NCBI RefSeq assembly: GCF_027922305.1
Contig: NZ_BSFK01000007.1
Coordinates: forward strand, 62,001 to 126,000
Direction of reading: 5' to 3'
Length of the DNA stretch: 64,000 bases
DNA from: Methylopila jiangsuensis
GTDB lineage: Bacteria; Pseudomonadota; Alphaproteobacteria; Rhizobiales; Methylopilaceae
Shown: one piece after another, positions 1 through 64,000 of the stretch
How the letters are laid out: each line of letters opens with the position of its first letter
How positions within the stretch are numbered: the stretch's first letter is position 1
Notes under the pieces: model-generated
Seen by the model: only the letters and a program-made list of their open reading frames with translations
The model's database searches: none
What the model was told of the DNA's origin: nothing
Position numbers and translations under genes: made by a program

Positions 1-666
1 GAGCACGCCGTCCACGATGCGCACCAGCACGACGACGCCGAGATAGGCGTCGTACCAGCTGTCCACCAGCATGGCCTTGAGCGGAGCGTCCACGTCGCCC
101 ACAGGCGGCGGCAGGCGCTTCACGATCGCCTCCAGCACCAGATCGATGCCGATGCCGGTCTTGGCGGAGATCGGCACCGCGTCGGAGGCGTCGAGGCCGA
201 TCACCTCCTCGATCTGCTCCTTGATGCGGTCGGGCTCGGCCGCAGGCAGGTCGATCTTGTTCAGGACCGGCACGATCTCGTGGTTGTTGTCCAGCGCCTG
301 ATAGACGTTGGCGAGGGTCTGCGCCTCCACGCCCTGGGAGGCGTCCACCACCAGCAGCGAGCCTTCGCAGGCGGCGAGGCTGCGGGACACCTCATAGGCG
401 AAGTCCACATGGCCCGGCGTGTCCATGAGGTTGAGGATGTAGCTCTTGCCGTCCTCGGCCGTGTAGGTCAGGCGCACGGTCTGCGCCTTGATGGTGATGC
501 CGCGCTCCTTCTCGATCTCCATGGAGTCGAGAACCTGTTCGGTCATCTCGCGCGCCTGAAGCCCGCCGGTCTGCTGGATCAGGCGGTCGGCGAGCGTGGA
601 CTTCCCGTGGTCGATGTGGGCGACGATGGAGAAGTTGCGGATGTTGGTCTGGGGCGCGGCGGTCAT
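1..666 (-). CDS. lepA: Elongation factor 4 (LepA), N-terminal part
   Basis: Ribosome-associated translational GTPase that back-translocates stalled ribosomes. Only the first 222 codons lie in the window; the gene runs off its left edge. The product begins [20 protein letters not shown], giving the G1 loop AHIDHGKST (residues 17-25). It continues with the EF-G-type switch ERGITIK, the G3 motif DTPGHVDF and the G4 motif NKID, in the order expected for a LepA GTP-binding domain. The tract [15 protein letters not shown] is typical of LepA rather than EF-G or TypA. The ATG is the only sensible start ahead of the conserved IRNFSI. Gene and frame are secure; nothing can be said about the C-terminal domains. 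Confidence 0.97.
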
Positions 667-724
667 GGCCGCGCGGATAGCAGGGACCGCGCGACTCGGC
701 AAGGAGATCAGGGGCCGCGGCGTC

Positions 725-2545
725 TCACAGCGGCGCGCAGGCGGCCTCCAGCCAGCGCGCGGTCGCCGGATCGACCAGCGGGGCGACCTCGGCGAGAACG
801 CGGGCGTGGTAGGCGTCGAGCCAGGCGCGCTCCTCCGGCGTCAGCAGGGCGGGCAGGACGGCGCGGCGGTCGATCGGGGCCAGCGTCAGGGTCTCGAAGC
901 CCAGCATCGGCCGTTCGGCGCCCAAGATCTCCCGCGGCTCCACCAGCACCAGCGTCTCGGTGCGGATGCCGTAATGGCCCTCCCGGTAGTAGCCGGGCTC
1001 GTTGGACAGGATCATGCCCGGTTCCAGCGGCGTGGTTCCGAGCTTGGAGATGCGCTGCGGCCCTTCGTGCACCGAAAGATAGGAGCCGACGCCGTGGCCG
1101 GTGCCGTGGTCGAAGTCGAGCCCGGCCTCCCACAACGGCCGCCGCGCGAAGGCGTCGATCTGGGCGCCGGAGACGCCGCGCGGGAACACCGCGGTGGAGA
1201 TGGCGATGTGGCCCTTCAGCACGCGGGTGAAGCGGTCCTTCATTTCGTCCGAGGCTGCGCCGATCACCACGGTGCGGGTGACGTCGGTGGTGCCGTCCTC
1301 GTACTGGGCGCCGGAATCGATCAGGTAGAAGCCGGGGGTGAGCGGGGCGTCGCTGACGCGGGTGACCCGGTAGTGGGGCAGAGCGGCGTTGGCGCCCGCG
1401 GCGGAGATGGACGGGAAAGACACGTCCTTCAGCTTGCCCGTCTCCCGCCGGAAGCTCTCCAGCGCTTCGGCGCTTGAGATTTCGGTCAGGCCGCCCTCCG
1501 GCGCCTCGGCGTCGAGCCAGGCGAGGAAGCGGCAGAGCGCGGCCGCGTCGCGCCGGTGGGCGGCCCGGGCGCCGGCGATCTCGACCGCGTTCTTCACCGC
1601 CTTCAGCCTGGCGACGGGATCGGCGCCCCGCTGCAGCGTCGCGCCCGCGGCTTCCAGCCGGCGCGCGAAGGACGCCGCGGTGGCGCCGGCGTCGAGCCGC
1701 ACGGTCGCGCCCGCCGCGCCGAGCGCGTCGAGGCCCGCGGGCAGGGCGTTGGGCTCGGCCACGTCCGCCAGCGTCTCCAGAACCACGCGCACGGCGTTGG
1801 AGAGTTTTCGACCGTTGATGTACACGGTCGGCCGTCCTTCGGCCGGGATCACCGCGAAGCCCAGCGGCAGCGGCGTGTGCGCCACGTCCGCGCCTCGGAT
1901 GTTGAAGGTCCAGGCCAGCGCATGGGCGTCGGCGGTGAACAGCGCGTCGGCGCGGGAATCCTTTAGCTCGGAGCGAAGGCGATCCAGCTTGGAGGCGGCG
2001 TCTTCGCCGGCGAAGGCGATGTCGTGCAGCTGCACGGGCGTGGAGGGCGGCGCCGGTCGGTCGATCCATTCGGCGTCGACGGGGTTCTCGTCCAGCGGGA
2101 CCAGCCGGGCGCCGGCGGCGCTCGCAGCCTTTTCCAGCCGCTCCAGCCCCTCAAGCGTGTGCAGCGTGGGATCGTAGCCGATCGTTTGACGGGAGCCCAG
2201 ATTGGCCTTCAGCCAGTCGGCCGGCGTGGTCTCGCCCACGTTCACCGTGGTGAAGGCGGCGGCGTCCACCTGCGTCCGCGCCTGCACGGTGTAGCGCCCA
2301 TCCACGAACAGCGCGGCCCGCTCCTTCAGCACGACGACGAAGCCGTAGGAGCCGGTGAAGCCCGTGAGCCACGCCACCCGCTCGGCGCAGGCCGGCAGGT
2401 ATTCGTTCTGGTGTTCGTCCGCCCGCGGCAGCAGGAAGCCGTCGAGCCCAAGCGCGTCGAGCCGCGCGCGCAGGCGCGCGAGCCGCGGCGCCCCCTGGCC
2501 CGGATCGGCGGTTTCCTCGAACGACTGGAACACGGCTTCGAACAT
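725..2545 (-). CDS. Xaa-Pro aminopeptidase (aminopeptidase P, M24B family)
   Basis: Metallopeptidase that removes an N-terminal residue preceding proline; probably cytoplasmic. The 606-aa length fits the long, eukaryote-like aminopeptidase P with two creatinase-type N-terminal domains and a C-terminal pita-bread domain. The dinuclear metal site is visible in order: Asp in [14 protein letters not shown] (two Asp ligands), His in [16 protein letters not shown], Glu in NEPGYY and Glu in GFETLTL. The reading frame stays open upstream to 2965, but that part is antisense to the next gene. The start chosen is the ATG at 2545, preceded by GAGGAG and followed by the conserved-looking [11 protein letters not shown]. 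It ends 58 bp from the lepA start, on the same strand. Confidence 0.93.
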
Positions 2546-2613
2546 GATGGTCTCCTCGCGCCGACCGGCGTTGTAAGCCAGTTCGGCGCGAGGCGCATCC
2601 GCCCGCGCGGGCG

Positions 2614-3456
2614 TCAGTGCGCCAGCAGCAGCGGGACCGGGCTTTCGCTCAGCATGCGCTGGGTGACGCCGCCGAACAGCCATTCCAGCAGCGAGGAGCG
2701 GGCGAAGGCGCCCATGACGATCAGGTCGGCGCGCACGAGCCCCGCCTGATCGCGCAGGCTCGCGCCCACGTCGTCGCCCGCGGGCAGCTCCTTGACCACG
2801 GCGTTGACGCCGTGGCGGCCGAGCGCGACCGTGAGGTCCGCGCCCGAGGCGCTGCGGGACAGGTCCTTCTCGCCCACATAGCAGACGATCTCCACCGTCT
2901 CGGCGGCGCGCAGCAGCGGCAGGGCGCCGGCGACGGCGCGGGAGGCCGGCTCGCTGCCGTCCCACGCCACCAGCACGGTCCTGCAGGCGAAGGCGTCGAC
3001 GCCCCTGGGCACGACGATGGCGGGGCGTCCGCCGGCGAAGATCAGCGCCCGTAGCAGGCCGCCGTCCACGGAGAGGACGCTCGCATCCGCGTCGAGCAGA
3101 ACGAGGTCGCTGACCCGGGCCTGCGCCAGCAGCCGGTCGCGCAGCTCCGCGTAAGGAAGCTGGGGCGCTTCGGTGACGCAGGCGACGCCGCCGAGCGCCG
3201 CGCCGCGCCGAACCTCGTCCGCCACCTGCTCGGTGAGCGCGCGCAGGCGCTTGTTCTCCGCCGCGATCAGGCCGCCGGCGGTGGCGCCGCCCCGGCCATG
3301 GGGCAGGTCCAGCGGCACCGACGCGGAATGGACCACTAGGCGGGCGTCGGCCGCGGCCGCCAGAGACAGGCCATAGGCGAGCGCGGCCGAGCGTTCGCCC
3401 TCGCCCTCTTCCGTGGCGGCGACGAGGATGGTCTTGACGTTCGCGATCAGCGGCAT
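2614..3456 (-). CDS. Universal stress protein, tandem UspA domains
   Basis: A 280-aa protein made of two UspA folds in tandem, a class of cytoplasmic stress proteins that often bind ATP. The N-terminal half starts with ANVKTILVAATEEGEGE. The second half starts at CRTVLVAWDGSEPASRA and ends with VMGAFARSSLLEWLFGGVTQ, close to the UspA nucleotide-binding pattern of glycines followed by small residues, then SPVPLLLAH. The start at 3456 has a GGAGGA ribosome site; the frame is open upstream to 3543 without one. It lies 68 bp upstream of the aminopeptidase on the same strand, so co-transcription is possible. The stress signal cannot be read from sequence. Confidence 0.9.
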   Translation of the reverse strand: MPLIANVKTILVAATEEGEGERSAALAYGLSLAAAADARLVVHSASVPLDLPHGRGGATAGGLIAAENKRLRALTEQVADEVRRGAALGGVACVTEAPQLPYAELRDRLLAQARVSDLVLLDADASVLSVDGGLLRALIFAGGRPAIVVPRGVDAFACRTVLVAWDGSEPASRAVAGALPLLRAAETVEIVCYVGEKDLSRSASGADLTVALGRHGVNAVVKELPAGDDVGASLRDQAGLVRADLIVMGAFARSSLLEWLFGGVTQRMLSESPVPLLLAH

Positions 3457-3552
3457 GGCGCGTGTCCTCCGAAAGGGTTCGGAGACCGTTCCTGCCGGGG
3501 GCCGCGCGCTCAGCCGATGATCTGGATCAAGCGGCGCGATCACGCTTGCGTG

Positions 3553-4425
3553 TCAGGCGGCGAGCACCAGCGTGGACCAGCCCTCGAGCTGACGCGCGAC
3601 GACGAGGTTGAGGCCCTGCGCCCGGTAGGCGTCGAGCACGCGCTCCTCCTCATGGGTCATCAGGCCGGAGAGCACCACCCGGCCGTCCTCCGCCAGATGG
3701 CGCTTCACGTCGGGCGCGAGCTCCACCAGCGGGCCGGCCAGGATGTTGGCGACGATCAGGTCGAACGGCCCGCGTTCGGCGAAGACCGGATGGTCGAAAC
3801 CGGTGGCGTGAACCGCCTCCACGAAGGCGCCGGCGCCGTTGGCCTCGGCGTTCTCGGCCGCGATCTGGACCGACATCTCGTCGATGTCGGTGGCGAGCAC
3901 GGGGCCGCGCTGGGCGAGCGCCACCGCGATGGCGAGCACGGCGGTGCCGGCGCCGAGATCGAGCACGCGCTCGAAGCGGCGCTCGGTCAGCAGCTCGTCC
4001 AGCGCCAGCAGGCAGCCCCGGGTGGTGCCGTGATGGCCGGTGCCGAAGGCGAGCGCGGCCTCGATCTCGATGCCGATGGCGTCCGCCGGGATCTTGTCGC
4101 GATCGTGGGAGCCGTAGACCACGAACCGGCCGGCGGGCACGGGGGCCAGGCCTTCGAGGCTCTTCGCCACCCAGTCCGCCTCCTCGATCGCGTCGGCCTC
4201 GATGCGAAGCCCCGCGCTTTCCGGCCCGAGCGCCTCCCGCAGCGCCGCGGCCAGCTCCTCGGCGGTGGCGTCCGGGCCGCCGTAGACCTCCACCGCCCAC
4301 TCATCCTTGGCGGTCTCGAACGCGGAGACGGAGGCCTCGCCGAAGGGGAAGGCGTCCTCCAGCACGTCGGCCACGCGCTTGGCGGTGGCTTCGTCGAGAC
4401 GCAGGCGGACGAGCGGGGTGGACAT
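3553..4425 (-). CDS. prmA: Ribosomal protein L11 methyltransferase
   Basis: SAM-dependent methyltransferase that trimethylates ribosomal protein L11. The 290-aa product has an N-terminal alpha/beta substrate-recognition domain and a C-terminal class I methyltransferase domain. The SAM-binding motif I is DLGAGTAVLAIAVA, followed by the acidic strand-end motif in ATDIDEMSVQIAAENA and the PrmA-type catalytic-loop sequence VANILAGPLVEL. GTGHHGTTRGCLLAL is the usual PrmA segment before motif I (GTGxHxTT). The ATG at 4425, followed by STPLVRLRLDE, has a purine-rich GGGAG upstream; a longer frame to 4464 lacks one. It is a single gene on the minus strand, 96 bp from the stress-protein gene. Confidence 0.95.
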   Translation of the reverse strand: MSTPLVRLRLDEATAKRVADVLEDAFPFGEASVSAFETAKDEWAVEVYGGPDATAEELAAALREALGPESAGLRIEADAIEEADWVAKSLEGLAPVPAGRFVVYGSHDRDKIPADAIGIEIEAALAFGTGHHGTTRGCLLALDELLTERRFERVLDLGAGTAVLAIAVALAQRGPVLATDIDEMSVQIAAENAEANGAGAFVEAVHATGFDHPVFAERGPFDLIVANILAGPLVELAPDVKRHLAEDGRVVLSGLMTHEEERVLDAYRAQGLNLVVARQLEGWSTLVLAA

Positions 4426-4520
4426 GGGCGGCTCCCGTAATGGCGGCCGACCGGCCGCGGGCACGCTTATGGACGGAAATTCCGGTCGCGCAAGGGCGCA
4501 GGGGCCGCGCCTGAACGCGC

Positions 4521-4551
4521 GAAGGCCGGCGGAGGGCGTCCGCCGGCCTTC
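4521..4551 (-). terminator. Hairpin terminator downstream of ugd
   Basis: A perfect 13-bp stem (4521-4533 pairing with 4539-4551) with a 5-nt loop lies 26 bp past the UDP-glucose dehydrogenase stop. Only a short run of uridines follows, so termination may be imperfect. Its position between two minus-strand genes suggests it separates ugd from prmA transcription. Confidence 0.7.
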
Positions 4552-4576
4552 GGAGACGATGCGGATCAGGTCGCGA

Positions 4577-5881
4577 TCAGCCGATGCCGACGCCCTGATA
4601 CTGGAAGCCGCGCTCGATCATGTCTTCCTTGCGGTAGACGTTGCGCAGGTCGACCACGACCGGGGACTTGAGCAGGCTCTTCACGCGGGTCAGGTCGAGC
4701 GCGCGGAACTGGTCCCATTCGGTCAGGATCACCAGCGCGTCCGCGCCGTCGATCGCCGAATAGGCGTCGTCCACATAAGCGACGTTGGGCAGGTGCGGCT
4801 TGGCCTGGGCCATGGACTCGGGGTCGTAGGCCTTCACCTTGGCGCCGGCCGCTTCGAGCGCCGGGATGATGGCGAGCGAGGGCGCCTCGCGCATGTCGTC
4901 GGTGTTCGGCTTGAAGGCGAGGCCCAGAACGCCCACGGTCTTGCCCGAGAGGTCGCCGCCGAGCGCGTCCTTGATCCGCTCCGCCATGGCGAGCTTGCGG
5001 GCCTCGTTCACCTCCTCGACCATCTCGACGATCTTGATGGGGGTGCCGAAGTCGCGGCCGGTGCGCACCAGCGCGCGGGTGTCCTTGGGGAAGCACGAGC
5101 CGCCAAAGCCGGGGCCGGCGTGCAGGAACTTGGAGCCGATGCGGCCGTCGAGGCCGATGCCGCGGGCCACTTCCTGAACGTTCGCGCCGGCCTTCTCGCA
5201 GAGATCGGCGATCTCGTTGATGAAGGTGATCTTGGTGGCGAGGAAGGCGTTGGCGGCGTACTTGATCAGTTCGGCGGTGCGGCGGCCGGTGAACACCAGC
5301 GGCGCCACGTTGAGGTAGAGCGGGCGGTACAGCTCCTCCATCACGTCCTTGGCGCGCTCGTCCTCGACGCCGACCACGATGCGGTCCGGGCGCTTGAAGT
5401 CGCCGATGGCGTTGCCTTCGCGCAGGAATTCCGGGTTGGAGGCCACGGAGACGTCCGCGTCCGGGCGGGTCTCCTTGATGATGCGGGCGACCTCGTCGCC
5501 GGTGCCGACCGGAACCGTCGACTTGTCCACGACCACGGTGTAGCCGTCGACCGCCTTGGCGATCTGACGGGCGGCCTCGTAGACGTAGGTCAGGTCCGCA
5601 TGGCCGTCGCCGCGCCGCGACGGGGTGCCGACCGCGATGAACACCGCGGCGGCGTCCTTCACGGCGGGTCCGAGATCGGTGGTGAAGGTGAGGCGGCCGG
5701 CTTCCACGTTGCGGGCGACCAGATCGTCGAGGCCGGGCTCGTAGATCGGCATGACGCCGTTCTTCAGCCCTTCGATCTTGGCGGCGTCGGTGTCGACGCA
5801 GGTGACTTCATGTCCGAAGTCCGCGAAGCAGGCGCCCGAAACAAGCCCCACATAGCCAGAACCGATCATCGTGACGCGCAT
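4577..5881 (-). CDS. ugd: UDP-glucose 6-dehydrogenase
   Basis: Oxidises UDP-glucose to UDP-glucuronate with two NAD+, supplying a precursor for exopolysaccharide and envelope sugars. The 434-aa length is standard. The N-terminal NAD-binding fold is MRVTMIGSGYVGLVSGACFA, with the acidic residue of CVDTD at the end of beta-2. The catalytic cysteine lies in GFGGSCFPKDTRAL, and the C-terminal UDP-binding domain contains VLGLAFKPNTDDMREAPS. The ATG at 5881 follows an AGGGGGA ribosome site and sits exactly at the Rossmann strand; upstream codons open to 6244 are not used. About 260 bp upstream separate it from glgA, enough for its own promoter. Confidence 0.96.
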   Translation of the reverse strand: MRVTMIGSGYVGLVSGACFADFGHEVTCVDTDAAKIEGLKNGVMPIYEPGLDDLVARNVEAGRLTFTTDLGPAVKDAAAVFIAVGTPSRRGDGHADLTYVYEAARQIAKAVDGYTVVVDKSTVPVGTGDEVARIIKETRPDADVSVASNPEFLREGNAIGDFKRPDRIVVGVEDERAKDVMEELYRPLYLNVAPLVFTGRRTAELIKYAANAFLATKITFINEIADLCEKAGANVQEVARGIGLDGRIGSKFLHAGPGFGGSCFPKDTRALVRTGRDFGTPIKIVEMVEEVNEARKLAMAERIKDALGGDLSGKTVGVLGLAFKPNTDDMREAPSLAIIPALEAAGAKVKAYDPESMAQAKPHLPNVAYVDDAYSAIDGADALVILTEWDQFRALDLTRVKSLLKSPVVVDLRNVYRKEDMIERGFQYQGVGIG

Positions 5882-6141
5882 GCGGCCATCGTCCCCCTGA
5901 GGTCCAAGGCGCCGGGGCCGTTCTGGGCGTCCAGCCCCACCCGGCGCGCCGCTCTCACGCGAGCGGCCCTTCGTCTTAAGAGAGCCCCTTCGCAAACGCA
6001 ACACAGGCCGGTGATCGCCGCAGGGCTGCCTGGGATCGCCCCGCGCACGGCCGCTGGAGCGCAAGGCTTTGAACGAAAAGACGGGTTCGGGCCGGGACGC
6101 CGCCCGCTCCGGCGCGACGTCGCGCCGCGCTGGACGGAATG

Positions 6142-7584
6142 TCAGACCGGTCCGGCGAGGCGGCGGTAGAGATCGGCGTAGACGGCCGCGGAGGCGTTCC
6201 ACGACACGTCCGAGCGCATGCCGTTGCGCTGGATTCGACGCCATGTCTCGGGCTCTGCGTGCAGCGCCGCGACCCGGCGCAGCGCCGCCTCCAGCGCGGC
6301 CTGATCGCCGCTCGGAAACTGCAGCCCTGTGGCGACGCCGGCTGCGAGCGCGGCCGGATTGGCGTCGATCACCGTGTCGGCGAGCCCGCCCACCCGCGCC
6401 ACCACCGGCACGGCGCCGTAGCGCAGGGCGCAGAGCTGGGTCAGCCCGCAGGGCTCGAAGCGCGAGGGCACGAGAACGGCGTCCGCGCCCGCCTGCAGCA
6501 GATGGGCGCGGCGCTCGTCATAGCCGATGAAGGCGCCGATCCGGCCCGGATTGGCCTCCGCAAGGGCCCGGAAGCGGTCTTCCAGCCAGGCCTCGCCCGA
6601 GCCGATCAGCGCCAGAGAGCCGCCGCTCTCCAGCAGAGTCGGCGCAGCCTCCGCCAGCAGGTCGAGCCCCTTCTGGCTCGACAGCCGGCTGACCACGCCG
6701 AACAGCGGCCCGTCGCCCAGATCGAGCCCGAAGCTCTGGGCGAGCGCCCGGCGCGACGCCTCTCGGCCTTCCAGATTGGCCGCGGAGAACGGCGCCGGCA
6801 GCGCCGAATCCGCCTCCGGGTTCCACACGTTGGTGTCGATGCCGTTGAGGATGCCGGACACGTCCGCCGCCCGCGCCCTGAGCAGCCCGTCAAGGCCGAG
6901 TCCTGCGTCCGGCTGCAGGATCTCGCAGGCGTAGGTTGGGGAGACGGTGGTAATGTGGTCGGCGAACTGGAGCGCGGCCTTCAGGAACCCGACGCCGCCG
7001 AAATACTCCACGCCTTCGATGGCCATGGCCTCGGGCGGCAGGCGCAGCGCCTCGCGCATGGATTCCGGGAACCAGCCCTGGAACGCCATGTTATGGATGG
7101 TGGCGACCGTCTTCGGCCGGGGGCCGGGGCCGTAGGCGAGATAGGCGCCCGCAAGCCCCGCCTGCCAGTCGTGCAGGTGCACGATCTGCGGCGCCGGCAG
7201 GGATGCGGCGCCCCGCCCGATTTCCGCGGCCGCATAGCCCAGCGCGGCGAAACGGAAGGCGTTGTCCGCCCAGTCGCTTCCGTCGGGGCCGGCGTAGAGG
7301 CCGCCGTCGCGGGCGTAGAGATGGGGCGCGTCGAGGACGAGCAGATCAAGGCCCCTGGCGGTCGCCGCCAGAATGCGCGCCGGACCGCCGAACAGGTCGT
7401 CGAACCGGGCCACCACCGCGCCGTCGATGAGCGCCGCCATCACCGCCGGATAGCCGGGCAGCAGCGTTCGCACCGCGACGCCGTGGGGCGCGAGCGCGCC
7501 GGGCAGCGCGCCCGCCACATCCGCGAGCCCTCCGGTTTTCACGAGCGGGATGACTTCGGACGCGACGGCGAGGACGGAGGTCAT
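6142..7584 (-). CDS. glgA: Glycogen synthase (ADP-glucose type)
   Basis: GT5 glycosyltransferase that extends alpha-1,4-glucan using ADP-glucose. The 480-aa product has the diagnostic N-terminal ADP-glucose-binding loop VKTGGLADVAGALP. A second conserved block is YDERRAHLLQAGADAVLVPSRFEPCGL near the C-terminus, carrying the catalytic Glu of FEPCGLTQL. HLHDWQAGLAGAYL and TIHNMAFQGWFP are typical bacterial GlgA blocks. It is the last gene of a leftward glgP-glgC-(unknown)-glgA block, 42 bp after the unknown gene, so co-transcription is likely. No branching enzyme, debranching enzyme or phosphoglucomutase gene is visible in the window. Confidence 0.96.
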   Translation of the reverse strand: MTSVLAVASEVIPLVKTGGLADVAGALPGALAPHGVAVRTLLPGYPAVMAALIDGAVVARFDDLFGGPARILAATARGLDLLVLDAPHLYARDGGLYAGPDGSDWADNAFRFAALGYAAAEIGRGAASLPAPQIVHLHDWQAGLAGAYLAYGPGPRPKTVATIHNMAFQGWFPESMREALRLPPEAMAIEGVEYFGGVGFLKAALQFADHITTVSPTYACEILQPDAGLGLDGLLRARAADVSGILNGIDTNVWNPEADSALPAPFSAANLEGREASRRALAQSFGLDLGDGPLFGVVSRLSSQKGLDLLAEAAPTLLESGGSLALIGSGEAWLEDRFRALAEANPGRIGAFIGYDERRAHLLQAGADAVLVPSRFEPCGLTQLCALRYGAVPVVARVGGLADTVIDANPAALAAGVATGLQFPSGDQAALEAALRRVAALHAEPETWRRIQRNGMRSDVSWNASAAVYADLYRRLAGPV

Positions 7585-7626
7585 GGGAACCTGGAAAAGA
7601 AGCCTGTGCGACGTAACCCTAGCTGC

Positions 7627-8286
7627 TCAAATCCTGTCAGGCGAGGGCGGCCGAGGCGGCGTCTGAGGGTTTTGTGGCGCGGCTGGGCTGGATCGCCCGC
7701 AAGGAGCGTCCTGTCGCTCTCCGACGCTGATCCAAGCGCTTCTGTTGTCGGGATCGAAAGCCAGCATGACGACGGTCTGGCAATTGCGCGCGTTGCGCGT
7801 CGTCGACCGGGCGAGAAGCAGGACCAGCGGATGAATCTGGTCGATATGAGGCGTTTCGTAGAGTGAGTCCGCGATCATGTCTCGGCGCAGCAGCAGAAAC
7901 GTCCGGATCAGGGCCGCCTGTTCCATATTGGTCAGGGCGTCGTAAGTCGTGGCGAGGACGACCCTGCATTTGCGCTGTCCGGTCGGATTGCGCGCCACGT
8001 CGTTCTCGATGATCGCGAAGCGGCCGCCGTCTTCTCTCCAGGCGTTTTCGCGTTCTGGTCGAAATCCCCGATCGGCTCTCAACCCGGCCGGCGGCGCATA
8101 AGGCTTGAGGTCCGCGGTGTTCAAAGGCGTTCCATGCTCGATCGAGGCGATGCAGCGCTCCGCAAGATCCCGCCATTCGGCGCTGACGCGGTCGCGCGGC
8201 TCCCGCTCCATCAGCGCGCGAGCGCCGAGTCCCACGGCGAAGCCTCCGATGAGGATCGCCGCCCATACCCGAACGCGGAAGCCCAA
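7627..8286 (-). CDS. Unknown membrane-anchored protein inside the glycogen block
   Basis: I do not recognise this 219-aa product. It has one N-terminal hydrophobic helix (about residues 6-25, VRVWAAILIGGFAVGLGARA) with few charges, so it is either anchored or secreted, with the remainder probably periplasmic. The body contains three cysteines (in AERCIAS, RKCRVVL and RNCQTVV) and a Pro-rich, presumably disordered tail. The start is a TTG three bases after the glgC stop, which argues for translational coupling to glgC. Codon use is somewhat less GC-extreme than in glgA or glgC. Its place between glgC and glgA suggests a recent insertion or a lineage-specific partner; no function should be inferred from position alone. 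Confidence 0.7.
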   Translation of the reverse strand: MGFRVRVWAAILIGGFAVGLGARALMEREPRDRVSAEWRDLAERCIASIEHGTPLNTADLKPYAPPAGLRADRGFRPERENAWREDGGRFAIIENDVARNPTGQRKCRVVLATTYDALTNMEQAALIRTFLLLRRDMIADSLYETPHIDQIHPLVLLLARSTTRNARNCQTVVMLAFDPDNRSAWISVGERQDAPCGRSSPAAPQNPQTPPRPPSPDRI

Positions 8287-8289
8287 AGG

Positions 8290-9561
8290 TCAGAGCCTGT
8301 CGATCATCGACTGGGTGATCAGGCAGACGCCCTTCTTGGTGCGGCGGAAGCGCTGGGCGTCGAGCTTGGGATCCTCGCCGACGACGAGCTTTTCGGGGAT
8401 CTTCACGCCGCGGTCGATCACCACGTTCTTCAGCCGGGCGTGGCGGCCGATGTCCACGTAAGGCAGCACGACCGCCCGCTCCACCTCGGCGAAGGAGTTG
8501 GCGCGCACGCCCGTGAACAGCAGCGACTCCTTCACCCCCGCGCCGGAGACGATGCAGCCGCCTGACACCAGCGACGACACCGCGCGGCCGCGCCGCTCCT
8601 CGGTGTCGTGGATGAACTTCGCCGGCGGCGTGATCTCGGCGAAGGTCCAGATCGGCCACTCGTGATCGTAGAGGTCGAGCGCCGGGATGAAGTCGGTGAG
8701 GTCGATGTTGGCCTCGAAATAGGCGTCCACCGTGCCCACGTCCCGCCAGTAGGGCTCTCCCTCCTTGCTGGAGCGCACGCAGGATGTGGAGAAGTGGTGC
8801 GCCACCGCTTTGCCGTTCTTCACGATCTCCGGGATGATGTCCTTGCCGAAGTCATGGGACGAGTTCGGATCCGCCGCATCCTTGCGCAGCAGGTCGAACA
8901 GGAACGCGGTGTCGAAGACGTAGATGCCCATGCTGGCGAGCGCCACGTCCGGCTTGCCGGGCATGGGCGGCGGGTCCTTGGGCTTCTCCAGGAAGTCGAC
9001 GACGCGGTTGGCCGCGTCCACATGCATCACGCCGAAGCCCGAAGCCTCCGCGCGCGGCACCTCGAGGCAGCCGATGGTGACGTCGGCGCCGCTCTCCACA
9101 TGCTGGGCGAGCATCAGCTCGTAATCCATCTTGTAGATGTGGTCGCCGGCCAGGATCACCATGTGGCGCGGGGCGTAGTCCTCGATGATGTCGAGGTTCT
9201 GATAGACCGCGTCGGCGGTGCCGAGATACCAGGCCTCCTCCGACACCCGCTGGCTCGCGGGCAGGATGTCGAAGCTCTCGTTGCGCTCGGTGCGGAAGAA
9301 GTTCCAGCCGCGCTGCAGGTGGCGGATGAGGCTGTGGGCCTTGTACTGGGTCGCGACGCCGATGCGGCGGATGCCGGAGTTGAGCGCGTTCGAGAGCGCG
9401 AAGTCGATGATGCGGGTCTTGCCGCCGAAATAGACCGCGGGCTTGGCGCGCCGGTCGGTCAGCTCCATCAGGCGCGAGCCGCGCCCGCCCGCGAGCACAT
9501 AGGCCATGGCTCCGCGCGCATAGGGCGGACCGAGCGGCGTTTTCGCGACCATCAGGCGCAT
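8290..9561 (-). CDS. glgC: Glucose-1-phosphate adenylyltransferase
   Basis: Makes ADP-glucose from ATP and glucose-1-phosphate, the committed step of bacterial glycogen synthesis. The 423-aa product has the nucleotidyltransferase signature [23 protein letters not shown], then [19 protein letters not shown]. The central [14 protein letters not shown] loop carries the catalytic Asp. A C-terminal left-handed beta-helix is indicated by hexapeptide-like repeats around [21 protein letters not shown]. The start at 9561 gives [21 protein letters not shown], similar to other alphaproteobacterial GlgC N-termini. It lies 103 bp downstream of glgP on the same strand. Confidence 0.97.
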
Positions 9562-9664
9562 TCCCCCTTGAGCATCATCAGCCGGACGTCCTCGCCGCCG
9601 CGCTTATCGCGCCGACGGCGGGCGTCCGTTCGTCATCCGTCCTGGCGTAAAGATAGCGGACGGA

Positions 9665-12175
<2,511 letters not shown>

Positions 12176-12312
12176 GCGAGGTCTCCCGCTGCTTTGCGCC
12201 ATCGCCGGCGCCGTCCGCGCCAGTGAGGCATGACCGTTCCCGCATGGCAAATGCCGCAATGCGGTAGAGGCGCCTAAATTCTGTGCGACCTTTGCGCGCG
12301 CCCAGTCTGGCG

Positions 12313-13542
12313 TCAGCCGGCCCCGCCGCGAGGCTCCAGCGTGGCCGCGCCGTCCACCGGCTCGCCGTCCTCGAAGGCCCGTTCCACCTCAACGAAATCA
12401 TCGGGGTAGAAGCCGTTGAAGCGGGTGCGCAGCGCCAGGCTGTAGGCCCCGATGTGCCCGATCTCGATCCAGTCGCCGGCGCCCACCGTGTCCGGCAGCC
12501 AGAACGGGCGGGACAGGATGTCGACGCTGTCGCAGGTCGCGCCGCAGATGCGGAAGGGGGTGAGCTTCGGCGCCGCGGCGCGCTTGGGCCGGGGCCGCGC
12601 CGGGTCGGGGATGACCCGGGCGGGCAGGGTGATCTTGCCGGTCCAGGAATCCGACAGCGAGCTCCAGATGCCGTCGTTGATGTAGAGCCGTTGGCCCTTC
12701 TTCAGCAGCACCCGCACCACCACCGACAGGCAGCGCGCCACAACCACCCGGCCGGGCTCGGCGACCAGCGGCAGGGCCCCAAGCCCCCAGCCGTCGATCT
12801 CGGTCTGCACCCGGCGCACCAGATCGCCGACCGGGGGCGGCGGCGGGGCGGGCCGGCGCAGGTCGCGGCCGTAAGGGGCGGGGAAGCCGCCGCCGATGTC
12901 GAGCGCCGCGATGTGGACGCCGGCGCGGCCCTTCACCCAGGCGGCGGAGGCGACGGCGCGTTCGTAGGAATCGAGGTCCTCCACCTGGCTGCCCACATGG
13001 AACGCGAGCCCCGCCCGGAAGCCGATGCGGTCGATGCGCTGGAGCAGCTCCACCGCATGGGCCGGCGCGGCGCCGAACTTCTTCGACAGCTCGTAGGCCG
13101 CATGGCCCTTGGTGGCGAGCCGCACGAACAGCGTCACGTCCTCCGGCGCGATGTCGAGGCCGCGCACGACCCGCAGGATCTTCGCCGCCTCGTCCTCATG
13201 GTCCACGGCGATGGCGCGGATGCCATAGGTTTCGAGCGCGAGGCGGATGTCGGACGAGGCCTTGACCGGGTGCATGTAGAGCTGGGCGGCCTCCGGCGCC
13301 GCGGCCCGCGCCGCCGCGAACTCCGCCGGGCTGGCCACGTCGAAGGCCTTCACGCCCGCTTGGGCCAGCGTCTCCAGCACGAAGGGCTCGCCGTTGGTCT
13401 TCACCGCATAGGCCGTGACGCCCCGGAAGGCGTCGAGGAAGGCGCGGGCGTCGGCGGCCAGCGTGCGCGGCGCGAAGGCGTAGACGGGACGGTCGGGCCG
13501 CAGGGCGAGGGCGGCGTCGCGGGCGGTCGGAAAACGCTGCAT
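12313..13542 (-). CDS. Type III PLP-dependent decarboxylase (ornithine/diaminopimelate/arginine decarboxylase-2 fold)
   Basis: Alanine-racemase-fold decarboxylase of 409 aa, family Orn/DAP/Arg decarboxylase 2. The PLP lysine is in TAYAVKTNGEPFVL, the phosphate-binding glycine loop in LDIGGGFPAPYG, the pyridine-contacting Glu in VAEPGRVVV, and the second-subunit cysteine in GATCDSVDILSRP. The substrate could be ornithine, lysine or a related diamino acid. The N-terminus and the long Pro-rich insert (RRPAPPPPPVGD) differ from ordinary alphaproteobacterial ornithine decarboxylase, suggesting a side-branch paralogue. The ATG at 13542 has GGAGG 13 bases upstream; the longer frame to 13641 is less likely. 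It is divergent from the ABC1 kinase gene. Confidence 0.85.
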   Translation of the reverse strand: MQRFPTARDAALALRPDRPVYAFAPRTLAADARAFLDAFRGVTAYAVKTNGEPFVLETLAQAGVKAFDVASPAEFAAARAAAPEAAQLYMHPVKASSDIRLALETYGIRAIAVDHEDEAAKILRVVRGLDIAPEDVTLFVRLATKGHAAYELSKKFGAAPAHAVELLQRIDRIGFRAGLAFHVGSQVEDLDSYERAVASAAWVKGRAGVHIAALDIGGGFPAPYGRDLRRPAPPPPPVGDLVRRVQTEIDGWGLGALPLVAEPGRVVVARCLSVVVRVLLKKGQRLYINDGIWSSLSDSWTGKITLPARVIPDPARPRPKRAAAPKLTPFRICGATCDSVDILSRPFWLPDTVGAGDWIEIGHIGAYSLALRTRFNGFYPDDFVEVERAFEDGEPVDGAATLEPRGGAG

Positions 13543-13712
13543 GCGGGCGTGGGCCTCCGGGAACGGGATGGGCGGGGCGCAGTCAGCGCGCGGATCGTGA
13601 CGCGGACGCGACGGCGGCCGTGCTGAAAAACCCGCCGTCATGGCCTACCTAAGGCGTCGATCCTCCGCGTCCGCCTCGCCCGATCCGTTTCGTCCGTCTC
13701 GAAAGCCCGCCC

Positions 13713-15080
13713 ATGCCCGATCCCCGCGACCTCGAACGCAACCGCCTGTCCGCCCGCGTCGGCCGCTACGCCCGCGTGGGCGCCAATGTGGGCGGGGTGG
13801 CCGCGAAGGTGGCGGGCGCGCGGCTGTTCGGCGGCGGCGACCGGGCGGCGCGGGCCGCCGACCTGCGTGCGGCGCTGGGCGGGCTGAAGGGGCCGATCAT
13901 GAAGGTGGCGCAGCTGCTCGCCACCATTCCCGACGCCCTGCCGCCGGAATACGCCGAGGAGCTGGCGCAGCTTCAGTCCGACGCGCCGCCCATGGGCTAC
14001 GCCTTCGTCAAGCGCCGCATGGCGGCGGAGCTTGGGGCGGAATGGCTCACGAAGTTCGGCTCATTCGAGAAGGAGCCCGCCGCCGCGGCTTCGCTGGGGC
14101 AGGTGCATCGCGCGACCGCCCTCGACGGCGCGCCGCTCGCGGTCAAGCTGCAGTATCCGGACATGGCCTCGGCGGTGGAGGCGGACCTCACCCAGCTCGG
14201 CTGGCTGTTCGATCTGCGCGCCCGCTTCGACAGCGCCATCGACACCAGCGAGATCCTCAAGGAGATCGGCGAGCGCATCCGCGAGGAGCTGGACTACCGC
14301 CGCGAGGCCGCCCACGCCCGGCTCTACGCCCACATGCTGGCGGACACGGCCGAGGTGCGGGTTCCGGGCGTGCGCGGCGAGCTCTCCACCGGGCGTCTGC
14401 TGACGCTGGACTGGCTGGAGGGGACGCGGCTGCTCGCCCACAAGGCCGCCCCGCTCGAGGTCCGAAACCGGCTCGGCGTCGCCATGTTCCACGCCTGGTG
14501 GCGGCCGTTCTCGCGCCACGGCGTCATCCATGGCGACCCCCATCTCGGCAACTACGCCGCCTTTTCCGAAAGCGGCGAGCCGCAGGGCGTGAACCTGCTG
14601 GATTACGGTTGCGTGCGCATCTTCCCGCCGCGGTTCGTCGGCGGCGTGGTCGACCTTTATGAGGGTCTGCGTGACGGCGACGACACCCGCGTGGCCCACG
14701 CCTACGAGACCTGGGGCTTCCAGCGCCTCACCCGCGACCTGATCGAGACGCTGAACATCTGGGCGCGGTTCATCTACGGTCCGCTGCTGGACGACCGGAC
14801 GCGCACCGTCGCGGACGGCGTCTCGCCCGGCGCCTATGGGCGTAAGGAGGCGTTCCGGGTGCACCAGGAGCTGAAGCGCAAGGGGCCGGTCACGATTCCG
14901 CGCGAATTCGTGTTCATGGACCGGGCCGCCATCGGCCTCGGCGGCGTGTTCCTGCATCTCGGGGCCGAGCTGAACTTCGCGCGCCTGTTCCAGCGCGAGA
15001 TCGAGGGGTTTTCGGTCGAGCGCGTGGCCACGCGGCAGGCCGAGGCGCTTGACGTGGCGGAGCTGGAGAAAAGCCTCTAG
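13713..15080 (+). CDS. ABC1/UbiB-family protein kinase-like protein (AarF type)
   Basis: Atypical kinase of the ABC1/ADCK/UbiB family, members of which support ubiquinone biosynthesis or lipid metabolism. Visible motifs are the family-specific N-terminal segment GPIMKVAQLLATIPDALPPE (normally KxGQ, here KVAQ), the Ala-rich loop AAAASLGQVHRA, the ATP lysine in LAVKLQYPDM, EELDYRREA, the catalytic loop IHGDPHLGNYA and the metal-binding LLDYGCVR. The length (455 aa) is normal, and no membrane helix is obvious at the C-terminus. The start MPDPRDLERNRLSARV is the first ATG after the intergenic region. The next kinase-like frame follows in the same phase after a single TAG. Confidence 0.9.
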   Translation: MPDPRDLERNRLSARVGRYARVGANVGGVAAKVAGARLFGGGDRAARAADLRAALGGLKGPIMKVAQLLATIPDALPPEYAEELAQLQSDAPPMGYAFVKRRMAAELGAEWLTKFGSFEKEPAAAASLGQVHRATALDGAPLAVKLQYPDMASAVEADLTQLGWLFDLRARFDSAIDTSEILKEIGERIREELDYRREAAHARLYAHMLADTAEVRVPGVRGELSTGRLLTLDWLEGTRLLAHKAAPLEVRNRLGVAMFHAWWRPFSRHGVIHGDPHLGNYAAFSESGEPQGVNLLDYGCVRIFPPRFVGGVVDLYEGLRDGDDTRVAHAYETWGFQRLTRDLIETLNIWARFIYGPLLDDRTRTVADGVSPGAYGRKEAFRVHQELKRKGPVTIPREFVFMDRAAIGLGGVFLHLGAELNFARLFQREIEGFSVERVATRQAEALDVAELEKSL

Positions 15081-15146
15081 AAGCGCGCCAGAGGCGCAGC
15101 GGAGAGCACTAAAATCATTTCGGATGAGATTGAAATCGGGCGGGGC

Positions 15147-15932
15147 GTGCAGGGCGTCGTTTACGAGCTGCCCGATGGGCGGATCGTAAAGCGCTATTTC
15201 CCGCATATTCCCCAAAAGCTCATATTGTCGGAATATCTCTGCACCCGCCATGCGTACGAGCATGGCGTTCCGACCTGGCGTCCGGACGAGTTGCTTGACG
15301 ACGGGCGATCCATCGTCGGTTCAAAACTCGAAGGGGTTTCCCTGTCGAGCTTTGTCACTGGCCGCCCATGGGACGCCATGGCTGTAATGGCGCAGCTTGG
15401 CGAAACGCACGCGGCCATCCATCAGACGCCGACGTTCAAGGGCGCCAGGCTTTGGCGCGTCAGGCAAAGAGCGCCGATCGCAGCCAAAGCGCTTCCTGAT
15501 TTCACGCCGTCGGATGTTGACCGGGTGAACGAGATTCTGGGACAGGACGCAGCCGAACGCGGCTTCTGTCATGGCGATCTGTCTCCAGCGAATGTGGTCG
15601 TGCGTGAAAAGCGGCTGGCTGTGATCGACTGGGGGCGCGCCGGCGTCGGTTGCTTCGTTCAGGATGTGGCGCGGACCTTCTGTTTCATCCTTTACGTGCG
15701 CCCCAAATTCGGCTGGGTCCCCTCAAGGATGCTTTTGCCGTTCCGGATGCGTTTGGCGCAGAGCTATCTGTCGGCCTACATCGCGGCGACCGGAAGGTCG
15801 GAAACTGCGGTCCTGTTGTGGGTCGCCTGCGAACTGGCGCGCGAATCCCGCCGGTTGCGCCGAGAAGCGATCCGAGCCCTGCTTCGCGCGGCCTATCGCG
15901 ATGTGTTGGGCGTGGTGCGGGCGCGTCTCTGA
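15147..15932 (+). CDS. Aminoglycoside phosphotransferase-like small-molecule kinase
   Basis: Protein-kinase-fold phosphotransferase of the APH/choline kinase class. Key motifs are the catalytic loop FCHGDLSPANVVV (Asp and Asn present) and the metal-binding VIDWGRAG. The annotated GTG gives 261 aa but begins inside the glycine-rich ATP loop, which reads IGRGVQGVVYEL when the frame is extended upstream. No ATG, GTG or TTG exists between the ABC1 stop (15078-15080) and 15147. An ATC at 15114 stands 7 bases after a GGAGAG motif, so a rare AUC/AUU start, or another mechanism, may supply the missing residues. Codon use is clearly more AT-rich than in neighbours, suggesting acquisition. The substrate is unknown. 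Confidence 0.75.
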   Translation: MQGVVYELPDGRIVKRYFPHIPQKLILSEYLCTRHAYEHGVPTWRPDELLDDGRSIVGSKLEGVSLSSFVTGRPWDAMAVMAQLGETHAAIHQTPTFKGARLWRVRQRAPIAAKALPDFTPSDVDRVNEILGQDAAERGFCHGDLSPANVVVREKRLAVIDWGRAGVGCFVQDVARTFCFILYVRPKFGWVPSRMLLPFRMRLAQSYLSAYIAATGRSETAVLLWVACELARESRRLRREAIRALLRAAYRDVLGVVRARL

Positions 15933-15947
15933 AGGAGGAGCGCTGTC

Positions 15948-16130
15948 CTGGCGCTCGGCTCCGCCGAGGCCCATCTCGCCGAAAGCGGCCGCACGAGGGC
16001 GGCGGTCGAGGCCTGGGCCGCCGTCACGCTCGCGTCAGCGGCCGTGGACGCGCGCCGGCCGGCCGCCTCCCGGGCTCTGGCCCGGGCCGCGCTTGAGCGG
16101 GTGGCTCGCGCCTTCGAGCGCGCGGCCTGA
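15948..16130 (+). pseudogene. Start-less GC-rich coding remnant (about 60 codons)
   Basis: A short frame with almost every third position G or C runs from just after the kinase gene to a TGA at 16128. It reads LALGSAEAHLAESGRTRAAV and continues as an Ala/Arg-rich helix ending FERAA. It has the codon style of the native genome, unlike the preceding kinase gene. No ATG, GTG or TTG start is available; only a CTG at 15948 lies 7 bases after an AAGGAGGAG motif. It may be a CTG-started small protein or the 3' end of a gene cut by insertion of the AT-richer kinase. No function recognised. Confidence 0.35.
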
Positions 16131-16315
16131 TCTCATTTTCAATTGATTATTGAGCTGTTTGGCGCTCGCCCGCGCGGATTTGGCGCGCAGGATTGTCCTG
16201 TTCTGGCATTTGGTATACCAGTACGTTTAGGGGGGTTTGCTCCCTCCGATGCTTTAGGCTAAGCCCGACGCGCGAGTGCGACACAATGACGTCGAGCACA
16301 TTGAAAGGGACGGAT

Positions 16316-16600
16316 ATGGCAGGGATCACCGAATACGCCACGGCGACCGGCAACGACTACGCCGAGCACGAGCGCACCTATGCGGGCGTTATGAAGATGT
16401 CGAAGATCGGCACGGCCATGGCCGTCCTGGTCGTGATCTCGCTCGCCATCGGCGGCGTGACGGGCCCGTGGTGGCTCTGCGGCCTCGGCGTGGCGCTCGC
16501 CATCGTCGGCGGCGTCATCGGCGCCGTGAGCGAGAAGGGCACCATCCTGCCCATCATCGGCTCCGCGCTGCTTCTCGTCGCGCTCTGGTACATCGTCTGA
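16316..16600 (+). CDS. aa3-type cytochrome c oxidase subunit IV-like protein (COX4_pro_2)
   Basis: Small membrane protein of 94 aa. The N-terminus MAGITEYATATGNDYAEHER followed by TYAGVMKMSKIGT is the pattern of the bacterial aa3 oxidase subunit IV family (DYxEHExTY...F/M). Two hydrophobic helices follow: about 36-55 (AMAVLVVISLAIGGVTGPWW) and about 57-92. The ATG follows AAAGGGA. In many Hyphomicrobiales this gene sits directly before pntAA, as here, only 4 bp away, so it is probably the first gene of the transhydrogenase operon. An AT-rich stretch at 16131-16250 may hold the promoter. Confidence 0.85.
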   Translation: MAGITEYATATGNDYAEHERTYAGVMKMSKIGTAMAVLVVISLAIGGVTGPWWLCGLGVALAIVGGVIGAVSEKGTILPIIGSALLLVALWYIV

Positions 16601-16604
16601 TCCG

Positions 16605-17747
16605 ATGAAGATCGCCGTCGCCAAAGAGACAGACCCGTCGGAGCCGCGCGTCGCCCTGACGCCTGACGTCGTCAAGAGGCTGAAGGGGCTTGGCGCCTCG
16701 ATCAGCGTCGAGACCGGCGCAGGCCTCACTGCAGGCGCCACCGACGAGGCATACAGCGAGGCGGGCGCCGAAATCGCCTCCTCGCGCGCGGCAGCGCTGT
16801 CCGGCGCCGACGTGCTCCTGACCGTGCGCCGCCCGGCGCCCGAGGGCGTGACGGGCCTCAAGCCCGGCGCGCTCGTGATCGGCACGATGGACCCTTACGG
16901 AGCCGCCGAAGACATCGCGGCGCTCGCCGCCGCGAACGTCTCCCTCTTCGCCATGGAGCTGATGCCCCGCATCACCCGGGCCCAGGTCATGGACGTGCTC
17001 TCGTCCCAAGCCAACCTCGCGGGCTACCGCGCGGTGATCGACGCCGCCGCCGAGTTCGGCCGCGCCCTTCCCCAGATGATGACCGCCGCCGGCACGGTGC
17101 CGCCGGCCAAGGCCTTCGTCATGGGCGCGGGCGTCGCCGGCCTCCAGGCCATCGCCACCGCCCGGCGCCTCGGCGCCGTGGTGTCGGCGACCGACGTGCG
17201 GCCCGCCGCCAAGGAGCAGGTGGCCTCGCTCGGCGCCAAGTTCGTGGCGGTCGAGGACGAGGAGTTCAAGCAGGCCGAGACCGCGGCCGGCTACGCCAAG
17301 CCCATGTCGGCCGAGTACCAGGCCAAGCAGGCGGAGCTGGTGGCGAACCACATCGCCAAGCAGGACATCGTGATCACCACCGCGCTCATTCCGGGTCGTC
17401 CGGCGCCGCGGCTCGTGACCGCGGCCATGGTGAAGTCCATGAAGCCCGGCTCGGTGCTGGTGGATCTCGCGGTCGAGCGCGGCGGCAACGTCGAAGGCGC
17501 GGTCGCGGGCGAGGTGGTCGAGGTGAACGGGGTCAAGATCGTCGGGCACCGCAACGTGCCGGGCCGTCTCTCGGCGTCGTCCTCCGCGCTCTACGCAAAG
17601 AACCTGTCGGCCTTCCTCGAGACCCTGCTCTCCAAGGAGACCAAGGAGCTCGCCGTCGACTGGGACGATGAGCTCGTCAAGGCGACCCTCCTGACGAAGG
17701 ACGGCGCCGTCGTGCATCCCATCGCCAAGCCCGCGGAGACGAACTGA
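16605..17747 (+). CDS. pntAA: NAD(P) transhydrogenase subunit alpha, part 1
   Basis: NAD(H)-binding domain I of the proton-translocating transhydrogenase, which makes NADPH from NADH using the proton gradient. The 380-aa product has AlaDH/PNT-type sequence: [20 protein letters not shown] at the N-terminus, the Rossmann loop [20 protein letters not shown], and [13 protein letters not shown] with the NAD-ribose Asp. [20 protein letters not shown] is the conserved C-terminal block. The protein lacks membrane helices, as expected for the three-subunit form in which the membrane part is encoded separately. Its stop overlaps the pntAB start by one base (TGATG). Confidence 0.97.
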
Positions 17748-18190
17748 TGGCCGCGCTTTCCCCTGAAGAGGCCGCGGACCGCGCCCAGGCCGCGGCCGAC
17801 GCCGCGCGCGAGGCGGCGGCCGCCGCCCAGTCCTACGCCGACCAGATCGCCGACGCGGCGGGCGTCGCCCTGCACGGCGCCACCGGCGGCGTGATCGATC
17901 CCTTCGTGTTCCGCCTCGCGATCTTCGTGCTGGCGGTGTTCGTGGGCTACTACGTGGTGTGGAGCGTGACGCCCGCGCTGCACACCCCCCTGATGGCGGT
18001 CACCAACGCCATCTCATCCGTCATCGTCGTCGGCGCGCTGCTCGCCGTCGGCGTCGATCTGGCCGGCGGTTCGGGCCCCTGGTGGGCGCGCGGCTTCGGC
18101 TTCGTCGCCCTGGTGCTCGCCTCGATCAACATCTTCGGCGGCTTCCTCGTCACCCAGCGCATGCTCAGCATGTACAAGAAGAAGGGCTGA
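17747..18190 (+). CDS. pntAB: NAD(P) transhydrogenase subunit alpha, part 2
   Basis: Membrane part of the alpha subunit, 147 aa. After an Ala-rich helical leader (residues 1-45) come three to four hydrophobic segments. [20 protein letters not shown] and [20 protein letters not shown] match the conserved PntA membrane region, ending in the [13 protein letters not shown] tail. The start codon overlaps the pntAA stop by one base, indicating translational coupling. pntB begins 9 bp after its stop. Confidence 0.95.
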
Positions 18191-18199
18191 CGACCAGCG

Positions 18200-19609
18200 A
18201 TGACCGACATCGTCCAGATCCTCTACCTCATCGCCGGCGTTCTCTTCATCCTGTCGCTGCAGGGCCTGTCGAGCCCGGCTTCCTCCCGGCGCGGCAACGC
18301 CATGGGCATCGCGGGCATGACGCTCGCGATCCTGACCACGCTGTTCGTCTCCCCGCCCCACGGGGTGGGCGGCTGGCTGCTGGTGATCCTCGGCCTTGGC
18401 GTCGGCGGCGCCATCGGCGCCCTCACCGCCAAGCGCATCGCCATGACGGCGATGCCGCAGCTGGTGGCCGCCTTCCACTCGCTCGTCGGCCTCGCCGCCG
18501 TGCTGGTGGCGGCCGCCGCCCTCTACGCGCCGGAAGCCTTCGGCATCGGCGCGGTGGGCGCGATCCACGGCCAGTCGCTGGTGGAGATGGCGCTCGGCGT
18601 CGCGATCGGCGCGATCACCTTCACCGGTTCGCTGATCGCCTTCGCTAAGCTCGACGGACGCATGTCCGGCAAGCCGATCATGCTGCCCATGCGCCACGTC
18701 ATCAACATCGGCCTGTTCGCGCTGATCGTGGTGCTCGGCGTGGCGTTCGTGATCACCGAGAGCCACTTCGTGTTCTGGCTCATCGTGCTGGCCTCGCTCG
18801 CCTTCGGCTTCCTGATCATCATCCCGATCGGCGGCGCGGACATGCCGGTGGTGGTCTCGATGCTCAACTCCTATTCGGGTTGGGCCGCGGCCGGCATCGG
18901 CTTCACGCTCGGCAACCTGGCGCTGATCATCACCGGCGCGCTGGTGGGCTCGAGCGGCGCGATCCTGTCCTACATCATGTGCAAGGGCATGAACCGGAGC
19001 TTCATCTCCGTGATCCTCGGCGGCTTCGGCGGCTTCGGCGGCGACGCCGCGGCGGGCGGGGGCGGAGCCGGCGGCGGCGAGCAGCGGCCGGTGAAGCAGG
19101 GCTCGGCCGACGACGCCGCCTTCATCATGAAGAACGCGTCCAAGGTCATCATCGTGCCGGGCTACGGCATGGCGGTGGCGCAGGCCCAGCACGCGCTGCG
19201 CGAAATGGCCGACAAGCTGAAGGAGGAGGGCGTCGAGGTGAAGTACGCCATCCATCCGGTGGCGGGCCGCATGCCGGGCCACATGAACGTGCTGCTCGCC
19301 GAGGCGCAGGTGCCCTACGACGAGGTGTTCGAGCTGGAAGACATCAACTCCGAGTTCTCGGGCGCGGACGTGGCCTTCGTCATCGGCGCCAACGACGTCA
19401 CCAACCCGGCGGCCAAGACCGACAAGACTTCGGCGATCTACGGCATGCCGATCCTCGACGTGGAGAAGGCGGGCACCGTCCTCTTCATCAAGCGCGGCAT
19501 GGCGGCGGGCTACGCGGGCGTGGAGAACGAGCTGTTCTTCCGCGACAACACCATGATGCTGTTCGGCGACGCCAAGAAGGTCACCGAGGCGATCGTGAAG
19601 GGCCTCTGA
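18200..19609 (+). CDS. pntB: NAD(P) transhydrogenase subunit beta
   Basis: Carries the remaining membrane helices (domain II) and the NADP(H)-binding domain III. The 469-aa product has about nine hydrophobic segments up to residue 265, including MLNSYSGWAAAGIGFTLGN. A Gly-rich linker (about 275-295, [13 protein letters not shown]) follows, then domain III with VIIVPGYGMAVAQAQHALRE, HPVAGRMPGHMNVLLAEA, VIGANDVTNPAAKTD and the C-terminal IKRGMAAGYAGVENELFF. All landmark NADP-binding motifs are present. It is the last gene of the operon; a strong terminator follows. Confidence 0.97.
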   Translation: MTDIVQILYLIAGVLFILSLQGLSSPASSRRGNAMGIAGMTLAILTTLFVSPPHGVGGWLLVILGLGVGGAIGALTAKRIAMTAMPQLVAAFHSLVGLAAVLVAAAALYAPEAFGIGAVGAIHGQSLVEMALGVAIGAITFTGSLIAFAKLDGRMSGKPIMLPMRHVINIGLFALIVVLGVAFVITESHFVFWLIVLASLAFGFLIIIPIGGADMPVVVSMLNSYSGWAAAGIGFTLGNLALIITGALVGSSGAILSYIMCKGMNRSFISVILGGFGGFGGDAAAGGGGAGGGEQRPVKQGSADDAAFIMKNASKVIIVPGYGMAVAQAQHALREMADKLKEEGVEVKYAIHPVAGRMPGHMNVLLAEAQVPYDEVFELEDINSEFSGADVAFVIGANDVTNPAAKTDKTSAIYGMPILDVEKAGTVLFIKRGMAAGYAGVENELFFRDNTMMLFGDAKKVTEAIVKGL

Positions 19610-19637
19610 GGCTCCGGCGATCCGCGACGACATCGGG

Positions 19638-19668
19638 AGAGGCCGGGCCGCGACGCCCGGCCTCTTCT
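19638..19668 (+). terminator. Terminator of the pnt operon
   Basis: An 11-bp perfect stem (19638-19648 with 19655-19665) with a 6-nt loop is followed by a pyrimidine-rich tract with T runs. It begins 29 bp after the pntB stop. Confidence 0.8.
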
Positions 19669-19705
19669 GTTTCAGGACGTTGTCCAGAGGGCGCGGCCTG
19701 ATCAC

Positions 19706-19733
19706 CCGTCATGCCCAAGCTCGGGCATGACGG
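19706..19733. repeat. Dispersed intergenic palindrome, copy 1
   Basis: Inverted repeat with arms CCGTCATGCCC / GGGCATGACGG around a 6-nt centre. The same arm sequence recurs at intergenic sites near 30.6, 33.7, 39.6, 51.8 and 62.2 kb, so this is a REP-like dispersed element rather than a gene-specific site. Confidence 0.8.
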
Positions 19734-19899
19734 TCAGGGAGAGGTCCCGAACGGGCGCCGTGACGTCCGGAATCGCGCGGCTCATTCGCCCCAAAAATGC
19801 CGTGATTAGATAAATTTCAAAGTAATAACAAAAACTTGCGAGCGCGGGGACGGGGGCGCATAGCTTCCGCACGACCTCTCCCGCTCCGGCGTCCCACCG

Positions 19900-20748
19900 A
19901 TGCTCGCACCCTTTCTGATCATGCTGCGCGAAGGGCTCGAGGCGGCGCTCATCGTGGGCGTCATCGCGAGCTACCTGCGCCAGACCGGCCGCGACGGCTG
20001 GCTGCCGGCGATCTGGATCGGCGTGCTGCTGGCGGTGGCGGCCTCGTTCGCGATCGGCGCGGCGCTGCAGTTCGCGAGCGCCGAATTTCCCCAGAAGACG
20101 CAGGAGCTCTTCGAGGCTCTCGTCGGGCTGGTGGCGGCGGCGCTGCTCACCGGCATGGTGTTCTGGATGCGCAAGGCGGCGCGCACCATCGCCTCCGACC
20201 TGCGCCATTCGGTGGACGAGGCCTTGGCCGGCGGCTCCGGCGCATGGGGGCTGGTGGCCATGGCCTTCTTCGCCGTGGCCCGCGAGGGGCTGGAGTCGAT
20301 CTTCTTTCTGCTCGCCATCGTGCAGCAGAGCCCCGGACCCGGCGCGGCGCTGGGGGCGCTCGCAGGCGTCGCGGTCTCGGCCGCGGTTGGCTACGCCATC
20401 TTCCACGGCGGCGCGCGCATCGACCTCCGCCGTTTCTTCCGCTGGACCGGCGTGCTGATCCTGATCGTGGCCGCGGGCCTGCTCGCGGGCGTGGTGCGGC
20501 AGCTGCACGAGGCGGGGCTGTGGAACCACCTGCAGACGCTGGCGTATGACCTGACCGGCGTGCTGCCGGCGTCGAGCCCGGTGGGCGCGGTGCTGGCGGG
20601 TCTGTTCAACTACCACGACGCGCCGACGGTGGGCGAAGTCGTCGTCTATGTGACGTTCCTCGCCGTCACGCTTGTCCTGCTGCTGCGGCCGCACGCGCCG
20701 GCGCCCCAGCCGGAGCGGGCCGGCGCCTCCGTGAAGGCCCGATCATGA
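19900..20748 (+). CDS. efeU: Ferrous iron permease EfeU (FTR1 family)
   Basis: Membrane permease of the EfeUOB iron-uptake system. The 282-aa product has seven predicted hydrophobic segments and two REXXE-type iron motifs typical of Ftr1: REGLEAALI in helix 1 and REGLESIFF in helix 4. The start MLAPFLIMLREGLEAA places the first motif in the first helix, as in the family. An AT-rich stretch at 19803-19842, very different from its surroundings, probably contains the promoter and any iron-responsive operator; I could not match it to a Fur, Irr or RirA consensus. The stop overlaps the efeO start by 4 bp. Confidence 0.94.
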   Translation: MLAPFLIMLREGLEAALIVGVIASYLRQTGRDGWLPAIWIGVLLAVAASFAIGAALQFASAEFPQKTQELFEALVGLVAAALLTGMVFWMRKAARTIASDLRHSVDEALAGGSGAWGLVAMAFFAVAREGLESIFFLLAIVQQSPGPGAALGALAGVAVSAAVGYAIFHGGARIDLRRFFRWTGVLILIVAAGLLAGVVRQLHEAGLWNHLQTLAYDLTGVLPASSPVGAVLAGLFNYHDAPTVGEVVVYVTFLAVTLVLLLRPHAPAPQPERAGASVKARS

Positions 20749-21908
20749 CGCCGCCCGCATCCCGCCGCGCGCCGTCCCGCCGCGCGCTCCGTCTCGGCGT
20801 CGCGGGCGCGGCCCTGCTCGCGCTCGCCGGCGCGGCGCTGTTCGCCTACGCCGTCAAGCGCGGCGGGCCGAAGCCCGAAGACGGGGCGATCGCCGTGGCG
20901 GTGCGCGACGGCCGCTGCGAGCCGAACGACCTTACGGTTCCCGCCGGACGCGCGGTCTTTCACATCCGCAACCAGTCCGACCGGACGCTGGAATGGGAGA
21001 TCCTCGACGGCGTGATGGTGGTGGAGGAGCGTGAGAACATCCCGCCCGGCTTCAGCGCCCGCCTGACCGCGCGTCTGAAACCCGGAACGTACCAGATCAC
21101 CTGCGGGCTGCTGTCGAACCCGCGCGGCACGCTGACGGTGACGCCCTCCGCCGCGTCCGAGGCGGCGCGCGCGCGGCCGCCGATCACCGCCTTCATCGGC
21201 CCGCTGTCGGAATACAAGGTCACGCTGGCGCTGCAGTCCTCCGCCTTCGTGACGCAGGTCGGCAGACTGCGGGAGGCGATCGCGGCCGGCGATCTCGATG
21301 CGGCGAAGGCCCGGTTCGCGGAGGCGCGGGCGGCCTATCGCCGGCTCGAGCCCATGGCGGCGCGTTTTGGCCACCTGAAGAACGCGCTCGACGGCGCGGC
21401 GGACTATCTGGCCGAACGCGAGGCCGATGCCGCCTTCCGGGGCCTGCCGCGCATCGAATACGGGCTGTTCGCCAAGGGGGCTGTCGAGGGCCTCGCTCCG
21501 GTCGCCGCCGCGCTCGCCGAGGACGCGGCGGCGCTCAAGGCCCGCCTGCGCGAGCTGAAGCTGGCGCCGGAGGACCTGTTCGGCGCCTCGGCCCGGCAGG
21601 CCCGGCTGCTGGCGGACGGCGCGGTGGTCCACGGCCTTGCGCCCTACGCGAAGAACGACGCCGCGGAGCTTGGCGCGGAGCTCGACGGCATGGCGAAGGC
21701 CGCCGGGCTGCTGTCGCCGCTGCTGAAGGAGGCGTCGCCGGAGGCGGCCACAGCCCTCGACCTGCGCTTTGCGGAGACCCGCGCGGCGCTTGCTGGGCTT
21801 TCTCCGGGCGCTGGCCGTGACGATCCCGCCCGGACGGCGCTCGCCCAGCGCTTCGGCGCGCTGTCGGACGCGCTGCGGCAGGCCGCCGCAGCGCTCGGGC
21901 TGGAGTGA
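20745..21908 (+). CDS. efeO: EfeO-type iron uptake protein: cupredoxin plus M75 (imelysin) domain, with altered HxxE site
   Basis: Periplasmic component of the Efe system, 387 aa. A signal anchor occupies about residues 14-37. The cupredoxin-like domain (about 45-130) contains RCEPNDLTV and WEILDGVMVVEERENIPPGF, both matching EfeO. The M75 domain starts at PLSEYKV. In EfeO/EfeM the metal-binding HxxE lies in GFHRIEYALW; here the segment reads GLPRIEYGLF, so Pro replaces the His, and the neighbouring acidic block (normally DARxDD-like) is also degraded. The cupredoxin half therefore looks intact while the M75 iron site looks lost. ATGA overlap with efeU implies coupling. The third gene downstream supplies a canonical M75 protein. 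Confidence 0.88.
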   Translation: MTPPASRRAPSRRALRLGVAGAALLALAGAALFAYAVKRGGPKPEDGAIAVAVRDGRCEPNDLTVPAGRAVFHIRNQSDRTLEWEILDGVMVVEERENIPPGFSARLTARLKPGTYQITCGLLSNPRGTLTVTPSAASEAARARPPITAFIGPLSEYKVTLALQSSAFVTQVGRLREAIAAGDLDAAKARFAEARAAYRRLEPMAARFGHLKNALDGAADYLAEREADAAFRGLPRIEYGLFAKGAVEGLAPVAAALAEDAAALKARLRELKLAPEDLFGASARQARLLADGAVVHGLAPYAKNDAAELGAELDGMAKAAGLLSPLLKEASPEAATALDLRFAETRAALAGLSPGAGRDDPARTALAQRFGALSDALRQAAAALGLE

Positions 21909-21913
21909 GCGCC

Positions 21914-23200
21914 ATGGGGGAGCCGGGGCACAGCCGAAGGGCGCTGCTCAAGGGCGTCGGCGGGTTGGTGGCGGCCTGTCCGTTCGCGGCGTCGGTCGCG
22001 CGCGCCGAGCCCCATGTCACCGACGCGCCGCTTGCGAACCACGCGTCGCAGGACGACCGCACGCCCTTTTACGGCGCGCGGCAGGCGGGCGTGGTCACGC
22101 CCCGTCCGGCGCACGGCATGGTGGCGAGCTTCGCGGTGGTGGCGGACGACGCCGACGCGCTGGAGGCGCTGTTCCGGCGTTTGACCGAGCGCATCGCCTT
22201 CCTCACCGCGGGCGGCCCCGTGCCCGTGCTGGACCCGAAGCTGCCGCCGGCGGATTCCGGCCTGCTCGGTCCGGTCGCCAGACCGGACGGGCTCACCGTC
22301 ACGGTGGCGCTCGGCGCCTCGCTGTTCGACGACCGGCCGTGGCTCCGGCCGCTGAAGCCGAAGCGGCTGACGCGCATGACACGCTTCCCCAACGACGCGC
22401 TCAACGCCGACCTGTGCCACGGCGACCTGACGCTGCAGATCTGCGCCAACTCCCAGGACGCCACGATCCACGCGCTGCGCGACATCATCAAGTCGATCCC
22501 CGACCAACTCATCCTGAGCTGGAAGCAGGAGGGCGCGGTGCCGGTGGTCGCGCCCGGACCGGACGGGACCGCGGAGAGCGCGCGCAACTTCCTCGGCTTC
22601 CGCGACGGCTCCGCCAACCCGGATTCCCGCGACGAGGCCTTGATGGACCGGGTGGTCTGGGTCGGCGCCGGCGATGGCGAGCCGGACTGGGCCACGGGCG
22701 GCAGCTATCAGGCGGTGCGCATCATCCGCAATTTCGTGGAGCGCTGGGACCGCACGCCGCTCGGCGAGCAGGAGCGCATCATGGGCCGCTCCAAGATGAC
22801 CGGCGCGCCGCTCGACAAGCTTTCGGCGAGCGAATTCGTCGGGCCGGATTACGCGCAGGACAGGGACGGCCGCCTGACGCCGCTCGATTCCCACATCCGC
22901 CTCGCCAATCCCCGAGACGCCAAATCCGACGCCAACCTGATCCTGAGGCGGCCGTTCAACTATTCGAACGGCGTCACCCGTTCCGGCCAGCTCGATCAGG
23001 GCCTGCTGTTCATCTGCTACCAGGCCGATCTCGACGCCGGCTTCATTTCCGTCCAGCGTCGGCTCGATGGCGAGCCGCTGGAGGAGTACGTCAAGCCGGT
23101 CGGCGGCGGCTACTTCTACGTCCTGCCCGGCGTCGAAACCCCATCCGACCATCTCGGCCGCGCGCTCGTCGCCGCCGCCCGCGAGCCGCGGGACGGATGA
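21914..23200 (+). CDS. efeB: EfeB deferrochelatase/DyP-type peroxidase
   Basis: Heme-dependent DyP-family peroxidase exported by the Tat pathway; in the Efe system it is thought to oxidise ferrous iron or release iron from heme. The N-terminus has the twin-arginine motif SRRALLKGVGG and an Ala-rich signal ending near ARAEPHV. The DyP signature GXXDG appears as GFRDGSANP, followed by the heme-ligand region FVGPDYAQDRDGRLTPLDSH (His last). The 428-aa length is standard. The ATG at 21914 has GGAG 8 bases upstream; a GTG at 21905 overlapping the efeO stop (GTGA) is an alternative and would indicate coupling. Confidence 0.93.
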   Translation: MGEPGHSRRALLKGVGGLVAACPFAASVARAEPHVTDAPLANHASQDDRTPFYGARQAGVVTPRPAHGMVASFAVVADDADALEALFRRLTERIAFLTAGGPVPVLDPKLPPADSGLLGPVARPDGLTVTVALGASLFDDRPWLRPLKPKRLTRMTRFPNDALNADLCHGDLTLQICANSQDATIHALRDIIKSIPDQLILSWKQEGAVPVVAPGPDGTAESARNFLGFRDGSANPDSRDEALMDRVVWVGAGDGEPDWATGGSYQAVRIIRNFVERWDRTPLGEQERIMGRSKMTGAPLDKLSASEFVGPDYAQDRDGRLTPLDSHIRLANPRDAKSDANLILRRPFNYSNGVTRSGQLDQGLLFICYQADLDAGFISVQRRLDGEPLEEYVKPVGGGYFYVLPGVETPSDHLGRALVAAAREPRDG

Positions 23201-23270
23201 GCGCCGGCCGTCCCGCCGCCCGCGCGCGTCCGGCGTCGCCGGCCGCGATTTTCGCACCTGGAGCGATCCC

Positions 23271-24089
23271 ATGAAGCTGAAGCATTCCCTGGCGGCCGCC
23301 GGCCTCGCGCTGGTCCTGGCGTCCGGCGCCTTCGCCCGCGACGCGGCGCTCGACCTGGTCGAGCCGCTGGCCGAGTACAAGGTCTACGTGACCGAGAAGA
23401 CCGAGAAGCTGGAGACCGACGTCGCGGCCTTCACGGCGGCGGTCAAGGCCGGCGAGATCGACAAGGCCAAGGCGCTGTTCGCCCCGTCGCGCATGAGCTA
23501 CGAGGCCATCGAGCCGATCGCGGAGCTGTTCGGCGATCTGGACGCCTCGATCGACTCCCGCGCCGACGACCACGAGGGCGGCGAGGCCAACCCCGACTTC
23601 ATCGGCTTCCACCGCATCGAATACGCCCTGTGGGTCAAGAGCTCCACCGAAGGCCTCGCGCCCGTGGCCGACAAGCTGCTGGCCGACGTGAAGGAGCTGC
23701 GCACGCGCATCGCGGGCCTCACCTTCCCGCCGGAGAAGGTGGTCGGCGGCGCCGCCGCGCTGATGGAGGAGGTGGCCGCCACCAAGATCTCCGGCGAGGA
23801 GGATCGCTACAGCCACACCGACCTGTGGGACTTCCGCGCCAACTTCGACGGCTCCCGCAAGATCGTGGAGCTGGTGCGTCCCCTGATCGCCAAGAAGGAG
23901 GCCACGTTCCTCAAGACCGTCGACGCCAATTTCGAGCGCATCGACACGATCCTGTCCAAGTACAAGCAGGGCGAGGGCTACGTGTCCTACGAGAAGCTGA
24001 CGGACGGCGACCGCAAGGCGCTCTCCGCCGCGGTGAACACGCTGGCCGAGGACCTCTCCAAGCTGCGCGGCAAGCTCGGCCTGGACTGA
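23271..24089 (+). CDS. efeM: EfeM/EfeO-family M75 lipoprotein-like iron-binding protein
   Basis: A 272-aa periplasmic protein with a cleavable-looking signal (MKLKHSLAAAGLALVLASGA, then FARDA) and a single M75 domain without a cupredoxin domain, which is the EfeM arrangement. The canonical iron site is intact: IEPIAELFGDLDASIDSRAD leading to FIGFHRIEYALW with the HxxE pair. This complements the upstream EfeO, whose HxxE is broken. The start has GGAG 8 bases upstream. The operon order is efeU-efeO-efeB-efeM; a hairpin begins 12 bp after the stop. Confidence 0.92.
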   Translation: MKLKHSLAAAGLALVLASGAFARDAALDLVEPLAEYKVYVTEKTEKLETDVAAFTAAVKAGEIDKAKALFAPSRMSYEAIEPIAELFGDLDASIDSRADDHEGGEANPDFIGFHRIEYALWVKSSTEGLAPVADKLLADVKELRTRIAGLTFPPEKVVGGAAALMEEVAATKISGEEDRYSHTDLWDFRANFDGSRKIVELVRPLIAKKEATFLKTVDANFERIDTILSKYKQGEGYVSYEKLTDGDRKALSAAVNTLAEDLSKLRGKLGLD

Positions 24090-24101
24090 GAGCCGATCTG
24101 C

Positions 24102-24148
24102 GACGTCGCCGCCACGCCCGGTCACAGCTCCGGGCTGGCGGCGACGTC
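24102..24148. terminator. Bidirectional terminator between efeM and the DUF486 gene
   Basis: A 13-bp perfect stem (24102-24114 with 24136-24148) is continued by a 5-bp inner stem (24116-24120 with 24131-24135) after a one-base bulge. It lies between two convergent genes, and its right arm overlaps the stop codon of the minus-strand gene. Confidence 0.75.
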
Positions 24149-24494
24149 ATGAGCCGGCGCGGAACACGAAGGTCGCGCCGAGCCCGATCAGGGCGAAACC
24201 GATGGCGTGGTTCAGCGTGAAGCGCTCGCCCAGGTAAAGCACCGAGAACACGGCGAACACGATGAGCGTGATCGCCTCCTGCATCGCCTTGAGCTGGGCG
24301 GTGGAATAGACCTCGGCGCCGATCCGGTTCGCGGGCACCGCGAAGCAGTATTCGATCAGCGCGATCATCCAGCTCACCAGGATCGCGATCCAGAGAGCCT
24401 GGTTCTTGTCCTTCAGGTGCCCGTACCAGGCGAACGTCATGAAGACGTTCGACACCACCAGCAGCGCGGGCGTGGCGATCAGCGACAGGTTCAT
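24147..24494 (-). CDS. DMT-family small membrane protein (DUF486)
   Basis: A 115-aa, four-helix membrane protein. LVVSNVFMTFAWYGHLK, ALWIAILVSWMIALIEYCFAVPANRIG, YSTAQLKAMQEAI and the C-terminal LNHAIGFALIGLGATFVFR match the DUF486 family, which is related to small drug/metabolite transporters. The substrate is unknown. It stands 29 bp downstream of the MFS gene on the same strand, so the two may be co-transcribed. Confidence 0.88.
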   Translation of the reverse strand: MNLSLIATPALLVVSNVFMTFAWYGHLKDKNQALWIAILVSWMIALIEYCFAVPANRIGAEVYSTAQLKAMQEAITLIVFAVFSVLYLGERFTLNHAIGFALIGLGATFVFRAGS

Positions 24495-24523
24495 GGAGCT
24501 GGTCCGTTAGGCGATGCGAAGGC

Positions 24524-25834
24524 TCACGCGCTTGGGGCCGGCGCGGCGGCTCCCGGCGCGCGATCCTCGCCGACCGGCGGCTCATAGCCGTTCGTTTCGG
24601 GCATCGCCACGAGATAAAGCGCGAAGCCGGCGCCCGCGAGGGCGGCGAGCGTGAAGAACGCCGCCGAGTAGCCCGCCGACACGATCACGAGCCCCGCGAC
24701 CGACGCGCTGACGGCGGCGCCGAGCCCCTGGGCGGTGGCGACCGCGCCCTGCGCCACGTTGAAGCGTCCCGTCCCGCGGGTGAGATCCGCCACGATGATC
24801 GGGAACAGCGCGCCGTAGACCCCGGCGCCGACGCCGTCCAGCAGTTGCACCCCGACCAGCCAGTAGGGATCGTCCGACAGCGGATAGAGCGCGCCGCGCA
24901 GCGCCAGCACGCCGAAGGCGACGAGGAAGATCGGCTTGCGGCCCCAACGGTCGGCGCGGGCCCCCGCGATCGCCGCCACCGGGATCATCACCACCTGCGC
25001 CGCCACGATGCAGATGGCGATCAGCGAGGTGGCGTAGGCGTCGCCCACCACCTTGGTGAGCAACTGCCCGACGGTGGGCAGCATGGCGGCGTTGGAGAGG
25101 TGGAACAGCGCGGCGAGGCCGGCGAACAGCAGCAGGGCGCGGTTCTTCAGAAGAACGGCGAGGCCGGAGGGCGCCGCGGCGTCGTCCGCCGCCGTGCGGT
25201 CCATGCCGCGGGCGAGGTCGTGGTCGATCTCGTCCGACGGCACCATCAGCAGGGCGCCGATGCTGAGAACCGCCGCGCCCGCCATGAGCCAGAACACCAC
25301 CACCGGGCCGAACAGATAGGCGAGGGCGCCGGCGAGCGCCGCGGATGTGGCGTTGCCCGCATGGTTGAACGCCTCGTTGCGGCCGATGCGGCGGGCGAAC
25401 AGCTTCGGGCCGACCACGCCCAGCGTGATGGCGGCGATGGCGGGGGCGAACACCGCGCCGGCGGCGCCTGCGAGCGACTGGGTGATCGCCACCAGCGCGA
25501 AGCCGGACACGAAGGGCAGCAGCACGCAGCTCAGCGTGACCGCCGCCGCCGCGATCAGCACCACGAGCCTGGTGCTGCGGAAGCGGTCGATCAGGGCGCC
25601 GGCGGGCGTCTGCGCCAGCAGTCCCGCGACGCCCGCAAGCGTCATGACGAAGCCGACGGTGGCCTCGTTCCAGCCCTGATCCGGCCCGCGCACGGCGAGC
25701 AGATAGATGGCGAGATAGGGGCCGAGGCCGTCGCGCACATCGGCGAGGAAGAAGTTCAGCGCGTCGAGCCCGCGCAGGGCGCGACCCGACGGCCGCCAAT
25801 CCGGGGCCGCTCGGGATTCCGATGCGCCGCTCAT
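24524..25834 (-). CDS. Major facilitator superfamily transporter
   Basis: A 436-aa inner-membrane transporter with about twelve hydrophobic segments. The N-terminal half carries DALNFFLADVRDGLGPYLAIYL and the cytoplasmic-loop motif LIDRFRSTRLVV (MFS motif A-like). A related loop, GARADRWGRKPIF, opens the second half. The central loop is acidic and short (SDEIDHDLARGMD). The ATG at 25834 follows GGGGAC; a GTG at 25852 is an alternative. Members with this N-terminus are common in Hyphomicrobiales but the substrate is not established. Confidence 0.88.
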   Translation of the reverse strand: MSGASESRAAPDWRPSGRALRGLDALNFFLADVRDGLGPYLAIYLLAVRGPDQGWNEATVGFVMTLAGVAGLLAQTPAGALIDRFRSTRLVVLIAAAAVTLSCVLLPFVSGFALVAITQSLAGAAGAVFAPAIAAITLGVVGPKLFARRIGRNEAFNHAGNATSAALAGALAYLFGPVVVFWLMAGAAVLSIGALLMVPSDEIDHDLARGMDRTAADDAAAPSGLAVLLKNRALLLFAGLAALFHLSNAAMLPTVGQLLTKVVGDAYATSLIAICIVAAQVVMIPVAAIAGARADRWGRKPIFLVAFGVLALRGALYPLSDDPYWLVGVQLLDGVGAGVYGALFPIIVADLTRGTGRFNVAQGAVATAQGLGAAVSASVAGLVIVSAGYSAAFFTLAALAGAGFALYLVAMPETNGYEPPVGEDRAPGAAAPAPSA

Positions 25835-25973
25835 GCCACCGTCCCCGATCACGCTGAGATCACGAGCACGTAAACGAGGGGCTGGAAAGTTGGTTCCGGC
25901 GGATCGGAGCCATCTCGCGGGCGTTCAGAAGGAGCGGCGGCTTCCCTGAGGCCGGAAGGCGGAGGGGTGTGGC

Positions 25974-26444
25974 ATGCTGGTCGAGACGTCCGACGCCTAT
26001 CTGATCGAATCCGGCCTCCGGCTGCTCGCGGCCGCCGGCTGCGGCATCGTGATCGGACTCAACCGAGATCTCAAACAGAAGCCCATGGGCATGCGGACGC
26101 TCGGCCTCGTCGCCGTCGGCGCGGCGGTGGCGTCCCTGGCGGCGCTTCATCCGGAGGAGATACGGACCAATCCCGACGCCTTCAGCCGCGTGGCGCAAGG
26201 CATCCTGCAGGGCGTTCTGACCGGAATCGGGTTCATCGGCGCCGGCGCCGTTCTCAAGCTGCCCGACGACACCGCCATCAGGGGCCTGACGACCGCCGCA
26301 GCGGTCTGGGCGACGGCGGCGCTCGGGATCGCCTGCGCTCTGGCGGACTGGCGGTTCATGCTCATCGCTTTCGTCGTCACCGGGATCGTGCTGATCCTGC
26401 CCCGGAAGATCGCCCGGTGGGGCGGCTTCGAACTGGACGACTAG
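25974..26444 (+). CDS. MgtC/SapB family membrane protein
   Basis: A 156-aa membrane protein with four hydrophobic helices. The MgtC/SapB landmarks are present: AAAGCGIVIGLNRDLKQKPMG, MRTLGLVAVGAAVASL, and the most conserved block GVLTGIGFIGAGAVLK with RGLTTAAAVWATAALGIA. It lacks the C-terminal ACT-like soluble domain of true virulence MgtC, so the role may be membrane homeostasis rather than Mg2+ starvation survival. The start has GGAGGGG upstream. Confidence 0.9.
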   Translation: MLVETSDAYLIESGLRLLAAAGCGIVIGLNRDLKQKPMGMRTLGLVAVGAAVASLAALHPEEIRTNPDAFSRVAQGILQGVLTGIGFIGAGAVLKLPDDTAIRGLTTAAAVWATAALGIACALADWRFMLIAFVVTGIVLILPRKIARWGGFELDD

Positions 26445-26547
26445 CGGCCCCTGCGCCTTTTTTGGACGCCGGACGCGGCGGCGGGGGCTCGCATTGCGCT
26501 TCGTCTTTCGTCTAAACTCACGGCGGAACCTCTGTCGGGATCGCCAT

Positions 26548-27897
26548 TTGATCAGCGCCTTCGACCTCTTCAAGATCGGCGTCGGCCCGTCGAGTTCGCA
26601 CACCGTGGGGCCGATGGCGGCGGCGCGGGCGTTCCGGGACCATGTGGCGCTGCTGAACGGCGTCGCCCATGTGGAGGTCGAGATCTTCGGCTCGCTCGCG
26701 TGGACGGGCAAAGGCCACGGCACGGATCTCGCGCTCTGCCTCGGCCTGCTTGGCCACGAGCCGGCCACGGTGGACCCGGACAAGATGGCGGACTACGTCG
26801 CCGCGCTGCGCAGGGCCCGGCGGCTCGACGGCGCGCTGTCCCATGTGGCGTTCGATCCCGACCGGGACGTGATCTTCCAGTTCAAGGAGCTGCTGCCGTT
26901 CCACACCAACGGCATGCGCTTCCGCGCTTATGACGCGGCCGGGCGGCTGCTGGACGAGCAGGTGCGCTACTCCATCGGCGGCGGCTTCGTGGCCGCAGGG
27001 CCGGAGGCTGCGGGCGAGGACGTGGCCTATCCGCTGCCGTTCGAGAGCGGGGCGGAGCTGCTGCGGCTCTGCGCCGAAAGCGGCCGCACCATGGCCGAGC
27101 TGCAGTTCGCGAACGAACTCGCCCGCCGCACCCGCTCCGAGGCGGAGGCCGGGCTCGACGGGATCGCCGCCGCCATGTTCGACTGCATCGACCGGGGCAT
27201 GCGGCAGGACGGCGTGCTGCCCGGCGGGCTGAAGGTGCGCCGCCGCGCCAAGAAGCTGCACGAGACGCTGGAGCAGCGCTCCACCGTCAACAGCCGCCCT
27301 CCGCACGAGATCGTGGACTGGGTCAGTCTCTACGCGCTCGCCGTGAACGAGGAGAACGCCGCCGGCGGCCGGGTGGTCACCGCGCCCACCAACGGGGCGG
27401 CGGGCATCGTGCCGGCGGTGCTGCGCTACTGCCGCGACTTCTGCCCCGGCTGGTCGCCCGAACGGGGGCGCGAATTCCTCCTGACCGCCGCGGCCATCGG
27501 CGGCCTGATCAAGCGCCGGGCCTCGATCTCGGGCGCGGAGGTGGGGTGTCAGGGCGAGGTGGGCTCCGCCGCCGCCATGGCCGCAGCCGGCCTCACCGCG
27601 GCGCTCGGCGGCACGCCGGAGCAGATCGAGAACGCCGCCGAGATCGCCATGGAGCACCATCTCGGCATGACCTGCGACCCGATCGGCGGGCTGGTGCAGA
27701 TCCCCTGCATCGAGCGCAACGCCTTCGGCGCCAACAAGGCCATCGTCGCCGCCTCGCTGTCGCTCCGGGGCGACGGCGTCCACCGCGTCACGCTGGACGA
27801 GGTGATCGAGACCATGCGCCAGACCGGCGCCGACATGCAGGCGAAGTACAAGGAGACCTCGCAGGGCGGCCTGGCGGTCAACGTCGCCGCCTGCTGA
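26548..27897 (+). CDS. sdaA: L-serine ammonia-lyase (iron-sulfur, single chain)
   Basis: Deaminates L-serine to pyruvate using a [4Fe-4S] cluster as Lewis acid. The beta domain begins [20 protein letters not shown] and the alpha domain follows in the same chain (449 aa). Cluster cysteines are seen in [28 protein letters not shown] and [14 protein letters not shown]. The product normally begins exactly at (M)ISAFDLFK, and the codon there is TTG (26548) with CGGGA upstream, so a TTG start is chosen over the longer frame from 26494. It is a stand-alone gene opposite the AraC regulator. Confidence 0.92.
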
Positions 27898-27915
27898 ACG
27901 CGCAGGCGCGGCGCG

Positions 27916-28695
27916 TCACCGGCCCGGCGCGCGCCGCACGTCGGTCAGGCTGCGGGAGGCCGGCGCGCCGAAGGTGCGCCGGAAGTCCCGGGCGAAATGG
28001 GGCTGGTCGGCGTAGCCGGCCGCGTGGGCCGCGGCGGTGAAGCTGGCGCCGCCCACGATCTCCGCGATCGCGCGCCGCATGCGGGTCCAGCGCCGGTAGC
28101 GCCGGAACGACACGCCGATCTCCGCCGTGAACAGATGCTGCAGGCGGGAGACCGACAGGCCGGCGGCGCGGGCGGCCTGGTCCAGCCGCGCGGTCTCGTT
28201 CTCCGCCGCAAGGTCCGCGGCCCGCCTCACCCGCGCGTCCACGGCGCAGGGCGCCCGGCGGGCGGAGAACCGCGTCAGGTCCGCGATCGCTTCGTCCGCC
28301 CAGCCGAGGCTCGCCGGATCGTCGAACAGCGCGCGGAACGTCTCCGTCTCGCCCGCGTGGCCGATCAGCGCGCCGTCCGCCTCCTCCGCGTCCCGCAGCA
28401 GCGCCTGCAGCGCGGGCGCGCCTTCGGCCTGCGGCTCCAGATAGAGAACGCCAAGCGGGTCTCCGTCGAGCCGCAACTCGTGGGGGACGCCGGCCGGGAT
28501 CAGCGCCGTGCGGCAGGTGCGCCATGGGCCGTTCCCGACCTTGAGCGCGAAGCGTCCGTATGGCCCGGCCAGAAACACCGGCGCGCCGTGCTCATGCGCG
28601 GCGTTGCGGTCCAGCGGTCCCACGAACAGCGTGCGCGGGCCGTCGAGCCGCCACAGGGGGCGGCGCGAGGCGCTTTCGGCAGCGGAAACGTTCAA
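27916..28695 (-). CDS. AraC-family transcriptional regulator
   Basis: A 259-aa regulator with an N-terminal cupin-like sensor region (about residues 10-100, including AHEHGAPVFLAGPYGRFALK and IPAGVPHELRLDG). The C-terminal double helix-turn-helix contains LDQAARAAGLSVSRLQHLF for the first HTH and AAHAAGYADQPHFARDFRRT for the second, the classic AraC signature. The TTG at 28695 is chosen because GGGAGG stands 8 bases upstream; no ATG or GTG fits better. It is divergent from the exported metallo-hydrolase gene, with 133 bp between them, so it is a plausible regulator of that gene. Confidence 0.85.
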   Translation of the reverse strand: MNVSAAESASRRPLWRLDGPRTLFVGPLDRNAAHEHGAPVFLAGPYGRFALKVGNGPWRTCRTALIPAGVPHELRLDGDPLGVLYLEPQAEGAPALQALLRDAEEADGALIGHAGETETFRALFDDPASLGWADEAIADLTRFSARRAPCAVDARVRRAADLAAENETARLDQAARAAGLSVSRLQHLFTAEIGVSFRRYRRWTRMRRAIAEIVGGASFTAAAHAAGYADQPHFARDFRRTFGAPASRSLTDVRRAPGR

Positions 28696-28828
28696 GCGCC
28701 CGCCCTCCCGCGGCGTCCAGCATCCGGCCTCCCGGCGGATGCGGGAGAGCCTAGCCGCGGACGGTCCCGCGCGCAGCGGCTCACGCCCTCTCCGCCTTAT
28801 CGTCTTTGGACTGAGAACGAGGCGCCCG

Positions 28829-29827
28829 ATGCCGCAGATGTCTCCCTTCACGCTCACCCGCCGCCGCTGGCTCGCCGGAGCGCTGGCCGCGCCCGTCGCG
28901 CTCAAGGGGCTGGCCGCGCCGGCGCAGGCTGAGGCGCCGCAGGCGGACGCCGCGCCGCAGTTCCGTCGCTTCCGCCTCGGCGGCTTCGAGGTGACCGTGT
29001 TCGCGGACGCCGTCGTCACCATCGACGGCCCGTGGCCGATCGTGGGCGAGGATCGCCCGAAGCAGGAGGTCGAGGCGCTGATGCGCGAGCGCGGCCTGAC
29101 GCCGGACCGGTTCAGCCCCGGCTTCAGCCCGGTGCTGATCGACACCGGCCGACAGCGCGTGCTGATCGACGCCGGCAACGGCGCGGACGGGTTCGTGCCA
29201 AAGCCGGCCGGCGGCCGGCTCCGGAAGGCGCTCGCCTCGGCGGGCGTCCGTCCCGAGCAGATCGACGTGGTCGCCATCACCCACGCCCACGCCGATCACA
29301 TCGGCGGGCTGCTAGGGGAGGGCGGTCCGGCCTTCCCCAACGCCGGCCATCTCATGGGCGCGGCCGAGCACGCCTTCTGGGCGGACGAGGCCCGTCTCGG
29401 CGCGGCGGAGGGCTCCAACGCGCTGAACTCCGCCCGCCTGTTCCGCCGCGTGGCGCCGGCGGTGGGCGATCGCCTGCGCCTGATCGCGCCCGGCGACGAG
29501 GCGGCGCCGGGGATCACGGCGGTGGCGGCCTTCGGCCACACGCCCGGCCATCTCGCCTTCCATGTGGAGAGCGAAGGCAAGCGGCTGCTGGTCTGGGGCG
29601 ACTGCGCCCATCACGAGGTCGCCTCGCTCGCCCATCCCGAATGGAGCGCGCTGTTCGACCAGGACAAGGCGCAAGGGGCGGCGACCCGCGCCCGCATCTA
29701 CGACATGGCCGCCACGGAGAAACTGCCCGTCATCGGCTATCACACGACGTTCCCCTCCTTCGGCGTGGTGGAGCGGGACGGGGCGGCCTATCGCTGGCGG
29801 CCGGAACCCGCCTCCCTGATGGAGTGA
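28829..29827 (+). CDS. Tat-exported MBL-fold metallo-hydrolase
   Basis: A 332-aa metallo-beta-lactamase-fold hydrolase. The N-terminus carries a twin-arginine signal (TRRRWLAGALAAPVALKG, then LAAPAQA), so it is exported folded with its metals. The metal site reads ITHAHADHIGGL (HxHxDH), then the His of FGHTPGHLAFH, the Asp of VWGDCAHH and the late His of IGYHTTFPSFG. The substrate is unknown; the layout is common among uncharacterised periplasmic hydrolases. It is divergently arranged with the AraC regulator. Confidence 0.88.
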   Translation: MPQMSPFTLTRRRWLAGALAAPVALKGLAAPAQAEAPQADAAPQFRRFRLGGFEVTVFADAVVTIDGPWPIVGEDRPKQEVEALMRERGLTPDRFSPGFSPVLIDTGRQRVLIDAGNGADGFVPKPAGGRLRKALASAGVRPEQIDVVAITHAHADHIGGLLGEGGPAFPNAGHLMGAAEHAFWADEARLGAAEGSNALNSARLFRRVAPAVGDRLRLIAPGDEAAPGITAVAAFGHTPGHLAFHVESEGKRLLVWGDCAHHEVASLAHPEWSALFDQDKAQGAATRARIYDMAATEKLPVIGYHTTFPSFGVVERDGAAYRWRPEPASLME

Positions 29828-29878
29828 GACGCAAGGGCGCGTTGACGGCCGCGTGATCGCGGCCTCTCTATCCCGGCC

Positions 29879-30553
29879 ATGAGATACGTTCTGATCGCGC
29901 TGCTCAGCCTCAACGCCGGCTATGTGGACGCCACCGGCTTCCTGGCCCTGCACGGCCTGTTCCCGACCCATGTGACGGGCAACTTCGTCACGCTCGGCGC
30001 GGCGCTGGCGCTGGGCGCCTCCGGCATTCTGGCCAAGGTGCTGGCGCTGCCGCTGTTCTGCGCGGTGGTGCTGGCGTCCCGGCTCGCCGGCGGCGGGCTC
30101 GACCGCATGGGATGGCCGGGCCTGCGCATCATGTTCGCGCTTGAGGCGGCGCTGCTCAGCGTGGCCGCGGGGCTGGCGCTGCGGCTCGGACCGTTTCCGG
30201 ACGGCGACGCCCCGACCGCGCTCGCGGTCGGCGGGGCGATGGTCTCCGCCATGGCGATCCAGAACGCGGTGCACCGGGTGCGCCTCGCCCACCTGCCGCC
30301 CTCCACCATCATGACCGGCACCACCACGCAGGTCATGGTCGATCTCGCCGACTTCCTCCGGCCCGCCGCGCCGGAGGTGCGCGCTGCCGCGCGCCGGCGT
30401 CTCGGCCCCATGTCGGCGGCGCTGGCCTTCTTCGCGCTCGGCTGCGGCGCGGCCGCCTTCGCCCATGTGCTGGACGAGAAGCTGAGCTTCCTTGTCCCTC
30501 CCATCCTCGCGTTAGCGACCCTGATCGCCGGCTGGCGCCACAAGGCGCCGTGA
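29879..30553 (+). CDS. YoaK family membrane protein (DUF1275)
   Basis: A 224-aa, roughly six-helix membrane protein. LLSLNAGYVDATGFLALHGL, FPTHVTGNFVTLGAAL and AMAIQNAVHRVRLAHLPPST with IMTGTTTQVMVDLADFL are the conserved DUF1275 blocks. Function unknown; the family is widespread and stress-associated in some species. It lies 51 bp after the metallo-hydrolase stop, so co-expression is possible. It marks the left boundary of the low-GC nuclease island. Confidence 0.88.
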   Translation: MRYVLIALLSLNAGYVDATGFLALHGLFPTHVTGNFVTLGAALALGASGILAKVLALPLFCAVVLASRLAGGGLDRMGWPGLRIMFALEAALLSVAAGLALRLGPFPDGDAPTALAVGGAMVSAMAIQNAVHRVRLAHLPPSTIMTGTTTQVMVDLADFLRPAAPEVRAAARRRLGPMSAALAFFALGCGAAAFAHVLDEKLSFLVPPILALATLIAGWRHKAP

Positions 30554-30583
30554 TCTTGGAAGGCTGTCCGTAAGGCTTGCTTT

Positions 30584-30614
30584 CCGTCATGCCCGCCATC
30601 GGCGGGCATCCACG
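30584..30614 (+). repeat. Dispersed intergenic palindrome, copy 2 (left border of the island)
   Basis: Asymmetric version of the element: the left arm begins CCGTCATGCCCGCC and the right arm ends GGCGGGCATCCACG, with a 9-bp perfect core stem. An oppositely oriented copy at 33709-33741 lies at the other end of the low-GC island. Confidence 0.75.
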
Positions 30615-30770
30615 ATTTCCTGCGTCGGGACGCCCTGAAACGCTCATGTGGTAACCGGTATCAGAACTGGCCGAGCGGCGATTGGGGCTCCGCTGTCAGG
30701 TCGGCTCGGCGCCAAGAGCGGACATCAACCAGCAGCCCAAAGCTAACCTTCAAAGCTTGATGCCTCAACC

Positions 30771-30793
30771 CTGACTGGTAGGCTGCCAGTCAG
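30771..30793 (+). promoter_or_regulatory. Inverted repeat overlapping the ribosome site of the ParB-like gene
   Basis: Eight-base arms CTGACTGG and CCAGTCAG separated by 7 bases end 8 bases before the ATG at 30802. The right arm runs into the AGAGGA ribosome site. It could be a protein operator for autoregulation or an RNA hairpin limiting translation. Inference only. Confidence 0.5.
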
Positions 30794-30801
30794 AGGAAGC
30801 C

Positions 30802-32106
30802 ATGGCTATAAAAAAACTCGCATTGAGTGCGCTGGTTGTGAACCGCGCAAATGACCGTCACGGGGAGCTTGAGAACGAGACAGCCGCGATTGCATGGCTC
30901 TTTAAAGCGCGTGAAACGCACATGCGAAGTCTGACAAAGGACATCGTGGAGCAGGGCGAAATATACGAGTATCCTCTCGTTTCTCCTGATAAGTCAAAAT
31001 TCATCGTATTCGACGGCAACCGCCGTGTGACGTGTCTCAAGCTTCTCGACGATCCGCGCCGAGCGCCGACTACAGAGCTCCAAGCATTTTTCCGGGACCA
31101 GAAGGCGCTTTGGAAAGGCGCATTCCCTACAGAGATCCAGTGCCAGGTCGAAGCTGACCGTGACCGGATCGACGAAATCCTCTTCCGTCGCCACACCGGC
31201 TCGCAATCCGGCGTCGGTCAGAGCACCTGGGACGACCGGATGAAAGCAAACTTCGTCACGCGCACAGGCAAGGGTGGCGGGCCGCAAATTGCAGACGAGA
31301 TCGAAAAGCGGCTGTCAGAGGCGAGCCTCCTGCCCACTCGTCGGAAGATCCCCCGCTCGACGCTGAACCGCCTGTTGTCGTCTGAACCTTTCCGACATCG
31401 CGTTGGCGTCAGTATGAAGGGCGGCCGGTTTCAATTCATACAAGACGAGGCCAAATCGCTCACCGCTCTGGCCCGTATCGCAAAAGACATGGCCGAACGC
31501 GATCTCGTCCTCGGCGATATTTGGGACATCGACGGCAAGCAGGGCTACCTCGACAAGCTTGAACTCGAGGGCGTCCTTCCCAAAAAAACAGTCACGGTGA
31601 CGACAGCTGAGCCCACGAAGTCGGCTGAAAAGCCCGCAAAGGTGAAGCCAAGCGCCAAGGCGACGCCGACCCTCCGCACGACGCTTATTCCGCAGAAAGA
31701 TTTCGATCTTAGTTGGCCGGGACGGCTTCAACGCCATCACCGCATCTGGGAAGAATTACAGTTTCACCTCGATTTGCGAACCCATCCCAATGCGATCTCG
31801 GTTCTCATGCGCGTGCTCATCGAACTCGCGTTGGAGAATTACATCAAAGAAGCGAAGGTCACAGCCCACGAGAACGACAAGCTCGCGACCCGGCTGGAGA
31901 AGGCAGGCCTGCACCTTCAGGCGGCTGGAAGGATTGACGCAAAGAAAATCGAGGTGTTGAAGAAGTTCAAGCAAGGCGAAAAGCTTGTGTCTGCTGACAC
32001 GTTGAACAAGTATGTTCACTCAACGAATTTCGCGCCTTCGCCTGAGCATCTGATGTCTATCTGGGATAGCTTGGCCGACGTGATCGTCGAGATGTTGAAG
32101 GTCTAG
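30802..32106 (+). CDS. ParB/Srx-like N-terminal domain protein of the low-GC island
   Basis: A 434-aa protein not assigned to a characterised family. Residues 1-130 look like a ParB/sulfiredoxin-type domain: a loop FIVFDGNRRVTCLKLL (DGNRR at 71-75) occupies the position of the catalytic/nucleotide motif, then HTGSQSGVGQSTWDDRMKA. Residues 265-300 form a Lys/Pro/Ala-rich linker. The C-terminal helical domain ends in NKYVHSTNFAPSPEHLMSIW, a motif type I associate with C-termini of defence-related proteins. Codon use is markedly AT-richer than in flanking genes. Its stop shares the four bases CTAG with the convergent GIY-YIG gene. Nucleic-acid sensing or cleavage is plausible but unproven. Confidence 0.7.
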   Translation: MAIKKLALSALVVNRANDRHGELENETAAIAWLFKARETHMRSLTKDIVEQGEIYEYPLVSPDKSKFIVFDGNRRVTCLKLLDDPRRAPTTELQAFFRDQKALWKGAFPTEIQCQVEADRDRIDEILFRRHTGSQSGVGQSTWDDRMKANFVTRTGKGGGPQIADEIEKRLSEASLLPTRRKIPRSTLNRLLSSEPFRHRVGVSMKGGRFQFIQDEAKSLTALARIAKDMAERDLVLGDIWDIDGKQGYLDKLELEGVLPKKTVTVTTAEPTKSAEKPAKVKPSAKATPTLRTTLIPQKDFDLSWPGRLQRHHRIWEELQFHLDLRTHPNAISVLMRVLIELALENYIKEAKVTAHENDKLATRLEKAGLHLQAAGRIDAKKIEVLKKFKQGEKLVSADTLNKYVHSTNFAPSPEHLMSIWDSLADVIVEMLKV

Positions 32107-32597
32107 TCAATCTTCTTCTGAACGTCGGATTCCTGTCTCTGATACTTCGGCAGCGTCAGCTTCTGGTTGTCCATCTCGATCTGGAATTCGAGCATGCCGT
32201 CATGGCACCAATAGATGAAATTGACGGAGTTCATGTCAGGATCTTCGTCGCTGAAGGCAGTAAAATTATTGACGAACCACTCGCGCATGTCGTCTTCGCC
32301 TATGAAATTGAACCACTCACCCGCGTACCAGAAGCGGGAGAGGCCTGTGTGTAGTAACCGCTCGGTTTGTGACATTCCCCAGAACGGTTTGAAGCCAATG
32401 AGCTTCATATCGGGCAGCCACGTCTTCGCGGCTTTGCGACGCTCCTTCGTTGATCGGGTTTTCCCGATTTTGAAGCGCCCGTTGTCTTCGATCACATACA
32501 GATAACCGGGATCAACGCGCCGAACCTGCCAGACAGGCATGACGGTGCCGACGTTGCCGAAGTCATTCGATCTGCCCCGATGAGAACCCTCAGTCAT
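32103..32597 (-). CDS. GIY-YIG-type nuclease (T5orf172/Mug113-like)
   Basis: A 164-aa protein with the compact GIY-YIG layout: GYLYVIEDNGRFKIGKTRST (GIY-like strand at 31-36, KIGKT at 43-47), Arg residues of KERRKAA, SQTERLLHTGLS with a conserved Glu, and RFWYAGEWFNFI with the acidic residue expected late in T5orf172-type domains. The ATG at 32597 is one base after the HNH gene stop, with GAAGG about 8 bases upstream; the frame opens further to 32639 inside the HNH gene. It belongs to a two-gene minus-strand operon with the HNH gene. Base composition is AT-richer than native genes. Confidence 0.75.
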   Translation of the reverse strand: MTEGSHRGRSNDFGNVGTVMPVWQVRRVDPGYLYVIEDNGRFKIGKTRSTKERRKAAKTWLPDMKLIGFKPFWGMSQTERLLHTGLSRFWYAGEWFNFIGEDDMREWFVNNFTAFSDEDPDMNSVNFIYWCHDGMLEFQIEMDNQKLTLPKYQRQESDVQKKID

Positions 32598-32598
32598 T

Positions 32599-33498
32599 TC
32601 ATAGGCCTTCGATGCCCTGAGCCAGATCGAAATCGACACCAGCCTTCAAGGAAGGCTGCCCTATCAGTCGCGTCGCGTCCACATCCACTTCAAGCGTTAA
32701 CCCTAGTCGCTCAATCAGCGGGCTAAGCCCCGGGTGCTCCTTAAGCCATTCCACATAGCCTTTAATTGAGGGACCGCCGAGGTTCAGCGCGAATTCATAA
32801 CCATAGAAGATCAAGACGATGTAACGCTCACGTCGCCGGGTCAACAGCAGATCGATGATATAGCCCGCCTGAACCCAGTCTCCCGAGTCCGGGTGAGTCA
32901 TTAGGGTCTCTTCTGGATAGACTTGACGCATATGGAAGGGCCAATGATCGGCGTTGTCGCCGACGCGGACCCATCGGCGGATGCCGTCCCAGTGGGGATC
33001 ATCGATCAGGCGCTCGACATCAGCCGGTACCGCCGACAACCGCAAGGCGAGCACTTCCAGCGCGATCTTTGCCAAGAGCCGGGACATTTCGCGCTCTGGT
33101 GGTCGCATCTCGCGCGGGAACAGGATCGGAGTAAGGCTATGCTCGCTGGCGCCTCGGAGATGGGCCTGAATGGCCGCGGCGTCGCCGCTCCGTTCGAGTT
33201 GCAGCTCTGGCCCGCTCTGGCCGATCCGGAAGTTCACTCCGATGTCGAGCCCCGGGATGAAGCCGTACAGGCTGGGGTGCCGGCCTCTCTTGTTGGGGAT
33301 GCGATACCAAGCCCGGAGGTTCCGGAATGACTCGTGGGCGAGAAGCGGCTGTTCGATTTTGCGTGCGATGTAGTTGTTGCACGGGTCACAAATCATGCCT
33401 CTCGGCAGGACGATCCGGTTGTTACCTAAAGACTGTGGAATGACATGCTCCACACTCGTCGCCGTGTTTGACGGGACCTTGCAGAATAGGCAACGCAT
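32599..33498 (-). CDS. HNH endonuclease-domain protein
   Basis: A 299-aa protein whose first 50 residues form a zinc-stabilised HNH motif: MRCLFCKVPS (CxxC), SVEHVIPQSLG (Glu-His of the first strand), and GMICDPCNNYIARKIE (second CxxC with Asn). The remaining 250 residues have no domain I recognise; they contain a hydrophobic YIVLIFYGYEFALNLGG segment and may specify targets. The ATG at 33498 has AGGGG 8 bases upstream; a GTG at 33528 is an alternative. It is the first gene of the HNH to GIY-YIG operon, converging on the ParB-like gene. Composition is AT-richer than the surrounding chromosome. Confidence 0.75.
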   Translation of the reverse strand: MRCLFCKVPSNTATSVEHVIPQSLGNNRIVLPRGMICDPCNNYIARKIEQPLLAHESFRNLRAWYRIPNKRGRHPSLYGFIPGLDIGVNFRIGQSGPELQLERSGDAAAIQAHLRGASEHSLTPILFPREMRPPEREMSRLLAKIALEVLALRLSAVPADVERLIDDPHWDGIRRWVRVGDNADHWPFHMRQVYPEETLMTHPDSGDWVQAGYIIDLLLTRRRERYIVLIFYGYEFALNLGGPSIKGYVEWLKEHPGLSPLIERLGLTLEVDVDATRLIGQPSLKAGVDFDLAQGIEGL

Positions 33499-33590
33499 CG
33501 CCTCAGCCCCTATAACGTGGAAGTCCACAGCGGATCGGGGATCGGAGCGATCTCCGGGTTCGCGACCCTGGTCCGGCTCAAGGCCCCGTC

Positions 33591-33620
33591 AGTATAGATT
33601 CCGTCGAACCCTTTCGATAA
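33591..33620 (-). promoter_or_regulatory. Possible promoter of the HNH/GIY-YIG operon
   Basis: On the minus strand a TATACT hexamer (33591-33596) is preceded 18 bases upstream by TTATCG. This would place the transcript start about 85 bases before the HNH ATG. The -35 match is poor, so this is tentative. The rest of 33499-33766 holds no gene. Confidence 0.3.
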
Positions 33621-33708
33621 CAGTCTAGCTGAATGGAGCGCACAGCGGACCTTTCTAGCTGCCGCTATGGGCAGGAGCGGCGGTGGGGTGGTCCAGACAA
33701 TCTCAAGT

Positions 33709-33741
33709 CGTGGATGCCCGAGACAGGCTCCGGCATGACGG
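33709..33741 (-). repeat. Dispersed intergenic palindrome, copy 3 (right border of the island)
   Basis: Starts CGTGGATGCCCG and ends CGGCATGACGG, the reverse orientation of copy 2 at 30584-30614. Together they flank the three nuclease-type genes. It ends 25 bp from the flhA stop. Confidence 0.7.
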
Positions 33742-33766
33742 CGATCTTGGCTCCCCGCAGCGTCGC

Positions 33767-35935
33767 TCAGATGCTCGCCACCGTCTTCAGCCGGGCGCGG
33801 GGGTGGATTTCGTTCTGCGACATCACCGGCGTCTGGTTGCGGAAGCGCTCGACGATGGAGCGCACGAACGGCCGCGAGGCGGCGGAGGTGAGCAGCACCG
33901 GCGTCTCGCCCTGGCGGGCCGCCTCCTCGAAGCGGTCGCGCACCAGGCCGATGAAGTCGTGCAGCTTGGAGGGCGCCATGGCGAGCGAGCGGTCGTCGCC
34001 GGAGCCCACGATCGATTCGGCGAAGGTCTGCTCCCATTGCGGGGACAGGGTGACGAGCGGCACGTAGCCGCCGGGCGCCTGGTGCTGGGCGCAGAGCTGG
34101 CGCGACAGCCGGGCGCGCACATGCTCCACGATCTGGGCCGGCGAGCGGGTGAAGGAGGTCGCCTCCGCGATCCCTTCGAGAATCGTGCCGAGGTCGCGGA
34201 TCGACACCCGCTCCGCCAGCAGGAGCTGCAGCACCCGCTGGATGCCGGTGGTGGAGATCTGGCCGGGCACGATGTCCTCCACCAGCTTCTGCTGCTCCTT
34301 GGGTAGCTCCTTCAGCAGCTTGGAGACCTCGGCGTAGGACAGCAGGTCCGGCATGTTGGCCTTGACGATCTCGTTGAGATGCGTCGAGAGCACCGTGGTC
34401 GCGTCCACCACGGTGTAGCCGAGGATGTTGGCTTCCTCCCGCAGCGAGGCGTCGACCCATGTGGCGGGAAGGCCGAAGGTGGGCTCGGTGGTGTGGACGC
34501 CGGGCAGCGACACCTGCGCGCCGGTGGGGTCCATGGTCATGAACTGGTTCGGGTAGACCGCGCCGCCGCCGGCCTCCACCTCCTTCACCTTGACCACATA
34601 GGCGTTGGGGGCGAGCTGCAGGTTGTCGAGCAGGCGCACCTGCGGCATCACGAAGCCCGCCTCCGCCGCGATGGAGCGGCGCAGCGCCTTGATCTGTTCG
34701 GTGAGCTTGTCCGGGCCGGAGCTCGCGTCCACCAGCGGCAGCAGCGCGTAGCCGAGCTCGATCTTGACGTCGTCCATCTTGAGCGCGTCGGACGGCTGCT
34801 CCTCCGCCGCGGGCGCCGCGCCCGCCGCTCCCGGCCCGGCGTTCGCGCCGACGATCGCCGCCACCCGCGCGGCCTCCTCCGCGGCGCGCGTCTTGGAGGC
34901 GCGGTAGGCGAGCCAGCCCGCGCCGGCCGCAAGCCCCATGAACGGGATGAAGGGGATGCCCGGCAGCATGGCCATGATCGCCATCACCGCGGCTGCGAGG
35001 CCGAGCGCCTTGGGGTAGCCGGAGAGCTGGCGCACCAGCGCCCGGTCGGCGGAGCCCGAGACGCCCGCCTTCGACACCAGCAGGCCGGCGGCGGTGGAGA
35101 CGATCAGCGCCGGGATCTGGCTGACGAGGCCGTCGCCGATGGAGAGCAGGGTGTAGGAACGGGCGGCTTCGGCGAAGCCTAGGCCGTTCTGGGCGATGCC
35201 CACGATCATGCCGCCGATGATGGTGATGAACAGGATCAGCAGGCCGGCGATGGCGTCGCCGCGCACGAATTTCGAGGCGCCGTCCATGGCGCCGAAGAAG
35301 GTCGATTCGTCCTCCAGCTCCTTGCGGCGGGTCTTGGCGGTGGCCTCGTCGATCAGGCCGGCGGAGAGGTCGGCGTCGATCGCCATCTGCTTGCCGGGCA
35401 TGGCGTCGAGGGTGAAGCGGGCGGCGACCTCGGCGATGCGGCCCGAACCCTTGGTGATGACGACGAAGTTCACGATGATCAGGATCGCGAACACGATCAC
35501 GCCGATCACGAAATTGCCGCCCATGACGAAGGAGCCGAAGGCCTCGATCACATGGCCGGCGGCGTCGGTGCCCTCATGGCCGTGGCCGAGGATCAGGCGC
35601 GTGGAGGCGAGGTTGAGCGCCAGCCGCAGCATGGTCGCCACCAGCAGCACGGTGGGGAAGGCCGAGAACTCCAGCGGCTTCTCGATGAACAGCGCCGTCA
35701 TCAGGATCAGGACGGAGAGCGTGATCGAGATCGCCAGCAGCAGGTCCAGCAGCAGCGGCGGCAGCGGCACGATGAGCACGCACAGGATGACCAGCACCCC
35801 GAGCGCGAGGCCGAGATCGCCCTTGCGCAGCACGTCCAGCGCCTTGGCGAAGCCGGCCTGGCCCGCGAAGCCGCCCCCCGGGGCCCGCGCCGCGGCGGGC
35901 GCCGGCGCCTGACCCGTAACCGTGACGTCCGACAT
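33767..35935 (-). CDS. flhA: Flagellar type III export protein FlhA
   Basis: Export-gate component of the flagellar type III secretion system. The 722-aa product has eight hydrophobic helices in residues 35-330 and a large cytosolic domain. The FHIPEP-type blocks are clear: VATMLRLALNLASTRLIL, FVVITKGSGRIAEVAARF, TLDAMPGKQMAIDADLSAG and the charged loop ARFTLDAMPGKQ with RRKELEDESTFFGAMDGASK. No other flagellar gene is in the window, so flhA is isolated from the main cluster here. It is divergent from a chemoreceptor gene, with 166 bp between them containing two GTTAAC/TTAAC sites. Confidence 0.97.
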   Translation of the reverse strand: MSDVTVTGQAPAPAAARAPGGGFAGQAGFAKALDVLRKGDLGLALGVLVILCVLIVPLPPLLLDLLLAISITLSVLILMTALFIEKPLEFSAFPTVLLVATMLRLALNLASTRLILGHGHEGTDAAGHVIEAFGSFVMGGNFVIGVIVFAILIIVNFVVITKGSGRIAEVAARFTLDAMPGKQMAIDADLSAGLIDEATAKTRRKELEDESTFFGAMDGASKFVRGDAIAGLLILFITIIGGMIVGIAQNGLGFAEAARSYTLLSIGDGLVSQIPALIVSTAAGLLVSKAGVSGSADRALVRQLSGYPKALGLAAAVMAIMAMLPGIPFIPFMGLAAGAGWLAYRASKTRAAEEAARVAAIVGANAGPGAAGAAPAAEEQPSDALKMDDVKIELGYALLPLVDASSGPDKLTEQIKALRRSIAAEAGFVMPQVRLLDNLQLAPNAYVVKVKEVEAGGGAVYPNQFMTMDPTGAQVSLPGVHTTEPTFGLPATWVDASLREEANILGYTVVDATTVLSTHLNEIVKANMPDLLSYAEVSKLLKELPKEQQKLVEDIVPGQISTTGIQRVLQLLLAERVSIRDLGTILEGIAEATSFTRSPAQIVEHVRARLSRQLCAQHQAPGGYVPLVTLSPQWEQTFAESIVGSGDDRSLAMAPSKLHDFIGLVRDRFEEAARQGETPVLLTSAASRPFVRSIVERFRNQTPVMSQNEIHPRARLKTVASI

Positions 35936-36101
35936 CCCCCGCCCTTTCGCATCGTGCGACGCTGGGCAGAAATTGCCGGCTGCATGGTTTCCGAAAGGTT
36001 AACGGCTTTGCGAAAGGTAGCGCGAACGCTTTGGGAAAGGCGGCCCTTAACCCGATCCTCGTACGTCATGGATATGTGATTTACATCGGGAGAGATGGCC
36101 C

Positions 36102-37466
36102 ATGCCGTCCACAATCCAGGCGCCCGCGACCGGCGCCGGAAGCGACGACGCCCAGTCGCGCCTCGCCTTTCTGCAGATCGACGCCGCGACCCGCTCCGAC
36201 CTGCGGGAGGCGTGGGCGATCGCCAAGCCGGCGCTCGGCGACATTCTCGACGGGTTCTACGCCCATCTGGTCAAGCAGCCGCAGCTGGCGGGCCGGGTGA
36301 AGGGCAACGAACCGCGCCTGAAATCGGCGCAAGGGGTGCACTGGGAGCGGCTGTTCTCCGGCGCCTTCGATGAGGCCTATTTCGACAGCGTGCGCCGCAT
36401 CGGCATGGCCCATGTGAAGATCGGGCTGGAGCCGCGGTGGTACATCGGCGGCTACGCCTTCGTGCAGGACCGGCTGCTGGAGATCTTCGGCCGGGAGAAG
36501 CGGTTCTCCGGCCCGGCCGCCATGCGCTACGCCCGCGCCGCCTCCAAGGCCGTCATGCTCGACATGGAGCTCGCGATCTCGGTCTATCAGGACAAGATCA
36601 TGGGCGACCTCGCCACCAAGAACGCGGCGATCGAAAGCGCCATCAACGCTTTCGACCATGTGGTGGCGGAGGCGCTGGGCGGGGTCGCCGCGGCGTCGGA
36701 CCGGCTGGGCGGCACCGCCTCCACCTTGGAGGCGGCGGCGCTCGCCACCAACGACCGTTCGGCGGTGGTGGCGAGCGCCGCCAGCGACACCGCGGCCATC
36801 GTGCGCGGCTCGGCCGCGGCCACCGAAGAGCTCGCGGCCTCGATTCGCCAGATCGGCGAGCAGGCCCGCCGCTCGCTGGAGAAGTCCGAGCAGGCCGCGC
36901 AGGAAGCCACCCGCACCAACGGCGCCATGACCGAGCTCGCCGACACCGCGAACCGCATCGGCTCCGTGGTCGGGCTGATCTCCGCCATCGCCGGACAGAC
37001 CAACCTGCTGGCCCTGAACGCCACCATCGAGGCGGCGCGGGCGGGCGACGCCGGGCGCGGCTTCGCGGTCGTCGCCTCGGAGGTGAAGGAGCTCGCGCGG
37101 CAGACCGCGGAGGCCACCGACAGCATCGCGAGCCAGATCGCGGCGATCCAGGCCTCCACCCAGGCCTCCGCCGGCGACATCGCCCGCGTGCTGGACAGCA
37201 TCGCCGAGGTGGCGGACATCGCGGGCGGCATCTCGCTCGCCGTGGAGCAGCAGGAGGCCGCCACCCGCGAGATCGCCGAGAACGCCCAGGGCGCGGCGCG
37301 CAACACCGGCGAGGTGAACGATTCCATCGTCGTGGTGCAGGACTCCAACGGCCAGACCCATGCGGCGGCGATCGAGGTCCACACGCTGTCCGGCGACATC
37401 CGCCGCCAGGTGGACGGCATCCAGAGCATGGTGCAGGACTTCTTCGCGAAGGTGCGCGCGGCGTAA
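36102..37466 (+). CDS. Globin-coupled methyl-accepting chemotaxis protein (HemAT-like)
   Basis: A soluble aerotaxis transducer of 454 aa. Residues 20-170 are a protoglobin/sensor-globin domain; the proximal heme His is H104 in [19 protein letters not shown], and [15 protein letters not shown] precedes it. Residues 185-450 form the helical MCP signalling region with the highly conserved hairpin tip [20 protein letters not shown] (301-320) and [19 protein letters not shown]. No transmembrane segment exists, so it should work from the cytoplasm by binding oxygen at heme. GGGAGAG stands before the ATG. It is divergent from flhA, fitting motility control. Confidence 0.93.
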
Positions 37467-37483
37467 AAATTTATACGGGTAAA

Positions 37484-37512
37484 TTGACTCCATAAAATAA
37501 TCCGGGTAATTC
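37484..37512 (+). promoter_or_regulatory. AT-rich promoter-like segment before the DUF2239 gene
   Basis: TTGACT (37484-37489) is followed after 17 bases by TAATTC (37507-37512); the -10 match is weak. A near-repeat CGGGTAA(A)TT occurs at about 37476 and 37503, which may be a paired operator. Confidence 0.3.
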
Positions 37513-37538
37513 GTCGCGCAGGCACAGGAGCATGTGGG

Positions 37539-38132
37539 ATGGATGAGCGAGAGACCGGCGCCTGCACGGCGTTTCTGAACGGGAATCGGCTGGCCTCGGG
37601 GACGCCGGAGGATGTGTCGGTCGCGTGCCGCGCCGCGCTGGCGGCCGCGCCCCACGCGGAGATCCGGGTGTTCGACGACGCCACGGCGCGACCGGTCGAT
37701 TTCGACCTGCGCGGATCGACGGAGGAGGTCCGGGCGCGGCACGCCGCCCCGCCCCGGCGGCCCGGCAGACCGAAGCTCGGCGTCGTGGCGCGGGAGGTGA
37801 CGCTGTTGCCGCGCCATTGGGAATGGCTCGGCGCCCAGCGGGGTGGGGCGTCCGTCGCCTTGCGCCGCCTGATCGACGAGGCGCGGGCGGAGAGCGCGGC
37901 GGCGGACCGGACGCGGGCCGCGCAGGAGGCCGCGTTTCGGTTTCTGCAGGCCATGGCCGGAGACCGGCCGCATTTCGAGGAGGCCATCCGGGCGCTGTTC
38001 GCGAGCGACGCCGGGCGTTTCGCCGCGCAGATGGCGGGCTGGCCCGAGGATATCACGGCCTATGCGCGTAAGCTGGCCTCTCCGGCCCTGACGCCTGCGG
38101 CCGCGCCAGCCTCCCGCGATCCGGCGATGTGA
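37539..38132 (+). CDS. DUF2239 family protein
   Basis: A 197-aa soluble protein. The N-terminus (TAFLNGNRLASGTPEDVSVA) and the central block RRPGRPKLGVVAREVTLLPR with HWEWLGAQRGGASVALRRL define DUF2239. The central block resembles an RHH/HTH-type surface (GRPKLGVVAREVTL), so a DNA-binding role has been suspected for such proteins, but nothing is established. The start follows CAGGAG by a short spacer. It has its own AT-rich upstream region. Confidence 0.88.
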   Translation: MDERETGACTAFLNGNRLASGTPEDVSVACRAALAAAPHAEIRVFDDATARPVDFDLRGSTEEVRARHAAPPRRPGRPKLGVVAREVTLLPRHWEWLGAQRGGASVALRRLIDEARAESAAADRTRAAQEAAFRFLQAMAGDRPHFEEAIRALFASDAGRFAAQMAGWPEDITAYARKLASPALTPAAAPASRDPAM

Positions 38133-38224
38133 CGGCGTCTGTCCGCCTGTGATCGGGCGGCGGATTTGAGCCGGCGCCCGATCATGCTAGGGAGCGCCGG
38201 TCTGAACGTCGGAGCGTCCCCGCC

Positions 38225-39532
38225 ATGATCCCCCGCTACTCCCGTCCCGAGATGGCCGACATCTGGTCGCCCGAGACCCGGTTCCGCATCTGGTTCGAGA
38301 TCGAGGCCCACGCCTGCGACGCGCTGGCGGAGATCGGCGTCATTCCGAAGGAGGCTGCGAAGACCATCTGGGAGAAGGGCGGCGCCGCCACCTTCGACGT
38401 GGCCCGCATCGACGAGATCGAGCGCGAGACCAAGCACGACGTCATCGCCTTCCTGACCCATCTGGCCGAATTCGTCGGGCCGGACTCCCGCTTCGTGCAT
38501 CAGGGCATGACCTCTTCGGACGTGCTCGACACCTGCCTGTCCGTGCAGCTCGTCCGGGCGAGCGACATCCTGATCGCCGACGTGGACCGTCTGCTCGCGG
38601 CGCTGAAGACGCGCGCGCTTGAGCACAAGCACACCCCGACCATCGGCCGCAGCCATGGCATCCACGCCGAGCCGACCACCTTCGGCCTGAAGCTCGCGGG
38701 CTTCTACGTGGAGTTCGAGCGCGCCCGCGAGCGTCTGGTCGCGGCCCGCAAGGAGGTCGCCACCTGCGCCATCTCCGGGGCGGTGGGCACCTTCGCCAAC
38801 ATCGACCCCCGGGTGGAGGCCCATGTGGCGGAGAAGCTCGGTCTGACGGTGGAGCCGGTCTCGACCCAGGTCATTCCCCGCGACCGGCACGCCATGTTCT
38901 TCGCCACGCTCGGCGTGGTCGCCTCCTCCATGGAGCGTCTGGCGATCGAGGTGCGGCATCTGCAGCGCACCGAGGTGCTGGAGGCGGAAGAGTATTTCTC
39001 CCCGGGCCAGAAGGGCTCGTCGGCCATGCCGCACAAGCGCAACCCGGTGCTGACCGAGAACATCACCGGCCTCGCCCGCATGGTGCGCGCCTACGCGCTG
39101 CCCGCCATGGAGAACGTGGCGCTCTGGCACGAGCGCGACATCTCGCACTCGTCCGTCGAGCGCATGATCGGCCCGGACGCCACCGTGACGCTGGACTTCG
39201 CGCTGAACCGCATGGCGGGCGTCGTTGAGAACCTGCTGGTCTATCCGGAGCGCATGCAGGGCAATCTCGACCGGCTCGGCGGGCTGGTGCATTCCCAGCG
39301 CGTGCTGCTGGCGCTGACGCAGAAGGGCGCGAGCCGCGAGGACAGCTACCGTCTGGTCCAGCGCAACGCCATGCCGGTGTGGCGCGGGGAGGGCGACTTC
39401 CTCACCCTGCTCAAGGCCGACGCGGACGTGACCGCCTACCTCACCGAAGCCGAACTCGAGGAGGCCTTCGACCTCGGCTACCACTTCAAGGCCGTGGACC
39501 AGACCTTCGCCCGGGTGTTCGGCGAGGGCTGA
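38225..39532 (+). CDS. purB: Adenylosuccinate lyase
   Basis: Catalyses two steps of purine synthesis: SAICAR to AICAR, and adenylosuccinate to AMP. The 435-aa product has the fumarase/aspartase superfamily signature [13 protein letters not shown] (catalytic Ser in the flexible loop), [14 protein letters not shown] for substrate binding, and the catalytic His of [36 protein letters not shown] is the usual alphaproteobacterial N-terminus. A dispersed palindrome follows and may serve as terminator. Confidence 0.97.
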
Positions 39533-39564
39533 GCCGACGGGATCGGGCCGGTCCCGGAAAACAT

Positions 39565-39600
39565 CGCCGTCATGCCCGCGAAGAGGTGGGCATGACGGCG
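39565..39600. repeat. Dispersed intergenic palindrome, copy 4
   Basis: Thirteen-base perfect arms CGCCGTCATGCCC / GGGCATGACGGCG separated by 10 bases, located between the convergent purB and SCO genes, where it could also act as a terminator. Confidence 0.8.
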
Positions 39601-39623
39601 AGCGCGAATGTCCAAACGGGCGC

Positions 39624-40238
39624 CTAGTTCGCCAGATGCGGCCGGATGATCGTCAGCATCCGGTCGGCCGTCGTGCCGGGCGGGAAGAAGCCGAGATACC
39701 GGCCCTCCGGATCCATCAGGTAGATGAAGGCCGAGTGGTCGACCGTGTAGCCGCCGCCGGGCAGCTCGACCTTCTCGTAGAACACCTTGTAGGCGTCGGC
39801 CGCCTTGCGCACGGCGTCGGCGTCGCCCCTCAGCCCGACCAGTCGGGGGTGAAAGGCGGCGACATATTCGGCCATGCGCGCAGGCCCGTCGCGTTCCGGG
39901 TCAAGGGTGATGAACAGCGGCTGCACCTTGTCGGCGTCGTCGCCGAGCAGGATCAGGGCCTGCGTGATCTCGTGAAGGTCGGTCGGGCAGATGTCCGGGC
40001 AGCTGGTGAAGCCGAAATAGACCAGCAGGTGCTTGCCCCTGTAGTCGGCGTCGGTCCGCGCCCGCCCCGTCTGGTCGAACAGGGCGAAGGGGCCGCCGAC
40101 GGGCTCGCGGCTCCACATCAGCACGTCCATCAGCTCCGCGGCGGAGCGGCGCGGCGCCGTCGCATCGCTGCGAGCGGGCGCGGCCTGAAGGCAGCACAGC
40201 GCCGCCGTCAGAACCGCAGCGGCGACGGCTTCACGCAC
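39624..40238 (-). CDS. SCO1/SenC family copper chaperone-like protein
   Basis: Thioredoxin-fold protein of 204 aa, probably periplasmic (N-terminal hydrophobic signal to about residue 24). The copper/redox motif CPDIC sits in FGFTSCPDICPTDLHEIT, and the third ligand His is in YTVDHSAFIYLMD, both as in SCO. Such proteins insert copper into cytochrome oxidase or act as thiol reductants. Its ATG overlaps the end of the upstream metallo-hydrolase gene by 8 bp, so the two are translationally coupled. Confidence 0.9.
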   Translation of the reverse strand: MREAVAAAVLTAALCCLQAAPARSDATAPRRSAAELMDVLMWSREPVGGPFALFDQTGRARTDADYRGKHLLVYFGFTSCPDICPTDLHEITQALILLGDDADKVQPLFITLDPERDGPARMAEYVAAFHPRLVGLRGDADAVRKAADAYKVFYEKVELPGGGYTVDHSAFIYLMDPEGRYLGFFPPGTTADRMLTIIRPHLAN

Positions 40239-41349
40239 CGAAGGTGAGCCTGCTTCCGGTGGTGGGGACGATGACGTTGGCGGGCATCTGCGCCTGGGCC
40301 TCGAGCGCGAAGTTGAGCCCGCTGCAATGCATCGGGATGACCACGTCGGGCTTCAGCTTCCCGATCTCGGCGACGACCTGCGTGAGATAGTCCTTCGGCG
40401 CCGGCCCGAGATGGAAGCCGCCCACGATCGCATGCACCTTCTCGACGCCCGACACCTCCTGCGCCTGCCGCACCGAATTGACGATGCCCACATGGCCGCA
40501 GGAGCTGATCACCACCAGCCCCTTGTCCTTGACGTTGAAGCAGGTGGCGTGCTCGTGGACGTGCTCGTCGGGAACGATCTGCCCCGCGAGTTCGGCCGCA
40601 GAATAATGGCTGGCGTCGCAACCGAGGCCGTCCTTGATTCCGCGCTCGACGAAAGTGTTGGGCAGGATGCGCTCGATCGACGAGCGCTTGATCTGGCCGG
40701 TGGTGAAAGCGTGGTCGGCGACCACCGTCGGCGTCTCGCAGAGCACCGTCGTAATCCGGCGCGCCGCCAGTTCGCGCCGGTCCAGCTGCCCGAAATCGGT
40801 GAACTGGCCCTTGACGGCGGTCGGGCTGACCCGATGGCAGAAGTTGTCCTCGCCGCCGGCGTAGAGCTTCACGTCCGCCGCGAGGTCCTGCCGGTACCGG
40901 TCGAGGAAGCCCGTCAGGCCGCCGTAATGATCGTGATGCCCGTGGCTGACGATCAGCGCGTTCACCTTGGTCGGGTCGACCTTCAGAATCTCGATGTTGT
41001 TGATCAGCGCCTCCGGGCTGTAGCCGAAGTCGAGCAGGATGGCGCGGGCCTCGTCGCCCCGCTGGGTCTCCGCGAACAGCGAGAGGCCCCACTGGTTGTG
41101 CAGGACCCGGCGGTAGTCCTGCCCGCGGCCGCTGCCGGGCGGCTGATGCAGCACGCCCTGAACCGTGCTCGGCTTCAGAAACTGGTCATGAGCGGAGTCG
41201 ATCAGGACGCGGAGGCTGAGCTTGTCCACGGTCGGAACCGCGATGGGGCCCGCGTTCGCGATCTCGATGCAGGAGAACCCGGCTGCGGCGCCGGCGGCGA
41301 AGGCCGCTGACGCCTTCAGGAAGCTTCGTCTTTCGATGGTCCCGGCCAT
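40231..41349 (-). CDS. Tat-exported MBL-fold hydrolase (dihydropterin-synthase-like subgroup)
   Basis: A 372-aa metallo-hydrolase with a twin-arginine signal (ERRSFLKASAAFAAGAAAG). The metal-binding signature ALIVSHGHHDHYGGLTGF is followed by long inserts characteristic of the subgroup named after 7,8-dihydropterin-6-yl-methyl-aminobenzene phosphate synthase. Late ligands lie in ISSCGHVGIVN, VGGFHLG and PMHCSGL. The ATG at 41349 has GGAG a short distance upstream; a longer frame opens to 41391. Translational coupling to the SCO gene suggests the two exported proteins act together, possibly in metal or redox handling. The substrate is unknown. Confidence 0.85.
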   Translation of the reverse strand: MAGTIERRSFLKASAAFAAGAAAGFSCIEIANAGPIAVPTVDKLSLRVLIDSAHDQFLKPSTVQGVLHQPPGSGRGQDYRRVLHNQWGLSLFAETQRGDEARAILLDFGYSPEALINNIEILKVDPTKVNALIVSHGHHDHYGGLTGFLDRYRQDLAADVKLYAGGEDNFCHRVSPTAVKGQFTDFGQLDRRELAARRITTVLCETPTVVADHAFTTGQIKRSSIERILPNTFVERGIKDGLGCDASHYSAAELAGQIVPDEHVHEHATCFNVKDKGLVVISSCGHVGIVNSVRQAQEVSGVEKVHAIVGGFHLGPAPKDYLTQVVAEIGKLKPDVVIPMHCSGLNFALEAQAQMPANVIVPTTGSRLTFGA

Positions 41350-41551
41350 GCCTTTTTCTCCGGCGAGATGAGTCGCCGGAACAAATGACATTAAATCTAT
41401 GGAATAACAATAATGATATGGGCCTTATGCGCGGTCCGTGAAGCGCGAGCCTGGAAGTCGGCCGGGGATCGGCGTTTCGGCCGCCTTGCGTCCGTGAGCC
41501 GATGCAGAAAGGGCGGCCCAAGGCCGCCCTTCGCGTGTTCCGTAATCGCGT

Positions 41552-42403
41552 TCAGCGGTCCCGGTCGCGTCCGCCGCCACGGTCGCCGCCCCTGTCTCCG
41601 CCGCGTCCGCCGTGGTCGCCGCCGCCGCGCTCCATGCGGCCGCCGCCGCCCTCGAAGCGCGGACGGTCGCCGCCGCGGTCGCGATAGGCGCCGGGCGAAC
41701 CCCAGCCGGGGCCGCCATAGCCCATGTTGCGGTCGCGCTCCGGCCGGTCAGGCCGCTCCGGGCGATCGGGCCGTTCCGGACGGCCGGGCCTGTCGGGTCG
41801 ATCGGGGCGGTCGCCTCCCCAGCCGGGACGGTCGGGGCGGCCCGGACGATCCGGACGGCCGGGCCGATCGCCGCCCCAGCCGGGACGGCCCGGGCGGTCG
41901 CCGATCCAGCCCGGGCGATCCGGACGGCCGGGGCGGTCCCATCCGGGACGTCCAGGCCTGCCCCAATGGGGCGGGCGGGGGCGATGGGAGCCGTGCCAGC
42001 CGGGCCGGCCGGGACGCACGCCCCACCAGCGGCCGCCCCAGTAGTAATAGCCGTCCGAGAAGTACCACGGGCGGTCGTCCCAGTAGCCGCCGATCGACAG
42101 CCCGTAGGCCGGATCCTCGACCTCCTCCTCGATGATCACCCGCTCCCGCACGGCGCGGGACAGGTAGCTCGCGCTGGCGAAGCCGCTGCGGGCGCCGAGA
42201 TCGACCTCGCACCAGGCGCCGTCGCAGCCGATGACCTCGACGCTGCGGCCGGCGGGGATGGTCCCGATCACGGAGTAGGACGTGCCGGGGCCGGAGCGCA
42301 CGTTCAGATTGGTGGTGGCGGTGGCGGGCGCCGCGAGCGCCGCGCCCGCGGACAGGACCAGCGCGCCGGCGGCCGCCAGCGCCGTCCTCATGCGGACCTT
42401 CAT
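41552..42403 (-). CDS. Secreted SH3-domain protein with a GRPDRP-repeat tail
   Basis: About 283 aa. A signal peptide (RTALAAAGALVLSAGAALA) is followed by a bacterial SH3 domain (about 30-90) with TTNLNVRSGPGTSYSVIGTI and WCEVDLGARSGFASASYL. Residues 100-140 are rich in Tyr/Trp/Gly (GGYWDDRPWYFSDGYYYWGG). The rest is low complexity: tandem units of GRPDRP, GWGGDRP and ERPD, ending in Gly/Arg/Asp-rich sequence, presumably disordered and polycationic. Two starts are close (ATG at 42418 or 42403); the inner one is better spaced from GGAG. Likely a cell-envelope or peptidoglycan-interacting protein. Confidence 0.8.
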   Translation of the reverse strand: MKVRMRTALAAAGALVLSAGAALAAPATATTNLNVRSGPGTSYSVIGTIPAGRSVEVIGCDGAWCEVDLGARSGFASASYLSRAVRERVIIEEEVEDPAYGLSIGGYWDDRPWYFSDGYYYWGGRWWGVRPGRPGWHGSHRPRPPHWGRPGRPGWDRPGRPDRPGWIGDRPGRPGWGGDRPGRPDRPGRPDRPGWGGDRPDRPDRPGRPERPDRPERPDRPERDRNMGYGGPGWGSPGAYRDRGGDRPRFEGGGGRMERGGGDHGGRGGDRGGDRGGGRDRDR

Positions 42404-42496
42404 GGCCTTGAACTCCATTCCTTGAACCGGCGCGGACGCGCCGTGGAGACATAACGCTTTCGCGAGCGCAAGCGAGCCGCGCCTCGTCTTCGCGCT

Positions 42497-42820
42497 TCAG
42501 CTTTCGAGCTTCACCTGCTCCAGCGCCTCGGCGAGCAGCTCGTCCATGCGCGCCCGCACCTCCGCCACCCGGATGCGCAAGCCCCCGCAGGCGAAGTCGC
42601 CGGAGACCTTGCGCAGCACGTCCTCGTCGCCGACCTCCTCGAAATCCGCCATCACCACCGTCTTGGCGTAGCGCTCGGCGTCCTCGCCGGTCTTGCCGAG
42701 CTGCTCCGCGGCCCACAGGCCGAGCAGCCGGTTGCGGCGGGCGTAGGCCCGGAACCGTATGGCGGCGTCGTGCGCGAACAGGTTTTCGAACGCGCGTTCG
42801 CGCTCATCGAAGGTGGTCAT
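42497..42820 (-). CDS. F1-ATPase zeta subunit/inhibitor (DUF1476)
   Basis: A 107-aa, highly charged helical protein. [20 protein letters not shown] followed by [21 protein letters not shown] is the diagnostic DUF1476 N-terminus. In alphaproteobacteria such as Paracoccus this family is the zeta subunit, which blocks ATP hydrolysis by F1. Here the gene stands alone, divergent from ftsH and far from any ATP synthase gene in the window. Confidence 0.9.
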
Positions 42821-43029
42821 GGCTTGTCCCTTGCGGCCTCCGCCGCGCTTTTGTCGCCCTCACGCAAGTAAGAACCTGCGATTGTGGCGAAGCAACGCGC
42901 AGAGCGGCGTCCGGCGCCCCTTCCTTCGTCGAGAGGCCGTCTTGGCAGAGCGCGCGCCTGCGCTTACATTCGCGCAAGCGTCGCTGGACCTTGGGGCTCC
43001 GCCGTCGCGACCGACGCGAAAGGCCCGAA

Positions 43030-44940
43030 ATGAACCCGAATTTCCGGAACTTCGCCCTCTGGGTGATCATAGTTCTGCTGCTGCTCGCCCTGTTCACGCT
43101 GTTCCAGAACCCCGGACAGCGCTCACAGCCCAACGACATCTCCTTCAGCCAGCTGCTGACCGAGGTGGACAACGGCCGCGTGCGCGGGGTGGTGATCGAA
43201 GGGCCGAACATTTCGGGCCAGTACACCGACGGCTCCCAGTTCCAGACCTACGCCCCGAGCGACCCCTCGCTGGTGAAGCGGCTCTATGACAAGGGCGTGT
43301 CCATCACCGCGCGGCCGCCGGGCGACAACATGCCGTGGATGGTGGCGCTGCTGCTGCAGTGGCTGCCCTTCATCGCGCTGATCGCGGTCTGGGTGTTCCT
43401 GTCCCGGCAGATGCAGGGCGGCGCCGGCAAGGCCATGGGCTTCGGCAAGTCCAAGGCCAAGCTGCTGACCGAGGCCCACGGCCGCGTCACCTTCGACGAC
43501 GTGGCGGGCGTGGACGAGGCCAAGGACGACCTGCAGGAGATCGTGGAGTTCCTGCGCGACCCGCAGAAGTTCCAGAGGCTCGGCGGCCGCATTCCCCGCG
43601 GCGTGCTGCTGGTCGGCCCTCCCGGCACCGGCAAGACGCTGATCGCCCGCGCGGTGGCGGGCGAGGCCAACGTGCCGTTCTTCACCATTTCGGGCTCCGA
43701 CTTCGTGGAGATGTTCGTGGGCGTCGGCGCGAGCCGCGTGCGCGACATGTTCGAGCAGGCCAAGAAGAACGCGCCCTGCATCATCTTCATCGACGAGATC
43801 GACGCGGTGGGCCGCCATCGCGGCGCCGGCCTCGGCGGCGGCAACGACGAGCGCGAGCAGACGCTGAACCAGCTGCTCGTGGAGATGGACGGCTTCGAGG
43901 CGAACGAGGGCATCATCCTCATCGCCGCCACCAACCGTCCCGACGTGCTCGATCCCGCGCTGATGCGTCCGGGCCGGTTCGACCGCCAGGTGGTGGTGGC
44001 CAACCCGGACATCATCGGCCGCGAGAAGATCCTGAAGGTGCATGTGCGCAAGGTGCCGCTGGCGCCGGACGTGGACCTGAAGACCATCGCCCGCGGCACG
44101 CCCGGCTTCTCCGGCGCGGACCTGATGAACCTCGTCAACGAGGCCGCGTTGATGGCCGCGCGCCGCTCCAAGCGCATGGTGACCGCCGCCGAGTTCGACG
44201 CCGCCAAGGACAAGATCATGATGGGCGCGGAGCGCCGCATGGTGATGACCGACGACGAGAAGCGGGTGACCGCCTATCACGAGGCCGGCCACGCCATCGT
44301 CGCGCTCTACACGCCCGCGAACGATCCGATCCACAAGGCGACGATCATTCCCCGCGGCCGCGCCCTCGGCATGGTGCAGTACCTGCCGGAGCGGGACCAG
44401 ATCTCCATCTCGTACGAGCAGCTCACCTCGCGCCTCGCCATGGCCATGGGCGGCCGCGTGGCGGAGGAGATCTTCTTCGGTGAGGACAAGGTGACGGCGG
44501 GCGCCCAGTCGGACATCCAGATGGCGACAAACATCGCCCGCGGGATGGTGACGCGCTGGGGCTTCTCCAAGGAGCTCGGCACCGTGGCTTACGGCGAGAA
44601 CCAGGACGAGGTGTTCCTCGGCATGTCGGTCGCCCGCCAGCAGAACGTCAGCGGCACGACGATGCTGAAGATCGACAATGAGATCAAACGCTTCATCGAC
44701 GAGGGCTACGACACCGCCCGGCGCATCGTGACCGAGCATCGCGACCAGATGGACCAGCTCGCCAAGGCGCTGCTCGAATACGAGACGCTGACCGGCGAGG
44801 AGATCAAGGCGCTGCTCGAGGGCCGTCCGCCGGTGCGCGACGCCGACGAGCCGCCGGCCCCGCGCGGCTCCGCGGTGCCGACCGCCGGCAAGCCCCGCCG
44901 CCGCCCCGACGGCGGGCTGGAGCCCCAGCCGCAGGCGTGA
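43030..44940 (+). CDS. ftsH: ATP-dependent zinc metalloprotease FtsH
   Basis: Membrane-bound AAA+ protease that degrades misfolded membrane proteins and regulators. The 636-aa product has an N-terminal helix (about 7-26), a periplasmic domain, and a second helix (about 105-128). Next come the Walker A GPPGTGKT (196-203), Walker B IIFIDEID, second region of homology [13 protein letters not shown], and the zinc site HEAGH (417-421). The ATG at 43030 has no strong ribosome site, but [15 protein letters not shown] is the standard N-terminus; the frame opens to 42991. tilS, often just upstream of ftsH in related genomes, is absent here. A terminator-like hairpin and glmM follow. Confidence 0.97.
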
Positions 44941-44960
44941 GCGCCGCCATCCTATGACGG

Positions 44961-44992
44961 AAAGGGGCCGGGCGGCGACGTCCGGCCTTTTT
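44961..44992 (+). terminator. Terminator after ftsH
   Basis: A GGCCGG/CCGGCC stem extended by G-U and A-U pairs, followed by a run of five T residues, begins about 20 bp after the ftsH stop. glmM, 128 bp further on, probably has its own promoter or relies on readthrough. Confidence 0.7.
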
Positions 44993-45119
44993 CATTTCAG
45001 AAGAATTCGCGCGGCGCCGTAACGGACGCTCACGATTTTTGAACGTCGTTGCGTCAGGCTCGCGCTATGACGTCAAGCTGGCGGGCGTGCGCCGGCCCAA
45101 AAGACCTGAGGAGCGCTGC

Positions 45120-46466
45120 ATGACGCGGAAGTACTTCGGCACGGACGGTATCCGCGGACAGGCCAACAAGTTTCCCATCACGCCTGACTTCGCCATGAAG
45201 GTCGGCATGGCCGCCGGCATCGCCTTTCGGCGCGGCGATTACCGCCATCGGGTGGTGATCGGCAAGGACACCCGCCTGTCCGGCTACATGATCGAGAGCG
45301 CGCTTCAGGCGGGCTTCACCTCGGTGGGGGTGGACGTGCTGCTGCTCGGGCCGATGCCGACGCCGGCGGTGGCGCTGCTCACCCGCTCCATGCGCGCCGA
45401 TCTGGGCGTGATGATCTCCGCCTCGCACAACCCCTTCGCCGACAACGGCATCAAGCTGTTCGCGCCCGACGGCTACAAGCTGTCGGACGAGGTGGAGGCC
45501 GAGATCGAGGCCCTGCTCGACAGCGATCTGGGCCCCAGGCTCGCCGACGCGCCGCAGCTCGGCCGCGCCAAGCGCATCGAGGGCGCGCAGGCCCGCTACA
45601 TCGAATTCGCCAAGCGCACGCTCACCCGCAACCTCTCGCTGGAGGGTCTGCGCGTGGTGGTCGATTGCGCCAACGGCGCCGCCTACAAGGTCGCGCCCGA
45701 GGCGCTGTGGGAGCTGGGCGCCGAAGTGGTGACGCTCGGCGTGGAGCCGAACGGCGTCAACATCAACAAGGACGTGGGCTCCACCGCCCCGAACGCGCTG
45801 ATCGCCAAGGTGCGCGAGACCCGCGCCGACATCGGGATCGCGCTCGACGGCGACGCCGACCGGGTCATCATCGTGGACGAGAAGGGCCAGGTGGTGGACG
45901 GCGACCAGCTCATGGCGGTGGTGGCCTCGTCCTGGGCGGAGGAGGGGCGGCTGTCCGTGCCGGGCCTGGTCTCCACCGTGATGTCCAATCTCGGGCTCGA
46001 GCGCTACCTCTCCTCGCTCGGCCTGACGCTGGAGCGCACCCCGGTCGGCGATCGCTACGTGGTCGAGCGCATGCGGGCCAAGGGCTACAATCTCGGCGGC
46101 GAGCCGTCCGGTCACATCGTGCTGTCCGATTACGCCACCACCGGCGACGGGCTGGTGGCGGCGCTGCAGCTGCTCGCTGTGGTGCAGAAGGCGGAACGTC
46201 CGGTCTCGGAGATCTGCCACTGCTTCGAGCCGCTGCCGCAGGTGATGAAGAACGTGCGCTACAAGGCCGGCCGTCCGCTGGACGACGACGGCGTGCGCGC
46301 CGCCATCGCCAAGGCCACCGAGCGGCTCGGCCGCGCGGGCCGGCTCGTGATCCGCCCCTCCGGCACCGAGCCGGTGATCCGCGTGATGGCGGAGGGCGAC
46401 GACCGCACGCTGGTGACCGACGTGGTCGACGGCGTGGTGGAGGTGATCACCAAGGCGGCCGCCTGA
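45120..46466 (+). CDS. glmM: Phosphoglucosamine mutase
   Basis: Interconverts glucosamine-6-phosphate and glucosamine-1-phosphate for UDP-GlcNAc and peptidoglycan synthesis. The 448-aa product begins [20 protein letters not shown]. The phosphoserine loop is [13 protein letters not shown] with the phosphorylated Ser at residue 102, the metal loop is DGDADRVI, the sugar-binding block is [13 protein letters not shown], and the phosphate-binding C-terminus is [15 protein letters not shown]. The ATG at 45120 has GAGGAG 7 bases upstream. ftsH-glmM order is common in alphaproteobacteria. Confidence 0.97.
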
Positions 46467-46523
46467 CGGCTCGCGCGCTCAGAGATTTCGAACGCACTCG
46501 ACAGTCTGCGACAAGGAGGAACG

Positions 46524-46895
46524 ATGACCCCGTTTTCAAAGCTGTTCCGCGGGATGGCCATGGCGCTCGCGGTGCTCACGGCGGGCGTGGCGATGGCGCC
46601 TGTGGCTGCCTCGGCGGGTGACCGCCGTGGCGGCTATGGCCGGGACCACGGTCATTCCGGCTACCGCGACCGGCATCACTACCGTCACCGCGATTATGGG
46701 CGCCGTCACTACTACCGCGGTCATCGGCATCATCGCGGCCGTGACGCGGCAGCCATCGCGGGGGTCGGCATTCTGGGCCTCGCCGCCGGCGCGGCGCTGG
46801 CCAACGCCAACCGGGGCGGCTGCCATCTGGAGCGTCAGCGGTTCGTGGATCATCGCGGCGTCCGGCGCACGCGCACGATCGAGGTCTGCGACTGA
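46524..46895 (+). CDS. Small secreted His/Arg/Gly-rich protein
   Basis: A 123-aa protein with a signal peptide (about residues 1-31, FRGMAMALAVLTAGVAMAPV then AASA). A strongly basic His/Arg/Tyr/Gly segment follows (35-73), then a Gly/Ala hydrophobic stretch (DAAAIAGVGILGLAAGAALA), and a tail with two cysteines (GGCHLE and EVCD) that could form a disulfide. AAGGAGGA precedes the ATG. Similar short proteins are common in Hyphomicrobiales but uncharacterised; the His-rich segment could bind metal. It lies 57 bp after glmM. Confidence 0.75.
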   Translation: MTPFSKLFRGMAMALAVLTAGVAMAPVAASAGDRRGGYGRDHGHSGYRDRHHYRHRDYGRRHYYRGHRHHRGRDAAAIAGVGILGLAAGAALANANRGGCHLERQRFVDHRGVRRTRTIEVCD

Positions 46896-46946
46896 GTCGA
46901 CCTCGCGCCGCGGACGGTTTGCGTCCGCAGCCATAGTCCTGTCCGG

Positions 46947-46976
46947 ACGCGCTCGCGAAAGCATTCGCGAGCGCGT
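46947..46976 (+). terminator. Hairpin after the His/Arg-rich gene
   Basis: A perfect 13-bp stem (46947-46959 with 46964-46976) with a 4-nt loop lies about 50 bp after the stop. Only a short T tract follows. Confidence 0.65.
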
Positions 46977-47026
46977 TCCCGTTTCGGGACGATTGTCGGA
47001 TGAACAAACATGGTTGAGTTTTAAGG

Positions 47027-47042
47027 TTAAGCGCCCTTTAAC
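47027..47042 (+). promoter_or_regulatory. CtrA-type box upstream of the outer-membrane protein
   Basis: TTAA, seven bases, then TTAAC: an exact match to the alphaproteobacterial CtrA consensus (TTAA-N7-TTAAC). Further TTAA/TTAAC half-sites lie at 47021-47024 and 47045-47049, making a dense cluster about 90 bp before the ATG. Binding is inferred. Confidence 0.6.
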
Positions 47043-47128
47043 GATTAACGGTCACAGTGCCAGTCGTGTGGTGAACACGATCGCGTCCGGCGGGTTCGCC
47101 GCGGGGCGCCGAACAAGGATCTGGCGGT

Positions 47129-47890
47129 ATGGCCAAATTGACGACCTACGCGCTCGCGGGCGCGCTTGCTATCGCGCTTGCCCCGACGATGGGCCGCGCG
47201 GCTGACCTTCCCGAACCCCCGCTGCTGGAGCCGATCGAGCCGGTGGAGTTCGGCTCCGCCTGGTACCTGCGCGGCGACGTGGGCTACAAGTTCTACCGCG
47301 ATCCCTCGGCGCGGTTCCTTGATCCGGCCTATAAAGGCGTGGACAAGTACAGAAAAGAAAACCTCGACGAGGCCTTCATCTTCGGCGGCGGCGTCGGCTA
47401 CAAGTTCAACGAGTGGTTCCGCACCGACGTCACGGTGGACTACGAGACCAAGGCGGACTTCGGCGGCAAGCTGTGGTGCATCGGTTGCGCGACGAAGGGG
47501 CTCTATTCGGACGAGCGCGCCAAGATTTCGGCGCTCACCTTCCTCGCCAACGCCTATTTCGACATCGGCACCTGGCACGGATTTACGCCTTACGTGGGCG
47601 CCGGCATCGGCACGTCGCGCGTGAATGTCGATGACTATCGCTACACCAACCCGAACGGCTCGAAGGGCAAGATCGGCGGCGACCATAAGTGGAACCTCGC
47701 CTGGGCGCTCATGGCGGGCGTCGGCTACGAGGTCAGCGACAACATCACCATCGACGCGAACTACCGCTACGTCGATCTGGGCGAAGGACGCACGAAGCGC
47801 GTCGCGGGCGTGACCGGCGGTCATCGCGTCAAGATCGACGACATCGCGGCCCACGAGATCCGTCTCGGCGTGCGCTACACGCTCGACTGA
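47129..47890 (+). CDS. Outer-membrane beta-barrel protein (Omp25/Omp31-like)
   Basis: A 253-aa protein with a signal peptide (TTYALAGALAIALAPTMGRA, mature AADLPEP). Alternating amphipathic beta-strands suit an eight-stranded barrel: GSAWYLRGDVGYKFYRD, EAFIFGGGVGYKFNEWFRTD, YVGAGIGTSRV, AWALMAGVGYEVSDN and the C-terminal EIRLGVRYTLD. Two cysteines in KLWCIGCAT are unusual for such a barrel and may form a loop disulfide. The CtrA-type box upstream suggests cell-cycle-linked expression. Confidence 0.88.
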   Translation: MAKLTTYALAGALAIALAPTMGRAADLPEPPLLEPIEPVEFGSAWYLRGDVGYKFYRDPSARFLDPAYKGVDKYRKENLDEAFIFGGGVGYKFNEWFRTDVTVDYETKADFGGKLWCIGCATKGLYSDERAKISALTFLANAYFDIGTWHGFTPYVGAGIGTSRVNVDDYRYTNPNGSKGKIGGDHKWNLAWALMAGVGYEVSDNITIDANYRYVDLGEGRTKRVAGVTGGHRVKIDDIAAHEIRLGVRYTLD

Positions 47891-47912
47891 TCCCAAAGTC
47901 TGGCTCGTCTTC

Positions 47913-47950
47913 AACGCGGCGGAGCGCAACGCTCCGCCGCGTTTTTATTT
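47913..47950 (+). terminator. Strong intrinsic terminator after the barrel gene
   Basis: A 13-bp perfect stem (47913-47925 with 47931-47943) with a 5-nt loop and a T-rich tract. It closes the transcript 22 bp after the stop and isolates the serC leader. Confidence 0.88.
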
Positions 47951-48006
47951 GTCCGGCGCAGGATCAGGGCGCTTGACGGCGAGCCCCGAGGCGACGTATC
48001 CAGCGG

Positions 48007-48058
48007 CCGGGCCACCCCTCCCCAACGAGGGGCTGCCATCTGAAAGGGTGGTTTTGAC
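48007..48058 (+). ncRNA. Structured serC leader (serC RNA motif candidate)
   Basis: Immediately before serC, CCCCT (48015-48019) can pair with AGGGG (48028-48032) to form a hairpin. Alternatively CCACCC (48012-48017) can pair with GGGTGG (48046-48051), which includes the serC ribosome site. The two pairings compete, so this looks like a translation switch. A conserved serC RNA motif of about this size is known just upstream of serC in alphaproteobacteria; position and size fit, but I cannot run a covariance search. Confidence 0.6.
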
Positions 48059-49228
48059 ATGACCGATACGCCTTCCGTTCGCCCCGCGAACCCCAATTTC
48101 TCGTCCGGACCCACGACCAAGCGTCCCGGCTGGTCGTTCGAAGCTCTGGCCAAGGCCGAGCTCGGCCGCTCGCACCGCTCCAAGGCCGGCAAGGCCAAGC
48201 TGAAGCACGCGATCGACCTGACCCGCGAGGTCCTGCGCGTTCCGGCCTCCCACCGCATCGCCATCGTTCCAGGCTCCGACACCGGCGCCGTCGAAATGGC
48301 CATGTGGTCCATGCTCGGCGCCCGCGGCGTCGAGGTGCTGGCCTGGGAGAGCTTCGGCGCCATCTGGGTGACCGACGCCGTCAAGCAGCTCCGCCTGCCC
48401 AACACCAAGGCCGTCGTCGCCGAGTTCGGCAAGCTGCCGGATCTCGCCGCGGTCGATTTCGACAACGACGTCGTCTTCACCTTCAACGGCACCACGGCCG
48501 GCGTCCGGGTTCCGAACCACGACTGGATTCCCGCCGACCGCGCCGGCCTGACCATCTGCGACGCGACCTCGGCCGCCTTCGCGATGGAGCTCGACTACGA
48601 CAAGCTCGATGTGGTCACCTTCTCCTGGCAGAAGGTGATGGGCGGCGAAGCGGCGCACGGCATGCTGATCCTCGGCCCGCGCGCGGTGGAGCGGCTGGAA
48701 AGCTTCACGCCGGCCTTCCCGCTGCCGAAGCTGTTCCGCATGACCAAGAACGGCAAGCTGGACGAGGCGCTGTTCGAGGGCGACACCATCAACACGCCCT
48801 CCATGCTCTGCGTCGAGGACTATATCGACACGCTGGAATGGGCGAAGACGGTGGGCGGTCTCGACGGGCTGATGGCCCGCGCCGACGCCAGCGCCAAGGC
48901 GGTCTACGACTACGCGTCTCGCACGCCCTGGCTGAAGGTTCTGCCCGAGGACCCGGCCACGCGCAGCAACACCGGCGTCTGCCTCACCTTCGCCGATCCG
49001 GCGCTCGCCTCCGCCTCGCGCGAGGTTCAGGCGGCCTTCGCCAAGGACTTCGTGGCGCTGCTGGAGACGAAGGGCGTCGCTTACGACTTCGGCTCCTACC
49101 GCGACGCGCCTCCCGGCCTGCGCATCTGGTGCGGCGCCACCGTCGAGACCTCGGACGTCGAGGCGCTGCTGCCCTGGCTCGACTGGGCCTACGCGCAGCT
49201 GTCGCCGGCGCTCGCCAGGGCGGCCTGA
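48059..49228 (+). CDS. serC: Phosphoserine aminotransferase
   Basis: PLP enzyme converting 3-phosphohydroxypyruvate to phosphoserine, second step of serine synthesis. The 389-aa product starts [20 protein letters not shown] and has the long alphaproteobacterial form. The PLP lysine is K192 in [14 protein letters not shown], the cofactor aspartate lies in [11 protein letters not shown], and [12 protein letters not shown] is the N-terminal substrate-binding block. It is followed by an SseB-like gene and serA on the same strand. Confidence 0.95.
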
Positions 49229-49393
49229 TCAAGCGCGCGGGGCCCTTCGGGTCTGGCGGTTAGGGATGATGGACGGTCGGCGCGCAAGCCGACCGGTCAG
49301 GCCCTCACATTCGTCGCGCAGGCCTGCTAAGGCAGGCGCGACGACGCGGGTCGCCCGCGCCGCTTGGCCCTTACCTCCGGAGCCCTGACGCCC

Positions 49394-50137
49394 ATGTTCA
49401 CGCCCGAAAACGCTCTCGAACGCTCGCTCATCCGCGCGATCGAGGAGCCGGACCATCGCATCGCCTTCCTCAAGGAGTTTCTGGAGGCGGAGCTGTCCTT
49501 CGCGCTGATGGACCCGGGCGACGGCAAGGGCGGCGGCTACGCGGTGCCGGAGGTGACCCACGAGGACCTGAGCTTCGTGCCGGTCTTCACCTCCGACGCC
49601 CGCGTGCAGGCCATGTTCCCGGACGAGAAGCTCATGGTGGTGCGCCAGAGCTTCAAGCAGATCGTGTCCCAGATCGAGGACGCCAACTTCGTCCTCAATC
49701 CGGGGTCGGAATACGGCCATGAGTTCATGGCCGAAGACGTGGCGGCCATGCTCGACGGCGACTTCGAGCGCGCCAACGAAGGCTTCGACGTCGCGCCCGA
49801 CTTCGACGACGAAGAGGACGACCTGCCGACCCTGGTCGGCCGGCCGCAGACGCCGCGCACGCATCTGACGGCGCCGCTGGCGGCGCTGTTCGCCGAACTG
49901 GAGGACGTGGAGGCCGCACACCTGGCCGAAGCGACCATCGCCGACGAAGACGGCGTCAAGCGCCTCGTCATCGGCCTCAGGGTGAACGGCGATCTCGACG
50001 CGGTGCTCGACCGGGTGGAGGAGGTGCTGGAGAGCTCCGCCCGGCCGACCGACACGATCGACTTCGTGCCGATCCCCGGCTCTCCGCTCGACGGCTACTT
50101 CGAGCGGGACGCCGAGCCTTTCTATCGGAAAACCTGA
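49394..50137 (+). CDS. SseB-family protein between serC and serA
   Basis: A 247-aa soluble acidic protein. The N-terminal half (EEPDHRIAFLKEFLEAELSF, then LSFVPVFTSDARVQAMFPDE) matches the SseB N-terminal domain, named after the enhanced-serine-sensitivity gene. The C-terminal part, after a very acidic linker (DFDDEEDD at about 138), resembles the SseB C-terminal domain (VDTIDFVPIP-like ending, TDTIDFVPIPGSPLDGYFER). The ATG at 49394 precedes FTPENALERSLIRA. Its molecular role is unknown; placement within the serine pathway block is suggestive. A 165-bp gap separates it from serC, but only 36 bp from serA. Confidence 0.75.
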   Translation: MFTPENALERSLIRAIEEPDHRIAFLKEFLEAELSFALMDPGDGKGGGYAVPEVTHEDLSFVPVFTSDARVQAMFPDEKLMVVRQSFKQIVSQIEDANFVLNPGSEYGHEFMAEDVAAMLDGDFERANEGFDVAPDFDDEEDDLPTLVGRPQTPRTHLTAPLAALFAELEDVEAAHLAEATIADEDGVKRLVIGLRVNGDLDAVLDRVEEVLESSARPTDTIDFVPIPGSPLDGYFERDAEPFYRKT

Positions 50138-50173
50138 GCGGGCGAGAAGCCCGCGAACACGAGAGAGACCCCC

Positions 50174-51760
50174 ATGGCCCCCCGCGTCCTGATCTCCGAC
50201 AAGCTGTCGCCCGCGGCGATCCAGATCTTCAGGGACCGGGGGGTCGAGGCGGATTTCCAGCCCGACCTCGGCAAGGACAAGGAGAAGCTGGCCGCCGTCA
50301 TCGGCGACTATGACGGCCTCGCCATCCGCTCCGCCACCAAGGTCACGCCGAAAATCCTCGCGAACGCGCACAGGCTCAAGGTGATCGGCCGGGCCGGCAT
50401 CGGCGTCGACAACGTGGACATCCCGGCGGCCACCGCGAAGGGCGTGATCGTGATGAACACGCCCTTCGGCAACTCCATCACCACCGCGGAGCACGCCATC
50501 GCGCTGATGTTCGCGGTCGCGCGCGAAATTCCCGCCGCCGACGTCTCCACCCAGGCCGGCAAGTGGGAGAAGAACCGCTTCATGGGCGTGGAGATCACCT
50601 CCAAGACGCTCGGGATCATCGGCTGCGGCAACATCGGCTCCATCGTCGCCGAGCGCGCCATCGGGCTGAAGATGCGCGTCATCGCCTTCGATCCGTTCCT
50701 TTCGCCGGAGCGGGCGCAGGATCTCGGCGTCGAGAAGGTGGAGCTCGACGAGCTGTTCGCCCGCGCCGACTTCATCACCCTGCACACGCCCCTGACCGAG
50801 AAGACGCGCAACGTCATCGACCGGCAGGCGCTGTTCCGCATGAAGAAGGGCGTGCGCATCGTCAACTGCGCCCGCGGCGGGCTGGTGGACGAGGTCGCGC
50901 TGCGCGAGGCTTTGGACGCCGGCCATGTGGCGGGCGCCGGCTTCGACGTGTTCGTGACCGAGCCCGCCATCGAGAACCCGCTGTTCGGCCATCCGGCGGT
51001 GGTGTGCACGCCCCATCTCGGCGCCGCCACCTCCGAGGCGCAGGAGAACGTGGCGCTGCAGGTGGCCGAGCAGATGTCGGACTACCTGCTGCGCGGCGCG
51101 GTGTCGAACGCGGTCAACTCGCCCTCCATCACCGCCGAGGAGGCGCCGCGGCTGCGGCCGTTCGTGGCGCTGGCCGAGAAGCTCGGCTCCTTCGCGGGCC
51201 AGCTCACCGACAGCGGCGTGACCGCGGTCCGGATCGAATATGAGGGGCTGGTGGCGGGCATGAACACCCGCGCGCTCACCTCCGCCGCGGTCACCGGCCT
51301 GCTGAAGCCGCTGCTCGCGGACATCAACATGGTCTCGGCCCCGGTGATCGCCCGCGAGCGCGGGATCGCCATCGAGGAGGTGCTGCGCGAGGACGCCGAC
51401 ACCTATGACAGCGTCGTCCGCCTGACCGTCACCACCGACGGCCTGACGCGGCATGTGGCCGGCACCGTCTACGCCGACGGCAAGCCCCGCATCATCGACA
51501 TCAAGGGCATCGAGATCGAGGCCGCCTTCGGCCCGTCCATGCTCTACGTCACCAACGAGGACAAGCCTGGCTACGTGGGCGCGCTCGGCGCGACGCTCGG
51601 CGCCGCGGGCGTGAACATCGCCACCTTCAATCTGGGCCGGGCCGCGGAGGGCGGCGACGCCATCGCCATCGTCCAGATCGACGGCGACATCCCGGACGCG
51701 GTGGTGGCGCAGGTGCAGGCGCTGGAGCACGTCAAGCACGCCCGCGCGCTCCGGTTCTGA
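50174..51760 (+). CDS. serA: D-3-phosphoglycerate dehydrogenase
   Basis: First step of serine synthesis. The 528-aa product is the long type: a substrate/NAD domain pair (1-310), an intervening ASB domain (about 320-450) and a C-terminal ACT domain (about 455-528, MLYVTNEDKPGYVGALGATL). NAD binding is at LGIIGCGNIGSIVAERAIGL (canonical GLGRIG is GCGNIG here). The catalytic Arg is in NCARGGLVDE, Glu in VFVTEP and His in CTPHLGAATSEAQENVA. The ACT domain allows serine feedback in some members. GAGAGA precedes the ATG. Confidence 0.96.
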   Translation: MAPRVLISDKLSPAAIQIFRDRGVEADFQPDLGKDKEKLAAVIGDYDGLAIRSATKVTPKILANAHRLKVIGRAGIGVDNVDIPAATAKGVIVMNTPFGNSITTAEHAIALMFAVAREIPAADVSTQAGKWEKNRFMGVEITSKTLGIIGCGNIGSIVAERAIGLKMRVIAFDPFLSPERAQDLGVEKVELDELFARADFITLHTPLTEKTRNVIDRQALFRMKKGVRIVNCARGGLVDEVALREALDAGHVAGAGFDVFVTEPAIENPLFGHPAVVCTPHLGAATSEAQENVALQVAEQMSDYLLRGAVSNAVNSPSITAEEAPRLRPFVALAEKLGSFAGQLTDSGVTAVRIEYEGLVAGMNTRALTSAAVTGLLKPLLADINMVSAPVIARERGIAIEEVLREDADTYDSVVRLTVTTDGLTRHVAGTVYADGKPRIIDIKGIEIEAAFGPSMLYVTNEDKPGYVGALGATLGAAGVNIATFNLGRAAEGGDAIAIVQIDGDIPDAVVAQVQALEHVKHARALRF

Positions 51761-51801
51761 GAGCCCGTTCGGAAAGGACCGCCGCGCGCGACCAGAACTC
51801 A

Positions 51802-51830
51802 TGTCATGCCCGAGGCAAGCTCGGGCATGA
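51802..51830. repeat. Dispersed intergenic palindrome, copy 5
   Basis: Eleven-base arms GTCATGCCCGA / TCGGGCATGAC separated by 7 bases, 41 bp after the serA stop. Confidence 0.78.
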
Positions 51831-51906
51831 CGGCGAACGCGTTTTTAGGCGTCAGAGTCCTTGGGGGTTTACGCGGCTGCCCCTCACCTGGCGGGCGGCC
51901 GGGCTC

Positions 51907-51954
51907 CCCCTCACCCGCCGCTTCGCGTCGACCTCTCCCCGCCGGGAGAGGTGA
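51907..51954 (+). repeat. Intergenic repeat of the CCTCACCC/CCTCTCCCC type, copy A
   Basis: Begins CCCCTCACCCGCCGC and contains the hairpin core CCTCTCCCCGCCGGGAGAGG. A near-identical copy lies 76 bp further on in the opposite orientation. Together with the palindrome it fills the gene-free interval 51761-52183, in which I see no coding sequence. Confidence 0.75.
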
Positions 51955-52029
51955 GGGCGGGCCTCCTCACCAGATCTAAACGGACGCCCCGGACCTGTGC
52001 CGCCCCTTGAGCGCGCGGCCGTCGCCGCG

Positions 52030-52078
52030 TCACCTCTCCCCGGCGGGGAGAGGTCGGCACGAAGGGCCGGGTGAGGGG
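52030..52078 (-). repeat. Intergenic repeat, copy B (inverted)
   Basis: Reverse complement begins CCCCTCACCCGGCCC and contains CCTCTCCCCGCCGGGGAGAG, differing from copy A at a few positions. The inverted pair could fold into a large cruciform or transcript hairpin. Confidence 0.75.
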
Positions 52079-52183
52079 GCTTCGGGCAAGCGAGAATCGC
52101 ACGATCCGCCCGCCACGCCCGAGCCGCGTGACGGGGCCTGTCGTACAGAGCCGTTCCCCGCCGTCAGCCGGCTGCCCTTCGAC

Positions 52184-54016
52184 TCAGGCGCCGCGCACGC
52201 CGGGCGCGGGCCGTCCGGGCAGGGCCTTGTCGTCGAACACGCGGCCGCGTCGCTTCGGCCGCGTCAGCGGGCTCGGCACCGGCGCGTTGCCGGTGAGCAG
52301 GTCGGTGCCGGAGTAGATGTCGCCCGCCACCTGCAGCGCCAGCCGCTCCTCGTCCTTGCGGCGCACGTCCTCCATCAGCTCCTCCGCTTCCTCCGGCGGC
52401 ACGCCCAGCTCCTTCAGCGCGGCCTCGCCGAAGGTCAGCGCGGATTCGAGCGTCTCGCGCAGCTGGTAGTCCACGCCGTTGCGGATCAGGTCGATGGCGT
52501 GGCCGCGGTCGTAGGCGCGCACGAACAGCTTGGCGTGCGGGAACTCGTGCCGGACGAGATCGGCGATGCGGGTGACGTTGTCGCGCCCGTCGGCGCAGAC
52601 CAGCACCGCCCGCGCTTCGCCCGCGCCGGAGGTGCGCAGCGTGTCGAGCCGCGAGCCGTCGCCGTAATAGACCTTGAAGCCGAAGTCGGACGCGGCCTCG
52701 ATCATGTCGACGTTGTTCTCGATGATCGAGACGTCGAAGCCGCGGGCGAGCAGCGGCTGGCTCACCATCTGCCCGAAGCGGCCGAAGCCGATCACCAGCA
52801 CCGAGCCGGTGAGCCCGTCGGCGTGCTCCACGTCCGCGTCTCCGCGGTCGTCGGCGGGGGGCGGCATCAGATGCTTGAGCGCGATCGTCGTGAACGGCGT
52901 CAGCGCCATGGAGATGATGACGGCGGCGGTGAAGATGGCGTTCTCGCGCGCGTCCATCACGCCGGCGGACGTCGCCGCCGAATAGAGCACGAAGGCGAAC
53001 TCGCCGCCCTGGGCGAACAAGGCGGTGCGGTCGATGGCTTCGCGGTTGGTCGCGCCGGTCGCACGGGCGACGCCATAGATGCCGATCGCCTTCACGATGA
53101 CGAAGCCCGCCACCGCCAGCGCCACCACGCCCCAGTTGGCGGCGATGGCGGCGAGGTCGAGCGACATGCCGACCGCCAGGAAGAACACGCCCAGCAGCAC
53201 GCCGCGGAACGGCTCGATGTCCGCCTCGAGCTGGTGGCGGAAGGTGGATTCGGACAGCAGCACGCCGGCGAGGAAGGCGCCCATGGCCATGGAGAGCCCG
53301 CCGAGCTCCATCAGCAGCGCCGCGCCCAGCACCACCAGCAGGGCGGCCGCGGTCATCACCTCGCGGGCCTGGGAGCGCGCCAGCACCCGGAACATGGGGT
53401 TCAGCAGATACCGCCCGGCGATCACGAGGCCCGCCACCGAGGCGATGGCGATTCCGATTCCGCGCCAGTCGGCGCCGCCGTGGCTGTCCGCGCCCGGCGC
53501 CAGGAAGGCGACGATGGCGAGCAGCGGCACGATGGCGAGGTCCTCCAGCAGGAGAATCGCCACCGCCTTCTGTCCGGCGGGCGTGGACACGTCGCCGCGC
53601 TCCTCCAGCATCTGCATCACCACCGCGGTGGAGGACAGCACGAAGCCCATGCCGGCAACGAAAGCGACGGCGGGCGACAGGCCGGCGGCGACGCCCGCGC
53701 CCGTCAGCAGCGCGCCGCACACGACCACCTGCCCCGCGCCGAGCCCGAAGATCAGCCGGCGCATGGCCCACAACCGCGCGGGCTGCATTTCAAGCCCGAT
53801 GATGAACAGCAGCATGATGACGCCGAACTCCGCCACATGCAGCACCGAGGCGGGATCGGGGAACAGGCCGAATCCGAACGGGCCGATCACGAGGCCGGCG
53901 GCGAAATAGCCGAGCACGGAGCCCAGCCCGAGGCGGCGGAAGATCGGCACGGCGACGACGCCGGCCCCCAGCAGCGCCACCACCTGGATCAGCTGATTTC
54001 CCTCGGCCGCCGCCAT
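52184..54016 (-). CDS. CPA2-family monovalent cation:proton antiporter with RCK domain (KefB/KefC-like)
   Basis: A 610-aa antiporter. About twelve hydrophobic helices occupy residues 8-380, with the CPA2 acidic block AVAILLLEDLAIVPLLAIV and the inner-helix GMGFVLSSTAVVMQMLEERG. A cytosolic NAD-binding RCK domain follows at about 400-520: VLVIGFGRFGQMVSQPLLAR with IIENNVDMIEAASDFGFKVY and the acidic strand end. This is the KefB/KefC/YbaL architecture; potassium efflux and glutathione gating are only assumed. The ATG at 54016 has GGAGAG upstream; the frame opens to 54172 into the tRNA promoter region. Confidence 0.9.
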   Translation of the reverse strand: MAAAEGNQLIQVVALLGAGVVAVPIFRRLGLGSVLGYFAAGLVIGPFGFGLFPDPASVLHVAEFGVIMLLFIIGLEMQPARLWAMRRLIFGLGAGQVVVCGALLTGAGVAAGLSPAVAFVAGMGFVLSSTAVVMQMLEERGDVSTPAGQKAVAILLLEDLAIVPLLAIVAFLAPGADSHGGADWRGIGIAIASVAGLVIAGRYLLNPMFRVLARSQAREVMTAAALLVVLGAALLMELGGLSMAMGAFLAGVLLSESTFRHQLEADIEPFRGVLLGVFFLAVGMSLDLAAIAANWGVVALAVAGFVIVKAIGIYGVARATGATNREAIDRTALFAQGGEFAFVLYSAATSAGVMDARENAIFTAAVIISMALTPFTTIALKHLMPPPADDRGDADVEHADGLTGSVLVIGFGRFGQMVSQPLLARGFDVSIIENNVDMIEAASDFGFKVYYGDGSRLDTLRTSGAGEARAVLVCADGRDNVTRIADLVRHEFPHAKLFVRAYDRGHAIDLIRNGVDYQLRETLESALTFGEAALKELGVPPEEAEELMEDVRRKDEERLALQVAGDIYSGTDLLTGNAPVPSPLTRPKRRGRVFDDKALPGRPAPGVRGA

Positions 54017-54182
54017 CGTCCGCTCTCCGTTCCGCGCCAGATGTCCGGGTGATAGCGCACCATCGCCGCATCGCGCAAAAACGCTTGTCCACAGGCGCGT
54101 GACAGGGCGATGTCGGCCCGCTTGACAGCCGCACGGTCGTCCCGTACCAAGCGCCCACCAGACGGGGCGCACGCCCCGCTGC

Positions 54183-54259
<77 letters not shown>

Positions 54260-54445
54260 TGGTGTTCTTGGGCCGGCGACAGCGGCCAGGACAAGGTTCC
54301 GACTTCCGGAGCCTCTTTTCCTTCAAAATCTCGACGATGACGCGACGTTTACGCGATCGTCGGCGGTCGTCCTTTTTCGTCGCATCCTGCGCGGCCATTG
54401 GCGGCGGCGTGGCCGCGCGCGGAGAAACGCCGCGCACGCTCGGCG

Positions 54446-55222
54446 TCAGCCGCGCGCGCCGGCCGGCGCCACGGCGGCTTCCGCCATGCCCCAGCGGTCG
54501 AAGCTTGAACGCAGGACTCCGTCGGCCTTCATGTCCTCAATCAGCGCGCTGGCGATCTCGATCGCCGCGCCGCGTCCCTTTGGCGCCGCGACGGCTGTGG
54601 CGGCGAAATGGAACGGCTCGTCCAGCAGTCGGGCGCCGGGCAGGGCGGGCAGCAGGCTCATGAGCGATTCCCGCCCCAGCGCCAGAGTGTCCGCTTCGCC
54701 CGACCGGAACAGGCTGAGCGCCTCGTCGAGCGTGGCGGCGCCGGATGCGGTCGCGAGCGGGGCCGTGCGGCGCGCGCTGCGCAGGGTCGCGGTGTTCTCG
54801 ACCCCGACGATGCGAACGCCGGCGCGGTTCACGTCCGCCAGGGCCCGGATCGCAGAGCCTTCCGGCAGCAGATGGACGCTTTCGCCGAGATAATGCGCCG
54901 CGCCGAAATCGACCACGGCCCTGCGCTCGTCGTCCACGGGCGCGAAGGCGACGTCCCAGGTCCCGCTCGCCGCCGCGGCGATGATCGCGCCCGAGCTGTC
55001 ATGCTCCACAAGGTCCAGCGGCAGTTCGGCCATCTCCGCCATGCGCCGGGCGATGTCGACCGTCACGCCCTGCGGCCGCCCGGCCGCGTCCCGGCAGGTC
55101 CACACCGCGGAGCGCGCCTTGCCCACGGCGACGCCGACGCGCAGCCGGCCCGTGGGAGCGAGCGCCTTCAGCGCCGAAGAGTCCGACAGCCATTGCGCGG
55201 CCTCCGACCAGATGCCGGTCAT
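54446..55222 (-). CDS. Family 3 solute-binding-type protein, orphan
   Basis: A 258-aa protein with the amino-acid-binding SBP_bac_3 fold: GRLRVGVAVGKARSAVWTCR at the first strand, PQGVTVDIARRMAEMAELPL as the typical GFDVDL-type helix, then TWDVAFAPVDDERRAVVDFG and VGVENTATLRSARR. No signal peptide is visible at the N-terminus (MTGIWSEAAQWLSDSSALKA), so export is uncertain and a cytoplasmic sensory or enzymatic role is possible. No transporter permease or ATPase genes are adjacent. Confidence 0.8.
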   Translation of the reverse strand: MTGIWSEAAQWLSDSSALKALAPTGRLRVGVAVGKARSAVWTCRDAAGRPQGVTVDIARRMAEMAELPLDLVEHDSSGAIIAAAASGTWDVAFAPVDDERRAVVDFGAAHYLGESVHLLPEGSAIRALADVNRAGVRIVGVENTATLRSARRTAPLATASGAATLDEALSLFRSGEADTLALGRESLMSLLPALPGARLLDEPFHFAATAVAAPKGRGAAIEIASALIEDMKADGVLRSSFDRWGMAEAAVAPAGARG

Positions 55223-55310
55223 GAACGAAACTCCGAGGTGAGATGACGGGAAGGAGAATCAGGCCGGGTCGCCGGCGGCGGGCGCGTTGCTGTCCGCATC
55301 GACGATGCTC

Positions 55311-56102
55311 CTAAAGTGCGGTTTCGGGCGCGGCGCGCACGGGGATCGGGCGGTGGTCGGCGCCCACCGCCACCATCGTGAAGGCGGCCGCGCCCGCCCG
55401 CCGGCGCTCGCCGGTGAGCAGGTTCTCGGCGGTGAGCTCCACATCCACGGTCATGGACGAGCGGCCGACGCGCGCGATGCGGGGAGCGATCTCCATCACC
55501 TCGCCGGCGCCGATCTGGCTGACGAACTCGCTCCATGGCGTCGCCGCCAGCACCACCGCGGCGCGGGCGCGCCGGGAGGCTGCGACGAAGGCGGACTTGG
55601 CCATGGCCTCCAGCGCCCGGCCGCCGAACAGGCTGCCGTAGTGGCTGGTCTGCTCAGGAAACACCATTTCCACCATGCGCAGCTCAGACGTCCTGGCGAC
55701 GGCGGCGGGGGCGGGCATGGGCGGCAGCGCGCCGCCCCCGTCCTGGAGATCGCCGACCGCCACCATGTTGAACACGCTGCGTCCGCAGCGGCGGCGCTCG
55801 CCCGTGAGCGGCGTCTCCGCGAAGAAGTCCACCTCCACGCCGAGCGACCGCCGTCCGACGCGCACCAGCGCGCCGGTCAGCTCGATGATGTCGCCGAGCT
55901 TCGCCGGCCGGTCGAAGTCCACCCGTTCGCAGGAGGCGGTGACGAAGGCGCGGCGCCCGTGGCGCGAGGCGGCGATGAAGGCCACCTTGTCCATGTGCGC
56001 CAGCCCGACGCCGCCGAACAGCGTGCCGTGATGGTTGGTGTCTCCGGGGAACACGACGTCGACCAGCGTGGTCGATGTCGTGGCGGGCTGGCCCGCGGTC
56101 AT
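55311..56102 (-). CDS. Double-hotdog acyl-CoA thioesterase
   Basis: A 263-aa protein made of two hotdog domains in tandem. Each repeats the motif PxxTNHxGxLFGG: VVFPGDTNHHGTLFGGVGLA in the first and MVFPEQTSHYGSLFGGRALE in the second. Each is followed by AFIAASR/AFVAASR and the SVFNMVAVG/AAFTMVAVG strand, as in acyl-CoA hydrolases of the YciA/ACOT class. The ATG overlaps the metE stop (ATGA), so it is the second gene of a metE operon and inherits the cobalamin riboswitch control. The physiological link to methionine synthesis is not obvious. Confidence 0.88.
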   Translation of the reverse strand: MTAGQPATTSTTLVDVVFPGDTNHHGTLFGGVGLAHMDKVAFIAASRHGRRAFVTASCERVDFDRPAKLGDIIELTGALVRVGRRSLGVEVDFFAETPLTGERRRCGRSVFNMVAVGDLQDGGGALPPMPAPAAVARTSELRMVEMVFPEQTSHYGSLFGGRALEAMAKSAFVAASRRARAAVVLAATPWSEFVSQIGAGEVMEIAPRIARVGRSSMTVDVELTAENLLTGERRRAGAAAFTMVAVGADHRPIPVRAAPETAL

Positions 56103-58459
56103 TGCGCGGCTTCGGCCGAAGCCGCGCGGTCCCGCAGCCGTCGGGCGGCGGCGACCATGTTGACGAGCGCGGGCTTCACCTCCTCCCACTTGCGGGTCTT
56201 GAGGCCGCAATCGGGATTGACCCAGAGCTGCTCGGGCGCGATGCGCTCCCGCGCCCGTTCGAGCAGCTCCACCATCTCCTCCACGGACGGCACGCGCGGC
56301 GAGTGGATGTCGTAGACGCCGGGCCCGATCTCCGCCGGGTAGCGGTAGCCGACGAAGGCGTCCAGCAGCTCCATGCGCGAGCGGGAGGTCTCGATCGAGA
56401 TCACGTCCGCGTCCATGGCGCCGATGGAGGCGATGATGTCGTTGAACTCCGAGTAGCACATGTGGGTGTGGATCTGGGTTGCGTCCTCCACGCCCGACGA
56501 GCACAGCCGGAAGCTCGCCACCGCCCAGTCGAGATAGGTCTTCCACTCGCCCCGTCGCAGCGGCAGGCCTTCGCGCAGCGCCGCCTCGTCGATCTGGATC
56601 ACGGAGGCGCCGGCGGCCTCCAAGTCCTCCACTTCGTCGCGGATCGCGAGCGCGATCTGCCGGCAGGCGGTCGCGCGCGGGATGTCGTCGCGCACGAAGG
56701 ACCAGTTCAGGATGGTCACCGGCCCGGTGAGCATGCCTTTCATCGGCTTGCTGGTGAGCGACTGGCTGTAGGACCACCACTCCACCGTCATGGGCTTCGG
56801 CCGGGAGACGTCGCCGTAGAGGATCGGCGGGCGGACGCAGCGGGAGCCGTAGCTCTGCACCCAGCCGTGCCTGGTGAAGGCGAAGCCGGCGAGCTGCTCG
56901 CCGAAATACTGCACCATGTCGTTGCGCTCGAACTCGCCATGCGCCAGCACGTCGAGGCCGATCTCCTCCTGCCAGCGGATGGCGCTCGCGGTCACCTTGC
57001 GCAGGAAGTCCACATAGTCGGCGTCCGGGAGCGCGCCATTGGCGTTGGCGGCGCGGGCCTTGCGCACCTCCGGCGTCTGGGGGAACGAGCCGATGGTGGT
57101 GGTGGGGTAGGCCGGCAGGTCGAGACCCTTGCGCTGCTTCACGGCGCGCTCCGCGAAGGCGCTGCGGCGGCGCGTCATGTCCGGCGTGACGCGGGCGAGC
57201 CGCATCGCCACCTCGGGATCATGGATCTTGGGCGATTCCCGCCGCGCCCTGGCGGCGATGGAGGAGGAGGTCAGTTCCGGCTTCACGCTGTCGGCGCCGT
57301 GGGACAGGGCGCGGGCGAGGATCGACAGCTCCTCCATCTTCTGGACCGAGAAGGCGAGCCAGCGCTTCACGTCCGGGTCGAGCGCGTCCTCGGAGGCGAG
57401 ATCGACCGGGGTGTGCAGCAGCGAGCAGGACGGCGCGAGTTCGATCCGCTCGGCGCCGCGGGCCGCGACCACGGGCGCGAGCCGCTCCACGATCGGGGCG
57501 AGATCCGCGCGCCAGACGTTGCGGCCGTCGATGACGCCGAGCGACAGCGTGAGGTCCTTCGGCGCCCGCGCCACCGCGAGGTCGAGCTGGGTCGGGGCGC
57601 GCACGAGATCGAGGTGAAGCCCAGCCACCGGCAGCGCCAGCGCGGTTCCGAGATTGTCGCCGAGGCCGCCGAAATAGGTCGCCAGCATGATCTTCAGCGA
57701 CGGAACCTCGCGCGCGAAGCGGGCGTAGGCGTCCGCCAGCGCCTTGCGCGCCGCCGCGTCGAGGTCGAGGGCGAGGCACGGCTCGTCGAGCTGCGCCCAG
57801 TCGGCGCCATGGGCCGCGAGGCGCTTCAGGACCTCCACATAGACCGGAAGCAGGTCGTCGATCAGCGCGATCGGGTCGAAGCCCGCGTCCGCGCTCTTGC
57901 CGAGCCGCAGATAGGTCACCGGGCCGACCAGAACCGGCCGGGTCTTATGTCCCAGCGCCAGCGCCTCGCAGAACTCACTGACCACCTTGGTGGAGGACAG
58001 CGCGAACCGCTGGGCGCGGGAGAATTCGGGGACCATGTAATGGTAGTTGGTGTCGAACCACTTGGTCATCTCCAGCGCCGCCGCGCCGGCGTGGCCGCAG
58101 CCGCAAGCCCCATGGGCCTCCCCGCCCTGACGGCCGCGCGCCATGGCGAAATAGGCGTCGAGCGGGACCGGACCGCCGCTCCAGCCGTAGCGTTCGGGCA
58201 CGACCCCGGCCATGGCGCTGACGTCGAGCACATGGTCGTAAAGCGAGAAGTCGTTGGAGGGGATCACGGCGACGCCGCGGGCCTTCTGGCGCGCCCAGTT
58301 GGCGGCGCGCAGGCCCGCGGCGGCGGTTTCCAGCGTCGCGGCGTCGCTCTTGCCGGACCAGTAGGACTCGAGCGCGGTCTTCAGCTCGCGGCGCGGGCCG
58401 ATGCGCGGCGCGCCAAGCGTGGCGACGCGGATGATGTCAGTCTTCTCGGAATTGGACAT
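56099..58459 (-). CDS. metE: Cobalamin-independent methionine synthase
   Basis: Transfers a methyl group from 5-methyltetrahydropteroyl-triglutamate to homocysteine without B12. The 786-aa product starts MSNSEKTDIIRVATLGAPRI. The catalytic domain has the zinc-site segment QIHTHMCYSEFNDIIASIG (His and Cys ligands), the IDEAALREGLPLR block, and VNPDCGLKTRKW with the last Cys ligand. The ATG at 58459 lies just below an RBS-covering hairpin in the leader. A cobalamin riboswitch upstream predicts repression when B12 is present, implying a MetH elsewhere. Confidence 0.97.
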   Translation of the reverse strand: MSNSEKTDIIRVATLGAPRIGPRRELKTALESYWSGKSDAATLETAAAGLRAANWARQKARGVAVIPSNDFSLYDHVLDVSAMAGVVPERYGWSGGPVPLDAYFAMARGRQGGEAHGACGCGHAGAAALEMTKWFDTNYHYMVPEFSRAQRFALSSTKVVSEFCEALALGHKTRPVLVGPVTYLRLGKSADAGFDPIALIDDLLPVYVEVLKRLAAHGADWAQLDEPCLALDLDAAARKALADAYARFAREVPSLKIMLATYFGGLGDNLGTALALPVAGLHLDLVRAPTQLDLAVARAPKDLTLSLGVIDGRNVWRADLAPIVERLAPVVAARGAERIELAPSCSLLHTPVDLASEDALDPDVKRWLAFSVQKMEELSILARALSHGADSVKPELTSSSIAARARRESPKIHDPEVAMRLARVTPDMTRRRSAFAERAVKQRKGLDLPAYPTTTIGSFPQTPEVRKARAANANGALPDADYVDFLRKVTASAIRWQEEIGLDVLAHGEFERNDMVQYFGEQLAGFAFTRHGWVQSYGSRCVRPPILYGDVSRPKPMTVEWWSYSQSLTSKPMKGMLTGPVTILNWSFVRDDIPRATACRQIALAIRDEVEDLEAAGASVIQIDEAALREGLPLRRGEWKTYLDWAVASFRLCSSGVEDATQIHTHMCYSEFNDIIASIGAMDADVISIETSRSRMELLDAFVGYRYPAEIGPGVYDIHSPRVPSVEEMVELLERARERIAPEQLWVNPDCGLKTRKWEEVKPALVNMVAAARRLRDRAASAEAAQ

Positions 58460-58468
58460 TTCGGCAGA

Positions 58469-58487
58469 CCCCAATCTGGCGTTGGGG
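58469..58487 (-). promoter_or_regulatory. RBS-covering hairpin in the metE leader
   Basis: CCCCAA (minus strand, 58487-58482) pairs with TTGGGG (58474-58469) around a 7-nt loop, 9 bases before the metE ATG. The TTGGGG arm contains the only plausible ribosome site, so closing the hairpin should block translation. The same element occurs before nrdA. Confidence 0.6.
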
Positions 58488-58589
58488 GCAAAAGGCCGAG
58501 CGGACGCGTCGAACGGACCGCGGGCGGCTGCGCCGACGGTCGGGTTCCTGCGATCCACCGGGGCACCCCGCCCGTGGACGTTTCATGTC

Positions 58590-58775
58590 GTCGGGGCAGG
58601 TCTCCTGGCTCGCGGGTCGTCGCCTGTCGTCCGGTCTTCCCAAGGCTGTCCGGCCTCAGTGACAGGGTTGGACGAAAGGCTCGCCGCTCACAGTTGCGGG
58701 GGCAGCTCCGGCATTGCCCAAGGGCTCACCGGATTCCCTCTTAGCTCCGGCCAAACCCGGCCGGAGAACCTCGAC
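58590..58775 (-). ncRNA. Cobalamin riboswitch controlling metE
   Basis: On the minus strand the conserved aptamer pieces appear in order: AGAGGGAATCCGGTG, GGAGCTGCCCCCGCAACTGT, GTCACTG, GGGAAG, and the B12 box GCGAGCCAGGAGACCTGCC. P1 can form from GTCG at 58775-58772 and CGAC at the 3' end. Downstream, a TCCAC/GTGGA hairpin (58554-58579) and the RBS-covering hairpin form a likely expression platform. Confidence 0.95.
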
Positions 58776-58818
58776 AGCGTCATCCTAGGGCGGCGGCGGG
58801 ACGATCGTCAAGGGCAGT

Positions 58819-58834
58819 ATAAAGATATCTTTAT
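58819..58834. promoter_or_regulatory. Perfect 16-bp palindrome in the metE promoter region
   Basis: ATAAAGATATCTTTAT is its own reverse complement and stands about 44 bp upstream of the riboswitch 5' end, where the metE promoter must be. From memory it resembles the operator of SahR, the ArsR-family SAH-responsive regulator of methionine genes. It could therefore be a second control on metE. Confidence 0.55.
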
Positions 58835-58943
58835 TTCAGCATATGGAGAGCGTTATGGGTCGGCCGCAACGGCGGCGCCCATCTGTGGACAATATCGACC
58901 CCAGATGTTGACCGAAGCAGGGTCTCCGCCACAACATATGGGC

Positions 58944-59140
58944 GTCGAGGTTCTTCGAGGGGCGCATGCGCCTCACGGAGCTAAGAGGGAATCCGGTGCG
59001 CCGCGTCAGCGGCCAGTCCGGAGCTGCCCCCGCAACTGTGAGCGGCGAGCGTCTCGTCCATCCTGCGCCACTGAAGCCGTCACGCTTCGGGAAGGCCGGA
59101 CGAAACGCCGTGACCCGCGAGCCAGGAGACCTGCCCCGAC
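58944..59140 (+). ncRNA. Cobalamin riboswitch controlling nrdAB
   Basis: The plus strand carries AGAGGGAATCCGGTG, GGAGCTGCCCCCGCAACTGT, GCCACTG, GGGAAG and the B12 box GCGAGCCAGGAGACCTGCC, almost identical to the metE riboswitch. P1 pairs GTCG (58944-58947) with CGAC (59137-59140). A TCCAC/GTGGA hairpin follows at 59152-59176. A promoter with TTGACC at 58908-58913 is possible. Predicts repression of nrdAB when B12 is available. Confidence 0.95.
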
Positions 59141-59249
59141 GCGATGAAACGTCCACGGGCGGGGTGTCCCGGTGGAGCGCTTGGGTTGAAGCCTGCGCCA
59201 TCCCCCCGCGCACGGCTCGTGGCCCTTCCGCATCCGCTCGGCCTTTTGC

Positions 59250-59268
59250 CCCCAACGCGATCTTGGGG
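59250..59268 (+). promoter_or_regulatory. RBS-covering hairpin in the nrdA leader
   Basis: CCCCAA (59250-59255) pairs with TTGGGG (59263-59268) around a 7-nt loop, 9 bases before the ATG at 59278. It is the same element as in the metE leader and likely the output switch of the riboswitch. Confidence 0.6.
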
Positions 59269-59277
59269 TCCAAGCCG

Positions 59278-62141
59278 ATGTCTCTTTCGCAAGCTTCCGT
59301 ATCGCCGGCCGTGACCTCCCGCCCGTCGCCGCAGGCGCCCGAGGCGGCGGCGCGGGCGACGCCCGCCTTCCGCGTCATACGGCGCAACGGATCGGTGTCC
59401 GATTTCGACGCGGCCAAGATCGTGGTCGCCATGACCAAGGCCTTCCTCGCGGTCGAGGGCGGCGGCGCCGCGGCCTCCCGCCGGGTGCATGAAACGGTGG
59501 AGGAGCTTGCGGGCGAGGTGGTCGCCGCGCTGACCCGCCGGGCGGATTTCGAGCGTGCGATCCACATCGAGGACGTGCAGGACCAGGTGGAGCTGGCGCT
59601 GATGCGCGGCGGCCACCACAAGGTCGCCCGCGCCTATGTGCTCTACCGCGAGGCCCGCGCGGCCGAGCGGCGCAAGGAGGCGCAGACCGCGCCCGTGGCC
59701 CCGCCCGCGATCCATGTGCGCAGGGCCGACGGCTCGCTCGCCGAGCTCGACGAGACGCGGCTCGCGCTCGTCATCCGCGAGGCCTGCGCCGGACTGGACG
59801 GGACAGATCCCGAGGCGGTGCTGACCGAGGCCCGCCGCAATCTTTATGACGGGGTGTCGGAGGGCGAACTCGCCCAGGCCCCGGTGATGGCGGCGCGGGC
59901 GCTGGTGGAGACCGAGCCGAACTACGCTTTCGTCTCCGCGCGCCTGCTGCTCGACGCGCTGCGCGCCGAGGCGCTGACCGCGGTGTTCGGCGCGCCGACC
60001 CGCGCCACCAGGGCGAGATGGCGGAGACCTACCGCGATTATTTCCCGGCCTTCGTGCAGGCGGGCGTCGAGGCGGAGCTGATCGACCCGGAGCTCGCCCG
60101 CTTCGACCTCCACGCGCTCGCTTCGGCGCTCAGGCCCGAACGCGACCTGAACTTCCAGTTCCTCGGCCTGCAGACGCTCTATGACCGCTATTTCCTGCAC
60201 GCCGGGCCAAGGCGCATCGAACTCCCCCAGGCCTTCTTCATGCGCGTGGCCATGGGGCTTTCGCTCCGGGAGATCGACCGCGAGGCCCGGGCGATCGAAT
60301 TCTATGACCTGCTGTCCAGCTTCGATTTCATGGCCTCGACCCCGACGCTGTTCAATTCCGGCACGACGCGGCCGCAGCTCTCTTCCTGCTTCCTCACCAC
60401 CGTGGCCGATGATCTGGACGGCATCTTCAAGGCGGTGAAGGACAACGCTTTGCTGGCGAAATATTCTGGCGGCCTCGGCAACGACTGGACGCCGGTGCGC
60501 GGCCTCGGCGCGCACATCAAGGGCACCAACGGCGAGAGCCAGGGCGTGGTGCCGTTCCTGAAGGTGGCGAACGACACCGCGATCGCCGTCAACCAGGGCG
60601 GCAAGCGCAAGGGCGCGGTCTGCGCCTATCTGGAGACCTGGCACGTGGATCTCGAGGAGTTCCTCGACCTGCGCAAGAACACCGGCGACGACCGCCGCCG
60701 CACCCACGACATGAACACCGCGAACTGGATCCCGGACCTGTTCATGGAGCGGGTCGAGGCGGACGGGGCGTGGACGCTGTTCTCGCCCGACGAGACTCCG
60801 GACCTGCACGACCTCTACGGCCCCGCCTTCAAGGCGGCCTACGAGGGCTATGAGGCGAGGGCCGCGCGCGGCGAACTCAGGGTGTTCCGCACCCTCCGCG
60901 CGGTCGATCTGTGGCGGCGCATGCTGACCATGCTGTTCGAGACCGGGCATCCCTGGATCACCTTCAAGGATCCCTGCAACATCCGCTCGCCCCAGCGCCA
61001 TGTGGGCGTGGTGCATTCCTCGAACCTCTGCACCGAGATCACGCTCAACACCTCGGCCGACGAGGTGGCGGTGTGCAACCTCGGCTCCGTCAACCTCGCG
61101 CGGCATGTGACGGGTGAGGGGCTCGACCGGGCGCGGCTCGCCCGCACGGTGAAGACCGCCATGCGGATGCTCGACAACGTGGTCGACATCAACTTCTACA
61201 CCATCCCCGAGGCCCGCCGCTCCAACCTGCGCCACCGGCCGGTGGGGCTCGGGATCATGGGCTTTCAGGATGCGCTGCAGACGCTGCGGCTGCCTTACGC
61301 CTCCGAACAGGCCGTCCGCTTCGCCGACGAGAGCATGGAGGCCGTGAGCTTCGAGGCGATCTCGGCGTCCGTCGACCTCGCCGCCGAGCGCGGCCGCTAT
61401 CCGAGCTTCGAGGGCTCGCTCTGGTCGCAGGGCGTTCTGCCGATCGACAGTCTCGACCTGCTGGCGGAGGCGCGGGGAGGGTCGGCGTTCGACCGGTCCG
61501 CGACGCTCGGCTGGGCGTCCTTGCGCGAGCGCGTGAGAAGCGTCGGCATGCGCAACTCGAACTGCATGGCGATCGCTCCGACCGCCACGATCTCCAACAT
61601 CTGCGGCGTGTCGCAGTCGATCGAGCCCGCCTACCAGAACCTCTACGTGAAATCGAACATGTCCGGCGACTTCACGGTGGTGAACGCCGGCCTCGCCCGC
61701 GACCTGAAAGCCCGCGGGCTGTGGGATGAGGTGATGGTCTCGGACCTGAAATATTTCGACGGCGCGCTGGCCCTGATCGACCGCGTGCCGGGCGACCTCA
61801 AGGCGCTCTACGCCACCGCCTTCGAGATCGACGCCAGATGGCTGATCGAGGCGGCCGCGCGCCGCCAGAAATGGATCGACCAGGCCCAGTCGCTCAACCT
61901 CTACATCGCCGCGCCTTCGGGCCGCGCGCTGGACGCGCTCTACCGTTCGGCGTGGAAGGCGGGGCTCAAGACCACCTATTACCTGCGCTCGCGCTCCGCG
62001 AGCCATGTGGAGAAATCCACGCTGAAGGGCGTGGACGGCAAGCTCAACGCCGTCTCCGCCACGCTTTCGGCCCAGCCGATCGTGGTGGGCGAGGGCGCGG
62101 TCTGCGCCATGGACGATCCGACCTGCGAGGCCTGCCAGTAA
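59278..62141 (+). pseudogene. nrdA: Ribonucleoside-diphosphate reductase alpha subunit, whole gene with a one-base frameshift
   Basis: Class I ribonucleotide reductase large subunit, reducing NDPs to dNDPs. From the ATG at 59278 the frame encodes residues 1-244: an ATP-cone (FRVIRRNGSVSDFDAAKIVV to about residue 120), then a second cone-like region (IHVRRADGSLAELDETRLAL) and [20 protein letters not shown]. At about 60007-60010 the frame shifts. Inserting one C after ACC (60007-60009) would restore [17 protein letters not shown] and give a 954-aa protein, the normal size. As written, the first frame ends at 60081 after 23 nonsense residues. This could be a true mutation, a sequencing error, or a split gene. 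Confidence 0.85.
60018..62141 (+). CDS. nrdA: NrdA catalytic domain, intact second frame
   Basis: A 707-aa frame holding the complete reductase barrel. Active-site cysteines are in [15 protein letters not shown] and [14 protein letters not shown] (with Glu two residues on). The substrate loop [18 protein letters not shown] and the Tyr pair region near the end are present, and the shuttle cysteines lie in the C-terminal [13 protein letters not shown]. It has its own ATG at 60018, preceded by GGGCGAG, and overlaps the first frame by 64 bp. Independent translation would make an ATP-cone-less alpha subunit lacking overall activity regulation. nrdB follows 168 bp downstream. Confidence 0.85.
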
Positions 62142-62160
62142 GGCGGCCCGCGCCAGCAAC

Positions 62161-62252
62161 CGTCATGCCCGCCGCGGCGGGCAGCCACCCCTTCCTTGCG
62201 ATCGCGGCGTCCTGCGGCGAAGTCGTGGAGGCCCGAGCCGGGCTCGGGCCTC
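62161..62252. repeat. Dispersed intergenic palindromes, copies 6 and 7
   Basis: Two elements between nrdA and nrdB. The first begins CGTCATGCCCGCC and has an 8-bp stem (62166-62173 with 62176-62183). The second has 10-bp arms GAGGCCCGAG / CTCGGGCCTC (62228-62237 with 62243-62252) and ends in TCATGACGG. They may dampen readthrough into nrdB or stabilise processed mRNA. Confidence 0.7.
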
Positions 62253-62309
62253 ATGACGGCGTTTCGTTCCGCGAGCGTTGCCGCCGCTTGAAACAGAATG
62301 AGGCCTCCC

Positions 62310-63437
62310 GTGCTCGACTGGTCCGAACCCGCCTCTCCGAAATCGGCCGCCCTGCTCCCCGCCGATCCGGCCTCCTCCGGTCCGGTCCAGAGCGGCCTCG
62401 GCGTCATCGACCGCTCCGGCGGCCGCGTCACCGTGGACGAGAAGCGGCTCATCAACTGCCGCGCCGACGTCAACCAGCTTCTGCCGCTCAAATACCGCTG
62501 GGCCTGGGAGAAGTACCTCGCCGCCTGCAACAACCACTGGATGCCGACGGAAGTGTCCATGCAGGCCGACATCGCGTTGTGGAAGTCCAGCGACGGCCTC
62601 ACCGATGACGAGCGGCGCATGGTCAAGCGCAATCTCGGCTTCTTCGCCGCATCGGAGAGTCTTGTCGCGAACAACATCGTGCTGGCGATCTACCGTCACC
62701 TCACCAATCCCGAGTGCCGGCAATATCTGCTGCGGCAGGCCTTCGAGGAGGCCGTCCACACCCACACCTTCCAGTATGTGGTGGAGAGCCTCGGCCTGGA
62801 CGAAGGCGAACTGTTCAACATGTATCGCGAGGCGCCGTCGATCACCGACAAGGCCGCCTGGGCGCTGAACCACACCCGCCATCTCGACGACCCCGATTTC
62901 CGCACCGGCACGCCGGCCGCCGACGGCGCCTTCCTGAAGGACCTGATCGCCTTCTACGTGGTGTTCGAAGGCATGTGGTTCTACACCGGCTTCGCGCAGA
63001 TCCTGTCGCTCGGCCGCCGCAACAAGATGGTCGGCATCGCCGAGCAGTATCAGTACATCCTGCGCGACGAGAGCCTGCACCTGAACTTCGGCGTCGACGT
63101 CATCAATCAGATCAAGGCGGAGAGCCCGCATCTGTGGACCTCCGCCTTCCAGGCGGAAGCGCTCGCCATGATCCGGGAGGCGGCGGAGCTGGAGGCGGCC
63201 TATGGCCGCGACGTGCTGCCGCGCGGCCTGCTGGGGCTGAACGCCGCGGCCTGCGAGCGGTACATGCGCTTTATCGCCAACCGCCGCTGCGCCCAGCTCG
63301 GCCTGCCTTGGGCCTTCGAGGCCACGGAAAATCCCTTCCCGTGGATGTCGGAGGCTATGGACCTGAAGAAGGAGAAGAACTTCTTCGAGACCCGCGTCAT
63401 CGAATATCAGAACGGCGGGGCTCTCGCCTGGGACTGA
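62310..63437 (+). CDS. nrdB: Ribonucleotide reductase beta subunit, class Ic (Mn/Fe) type
   Basis: Radical-generating small subunit, 375 aa. Metal ligands in order are Glu116 ([10 protein letters not shown]), Glu147 and His150 ([10 protein letters not shown]), Glu220 (FEGMWFY), and Glu254 and His257 (RDESLHLNF). The residue four after the first His, where class Ia enzymes have the radical Tyr, is Phe154, and the first ligand is Glu rather than Asp. Both changes, and all spacings, match the Chlamydia trachomatis class Ic enzyme, which uses a Mn(IV)/Fe(III) cofactor. The GTG at 62310 has GAGG 6 bases upstream and gives MLDW at the N-terminus; an ATG at 62298 is the alternative. Confidence 0.93.
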
Positions 63438-63535
63438 CGGCGCCTGTTCGTTGTGCTGGCGTTCCGGGCTTGGCCTCGGGCGAGGGGAGGGGCGATAGTG
63501 GCGCCGACACCTCTCCCGCGCCCGGAGCGAGCCCC

Positions 63536-64000
63536 GTGAAGATCATCGTGTTTCAGCATCTCGCGGTGGAGCATCCCGGCGTGTTCCGGGAGTTCTGGGC
63601 CCGATCCGGCCACGACTGGCGCGCGGTGGAGCTGGACGAGGGCGAGCCGGTCCCCGATCTGGACGGCTTCGACCTGATGGCCGTCATGGGCGGCCCCATG
63701 GACGTGTGGCAGGAGGACGAACACCCCTGGCTCGTGGCGGAGAAGGCGGCGATCGCGGCCTGGGCGCGCGCCGGCCGGCCCTATCTCGGCGTTTGCCTGG
63801 GCCACCAGCTTCTGGCGTCCGCGCTTGGCGGCGAGGTCGGCCTGATGGCGCGGCCCGAGGTGGGGGTCACGACCGTGGAGCTGACGCCCGAAGGCGCGGC
63901 GGATCCGGTCTTCGCCGGCCTCGATCCCCGCATCGAGACCCTGCAGTGGCATGGCGCGGAAGTGGCGCGCCTGCCTGACGGCGCGACGGCGCTCGCAGCC
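63536..64000 (+). CDS. Class I glutamine amidotransferase, N-terminal part
   Basis: GATase1-fold protein cut by the window end after 155 codons. The nucleophile Cys is in LGVCLGHQLLASALGGEVG, preceded by AVMGGPMDVWQEDEHPWL (oxyanion glycines). This is the GuaA-like stand-alone amidotransferase family, often annotated as type 1 glutamine amidotransferase; the target substrate is unknown. The start is a GTG at 63536 with CGGAG 8 bases upstream, giving MKIIVFQHLAVEHPG. The catalytic His-Glu pair lies beyond the window. Confidence 0.9.
   Translation, partial: MKIIVFQHLAVEHPGVFREFWARSGHDWRAVELDEGEPVPDLDGFDLMAVMGGPMDVWQEDEHPWLVAEKAAIAAWARAGRPYLGVCLGHQLLASALGGEVGLMARPEVGVTTVELTPEGAADPVFAGLDPRIETLQWHGAEVARLPDGATALAA

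Follow-up and report, generated by a model that had tools for sequence, protein, structure and literature searches.

A horizontally acquired cassette in Methylopila jiangsuensis that pairs a ParB-like relative of PD-λ-5_A with GIY-YIG and HNH_5 genes, a candidate defence system

The window analyzed here, a 64,000-nucleotide stretch of contig NZ_BSFK01000007.1 of the alphaproteobacterium Methylopila jiangsuensis, carries a three-gene cassette that has a DUF1275 gene and flhA as its neighbours, one on each side. The features of the locus, in window positions, are as follows.

29879–30553, plus strand: flanking DUF1275 gene, which adjoins flhA in cassette-free congeners
30584–30614, plus strand: left half of a dispersed host repeat doublet, split by the insertion and outside the system
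30646–33704, no strand: inserted cassette, 3,059 bp, GC 0.567
30802–32106, plus strand: ParB-like gene, 434 aa
30802–31212, plus strand: predicted ParB/Srx-fold region, residues 1–137 (VIA-align Z 9.4 to 7bnk_A)
31012–31026, plus strand: (D/E)GNRR motif, residues 71–75, corresponding to the nucleotide-binding GERR box of ParB
31714–32103, plus strand: HEPN-like C-terminal bundle, residues 305–434, from predicted structure
32103–32106, no strand: CTAG, the 4-nt overlap of the convergent ParB and GIY-YIG stop codons
32103–32597, minus strand: GIY-YIG gene (T5orf172/MUG113 nuclease), about 164 aa
32599–33528, minus strand: HNH_5 gene (beta-beta-alpha-metal nuclease), 309 aa
33709–33741, minus strand: right half of the same doublet as 30584–30614
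33767–35935, minus strand: flanking flhA, a gene neighbour in congeners

Open reading frames and Pfam matches bear out the preliminary description of the gene content, in which a ParB-like gene with a DGNRR motif converges on a coupled pair of HNH and GIY-YIG genes. The HNH_5 gene, which starts at GTG 33528 or ATG 33498, is the upstream member of this pair, and 1 nt separates its stop codon from the GIY-YIG ATG. As had also been described, all three genes are AT-richer than their surroundings, with a GC of 0.557 (ParB), 0.525 (GIY-YIG), and 0.590 (HNH) compared to 0.693 for the window, and a GC3 of 0.67–0.70 compared to 0.92–0.96 for DUF1275 and flhA. The reported lack of integrase and transposase genes holds for the ORFs of the 3,059-bp insert, and no structured RNA was found in the cassette. 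A tRNA attachment site was considered and rejected, as the sole tRNA of the window lies at 54183. The cassette is horizontally acquired. It is absent from each of the 11 congeners with a readable site, and in congeners without it DUF1275 lies directly beside flhA.

The inverted palindromes described at both ends of the cassette are present, with a common 16-nt arm that is 94% complementary, but they are not the boundary of an element. Rather, the 3,059-bp insertion split one ordinary dispersed repeat doublet of the host into two halves. The 14-nt core of the palindrome has 50 near-matches in the genome, compared to none for a reversed-pattern control, and 36 intact head-to-head doublets share the same inner geometry. 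Joining the flanks without the cassette yields an inner doublet of 49 bp, where the doublets of the genome are mostly 43–49 bp, and in one congener (G011) the doublet beside flhA, at the site of the cassette, is intact and 47 bp long. Since inverted flanks of this type were absent at 19 other loci of the ParB family, the palindromes are not part of the cassette, and we reject the idea that they mark the termini of a transposon or of an integron-like element. A RAYT-type Y1 transposase was not found in the genome.

The ParB-like protein matches PD-Lambda-5_A in PADLOC over residues 1–431 (E=7.6e-75) and aligns end to end with the A protein of Kosakonia in BLASTP (25% identity, E=2e-26); judging from these alignments, it is almost certainly a full-length homologue of PD-λ-5_A. 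The A component of PD-λ-5 is a ParB-like protein of about 440 aa, a description that the protein fits. It had no Pfam match at E<=1, including to any ParB family or DUF262, and a search of solved structures by sequence returned no significant relative. In VIA-align, however, its AlphaFold2 model resembles ParB–CDP (Z 9.4) and HEPN (Z 8.3) structures; the alignment used for structure prediction consisted of genome loci. The N-terminus is thus predicted to adopt a ParB/sulfiredoxin NTPase fold, in which FDGNRR occupies residues 70–75, and GNRR is unchanged in 32 of 32 aligned family sequences. A ParB of the ParABS partition type, which has a ParA ATPase as partner and a parS-binding HTH, was considered and rejected, given that the cassette has no ParA-like ORF and the protein matches no ParB Pfam family.

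The C-terminal bundle, modelled alone, reached a pLDDT of 90.5, and its top 26 VIA rows were nearly all HEPN or HEPN-like nucleotidyltransferase-partner folds (Z 5–8.5), while Foldseek gave weak E-values of 0.39 or more. By fold similarity, this domain is predicted to be HEPN-like. His406 (32017–32019) is invariant in the 32 sequences; the canonical Rx4-6H catalytic motif is absent from the bundle, with no Arg 5–7 residues upstream of this His, and the C-terminus had no profile match to the family of separate HEPN genes.

The GIY-YIG product matches PF10544 (E=2.9e-5) and PF13455 (E=7.4e-5) in Pfam, and its Y, KIG, E..H, and E residues are invariant across nine homologues. The HNH product matches PF14279 (HNH_5, E=4.7e-9), not DUF1524, and in PADLOC has a weak match to PtuB (E=0.007). 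Relatives of the two nucleases also occur at loci without ParB. They also pair together beside Septu-like PDC-M01A/B operons, both adjoin PtuA-like operons on Agrobacterium plasmids, one GIY-YIG relative does so in Ensifer, and an HNH_5 relative adjoins a DUF262-HNH gene.

The usual partner of PD-λ-5_A is PD-λ-5_B, a Dam-type adenine methyltransferase. No such ORF is present in the cassette, and no MethyltransfD12 domain was found in the genome, whereas control A/B loci do match PD-Lambda-5_B; canonical A and B pairs were found on one Kosakonia plasmid and in one Paracoccus phage. No PD-λ-5_B-like neighbour was seen at those closer ParB loci of Alphaproteobacteria that were examined, so loss of the methyltransferase appears to be old, and the protein stayed conserved.

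In the window and in eight other alphaproteobacterial genomes, the ParB and GIY-YIG genes converge with overlapping stop codons. Each of these nine closer loci, which represent nine species from several orders, retains the overlap of 4 nt. In a sample of 385 genomes of the class drawn without regard to gene neighbours, the GIY-YIG subfamily occurred in three, each time adjacent to the ParB gene (p=2e-4 for co-presence alone). We hold with little reservation that the two genes are one unit. The preliminary description had tied its proposal of a module to the co-occurrence of its genes elsewhere, and this is borne out for ParB and GIY-YIG; the full set with HNH_5 was found at only one other ParB locus (Roseivivax, L002), where the HNH gene is truncated. 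In relatives, a Cthe_2314-like HEPN gene usually stands where the window has HNH_5. This HEPN subfamily occurred in one of the 385 genomes, there between ParB and GIY-YIG, and at 10 further loci near a ParB gene or ParB remnants. The nucleases are not obligatory, since, among the 26 relatives whose flanks could be read, 16 have a ParB gene accompanied by neither GIY-YIG nor HEPN. The ParB gene has a lower GC than its flanks in 17 of 17 loci, and defence neighbours of the family include Mrr, DpnI, Vsr, PDC-S46, and Schlafen AlbA_2.

The anti-phage activity of PD-λ-5 has been tested experimentally, and the system has been described as compact RM+Abi (Vassallo et al. 2022, PMC9519451). It shares with the cassette an A component with full-length homology, the GNRR motif and an invariant C-terminal His, as well as a mobile or phage-borne distribution. 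It differs in having the B methyltransferase, which the cassette lacks, and in its A-B operon, where the cassette is convergent and adds separate GIY-YIG and HNH_5 nucleases (HEPN elsewhere). The claim that the cassette matches no named system therefore stands only in part: its ParB protein belongs with PD-λ-5_A, while we found no published description of ParB with nucleases in an arrangement without PD-λ-5_B. Like the type IV restriction systems GmrSD, SspE, and BrxU, the cassette combines a ParB-fold NTPase with an HNH-class nuclease and has no self-methylating enzyme in the locus. However, neither the DUF262 NTPase domain nor the DUF1524 HNH of GmrSD/SspE was matched, HNH_5 is on its own gene, and GIY-YIG is extra, and the parallel is functional only. 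ParB-HEPN fusions such as Saro_3948 have been catalogued (Anantharaman et al. 2013, PMC3710099); they combine both domains in one polypeptide, as is predicted for the cassette protein, and they were placed there among conflict systems. Saro_3948 was not found in the portion of pNL2 that was covered. The same paper gives no neighbours for HEPN genes of the Cthe_2314 type, which here lie beside the ParB family. Septu (PtuAB/PDC-M01), whose PtuA-like operons adjoin the nuclease relatives mentioned above, has a PtuA ATPase and a PtuB HNH, whereas the cassette has no ATPase and only the marginal PtuB match. CMoRE (PD-T4-3), an anti-phage type IV restriction system, also uses a GIY-YIG nuclease, but is a single gene with its own modification-sensing domain (PMC12923530); the short T5orf172-type protein of the cassette would probably need a partner.

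A defence role, anti-phage or anti-plasmid, is very probable from gene content and neighbourhood, as ParB/GIY-YIG often adjoins restriction or defence genes, and the earlier view of a compact acquired cassette of nucleic-acid-acting folds agrees with this. We favour, as a rather likely reading, that the cassette is a mobile, methyltransferase-less, nuclease-armed variant of PD-λ-5. We give even chances to an undescribed alphaproteobacterial modular defence, with a ParB-HEPN sensor/effector, a convergent GIY-YIG, a swappable third nuclease (which may be a Cthe_2314-type HEPN RNase, HNH_5, or HNH_2), and no self-modification enzyme. Tentatively, labour might be divided such that the ParB/Srx domain would bind nucleotide in its GNRR pocket and act as a DNA- or infection-responsive switch, the HEPN-like domain (with the separate HEPN RNase in relatives) would be an RNA-targeting, abortive arm, and the separately expressed GIY-YIG and HNH_5 would cut invader DNA. 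The overall logic would parallel that of ParB-fold NTPase and HNH type IV systems (GmrSD, SspE). As the locus encodes no methyltransferase for self-marking, targeting could depend on phage-specific modification, an infection signal, or a host-wide mark (e.g., that of CcrM).

An orphan PD-λ-5_A could instead be a stand-alone, one-gene defence, with GIY-YIG, HNH, and HEPN as separate cargo at the same sites. In many relatives the ParB gene does stand by itself, flanked by housekeeping genes, and the nuclease relatives at Septu-like and other defence loci fit with separate cargo; yet the stop overlap conserved across orders, the adjacency in the neighbour-blind sample, and the GIY-YIG and ParB trees, which as far as resolved both group the window with L002 and L005, make this reading unlikely. 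Decay of a PD-λ-5 locus, with its methyltransferase lost and no function at present, would account for the missing PD-λ-5_B and MethyltransfD12, and the ParB gene is indeed broken in one relative (L028) and IS-split in another (L036). In the window, however, the three ORFs are intact with conserved motifs, and the protein has stayed conserved since an apparently old loss, so we consider decay very improbable.

We give slightly less credence still to GIY-YIG and HNH being free-standing homing endonucleases inserted beside an unrelated ParB gene. Both folds are common among such enzymes, and T5orf172 genes are reported to be among the nucleases of phages (PMC10448857). Against this, neither nuclease interrupts a gene or intron, the arrangement with ParB is conserved, relatives lie beside defence operons, and a pattern scan of IMG/VR (2.9 million viral contigs) found no relatives of either nuclease, nor of the ParB-like protein.

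The importance of the cassette lies in the mechanism: PD-λ-5 is broad-range against phages, and we found its mechanism described only as 'RM + Abi'. Methyltransferase-free relatives of PD-λ-5_A with recognisable nucleases offer a direct route to finding what the ParB-HEPN protein senses and what it does. They also suggest an exchange of accessory nucleases among loci that resemble PD-λ-5, Septu, and type IV systems. Search rules that need both A and B probably miss this locus, as it would at best score as an incomplete PD-λ-5. A viral origin of the close relatives was considered and rejected, since the pattern scan of IMG/VR found none and phage records contain only distant A proteins and one faecal contig. 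This exception is an unannotated 4.5-kb human faecal 'phage' contig (73%).

Three intact open reading frames, encoding ParB-like, HNH_5 and GIY-YIG proteins, together occupy the low-GC interval between DUF1275 and flhA:

29879-30553, + strand: DUF1275, cassette neighbour
30802-32106, + strand: ParB-like protein, 434 aa, DGNRR motif
32103-32597, - strand: GIY-YIG/T5orf172 protein
32599-33528, - strand: HNH_5 protein
33767-35935, - strand: flhA, cassette neighbour

Composition and arrangement bear out the preliminary description. GC is 0.53–0.59 in the cassette genes vs. 0.69 in the window (GC3 0.67–0.70 vs. 0.92–0.96 in the neighbours), and the ParB gene converges on a coupled HNH and GIY-YIG pair, with CTAG as the stop-codon overlap shared with GIY-YIG and a single nucleotide separating the stop codon of HNH from the GIY-YIG ATG. 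The trio had also been put forward as a candidate undescribed system, and its arrangement was indeed not found described in the open literature searched (most subscription journals and preprints lie outside that coverage), but the ParB protein matches a named one: PADLOC PD-Lambda-5_A models cover its full length (best E = 7.6e-75). Our comparisons favor PD-λ-5-type defence in a new form over a system of a different kind.

The ParB protein has no Pfam family match, and phrog_9592 matches its N-terminal half. A Kosakonia plasmid protein aligns with it end to end (25% identity, E = 2e-26), and the gene after that one encodes PD-Lambda-5_B, a methyltransferase of Dam type; gene order is the same in a Paracoccus phage. 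The anti-phage activity of PD-λ-5 is confirmed by experiment (PMC9519451). Whereas B adjoins A in those two loci, the cassette encodes no self-marking methyltransferase. MethyltransfD12 was not found in the genome, N6/N4 methyltransferases of the CcrM-containing class are present, and host-wide methylation could possibly serve as the self mark.

The AlphaFold2 model of the ParB protein (mean pLDDT 78) shows two folded regions: residues 1–137 superpose on CDP-/CTP-bound ParB (Z 9.4, rmsd 2.4 Å, 94 residues), and residues 305–434 on HEPN domains (Z 8.3, sacsin HEPN). Modelled alone (pLDDT 90.5), the C-terminal domain has mostly HEPN folds among its top matches, at Z 5–8.5, values that helical bundles can reach by chance, and with weak Foldseek E-values; we consider it probably HEPN-like. 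GNRR and His406 are invariant across 32 aligned family sequences, in which the canonical HEPN Arg was not found. ParB-HEPN fusions have been on record since a 2013 catalogue (PMC3710099). In the most economical reading, the ParB/Srx domain would be a nucleotide-binding switch fused to an RNA-targeting HEPN-like arm, and the separate partner proteins would cut DNA. The closest functional parallels are GmrSD and SspE, which feature a ParB-fold NTPase with HNH (PMC10952713).

The proposed module recurs for ParB and GIY-YIG. Among 30 ParB relatives taken from bacterial genomes regardless of neighbours, eight resemble the window in having a GIY-YIG gene from this subfamily that converges on ParB and overlaps it by the same 4 nt. 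An evenly drawn class sample of 385 genomes has the ParB protein in seven and the GIY-YIG subfamily in three, adjoining ParB in all three, two of them at only 45–48% ParB identity (co-presence alone, two non-window genomes, p = 2e-4). The third gene varies. A Cthe_2314-like HEPN gene, with an Rx4H motif in aligned copies and Pfam scores slightly below the curated cut-off, stands by ParB and/or GIY-YIG at loci L005, L006 (fragment), L008, L011, L014, L016, L019, L020, L036, L037 and L098; in the class sample it occurs once, between the two. In L036 (Azospirillum ramasamyi, 3284-8160) an IS5-like element interrupts the ParB gene, and an IS1595-family transposase lies between pieces of the HEPN gene. 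The ParB tree groups the window with L002 and L003 in a single clade, with L005 and L006 among the next relatives; HNH_5 is at the window and L002, HEPN at L005 and L006, and L012 has HNH_2 upstream of GIY-YIG although its nearest relatives have HEPN. From these few cases, the third slot looks swappable.

Two Agrobacterium plasmids carry more distant HNH_5 and GIY-YIG relatives (~40%) that adjoin each other next to Septu-like PDC-M01A/B genes, without ParB; in Ensifer a GIY-YIG relative has a CARF protein on one side and a Septu-like pair on the other, and in Rhizobium a DUF262-HNH gene precedes an HNH_5 relative. Loci with HNH_5 and/or GIY-YIG relatives by PDC-M01A/B (Agrobacterium/Ensifer plasmids) are:

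L109, 3872-7974
L110, 3884-7937
L111, 4944-8683

Because of these neighbours, both families appear to be accessories common to several defence loci, possibly Septu-associated nucleases beside PDC-M01A/B, and GIY-YIG, distant relatives counted, is not confined to ParB loci. ParB-family genes neighbour Mrr (L004), DpnI (L029), Schlafen AlbA_2 (L008), PDC-S46 (L020) and, judged by eye, a TIR protein (L027). At L016 (9088-13315), ParB and HEPN are directly followed by Vsr and a C5 cytosine methyltransferase (the latter from sequence reading only), which places them within a predicted restriction-modification locus. ParB gene GC is below the flanks in 17/17 loci. Many other members have only housekeeping genes around them, and in some hosts the protein may therefore work by itself. 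A 600-aa HTH protein (weak HTH_3 and TPR-like Pfam matches) is encoded about 0.1–2 kb upstream of ParB in L009, L021 and L022.

The flanking palindromes, previously taken as cassette bounds, are instead halves of a split host doublet. Both match a dispersed repeat with a 14-nt core (50 near-matches in the genome vs. 0 for a reversed-pattern control), and head-to-head ATCCACG-N-CGTGGAT doublets occur in 36 distinct intact copies, mostly 43–49 bp (e.g., G000:C7:135973-136017 in the window's genome); in those inspected with flanks the halves mostly differ, as at the cassette. Because joining the left flank (through 30645) to the right (from 33705) restores a 49-bp doublet, and the corresponding place in congener G011, directly downstream of flhA, holds an unbroken 47-bp doublet and no cassette, the 3,059-bp cassette lies within a host repeat. 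Comparable inverted flanks were not seen at 19 other ParB-family loci. CTC stands at each junction, possibly as duplicated target sequence or as microhomology. A RAYT-type Y1 transposase, as mobilising agent of the repeat, was not found in the genome.

The empty site is evident in relatives: 10 of 11 congener regions have DUF1275 adjacent to flhA and lack all three genes, and the eleventh (L072) has flhA with neither DUF1275 nor cassette seen nearby. Of 18 genomes from the bacterial family, one has the HNH protein. The cassette is a recent acquisition at species level. The DUF1275-flhA spacer may be a variable-cargo site; in congeners it holds a LysR-type regulator in G010 (L063), a larger unknown gene in G011 (L068) and a pair that reads as a ParDE-like toxin-antitoxin in G014 (L071).

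What the first reader, a model, noticed from the sequence alone, without database searches (positions are those of the whole stretch)
58460..59277. Head-to-head pair of near-identical cobalamin riboswitches driving metE and nrdAB
Both strands carry a full B12 aptamer (58590-58775 minus, 58944-59140 plus). The similarity goes past the aptamer: both leaders contain a block starting ATGAAACGTCCACGGGCGGG, a TCCAC/GTGGA hairpin, CCGCTCGGCCTTTTGCCCCC, and a CCCCAA/TTGGGG hairpin covering the ribosome site. This looks like one regulatory cassette of about 320 bp duplicated in inverted orientation, so that two B12-independent enzymes are shut off together when B12 is present. B12 riboswitches on metE are common. 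A shared, duplicated expression platform between metE and a ribonucleotide reductase is, to my knowledge, not a described arrangement.
Basis: partly seen in the sequence, partly recalled or inferred. Interest (0 to 1): 0.8.

Follow-up and report, generated by a model that had tools for sequence, protein, structure and literature searches.

The report
Paired B12 riboswitches for metE, nrdAB
Two related vitamin-B12-sensing RNA switches sit back to back and probably turn off two B12-free backup enzymes (one for methionine, one for DNA building blocks) when B12 is available; each part is a known kind, and the same arrangement recurs in related bacteria, so it is a tidy but not radical finding.

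Summary
Two full-length cobalamin riboswitches lie head to head (58578-58788 minus, 128 bits; 58931-59152 plus, 114.8 bits) before metE and nrdAB. Their expression platforms are homologous (28.8 SD above shuffles) and unlike the genome's three other cobalamin-riboswitch platforms. Both end in a CCCCAA/TTGGGG hairpin over the presumed ribosome site, so control is probably translational.

The leaders are not near-identical (79% aptamer, 84% platform) and share no excess of rare bases, so a recent local duplication is not supported. The same platform precedes metE, class Ia nrdA and class III nrdD across the order. All genus-mates searched lack both genes. metH and nrdJ are present.

New here: each promoter has its own predicted operator, a SahR-type palindrome for metE (only three sites in the genome) and an NrdR box pair for nrdA. 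A shared B12 veto on RNA probably overlies separate DNA controls. nrdA is frameshifted in this assembly. I found no description of the arrangement, but the library holds few subscription papers. Nothing was tested experimentally.

The parts
56099..58459 (-). metE, cobalamin-independent methionine synthase, 786 aa
   Evidence: PF01717 515 bits, PF08267 396 bits; TIGR01371 1097 bits, cut-off 930
58469..58487 (-). hairpin CCCCAA-CGCCAGA-TTGGGG; its 3' arm is the presumed Shine-Dalgarno site, 9 nt before the metE ATG
   Evidence: sequence; hairpin of this kind in 42 leaders; modest co-variation
58554..58578 (-). P13/L13 hairpin of the metE leader (TCCACGGGCGGGGTGCCCCGGTGGA); GCGGGG of the loop is complementary to the conserved CCCCGC loop of the aptamer (kissing loop)
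   Evidence: sequence; L5-L13 kissing loop as in PMC9600662; no co-variation in the stem
58578..58788 (-). cobalamin aptamer of the metE leader
   Evidence: RF00174, 128 bits
58782..58811 (-). sigma-70-like promoter of metE, TTGACG-18-TAGGAT
   Evidence: consensus scan, 1 found against 0.1 expected
58819..58834 (.). palindrome ATAAAGATATCTTTAT, predicted SahR-type operator next to the metE -35 box
   Evidence: 3 sites in the 3.7-Mb genome, 0 for the control: metE, sahR-metF-metH, ahcY; same motif upstream of other metE riboswitches
58898..58913 (+). predicted NrdR box 1 (ACCCCAGATGTTGACC), holds the presumed nrdA -35 TTGACC
   Evidence: box pair at 31 nt, z 4.5 against shuffles; NrdR encoded in the genome
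58929..58944 (+). predicted NrdR box 2 (CCACAACATATGGGCG)
   Evidence: as box 1; spacer of 15 bp lies within the 14-17 bp reported for NrdR (PMC12051234)
58931..59152 (+). cobalamin aptamer of the nrdA leader
   Evidence: RF00174, 114.8 bits
59152..59176 (+). P13/L13 hairpin of the nrdA leader (TCCACGGGCGGGGTGTCCCGGTGGA)
   Evidence: sequence; homologous to the metE copy
59250..59268 (+). hairpin CCCCAA-CGCGATC-TTGGGG over the presumed Shine-Dalgarno site, 9 nt before the nrdA ATG
59278..62141 (+). nrdA, class Ia ribonucleotide reductase large subunit; split over two frames in this assembly (59278-60081 and 60018-62141)
   Evidence: PRK07207: N part 22-241, C part 251-965 of 965; frames; G013 relative is in one frame
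62298..63437 (+). nrdB, class Ia small subunit, 379 aa
   Evidence: PF00268 301 bits; PRK07209 654 bits

Best explanation
The 820-bp intergenic region is a divergent control region for two B12-independent isozymes. Each promoter makes an mRNA whose leader is a cobalamin riboswitch of the usual P1-P6 type (probably adenosylcobalamin-binding) with an order-wide 'isozyme' expression platform. When B12 is bound, the L13 loop (GCGGGG) kisses the conserved CCCCGC loop of the aptamer. The terminal hairpin CCCCAA/TTGGGG then holds the Shine-Dalgarno site, and translation of metE or nrdAB is blocked. MetH and NrdJ do the work instead. When B12 is scarce both backups are made. Upstream of this common RNA-level veto each promoter has its own operator: a SahR-type site for metE (S-adenosylhomocysteine signal) and an NrdR box pair for nrdA (nucleotide signal). 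The two leaders descend from one ancestral platform, copied long before this species arose. Shown by computation: aptamers, gene identities, platform homology, hairpins, operator-like motifs, the B12-dependent partner enzymes, recurrence in relatives. Inferred: repression by B12, the translational mechanism, which TF binds, the age of the duplication.
For: Two full RF00174 hits. No terminator-like site on either strand, while a hairpin over a G-rich site before the start codon was found in all 42 metE/nrdA/nrdD leaders searched, with pairing better than when arms are swapped between leaders (31 of 2000 permutations reach it; 12 of 2000 in a reduced set). Platform homology z 28.8; scores against the genome's own other cobalamin platforms are 12-16, i.e. 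chance level. metH as sahR-metF-metH operon and nrdJ are present. Head-to-head metE/nrdA pairs in L156, L164, L079, L083. The SahR-type palindrome occurs at 3 places in the genome: metE, an ArsR-methyltransferase gene ahead of metF-metH, and ahcY. NrdR box pair z 4.5, nrdR gene present. Isozymes of B12-dependent enzymes are an established target class of this riboswitch (PMC3766115).
Against: Thermodynamic folding does not clearly show a switch: the metE sequestering hairpin is predicted formed with or without L13 held open; only nrdA shows a rise, 0.13 to 0.67. P13 has no co-variation support. nrdA is frameshifted in this assembly, so the NrdAB backup may not work here. The NrdR consensus was recalled, and box pairs reach z>2 in only 16 of 34 nrd leaders (2 of 12 metE leaders). 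No expression data.
Confidence: 0.83

Rival explanations
1. A recent local duplication: one roughly 320-bp cassette was copied in inverted orientation in this lineage, or the two copies are kept alike by gene conversion.
For: The two platforms are each other's best match among 60 leaders (60, against next best 51 and 57), and the pair forms a weak clade (77/84).
Against: Only 7 rare shared bases, against 5.1 +/- 2.7 for all metE x nrdA pairs. The Methylovirgula nrdA leader is as close (0.739 and 0.737, against 0.738 within the pair). Pairs in other genomes are no closer than orthologues. One clade of all metE leaders is not rejected (p 0.137).
Confidence: 0.13
2. The platform works by transcription control (Rho-dependent or intrinsic termination) rather than by hiding the ribosome site.
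For: The Streptomyces nrdABS riboswitch is reported to act on transcription (Borovok 2006, as cited in PMC4991794). Rho sites cannot be excluded by sequence.
Against: No terminator-like stem with a T run in the region. The last hairpin holds the presumed Shine-Dalgarno site at 9 nt from both start codons.
Confidence: 0.15
3. The nrdAB arm is decaying: nrdA is a frameshifted pseudogene and its riboswitch is a relic.
For: nrdA is split over two frames in the assembly. Genus-mates live with nrdJ alone.
Against: The rest of nrdA and nrdB are intact and 80-88% identical to relatives. The leader keeps aptamer, L13 and hairpin. A one-base assembly error would explain the split.
Confidence: 0.2

Closest known systems
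Cobalamin riboswitch RF00174 (class I) in front of metE
   Same: Same aptamer family, same target, same expected logic (B12 present, MetE off).
   Different: Here it is paired head to head with a homologous leader for nrdAB and shares an order-specific platform.
B12 riboswitch of Streptomyces nrdABS (Borovok et al. 2006, cited in PMC4991794)
   Same: Same riboswitch family on a class Ia ribonucleotide reductase in a genome with nrdJ.
   Different: Reported to act on transcription; the platform here looks translational, and nrdAB is paired with metE.
Cobalamin regulons of Proteobacteria, category 'isozymes of B12-dependent enzymes' (PMC3766115)
   Same: metE and nrd fall into this described functional category.
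   Different: The main text does not mention nrd or metE, nor a paired arrangement or a shared platform (supplements not readable here).
SahR regulon of Proteobacteria (PMC4239095)
   Same: 20-bp palindromic operator; core targets of the SAM cycle (ahcY, metF, metH); metE named as a taxon-specific member.
   Different: The combination with a B12 riboswitch on the same transcript is not mentioned in the passages read.
Tandem riboswitches (PMC9481103, seen as title and abstract only)
   Same: Two riboswitches close together.
   Different: Tandem ones act on one transcript; these are divergent and act on two.

Membership tests
Cobalamin riboswitch, RF00174 | Covariance-model match above the gathering score over the full aptamer | tested here: met
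   128 and 114.8 bits against 31.5, model positions 1-189 both
Cobalamin riboswitch, RF00174 | L5-L13 kissing loop between aptamer and expression platform | tested here: inconclusive
   CCCCGC in the aptamer loop and GCGGGG in L13 are complementary in both leaders, but both are invariant, so co-variation says nothing
Cobalamin riboswitch, RF00174 | Binds a cobalamin and changes expression | not testable with these tools
   needs binding assay or reporter
Translational (ribosome-site sequestering) riboswitch | Hairpin covering the Shine-Dalgarno site, no intrinsic terminator | tested here: met
   hairpin in all 42 leaders searched, no terminator-like site, modest co-variation
Translational (ribosome-site sequestering) riboswitch | Alternative fold that frees the site without ligand | tested here: inconclusive
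   folding with and without L13 held open changes nrdA but not metE
B12-riboswitch-controlled isozyme pair | B12-dependent counterparts present in the genome | tested here: met
   metH, two ORFs, 1736.8 bits together; nrdJ 562 bits with its neighbouring match
SahR regulon | SahR-like ArsR regulator and palindromic sites at SAM-cycle genes | tested here: met
   ArsR HTH plus methyltransferase gene and ahcY carry two of three genome sites; the published logo itself could not be read
NrdR regulon | nrdR gene and two NrdR boxes in helical phase at the promoter | tested here: met
   nrdR 170 bits; boxes 31 nt apart, z 4.5; consensus recalled from memory

The most novel reading that the evidence does not exclude
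Hyphomicrobiales carry a dedicated 'isozyme' cobalamin-riboswitch platform, distinct from the btuB and cbtA-type platforms of the same genomes, that was copied among metE, nrdA and nrdD so that all B12-independent backups share one RNA switch. In several lineages two copies were fixed head to head, with pathway-specific operators (SahR, NrdR) between them. A more speculative extra, with only sequence opportunity for it: the 23-33-nt inverted exact repeats could allow inversion of the promoter spacer, swapping which operator serves which gene; no swapped state was seen.
Probability: 0.5. Interest if true: 0.45.

Novelty: new member of a known kind. Interest (0 to 1): 0.33.

Why it matters
If right, one metabolite controls two pathways through copies of one RNA switch, while each pathway keeps its own DNA-level signal. 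That makes it a compact natural case for asking how riboswitch platforms spread to new genes: they can be copied whole, aptamer and platform together, and stay recognisable across an order. The pairs and tandems in Bradyrhizobium, Azorhizobium and others give ready material to test duplication against gene conversion. For the organism it is practical: B12 in the medium should silence MetE and NrdAB at once.

Tried and rejected
Recent inverted duplication: tested by shared rare bases, leader tree and AU test; not supported. Empty-site test for horizontal arrival: the glutamine amidotransferase gene to the right of nrdB is kept in genus-mates, but nothing else of the window's last 20 kb aligns to the 7 genus-mate stretches fetched around it, so no empty site could be shown. 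L13 as a competitor of the 5' arm of the sequestering hairpin: seen in few leaders, mean pairing 0.14; left as a guess. P13 co-variation: none. Close head-to-head riboswitch pairs in G048 and G060 precede other genes, not metE/nrdAB. First NrdA query failed because of the frameshift. Two older papers are not held; supplements could not be read.

Full report
Observation. The Rfam cobalamin model matches both strands over its full length: 58578-58788 minus (128 bits) and 58931-59152 plus (114.8 bits), cut-off 31.5. The minus leader ends at the metE start (ATG 58459), the plus leader at the nrdA start (ATG 59278), with nrdB following. The two leaders share exact runs of 33, 30, 26, 23 and 23 nt in inverted orientation. 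Outside the aptamer the two platforms score 60 in a local alignment, against a mean of 10.6, SD 1.7, maximum 18 for 1000 dinucleotide shuffles. Identity is 79% (aptamer) and 84% (platform) of aligned bases, so 'near-identical' overstates it.

Own genome. The genome (3.7 Mb, 18 contigs) holds five cobalamin riboswitches. The other three precede two TonB-receptor-like genes and a cobalt-transporter-like pair (named from sequence, not by a family search). Their platforms score 12-16 against the metE and nrdA platforms, which is chance level, although the L13 motif GGCGGGGTG recurs in the two receptor leaders. So metE and nrdA share a platform type that the other cobalamin-controlled genes do not. 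MetH is present as two ORFs in an operon with an ArsR-methyltransferase regulator and metF. NrdJ is present.

Relatives. Of 199 genomes of the order, 17 besides this one carry a NrdA of about 79-85% identity. Sixteen of those 17 have a B12 box upstream of nrdA; the exception is L171. The closest named NrdA loci are from Hyphomicrobiales, which is where this genome most likely belongs. Riboswitches of the same platform type precede metE, class Ia nrdA and class III nrdD there. Close head-to-head metE/nrdAB pairs (501-641 nt between boxes) occur in Azorhizobium oxalatiphilum (L079), Bradyrhizobium cenepequi (L083), G081 (L156) and G205 (L164). The two genes are further apart but still head to head in G013, G183 and a Bradyrhizobium MAG (L078), and in tandem in G209 and G163. 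G047 has metE head to head with nrdD.

Patchy genes. metE has no match in any of 12 genus-mates. Six genus-mates searched with NrdA have only weak matches, and 11 show only NrdJ with the class II model. The thioesterase gene next to metE has no close match in the nine genus-mates searched. The unit was either gained here or lost in its relatives. I could not find an empty site.

History of the pair. In the best tree the two leaders are sisters with weak support, 77/84. Holding all metE leaders as one clade is not rejected, p 0.137. The pair shares 7 rare bases, near the mean of 5.1 +/- 2.7 for all metE x nrdA pairs. The Azorhizobium pair shares 16, the highest of 336 pairs. Recent duplication or conversion is therefore not supported here; an old duplication is the simplest reading.

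Mechanism. No terminator-like site was found. Both leaders end in CCCCAA-loop-TTGGGG with the G run 9 nt before ATG, and a comparable hairpin was found in all 42 leaders searched, with varying arms. That search picks the best stem in each sequence, so the count alone is weak evidence. Swapping 5' arms between leaders lowers pairing (31 of 2000 permutations, 12 of 2000 in a reduced set, reach the observed value), which is modest support. The conserved aptamer loop (CCCCGC) and L13 (GCGGGG) are complementary, as in the known L5-L13 kissing loop (PMC9600662). Folding with L13 held open raises the nrdA hairpin from 0.13 to 0.67 but the metE hairpin is always predicted formed, so the switching step is inferred, not shown.

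DNA-level control. The 140-bp spacer holds a perfect palindrome, ATAAAGATATCTTTAT (58819-58834), beside the metE -35 box. With up to two mismatches it occurs at three places in the genome and nowhere for the reversed control: metE, the ArsR-methyltransferase gene ahead of metF-metH, and ahcY. The same motif lies upstream of several other metE riboswitches. This fits the SahR regulon (PMC4239095). On the nrdA side a pair of NrdR-like boxes lies 31 nt apart (58898, 58929; z 4.5) and nrdR is present. The 15-bp spacer fits the reported 14-17 bp (PMC12051234).

Known or new. B12 control of nrdAB by riboswitch is published (Borovok 2006, cited in PMC4991794), and isozymes are a recognised target class (PMC3766115). 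Ten literature searches gave no description of a head-to-head metE/nrdAB pair or of a shared isozyme platform, but the library lacks most subscription papers, including the 2003 surveys. I file it as a new member of a known kind with an unusual, recurrent arrangement.

Caveat. nrdA is split over two frames at about 60005-60081. A one-base assembly error or a real frameshift would both explain it.

Noticed in passing
window 59990-60081: nrdA is split over two frames; the N-terminal ATP-cone part and the catalytic part each match the same 965-aa model (22-241 and 251-965). Assembly error or real frameshift.
   Followed up: partly
window 58819-58834; G000:C5:97700; G000:C7:173503: Three genome-wide SahR-type palindromes: metE, an ArsR-methyltransferase gene ahead of metF-metH, and ahcY.
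   Followed up: yes
L185 790-4554 (minus): MetH is encoded as two ORFs (352 and 892 aa), as in most genus-mates searched.
   Followed up: partly
L159 and L160, metE leaders: A 27-aa ORF (MFKLQTA...RRRMRCGVP) stands between the riboswitch hairpin and metE in both genomes; the hairpin sits on this ORF's start, not on metE's. Possible leader peptide.
   Followed up: no
L035 (G048) and L036 (G060): Two other close head-to-head cobalamin riboswitch pairs, in front of cobalt-transport-like or other genes, not metE/nrdAB.
   Followed up: partly
L073 8092-10146; L167 4506-6527; L077 4001-6049: Class III nrdD genes under cobalamin riboswitches with the same platform type.
   Followed up: partly
L079 6493 and 7134: The Azorhizobium oxalatiphilum metE and nrdA leaders share 16 rare bases, the most of 336 pairs: a candidate for gene conversion or a later duplication.
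   Followed up: no
window 48005-48056 plus: serC leader (RF00517), 59.3 bits against a cut-off of 35.
   Followed up: no
window 41847-41893 plus: Weak guanidine-II riboswitch match, 32.6 bits against a cut-off of 32.
   Followed up: no
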